From JBGPLH01 sp041486365 [NCBI: Thermodesulfobacteriota bacterium] (GTDB taxonomy: Bacteria > JAUYMQ01): DNA of 10,546 nucleotides. The notes under the pieces are model-generated. The model ran no database searches, was not told where the DNA came from, and worked only from the letters and a program-made list of their open reading frames with translations. Below, one piece after another: positions 1 to 10,546 of this stretch (the stretch's first letter is position 1; every line of letters starts with the position of its first letter). Position numbers and translations under genes: made by a program. Location of the stretch: the NCBI GenBank assembly GCA_041486365.1, contig JBGPLH010000090.1, positions 1 through 10,546 on the forward strand, read 5' to 3'.

Positions 1-2105
1 CCAGCCGCCCATCCGCCGCCGTCCCTGACGAAGGCGAAGGCGCGAACACCCCGCGCCGGTCCGATCGACTGCCGCTGCCAGTTCTCGCCGCCGTCCCGCG
101 AGACGAGGATCGTCTGCGGCCCCACGGCCCATCCGTTGGACGCGTCGGGGAAGGCTAGTCCCCTGACCACGTCCGCCGGGAGCGATCGCTCCCGCCACGC
201 GTTGCCGCCATCGGCGGTCACGTAAACGACAGCGCCCCCCGCCGCCCGCTCCCCGAGCGCCCAGCCGTGATCGGCGTCCGCGAAGACGAGGCGCGTGAAG
301 CGCGCGTCTTTCCCCAGGGCAACCGCCTGCCACCGCGCGCCGCTATTGCGGGACCGGAGCAACGTCCCCTCCCGTGTCAGCGCGTAGAGATGATCCGCGT
401 CCGGCGCTGCCACGTCCACGATGTCTCCGATGAGTTCCTCCACCGCCACCGGCTCCTGCCGGAAGGTGAGGCCGCCGTCGCCGGATCCGAGGAGCGCCGT
501 CTCGCCGCCCAGGAGGACCCGCCTGTCACCGGCGAAAGCGGCGCCGCGGAGCGAGGCCTCCGAACCACCCGCGCGGGCGATCCAGGTCGCCCCGCCGTCC
601 TCCGTGGCAAGAATCGTTCCGCCGTCGCCCGCCGCGATCCCGCGAAGCGGATCGCGCATCGCGAGCGCGTGCAGGTCCCGGCGTGTGCGGCCCGCCTGGA
701 TCCGCCAGGGCGAATTCCAGGGCTTCCCGCCGAGCGGCGAAGCGATGACCGTCCCCTTCGCGCCCACCGCCCACACCCGCGTCTCGCCGCTCGCCGCGCG
801 CACCGCCCGCACACGGGAGAGTGGCACGCTCGCGCGCCGCGGCGCCTCGTGCCAGGAGGCGCCCCCGTCGTCGGTGACGAGCACCTCCCCGGAGGCCCCT
901 ACCGCCCAGCCGCTACGCGCGTCGAGGAAGTGGACGTCGGAGAGGTCGAAGCTCCGCGCCTCGACCTGGACCTTCCACGTGCGCCCGCCATCGGTGGTGG
1001 CCCGGAGGTTTCCCTGCGCGTCGATGGCGAAACCGTGGGCGCCGCTCTGCATCGCGATGGCCACGAGCTCCTGCGGGGATCCCCGCCGGGCAACGTACAC
1101 GCGCTTCCATCCGCGCCCCAGGCTTTGGGTCCGCCAGATGGCCTGGCGATCCCCGGAGAGCGTCTCGACGATCCCGTTGTAGCGATCGACGAACTGGATC
1201 CGGACGATCCGCCCGGCGTGTGCGGCCGCCCCCGCTGCTTCACCGGAGGCACCTTCCTCCGCGCCTCCGCGCGAGGAGCTTCCCCCGAGATCGCCCGTCG
1301 GGTCCCAGGTCTTCCCGCCGTCCTCCGTCCCGTAGATCGTCCGTCCGTCGCAGGCGTAGCCGCGGCGGCCGCTGACGAAGGTCCACAGATCGAACGCGCG
1401 GCCACCCGTCCAGTGGACTCCGCCGTCCTCCGTGCGCAGCAACGCGCCCTTCCCTCCGGTGTAGAGCGCATTCGGGCTGAGCATCTGCAGGTCGGTGAGA
1501 TCGCCTCTCCCCTCCGGGTTCTGATCCTCCCAGGTCTCGCCCGCGTCCCGCGTGTGGAGGAGGAGGCCCCCGTCGCCCGCAACCCATCCCTCCCGCGCGC
1601 TCGCGAAAGCGATGCGCCGCGGCGTCGAGCGGCGGCGGAGGTCGAGCGTCTTCCACGTCGTCCCGCCGTCGTCGCTGCGGACCACCCGCCCCTCTCTCGT
1701 CAGGGCGAATCCGTGATCCGGATCCGTCCAGACGAGCTGCGCGAAGTCCTCCGCGTCCACCCCGACGAGCGGCTCCCAGGTGTCCCCCGCGTCGCGCGTC
1801 CGGTACAGGCCGCCGGATCCGCCGCTGACCCACGCGTGCGCGCGATCGACGGCCCAGATGCCGGTCAGGTCATCGTCGATTCCCGTGGCCGCGGGCCGCC
1901 AGGCGTCCCGGGGCATGCGCTTCGTGTAGCCCTTCTCGAAGGGGCGCTTGCCGTGGATGACGGGTCTTCGATCGTCGCCACCGAAGAAGGGGAAGGCGCC
2001 CGCGGGAGCGGCCGCGAATAGCAACGCCCCCGACCCGAACAGGGCGAGGGCGAGCCTGTATTGGCCATTCCGGCGGCGCGGAGCGCGCCCGGGGAAGCCG
2101 TTCAA
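1..2105 (-). CDS. Secreted Asp-box / YCF48-like beta-propeller repeat protein (3' end beyond window)
   Basis: The frame is open from a TTG at 2105 to the left edge, giving 701 codons with the C-terminus missing. The TTG is the first usable start: an in-frame TGA lies only seven codons upstream and no ATG or GTG intervenes. It sits 7 nt after the carboxyltransferase stop with a poor ribosome site, suggesting translational coupling. Residues 1-37 form a signal peptide: arginines at 7-12, a hydrophobic core near 18-33, and an AGA site before FPFF. I count twelve Asp-box motifs of the type (T/S)xDxGxTW, near residues 105, 145, 186, 226, 262, 371, 411, 503, 543, 586, 631 and 672. Blades often begin with GW(A/V)xG. 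This is typical of YCF48/sortilin/BNR-type propellers. An Ala/Gly/Glu-rich linker at about 271-298 separates two propeller halves. Repeat chemistry suggests an extracytoplasmic scaffold or binding protein. No enzymatic role can be assigned, and the link to the upstream metabolic genes is unclear. Confidence 0.85.
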   Translation of the reverse strand, partial: MNGFPGRAPRRRNGQYRLALALFGSGALLFAAAPAGAFPFFGGDDRRPVIHGKRPFEKGYTKRMPRDAWRPAATGIDDDLTGIWAVDRAHAWVSGGSGGLYRTRDAGDTWEPLVGVDAEDFAQLVWTDPDHGFALTREGRVVRSDDGGTTWKTLDLRRRSTPRRIAFASAREGWVAGDGGLLLHTRDAGETWEDQNPEGRGDLTDLQMLSPNALYTGGKGALLRTEDGGVHWTGGRAFDLWTFVSGRRGYACDGRTIYGTEDGGKTWDPTGDLGGSSSRGGAEEGASGEAAGAAAHAGRIVRIQFVDRYNGIVETLSGDRQAIWRTQSLGRGWKRVYVARRGSPQELVAIAMQSGAHGFAIDAQGNLRATTDGGRTWKVQVEARSFDLSDVHFLDARSGWAVGASGEVLVTDDGGASWHEAPRRASVPLSRVRAVRAASGETRVWAVGAKGTVIASPLGGKPWNSPWRIQAGRTRRDLHALAMRDPLRGIAAGDGGTILATEDGGATWIARAGGSEASLRGAAFAGDRRVLLGGETALLGSGDGGLTFRQEPVAVEELIGDIVDVAAPDADHLYALTREGTLLRSRNSGARWQAVALGKDARFTRLVFADADHGWALGERAAGGAVVYVTADGGNAWRERSLPADVVRGLAFPDASNGWAVGPQTILVSRDGGENWQRQSIGPARGVRAFAFVRDGGGWAA

Positions 2106-2112
2106 GAGGGTC

Positions 2113-3663
2113 TCAGACCGGGATCACGCCGTGCTTCTTGCGCGGACGGTAGACTTCTTTTTTTTCGGAGAACTCCAGCGCGTGGGCGATCCGCTTGCGC
2201 GTCTCCCGCGGATCGATCACGTCGTCGAGGAACGCGGCGCCCGCGGAGAGGTAGGGATTGATCATGCCGCGGATCTGCTGGACCATCGCCTGCTTGGTGG
2301 CGTCGTCGGCGCCGGCCATCTCGCGCCGCGCGAGGATGTTCACCATGCCCTCGGGGCCCATCACGCTGATCTCGGCGGTGGGCCAGGCCAGCAGCAGATC
2401 CGGCTCGTAGGCAGCGCCGCACATCACGTAGTAGCCCGCGCCGTAGGCCTTACGGATCACCACGGTGCACTTCGGGACCGTCGCGGAGGCCACCATGTGG
2501 AGCATCTTCGCCCCGTGCCGGATGATCCCCTCGCGCTCCACCTTCGAGCCCACCATGAAGCCGGGCACGTCCATCAGGAACACGAGCGGGATGTTGAAGG
2601 CGTCGCACAGCGACACGAAGCGCGCGGCTTTGTCCGCCGAGTTCACGTCGACGATGCCGGCCATGTGGTTCGGCTGGTTCGCCACGATCCCGACGGCGCG
2701 CCCTCCGATCCGCGCGAGGCAGGTGATCATCGTCCGGGCCCACCTCGGCTTGATGTCGAAGTACTTCCCGTTGTCGACGATCCGCTCGATCACCTTGTAC
2801 ATGTTGTACGGCTTGCGGGGGTTGTCGGGGACGATCTCCAGCAGCGCGTCGTCCATCCGGTCGATCGGGTCGTTGCACTCCACAATGGGCGGCCGGTCGT
2901 CGCAGCTCGACGGGAAGTAGGAGAGGTACTCCCGGATCGCCGCGAGGCACTCCTCATCGTTGGCCACCTCGAGATCGGCGACGCCGCTCACCTCGGTGTG
3001 GATCTTCGATCCACCGAGCTCTTCCTCGGAAATTACCTCGCCCGTGACGGCCTTCACGAGCGGCGGGCCCGCGAGCGCCATGCTGCTGGTCCCCTTCACC
3101 ATGGGCACGAAGTCGGCCAGCCCGGGGATGTAGGCCGTGCCCGCGGCGCCGGGGCCCACCATCGCGCAGACCTGCGGGATCACGCCCGACATGATCACCT
3201 GCTCGAAAAAGAGCGCGCCCGTGGCCGCGAAACCCGCCGCGAAGCCGCTCGTTTCGTGTATCCGCGCGCCGGCCGAATCGATCAGCCACACGATCGGGAT
3301 CCGCTCCCGCAGCGCCAGCTCCCGCAGGCGGGACATCTTCGTCTCGTTCACCTGCCCGATGGAGCCGCCGAGCACCGTGAAATCATAGGCGCCCGCCGCA
3401 ACCCACCGTCCGTCGATCTTCCCCATGCCGGTGACCACGCCGTCCGCGGGGGTCTTCTTGCCGGCCATCTGGGGGCTCGTCGACTGGTGCGTCGCGTGGA
3501 TCCCGAACTCCTGGAAGGTCCCCTTGTCGAAGAGCAGATCGACCCGCTCGCGGCAGGTGAGCTTTCCCCGCTCGTGCTGCCTGCTCACCTTGTCCGCACC
3601 GCCCATCTGCATCGCGTCATCGCGGCGCTTCCGGAGATCTTCCACCATGTCCTTCAGGCTCAT
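2113..3663 (-). CDS. Acyl-CoA carboxylase, carboxyltransferase (beta) subunit, PccB-like
   Basis: This 516-residue protein is the usual length for PccB/MccB-type beta subunits. It transfers the carboxyl group from carboxybiotin to an acyl-CoA and should form a complex with a biotin carboxylase/BCCP alpha subunit, which is not in this window. Visible marks are the RGKLTCRERV N-terminal segment (32-41), the SAGARI turn (130-135), the Gly-rich GPGAAGTAY loop (170-178), the second-half loop MDVPGF (364-369), KAYGAGYYVM (405-414) and the terminal KHGVIPV. The residue matching the specificity position of actinobacterial PccB (Asp422) is Tyr412, and the GAGYYVMCG stretch resembles methylcrotonyl-CoA carboxylase as much as PccB, so the substrate stays open. 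I chose ATG 3663 because GGAGGG lies nearby and MSLKDMVEDL is a natural N-terminus. The frame runs further upstream to 3810 without coding character. An A8 run lies 17 codons before the stop. Confidence 0.93.
   Translation of the reverse strand: MSLKDMVEDLRKRRDDAMQMGGADKVSRQHERGKLTCRERVDLLFDKGTFQEFGIHATHQSTSPQMAGKKTPADGVVTGMGKIDGRWVAAGAYDFTVLGGSIGQVNETKMSRLRELALRERIPIVWLIDSAGARIHETSGFAAGFAATGALFFEQVIMSGVIPQVCAMVGPGAAGTAYIPGLADFVPMVKGTSSMALAGPPLVKAVTGEVISEEELGGSKIHTEVSGVADLEVANDEECLAAIREYLSYFPSSCDDRPPIVECNDPIDRMDDALLEIVPDNPRKPYNMYKVIERIVDNGKYFDIKPRWARTMITCLARIGGRAVGIVANQPNHMAGIVDVNSADKAARFVSLCDAFNIPLVFLMDVPGFMVGSKVEREGIIRHGAKMLHMVASATVPKCTVVIRKAYGAGYYVMCGAAYEPDLLLAWPTAEISVMGPEGMVNILARREMAGADDATKQAMVQQIRGMINPYLSAGAAFLDDVIDPRETRKRIAHALEFSEKKEVYRPRKKHGVIPV
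2158..2165 (-). other. A8 slippery run with upstream GGAG inside the carboxyltransferase gene
   Basis: On the minus strand the codons read GAA AAA AAA GAA, which contains the heptamer A AAA AAA in the zero frame. A GGAG lies 7 nt upstream, close to the arrangement that stimulates -1 frameshifting in E. coli dnaX. The run is conspicuous in such GC-rich DNA. A -1 shift would replace the last 14 residues by 18 others and stop at TGA 2104-2102, which overlaps the TTG start of the next gene. No strong downstream stem is obvious. Whether slippage occurs is inference. Confidence 0.35.
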
Positions 3664-3692
3664 CACGCTTTCCCTCCGCCGCTGTCGGGCCG
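3622..3692 (-). repeat. Direct repeat, proximal copy (leader plus first 14 codons of carboxyltransferase gene)
   Basis: This copy matches 3714-3784 at a fixed offset of 92 bp, with 8 mismatches in 71 positions. It includes the ribosome site and the true start codon. The 29-nt leader part has one mismatch; the other seven lie in the coding part, six of them at third codon positions. Confidence 0.9.
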
Positions 3693-3755
3693 CGCTGCGC
3701 GCGGCACCTCCGGGCGCCGCTTCTGCAGGTCCTCGACCATGTCCTTGAGGCTCAT
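3663..3755 (-). CDS. 30-codon mini-ORF, duplicated start of the carboxyltransferase gene, coupled to it
   Basis: ATG 3755 has the same GGAGGG ribosome site as the main gene and opens a 30-residue frame starting MSLKDMVEDLQKRR. Its TGA shares its last base with the ATG of the carboxyltransferase gene (TGATG), the classic layout for translational coupling. The first 14 codons repeat those of the carboxyltransferase gene. Six codons differ silently and one changes Arg to Gln. The remaining residues come from reading the repeated leader sequence out of frame (ending SGGGKA). It may be a leader peptide that feeds ribosomes to the main gene, or a scar of recombination with a paralogous carboxyltransferase gene. 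No independent protein function is evident. Confidence 0.5.
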   Translation of the reverse strand: MSLKDMVEDLQKRRPEVPRAARPDSGGGKA

Positions 3756-3784
3756 CACACTTTCCCTCCGCCGCTGTCGGGCCG
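3714..3784 (-). repeat. Direct repeat, distal copy (duplicated leader plus 14 codons)
   Basis: This is the second copy of the 71-bp unit, 92 bp upstream of the first in the direction of transcription. Because 92 is not a multiple of three, the copied start opens a different frame, which closes exactly on the main start codon. Confidence 0.9.
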
Positions 3785-3801
3785 AGCATTCTCAGGGTCG
3801 G

Positions 3802-3818
3802 CCCCCGCATCGCGGGGG
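3802..3818. other. Short perfect hairpin (7-bp stem, 3-nt loop) between hydratase and mini-ORF
   Basis: CCCCCGC and GCGGGGG flank an ATC loop in the 109-bp gap after the hydratase gene. No T-run follows on either strand, so a classical terminator is unlikely. It could protect or process the mRNA between the two genes. Function is not shown. Confidence 0.35.
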
Positions 3819-3864
3819 ACCTTCGGCGTGTCTCGTTAATCGTTCATCGTCGCGGGGGCGCGGC

Positions 3865-4653
3865 CTACCGGCCCTTCCAGACGGGCTCGCGCTTCTCGAG
3901 GAACGCCGCAATCCCCTCCGCGACGTCCTCCGTGAGCACGTTGAGCGTGAGCTGGGACTTCAAGTACTCGAGCGCCTCGTCGAAGCCCATCTCGTCCATC
4001 GTGTAGAAGGCGTCCTTCCCGAGCTTCAGGATGGCGGGGGAGAGCGAGGCGAGCTTGCGGGCCATGGCGTCCACCGCCTCCCCGAACCGCGCCTTGGGCG
4101 CCACCTGGTTCGCGATCCCGATGCGGTGGGCCTCGGCGGCGTCGATTCGCTCGCCCGTGAGGATCATCTCGAGCGTCTTCTTCCGTCCCACGTTCCGCGC
4201 GATCGTCGCCATGATGATCATCGGGAAGAGACCGCGCTTGATCTCAGGCGTTCCGAATTGGGCGTCTTCGGCCGCGATCACGAGGTCACAGGCCAGCGCG
4301 AGCCCGAAGCCGCCCGCCAGACAGTAGCCCTGCACGGCGGCGATGATGGGCTTGCCGAGCCCGTTCATCACCCGGAACAGATCGGTGAAGGCCCCACGGG
4401 CGTCGTGTTTCTCGAGGAAGGACTGGTCCTGCTGGAACATGCCGCTGCCGCCGAGATCGGCGCCGGCCGAGAAGGCGCGGTCGCCGGCGCCGGTGAGCAC
4501 GATCACCCGGACCTCCCCATCGGCCTTCGCCTTGCGGAACGAGTCGAGCAGCCCGGCATTCACCTCCGGGGAGAGCGCGTTGCGCGCCTCGGGACGGTTG
4601 ATCGTGACTCGGGCGATGTGATCCTTCACCTCGTACAGGACGACGTCGGACAC
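3865..4653 (-). CDS. Enoyl-CoA hydratase/isomerase (crotonase) family protein
   Basis: This 262-residue protein has the normal crotonase length. Family marks are INRPEARNALS (18-28), the oxyanion-hole segment FSAGADL (61-67), the second oxyanion segment around CLAGGFGLALACD (111-123) and FGTPEIKRG (133-141). Aligned with rat mitochondrial hydratase, Glu164 is kept (E137) but the partner Glu144 is Gly117. A standard two-glutamate hydratase mechanism is therefore doubtful, and an isomerase, hydrolase, decarboxylase or variant hydratase role is possible. The start is GTG 4653, with GGAGA 7 nt upstream. The gene lies 37 bp after the acyl-CoA dehydrogenase gene and 109 bp before the mini-ORF, in one apparent operon, so it probably acts on the enoyl-CoA product of the dehydrogenase. 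Confidence 0.9.
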   Translation of the reverse strand: MSDVVLYEVKDHIARVTINRPEARNALSPEVNAGLLDSFRKAKADGEVRVIVLTGAGDRAFSAGADLGGSGMFQQDQSFLEKHDARGAFTDLFRVMNGLGKPIIAAVQGYCLAGGFGLALACDLVIAAEDAQFGTPEIKRGLFPMIIMATIARNVGRKKTLEMILTGERIDAAEAHRIGIANQVAPKARFGEAVDAMARKLASLSPAILKLGKDAFYTMDEMGFDEALEYLKSQLTLNVLTEDVAEGIAAFLEKREPVWKGR

Positions 4654-4690
4654 GTTCGTTCTCCGGGAGGGACGTTGGGCGGGAGCGCGC

Positions 4691-5833
4691 TCAGAGGTTC
4701 ATCAGCTTGGAGATGATCTCCTTCATCACTTCCGAGGTGCCGCCGCCGATGGTGATCAAGCGCGCATCCCGGTAGGCGCGGCTCACGTCGTACTCGTCCA
4801 TGTAGCCGTAGCCGCCGTGGAGCTGGACGCAGTGATGGGCCACTTCGATCGCCAGCTCGCCGCAGAAGATCTTCGCCATGGAGATCTCCTTCACGCAGTT
4901 GATCCCCCGGTCGACCAGGTCGGCGCAGTGGTAGTTGAGCTGGCGTCCCGCCTCGATCTTCGTGGCCATGTCCACGATCTTGTGGCGGTTCACCTGGAAC
5001 TTCGCGATGGGCCGGCCGAATGCCTCGCGCTGCCGGCAGTACTCGATCGTCTTCTCGAGGATCAGGTCCGCACCGGCCAGGGCCGAGATCGAGCCGATCA
5101 GGCGCTCGCCCTGGAAGTTTTCCATGATGTAGTAGAAGCCCATGCCCTCCTCGCCGAGAAGGTAGCGCTTGGGCACGCGCATGCTGTCGAAGTGGAGCTC
5201 GGCGGTGTCGCTCGAGTGATTCCCCATCTTCTTGAGCTTGCGGGAGACGTGGAACCCGGGCGTGCTGGTGGGCACGAGGAAGACGCTCACGCCGTGGTAT
5301 CCCTCCTCGGGCTTCGTCTTCACGGCGAGCGTCACGAAATCGGCGCGGGTGCCGTTCGTGATGAAGGTCTTCGATCCGTTGATGACGTAATCGTCGCCGT
5401 CGCGCTTGGCGGTCGTGCGGATGTTCGCGACGTCGCTCCCCGCGTTGGGCTCCGTCACGCCGAGCGCGGCGATCTTCTCCCCCTTGATCGCCGGCACGAG
5501 GAACTCCTCCTTCTGCTCCTTCGTGCCATGCGTGTTGATGATCGGCGTGGCCATGTCGCTCTGAACCATCATGGCCATGGCCAGGCCCGACATCCGGCAC
5601 CGGGGCAGCTCCTCCGCGTAGACGACGGTGTACCAGTAGTCCAGCGCCGATCCCCCGACGTCCTCCGGGTAGCGGATCCCCAGGAAGCCCAGCTCGCCGA
5701 AGCGGTTGAAGACCTCGCGGGGAAAGATCTCCTCCCGCTCCCACTCCTCCGCGTGCGGCGCCAGCTCCTTCTCGCAGAAATCCCGGATCGTCTTCCGGAA
5801 GATCTCGTGGCTCTCGGTGAACTTCGCGCTCAT
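4691..5833 (-). CDS. Acyl-CoA dehydrogenase (FAD-dependent)
   Basis: The 380-residue product is full length for the family. It oxidises an acyl-CoA to the 2-enoyl-CoA and passes electrons to electron-transfer flavoprotein. Signature segments are GVTEPNAGSD (125-134, FAD/substrate binding), FITNG (157-161), RQREAFGRPI (268-276 region), QLHGGYGYMDEY (337-348) and IGGGTSEV (362-369). The position of the medium-chain catalytic Glu376 is a Gly in IGGGTSEV. A Glu is present in FQGERLIG (E243), the place used by isovaleryl-CoA and long-chain dehydrogenases. That favours a branched- or long-chain substrate, in line with the carboxylase and hydratase genes downstream. ATG 5833 is preceded by GAGGA at good spacing. 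This is the first gene of the leftward operon, with a promoter about 140 bp upstream. Confidence 0.94.
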   Translation of the reverse strand: MSAKFTESHEIFRKTIRDFCEKELAPHAEEWEREEIFPREVFNRFGELGFLGIRYPEDVGGSALDYWYTVVYAEELPRCRMSGLAMAMMVQSDMATPIINTHGTKEQKEEFLVPAIKGEKIAALGVTEPNAGSDVANIRTTAKRDGDDYVINGSKTFITNGTRADFVTLAVKTKPEEGYHGVSVFLVPTSTPGFHVSRKLKKMGNHSSDTAELHFDSMRVPKRYLLGEEGMGFYYIMENFQGERLIGSISALAGADLILEKTIEYCRQREAFGRPIAKFQVNRHKIVDMATKIEAGRQLNYHCADLVDRGINCVKEISMAKIFCGELAIEVAHHCVQLHGGYGYMDEYDVSRAYRDARLITIGGGTSEVMKEIISKLMNL

Positions 5834-5970
5834 CGTGTCCTCGTCGGGCCGGGGACGTCCGTCAAGGGGGCGGCTCGGCCGGTGATCGTGACTCGCACCC
5901 TGCGAGCCGCGCGGGACGGGGAAGCTATCAAGGAAGCCCCGGAGGGGGCGCCAGACGCTTCGACCAGCAA

Positions 5971-5999
5971 ACCCTACCTGCGATTGACAAGTGAGTCAA
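5971..5999 (-). promoter_or_regulatory. Sigma70-type promoter of the acyl-CoA operon
   Basis: On the minus strand, TTGACT (5999-5994) and TAGGGT (5976-5971) are separated by exactly 17 bp. The -35 matches consensus at 5 of 6 positions, and the -10 keeps TA...T. Transcription would start near 5964, leaving a leader of about 130 nt before the acyl-CoA dehydrogenase start. Prediction from sequence only. Confidence 0.5.
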
Positions 6000-6000
6000 T
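5983..6000. promoter_or_regulatory. Palindromic candidate operator ATTGAC-N6-GTCAAT
   Basis: A perfect 6+6 bp inverted repeat with a 6-bp centre covers the -35 box and part of the spacer of the predicted acyl-CoA operon promoter. It is the main AT-rich, symmetric element in the 297-bp divergent region 5834-6130. Its position suits a repressor of the TetR, GntR or MerR kind, which often control acyl-CoA operons, but no regulator gene lies in this window. Confidence 0.45.
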
Positions 6001-6130
6001 AGCCGTGAACGCCCCCGAAGGCGCGCGGACATCGTTCATCGCCCTCCCCCCCCGGAGCGCCCAACCTTTCGAAACCCCCGGAGAAAGCCGTCACGCCGGT
6101 GCGTTGCCTGCCGATAACAGGAGTGAAGTC

Positions 6131-8158
6131 GTGCGGGCCCCGGTCCCGGCCCGGCGCGCGGGAGAAGTGGTGTCCTCACCGCAGGAGCGCATCGCGAAGG
6201 CCAAAGTCCCAGCGCGGATTCTCGTCGTCGACGACGACGAGCTCAACCACCGGCTCCTCGAGGATTGCCTGGAGCCGCTGGGCTACCGGCTGCTGCACGC
6301 CCGCGATGGCGAGGAAGCGCTCGCGCTGGCGGCCGAGGCGAGGCCGGACATCGTCCTGCTGGACATCGTCATGCCCGGGATGGACGGCTACGAGGTGTGC
6401 CGCCGCCTCAAGGCCGCCCAGCGAGAGCAGTTCCTTCCGGTGATCTTCTTCACCCAGTGCGACGACACGCGGAGCAAGGTGCTCGGGCTCCGGGCCGGCG
6501 CCGACGACTACGTCACCAAGCCGTTCGTGCCGGAGGAGCTGGTCACGCGGATCGAATCGATGCGCCGCTTCCAGCGCCTGGAGCAGCGCCTCGAGGCGGA
6601 AAAGCGCCGGGCCGAGCGGGAGAAGGAGAAGACGGAGCGGGTGATCGCGAGCATGCGCGACGCCGTGATCACCGTGAGCCCCGAGGGAACCGTGGGCCTC
6701 AACCCTTCCGCCGCCATGACGCTGGCGCCCTTTCTCGGGGACGGCGAATGCCATTACGCCGACCTCTGCCGGATCCTGACGATGGACCCGCTCGACGCCG
6801 GCGAGGAGGAGGGCGACGGGCCGCGGGTGCGGGAGATCACGCTCGGGGAGGATATCTACGGAGCGATCGCGAGCGCGTTCCCCACCTCCGACGAGCCCGA
6901 GAAGGGCCTGGGCGCGGTGGTGGTGCTGCGCAACGTGACGAAGGAGAAGGAGCTCGATCGCATGAAGAGCGAGTTCATCTCCTTCGTGTCCCACGAGCTG
7001 CGCACGCCGCTCACCAGCGTGAAGAATTCCCTCGCGCTGCTGCTTTCGGGCAAGACGGGCGCGCTCCCTCCCGACGCCGAGAAGTTCCTTCTGATCGCCG
7101 GGCGCAACGCCACCCGGCTGGGAACCCTGATCGACGACATCCTGGATCTCTCGCGAATCGACGCGGGCAAGATGGACCTGAAGCTTACCTGCTGCGCCGT
7201 GGGCGGCCCCATCGAATCCTCGCTGGGCTGCCTGGCAAGCCAGGCCGAGACCAGGCGGCTCACGATCACGCGGGACGTGCCGGGCGATCTCCCGCCGGTC
7301 CACCTTGACGTCGACAAGATCGAGCAGGTCGTGACCAATCTCGTGGGCAATGCCATCAAGTTCACGCGGGAGGGCGGGACGATCAGCGTGCGTGCCCGGA
7401 CGGTCGAGGCGCTGCCGCCTCACGCGCCGGGGCCGCCGGTCCCCGTGAAGCGCTACGTCGAGGTCAGCGTCGAGGACAACGGGATCGGGATCCCGCTCGA
7501 CATGCTCGAGAAGATCTTCGACCGCTTTCACCAGGTGCGGCAGGGCGCAGGCAAGGGAGGGTCGGGGCTCGGGCTGTCGATCGTTCGGAGCCTGCTCGCG
7601 GCCCACGGCGGCGTGATCTGGGCGGAGAGCAAGGTGGGCCGCTGGAGCCGTTTCACGTTCGCGCTGCCCGTGTTCGGGGAGGAGGGCCTGTACCGGTTCA
7701 GGCTCAACTCGGCGCTGGATCGGGCGCGGCACTCACACGAGATGGTGAGCCTGATCAACGTGCGCCTGGAAGGGGGAATCCCGTCCCGCGCAGGCGAAGG
7801 CGGGCCGGCGATGGAACAGGCCTGGGCCGTCGTGCTGGCGACCGTTGGGAAGATGCTCTTCAAGTCCGGCGATATCCCGCTTCCGCTGCGGGCCCAGTGG
7901 GAGCTGCGCGTGCTGTTGCCGGATACGGCGAAGAAGGACGCCCTGGTGGTCCTGCATCGTCTGAGCATCGGCCTGAGGTCCGCCTTCGAAGGGCTGGACG
8001 GGTCGCGTCCGGAGCCGGCCTACGGGGTCAGCACCTACCCGGAGGACGGCATCTCCGCGCCCGAGCTGGAAAACCATCTCTCGGGAATCACGAAGCGCAT
8101 CCGCATGAGCGAGGAGGGGGCGCCGAACGGGGAATTCGATCCGTTCTCGCCGCTGTAA
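6131..8158 (+). CDS. Soluble hybrid histidine kinase: receiver, PAS-like, HisKA, HATPase, degenerate GGDEF-like C-terminus
   Basis: The 675-residue product has no membrane segment, so it should be cytoplasmic. Domains in order: receiver (28-142; acidic D34/D35, phospho-acceptor D78, T108, K130), a charged coiled coil (145-172), a short PAS-like region (172-268), HisKA with H288 in SHELRTPL, and HATPase (N407, DNGIGIP at 449-455, GKGGSGLGLS at 474-483). From about 520 to 660 the sequence follows the GGDEF fold pattern: ...VLLPDTAKKDA... then AYGVSTYPEDG. The signature GGDEF is replaced by AQWEL (588-592), so cyclase activity is unlikely. All kinase and receiver key residues are intact. I chose GTG 6131 because AGGAG lies 7 nt upstream; GTG 6170 is an alternative. 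The frame continues far upstream, antisense to the dehydrogenase gene, but that part is not coding. It is divergent from the acyl-CoA operon and 100 bp before a response regulator gene. Confidence 0.9.
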   Translation: MRAPVPARRAGEVVSSPQERIAKAKVPARILVVDDDELNHRLLEDCLEPLGYRLLHARDGEEALALAAEARPDIVLLDIVMPGMDGYEVCRRLKAAQREQFLPVIFFTQCDDTRSKVLGLRAGADDYVTKPFVPEELVTRIESMRRFQRLEQRLEAEKRRAEREKEKTERVIASMRDAVITVSPEGTVGLNPSAAMTLAPFLGDGECHYADLCRILTMDPLDAGEEEGDGPRVREITLGEDIYGAIASAFPTSDEPEKGLGAVVVLRNVTKEKELDRMKSEFISFVSHELRTPLTSVKNSLALLLSGKTGALPPDAEKFLLIAGRNATRLGTLIDDILDLSRIDAGKMDLKLTCCAVGGPIESSLGCLASQAETRRLTITRDVPGDLPPVHLDVDKIEQVVTNLVGNAIKFTREGGTISVRARTVEALPPHAPGPPVPVKRYVEVSVEDNGIGIPLDMLEKIFDRFHQVRQGAGKGGSGLGLSIVRSLLAAHGGVIWAESKVGRWSRFTFALPVFGEEGLYRFRLNSALDRARHSHEMVSLINVRLEGGIPSRAGEGGPAMEQAWAVVLATVGKMLFKSGDIPLPLRAQWELRVLLPDTAKKDALVVLHRLSIGLRSAFEGLDGSRPEPAYGVSTYPEDGISAPELENHLSGITKRIRMSEEGAPNGEFDPFSPL

Positions 8159-8176
8159 GGCGGGGCCCGCGCCTTG

Positions 8177-8205
8177 GGCGGCCTCCGCAGGCGCATCCGG
8201 CCGCC
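8177..8205. other. Weak inverted repeat between kinase and response regulator genes
   Basis: GGCGGCC (8177-8183) and GGCCGCC (8199-8205) can form a 7-bp stem with a 15-nt loop inside the 100-bp gap. There is no T-run. In DNA this rich in G+C such a repeat can arise by chance. Confidence 0.2.
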
Positions 8206-8258
8206 GCGCGAGCGGGCACGGCCGGACGATGGCGCGTCTCGGCGCGCAGGAGTCGTGC

Positions 8259-8648
8259 ATGGAACCCAAGAAGATCGTGATCGTGGACGACGAGCCCGAT
8301 GTGCTCGAATCGATCGCCTTCGCTCTCGAGGCGGAGGGATACAAGGTGATCCGGGCCGCGGACGGTTACCAGGGATTCGGCGCCGTGCGCATGGAGGAGC
8401 CCGACCTCGTGATCCTGGATGTGATGCTGCCGGGGAAGAACGGCTACGAGGTGGCCCGCATGCTCCGGGAGGACGAGCGCAAGGGCGTTTTCCGCGGCTG
8501 CCCGATCCTCATCCTCACGGCGCGCAAGGTCGACTCGGCCAAGCGGCAGGAGTTCCTCGAGACCTGGTCGGGCGCGGACCTGCACCTGTACAAACCCTTC
8601 GAGCTGAATGCCCTGACGGAAGCCGTACGAACGCTGATCGACGGCTGA
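8259..8648 (+). CDS. Single-domain CheY-like response regulator
   Basis: The 129-residue product is one receiver domain with no output domain. Key residues are D10/D11 (acidic pocket), D54 in VILDVMLPG (phospho-acceptor), T87 in LTAR and K112 in YKPF. The segment before the lysine (ETWSGADLHLY) is slightly different from the common AGADDYI form. The start is ATG 8259, with AGGAG 6 nt upstream; the earlier ATG at 8229 has no such site. It follows the hybrid kinase gene by 100 bp on the same strand and is the obvious partner for phosphotransfer from H288. As it has no DNA-binding part, it must act by protein contact or pass the phosphoryl group on. Confidence 0.92.
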   Translation: MEPKKIVIVDDEPDVLESIAFALEAEGYKVIRAADGYQGFGAVRMEEPDLVILDVMLPGKNGYEVARMLREDERKGVFRGCPILILTARKVDSAKRQEFLETWSGADLHLYKPFELNALTEAVRTLIDG

Positions 8649-8650
8649 GC

Positions 8651-8680
8651 CGCGGGCGGGGCGTCCTTGTCCCGCCCGCG
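8651..8680. terminator. 10-bp GC hairpin after the response regulator gene, no T-tract
   Basis: CGCGGGCGGG (8651-8660) is perfectly complementary to CCCGCCCGCG (8671-8680) across a 10-nt loop. It begins 3 nt after the response regulator stop codon, as a transcription terminator or 3' end stabiliser would. No run of T follows, so intrinsic termination would be inefficient by E. coli standards. Its right half overlaps the predicted -35 of the next gene. Confidence 0.5.
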
Positions 8681-8695
8681 ACCGCCTGCTAGGGT
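8667..8695 (+). promoter_or_regulatory. Extended -10 promoter, possibly giving a leaderless mRNA for the hydrolase gene
   Basis: TTGTCC (8667-8672), a 17-bp spacer and TAGGGT (8690-8695) preceded by TG one base upstream (TGcTAGGGT) form a good extended -10 promoter. The expected start of transcription falls at about 8702-8704, and the ATG of the next gene is at 8703. The same -10 hexamer TAGGGT occurs in the predicted acyl-CoA operon promoter. Confidence 0.45.
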
Positions 8696-8702
8696 CTGCC
8701 GC

Positions 8703-9485
8703 ATGCGGATCACGATCCTCGGCAGCGGCACCTCCATGGGTGTGCCGGTCATCGGCTGCTCATGTCAGGTCTGCAGTTCCACCGACCCCCGCAACCACCG
8801 CCTCCGGGCCTCCGTCCTGGTCGAGCACGGGGGAGGCACCCTCGTCATCGACACCGGACCCGAGTTCCGGATCCAGATGCTCCGCGCCAACGTGCGGCGC
8901 CTGGACGCCGTGCTCTACACCCACGCCCATGCCGATCACATGCACGGGCTGGACGACCTGCGGGCGTTCAACTTCCTGCAGGACGGCGCGATGCCCATCT
9001 ACGCGGTGAAGGACACGATGAAGCGCCTGCGCGCGTCCTTCCCCTACGTCTTCGAGAGCGGTCACGCGAGCACGGTGCCGCAGCTCGAGCTGATCGAGGT
9101 GGACAGGCCCTTCGAGGTGATCGGGCTCCAGGCCACGCCTCTCGAGGTGGAGCACGGCCCGCGCGCGCGCACGACGGCGTTCCTCTTCGAGGAGCGGCGC
9201 AAGGGGTCCACGCGCCGATTCGCCTACGTGGTCGACGTTTCGCGGATCCCGGAGGAGGTGATGAAGGCGATCGCGCAGGTCGATCTCCTGGTCATCGACG
9301 CCCTCCGCCACGAGCCTCACCCGACGCACTTCACCGTGTCGGACGCGCTGGCCGCCATCGCCGCCGCGCGGCCGAAGCGCGCGCTGCTCACGCACATCTC
9401 CCACGGGATCGATCACGCCACGCTCGAGAGCGAACTCCCGGCCGGCGTGCAACCGGCCTACGACGGCCTCGTGCAGATGGTCTGA
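8703..9485 (+). CDS. PhnP-like metallo-beta-lactamase-fold hydrolase
   Basis: This 260-residue protein belongs to the COG1235/PhnP branch of the metallo-beta-lactamase fold, typically phosphodiesterases acting on cyclic phosphates or nucleic acid-like substrates. Visible are GSGTSMGVP at the start, the structural zinc motif GCSCQVC (C19, C21, C24, the same spacing as C21/C23/C26 of E. coli PhnP), DPRNHRLRAS, the metal motif THAHADH (H74, H76, D78, H79), H151, D178 and a final HISH (231-234). All metal ligands look intact. There are no other phosphonate genes nearby, so the substrate is unknown and a true PhnP role is not implied. ATG 8703 gives the natural N-terminus MRITILGSG; the frame extends to 8667 without merit. 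There is no proper ribosome site, only AGGG 8 nt upstream inside the -10 box, consistent with a leaderless transcript. The 3' end overlaps prmA. Confidence 0.92.
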   Translation: MRITILGSGTSMGVPVIGCSCQVCSSTDPRNHRLRASVLVEHGGGTLVIDTGPEFRIQMLRANVRRLDAVLYTHAHADHMHGLDDLRAFNFLQDGAMPIYAVKDTMKRLRASFPYVFESGHASTVPQLELIEVDRPFEVIGLQATPLEVEHGPRARTTAFLFEERRKGSTRRFAYVVDVSRIPEEVMKAIAQVDLLVIDALRHEPHPTHFTVSDALAAIAAARPKRALLTHISHGIDHATLESELPAGVQPAYDGLVQMV

Positions 9486-10339
9486 GCCCGCCGCGCGAAG
9501 AGACCGCCCCAATCCCCCGACCATTCCCAGGCCTCGACCCGGAAGCCCTTCCCCTCGATGAGCGCGCGGATCGCGCCTTCCTCCTCGCGCAGGAACCCGG
9601 TGACGATCAGCACGCCACCCGGGGCCACCCGCGCGGGAAGCGACGGCATCACCCGGGCAAGCTCCGAGGACAGGAGGTTCGCCACCGCGACCTCGAAGGT
9701 CCCCGCCGCCTCCGCCGCGCTTCCCCGCAGGACCCGCACCCGATCGACCGCGCCGTTTCGCCGGACGCTCTCCAGGGCGTTCTCCACCGCCGCGGGATCC
9801 GTATCGACCGCGACCACCTCCCGGGCGCCCCAGCGGGCCGAGGCGATGGCGAGGATGCCCGTCCCCGTGCCCACGTCGAGCACGCGCGCCCCCGCGCTCA
9901 CGCCGCGCAGGAACCGCAGGGCAAGCCATGTGGTGGCGTGGCTCCCGACGCCGAAGGCCATCTTCGGGTCGATCACGATGACCTCCTCGCCGGGGGCGGG
10001 GTCGTAGGCGATCCAGGACGGGCGGATGACGAGGCCGGGGAACGGACGCTCCGTCGTGAAGTGGCGGCGCCATACGGCCTCCCAGTCCTCCTCGGGAACG
10101 GTCTCCGGCTGCGCGATCCCCGGAGGCGCCGCATGAAGCCGCGACGCCGCCCCCGCCAGGCGCGCGCGCAGCTCGTCCGCCAGGCCGGGCGGCGGCGTCT
10201 CCCAGTAGGCCAGGATCCGGATCGCCTCCTCCTCCACCCGCGATTCCCATCCCGCGCATTCGAGATCCTGGAGGATCGCCGCGGCCGCGTCCTCGAGGAC
10301 TGTCGCCACGCGCAGATTGATGACACACCAGCCGCTCAC
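9458..10339 (-). CDS. prmA: Ribosomal protein L11 methyltransferase PrmA
   Basis: The 293-residue product has the same length as E. coli PrmA. It trimethylates lysines and the N-terminus of ribosomal protein L11 using S-adenosylmethionine. Evidence: an N-terminal L11-recognition domain, then EEDWEAVWRRHF (83-94), the PrmA-specific loop DPKMAFGVGSHATT (124-137), SAM motif I VLDVGTGTG (153-161), the acidic VDTDP (178-182), NLLSS (221-225) in the place of the usual NI/NL-L loop, and APGGVLIVTGF. GTG 10339 was chosen because AAGGAG lies 6 nt upstream and it gives the family length; the same frame extends to 10465 without similarity. It is convergent with the hydrolase gene, sharing 28 bp at the 3' ends. 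Confidence 0.93.
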   Translation of the reverse strand: MSGWCVINLRVATVLEDAAAAILQDLECAGWESRVEEEAIRILAYWETPPPGLADELRARLAGAASRLHAAPPGIAQPETVPEEDWEAVWRRHFTTERPFPGLVIRPSWIAYDPAPGEEVIVIDPKMAFGVGSHATTWLALRFLRGVSAGARVLDVGTGTGILAIASARWGAREVVAVDTDPAAVENALESVRRNGAVDRVRVLRGSAAEAAGTFEVAVANLLSSELARVMPSLPARVAPGGVLIVTGFLREEEGAIRALIEGKGFRVEAWEWSGDWGGLFARRAQTICTRPS

Positions 10340-10393
10340 GGGCGTCTCCTTATCTTCCGCGGCGACTCTCTTCCCCGGCGCGAAGGCGCCCCG

Positions 10394-10422
10394 GTTGTAG
10401 CCTTCGGCGCGCCGAACCGCAA
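10394..10422 (-). promoter_or_regulatory. Candidate prmA promoter
   Basis: On the minus strand, TTGCGG (10422-10417) and TACAAC (10399-10394) are separated by 17 bp. Transcription would start near 10387 and leave a leader of about 48 nt before GTG 10339. A 7-bp inverted repeat (CGAAGGC 10381-10387, GCCTTCG 10400-10406) flanks the -10. The match to consensus is moderate. Confidence 0.3.
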
Positions 10423-10449
10423 AAGCGCGCAAACCGCATCGCGGGTTTA

Positions 10450-10478
10450 TTGAGGGGCCGGTCATCCCCTGCTATGCT
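10450..10478 (+). promoter_or_regulatory. Candidate extended -10 promoter for a gene beyond the right edge
   Basis: TTGAGG (10450-10455), a 17-bp spacer and TATGCT (10473-10478) with a TG one base upstream form a good rightward promoter, divergent from prmA. Transcription would begin near 10485. The remaining 60 bases hold no start I can support. Confidence 0.4.
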
Positions 10479-10546
10479 GCCTTGGACTTCGCGCGCTCCG
10501 CGTTCCGCCGGGACGCCCGCCGCGATCGGGAGCCTCCGGCCCGCCC

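Follow-up and report, generated by a model that had tools for sequence, protein, structure and literature searches.

A doubled carboxyltransferase gene start in a Thermodesulfobacteriota contig: a possible scar of recombination

The start of a gene for an acyl-CoA/methylmalonyl-CoA carboxyltransferase (CT) is present twice in the window, that is, in the whole 10,546-nucleotide stretch of DNA analysed here, and the doubling is real. Its origin and age are read from the pattern of the sequence; the explanation that we favour, at a probability of slightly less than one half, is that two diverged CT starts recombined and left a scar. A 74-nt stretch spanning the CT start is present on the minus strand at 3787-3714 (upper copy) and again at 3695-3622 (lower copy), with 65 of the 74 positions identical (9 mismatches) and a start-to-start distance of 92 nt between the upper ATG (3755-3753) and the CT ATG (3663-3661). 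Alignment of these cores bears out the earlier note, which had described the ribosome site and the first 14 codons of CT as doubled 92 nt apart, and the coordinates 3755-3663 likewise agree with its 30-codon upstream frame, the TGA of which lies on the CT ATG (TGATG). A 20-nt pattern from the common leader has two matches in the window at up to three mismatches, a count reached by 0 of 200 shuffles. The direct repeat comprises one end of the gene without the remainder: the 74-nt core ends at codon 14, and any alignment of the spacer to CT sequence past that codon is at chance level (183-355 of 1000 shuffles were as good). The features of the region are as follows:

4691-5833, minus strand: acyl-CoA dehydrogenase gene, same strand as CT
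3865-4653, minus strand: enoyl-CoA hydratase (ECH) gene, upstream of CT on the same strand
3714-3826, minus strand: probable upper repeat unit, 113 nt, with 5' block and hairpin, leader, ribosome site, start and 14 codons (from alignment of core and 5' block)
3800-3821, minus strand: predicted upper hairpin (GG, bulged T, CCCCCGC / GAT / GCGGGGG, CC)
3760-3784, minus strand: 25-nt leader with Shine-Dalgarno-like GGAGG, upper copy, identical to the lower copy
3663-3755, minus strand: 30-codon mini-ORF MSLKDMVEDLQKRRPEVPRAARPDSGGGKA, its TGA overlapping the CT ATG
3622-3713, minus strand: probable lower repeat unit, 92 nt, adjoining the upper unit and holding the true CT start (from the same alignment)
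3687-3708, minus strand: predicted lower hairpin (GG, bulged T, GCCGCGC / GCA / GCGCGGC, CC)
3668-3692, minus strand: 25-nt leader with Shine-Dalgarno-like GGAGG, lower copy, identical to the upper copy
2113-3663, minus strand: CT gene, mmdA-like, 516 amino acids (TIGR01117, 584.2 bits)

The minus-strand order is acyl-CoA dehydrogenase, ECH, CT, and the doubled start sits between ECH and CT; the window holds one CT gene, and a second was not seen there. In both copies, a GTG immediately 5' of the ATG is also in frame, so that the exact start is uncertain by one codon. The upper start at 3752-3760 (minus strand) reads GTGTGATGA, in which the GTG is followed directly by TGA, overlapping the in-frame GTG-ATG; its lower counterpart at 3660-3668 reads GCGTGATGA. 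A further short sequence, CGGCCCGAC, occurs at 5843-5851, 3776-3784 and 3684-3692, that is, before the acyl-CoA dehydrogenase start and both CT starts. Three matches are reached by 6 of 200 shuffles, and the repeat itself supplies two of the three; this is possibly a shared operator, weak as the case is, and chance is also possible.

The main evidence on origin comes from the coding part of the repeat. As the earlier note had stated, seven of codons 1-14 differ, all within codons 2-14, six of them silently at position 3 and one by an Arg(CGG)/Gln(CAG) replacement at position 2. With 6 of 13 third positions different, the copies would be far beyond ordinary within-species variation. When seven changes were placed at random, 18 of 20000 simulations gave at most one amino-acid change. 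The argument that a neutral duplication shows no third-position bias proved too simple, since the true gene would add only silent changes. We therefore allowed for this in an asymmetric simulation, with the upper copy neutral and the lower copy limited to silent changes (20000 runs; transition shares of 0.33, 0.5 and 0.67). At most one amino-acid difference together with at least six third-position differences arose in 0.28%, 0.46% and 0.82% of the runs, respectively, and in 0.02%, 0.005% and 0% when at least four C<->G differences were also required; C<->G accounts for 4 of the 7 coding differences. All these tests are based on 7 differences in 42 nt. The lone replacement is at codon 11, which is variable among 43 relatives (E in 13, H in 10, R in 6, and others). 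The GC fraction at third positions is 1.0 in the upper codons, 0.857 in the lower copy and 0.932 in the whole CT gene; thus, all upper third positions are G or C, and both codons ending in A/T lie in the lower, true copy. Because neutral decay of the upper copy rarely gives such a pattern, the two starts probably diverged within functional CT genes, in support of the proposal of coding selection on both copies or of a paralogous origin for the upper one.

The strongest competing explanation, which we still regard as rather unlikely, is a plain tandem duplication of the leader and 14 codons in place, followed by divergence, with the pattern arising partly by chance or because both copies are weakly constrained as ribosome sites. 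The two units adjoin, as expected of a tandem duplication; the best-preserved part is the leader with the ribosome site, and 5' ends of CT genes do get duplicated, as in a rearranged locus described below (L067). The rarity of the silent-only pattern in the neutral-upper-copy simulations, the share of C<->G changes and the lack of A/T drift at upper third positions all speak against it. The direction of the differences outside these positions, in turn, is in its favour. At 5 of the 16 differences over both aligned parts, all of them outside third positions, A/T in the upper copy stands opposite G/C in the lower; the reverse holds at 2, both third positions, and does not occur elsewhere. The upper copy may therefore have decayed to some extent, and this A/T lean outside third positions weakens the reading as a recombination scar and strengthens that as a plain duplication.

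The leader also weighs against a scar: it is near-identical in the two copies, with 1 difference in 29 nt against 6 in 13 third positions (Fisher p 0.0019). Including the edge position makes the comparison 2 of 32 against 6 of 13 (p 0.0042); against all coding sites (7 of 42), the 2 of 32 are not significantly fewer (p 0.28). A near-identical leader between long-separated genes would need either constraint on the leader or homogenisation by conversion.

With these reservations, a recombination scar that was kept, one of the possibilities raised originally, fits best, given the silent coding pattern and the simulations. The upper unit would then be the leftover 5' end (hairpin leader, ribosome site and 14 codons) of a second, diverged, functional CT gene, either a paralogue in tandem or an orthologue acquired through recombination; we infer this source, as well as the step and its recency. 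The leftover start would have been joined at codon 14 to the leader of the surviving CT gene. Ribosomes that initiate at the upper site could synthesise a peptide of 30 residues and terminate on the CT start, and CT translation may be partly coupled to the upper frame as a by-product. In support of a scar, a related type of event exists in L067, and another genome carries two CTs (see below).

Beyond the first reading, the repeat is probably longer than the 74-nt core and consists of two abutting units, each with a possible hairpin. The stretch 3713-3684 of the lower copy (30 nt, that is, the 18 nt between the cores plus the first 12 nt of the lower core) aligns to 3826-3797 without gaps, with 23 of 30 positions identical. 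Under three scorings, 9, 14 and 53 of 1000 shuffles were as good when the 5' extension was tested against 3713-3622, and 9, 30 and 112 of 1000 against 3755-3622; for the 18-nt spacer alone, 71 of 2000 shuffles were as good. The repeat thus probably extends 5' of the core, with a significance that is moderate and depends on the scoring. Taken at face value, the 30-nt alignment places the boundary between the two units at 3714/3713, with no gap. In the upper unit, which exceeds the lower by 21 nt, the extra block lies between imperfect 12-nt repeats, GCGGGGGCCGAC and GCTCGGCCCGAC. A third, older copy further upstream was considered and rejected: the flank matches the upper unit no better than shuffles do (989, 978 and 959 of 1000 were at least as good).

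The hairpin predicted 5' of each ribosome site (GG, a bulged base, seven pairs and a 3-nt loop) is alike in both short pieces, and two of its pairs are reversed between the copies (C-G against G-C), that is, compensatory double changes. When seven changes were drawn at random 400000 times, all nine pairs survived in 3553 draws, 644 of which had at least two double changes, in a test framed post hoc on data already seen. Compared with shuffles, the short pieces give somewhat better folds (10 and 22 of 200 as good). The upper hairpin forms in a 43-nt piece and is missing from the minimum-energy fold of a 91-nt piece and of the 225-nt leader.

The overlap of the mini-ORF with CT is unremarkable, judging from the geometry of the repeat. 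The TGA (3665-3663) has its A in common with the CT ATG, giving TGATG at 3665-3661, or, when extended, TGATGA with two successive stops. Each copy contains TGATG, and the spacer is open in all three phases. The period of 92 is a multiple of three plus 2, so that the TGA of the repeat falls in the upper frame when there is no earlier stop; hence, a frame chance of about one in three suffices for the mini-ORF to end exactly on the ATG, and the surprise is of that order. A stop that overlaps or lies very near the downstream start is what a coupled leader would have, and it is present here. Passages of PMC6728339 describe TGATG overlaps as present in numerous prokaryote genomes and link them with translational coupling, as does a part of PMC10666635 for the same configuration. 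Some translational coupling of CT is therefore plausible as a consequence of the overlap, which is not evidence of design.

We consider it improbable that the upper copy is a selected leader, namely, a translated coupling or attenuation peptide, with the hairpin, ribosome site and stop-start overlap controlling CT output. The upper copy does have a complete Shine-Dalgarno-like site and start, the TGATG overlap of the kind tied to coupling in those passages, and possible hairpins with compensatory changes before each ribosome site. However, the overlap is explained by the repeat and a one-in-three frame with all phases open, and coupling has no need of a CT peptide. Rfam gave no match in the whole window (gathering threshold) or in 3600-3880 (E up to 5), so there is no known RNA leader among its families, and no promoter- or terminator-like sites were found in 3500-4000. 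The fold of the 225-nt leader does not surpass those of shuffles (z 0.66), nor do the folds of longer pieces of each unit (55 and 135 of 200 as good), and the doubled start was not seen in the 43 distinct loci of relatives that were scored. Of the earlier suggestion of a coupling leader, the coupling stands as possible; no test favours a selected function.

Relatives of the CT gene were sought in several collections. A scan of genome contigs gave 9 loci with 38-70% identity in the best segment, the 70% match covering only 113 residues (L009); a scan of viral contigs found none, and a plasmid search gave 773 records, all below 60% identity. Protein searches covered overlapping sets of 6, 188, 149, 119, 151, 71, 71, 377, 396 and 299 genomes from the phyla of the genomes reached by the first contig scan, under strict E-value limits except for the 6-genome set; those of 119 and 151 genomes gave nothing at 1e-210, a cut-off that would also have missed the known G003 and G004 loci, and these two results carry little weight. 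The nearest full-length CT protein found is 66% identical. Within 400 nt upstream of CT, none of the 43 distinct relatives scored (about 38-66% identical to CT; scoring passed over loci whose upstream stretch was masked or short) has a doubled start, the best score being 26 against 84 in the window. At such distances, this absence says little. L009 also gives two CT matches, but both belong to a single CT and flank a masked stretch in it.

One locus, L051, seen wider as L067 (genome G274), carries a rearrangement of a related type. At L067:3124-3975, a 5' piece of CT (codons about 3-106; 329 nt, 99% identical to the intact CT) is joined to an ECH 3' fragment (99% over 533 nt) that matches the ECH about 2.9 kb upstream. 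This is a recent rearrangement of the ECH-CT pair, with some 2.1 kb of other DNA lying in between. Over 400 nt separate the CT fragment from the intact CT downstream; the fragment lacks a leader and start of its own, and the locus has no doubled start. It is the only such case among 58 loci with CT matches, several of which are the same place twice. Genome G005 has two CTs of this subfamily, one of them cut by the contig end, each beside an ECH.

In relatives from the phylum of G005 and G218 (L009, from G005, is labelled Actinobacteria), a conserved leader of about 50 nt lies between ECH and CT, of the form GGCCC..GGAAGACTTCGG..CCGGCGAMGGGCC (L028:1390-1440, L033:1355-1409, L042-L051 and others). 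A model (R1) built from 10 of the relatives' CT leaders matched 18 of 149 genomes at E<=0.01, once each. The ten strongest matches (L042-L051) are directly upstream of CT, eight of them in genomes from which the model was built and two new (L044 and L051); the eight weaker ones have no CT in their loci. In the R1 alignment, which is fitted to the model, 94.7% of the cells are paired and 8 cells have double changes; the number of pairs with double changes is reached by 220 of 500 shuffles, and the RNAalifold covariation term is only -0.06. No Rfam family matched this leader at the gathering score, and it is a candidate for an unlisted cis-regulatory RNA. Membership of the window's own leader in R1 was rejected: 3811-3882 scores 11.1 bits (E 0.011 in 501 bases), but E is 0.23 over the whole window, where 12.8 bits are reached elsewhere, that is, background.

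An assembly chimera, in which the CT starts of two organisms or paralogues were wrongly joined in a metagenome contig, would account for two copies that resemble separate gene starts. We hold it to be quite improbable: an erroneous join made through the common 25-nt stretch would have collapsed it to a single copy, there is no long overlap at the 3714/3713 junction, and the base composition is similar on either side (0.678 and 0.656). Similarly improbable would be a selected two-step initiation device, with two hairpin and ribosome-site modules in series: the first would translate the CT N-terminus, serving as decoy or sensor, as far as the real start, and CT output would depend on passage through that first module.

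If the doubled start is a recombination scar, it documents, on a small scale and in good preservation, that two diverged CT starts recombined, and it calls for caution in annotating start sites, since ribosomes may still be captured by a complete but leftover ribosome site and start. If it is a selected leader, it would show a chance duplication turning into a coupling leader. Among the papers listed in a literature search, none dealt with this arrangement, which is not proof of absence.

Among known systems, the CT protein matches the mmdA/acyl-CoA carboxylase carboxyltransferase family (TIGR01117) nearly over its full length (6-516 of 516) but, at 584.2 bits, falls below the curated cut-off of 998.8, so that its exact substrate is not assigned. 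Translationally coupled gene pairs with TGATG, for which a passage of PMC6728339 describes termination-reinitiation, likewise have an upstream stop that overlaps the downstream start by one base; here, in contrast, the upstream frame is not a gene but a 30-codon repeat of the downstream gene's own start, and coupling is putative. Partial gene duplications with truncated 5' remnants resemble the window in having a 5' gene fragment beside the intact gene in direct orientation, and the CT fragment in L067 is an example from a relative, a looser analogue of the doubled start. Unlike such remnants, the fragment in the window comprises only the leader and 14 codons, both copies have a complete start, and the differences between them are mainly silent.
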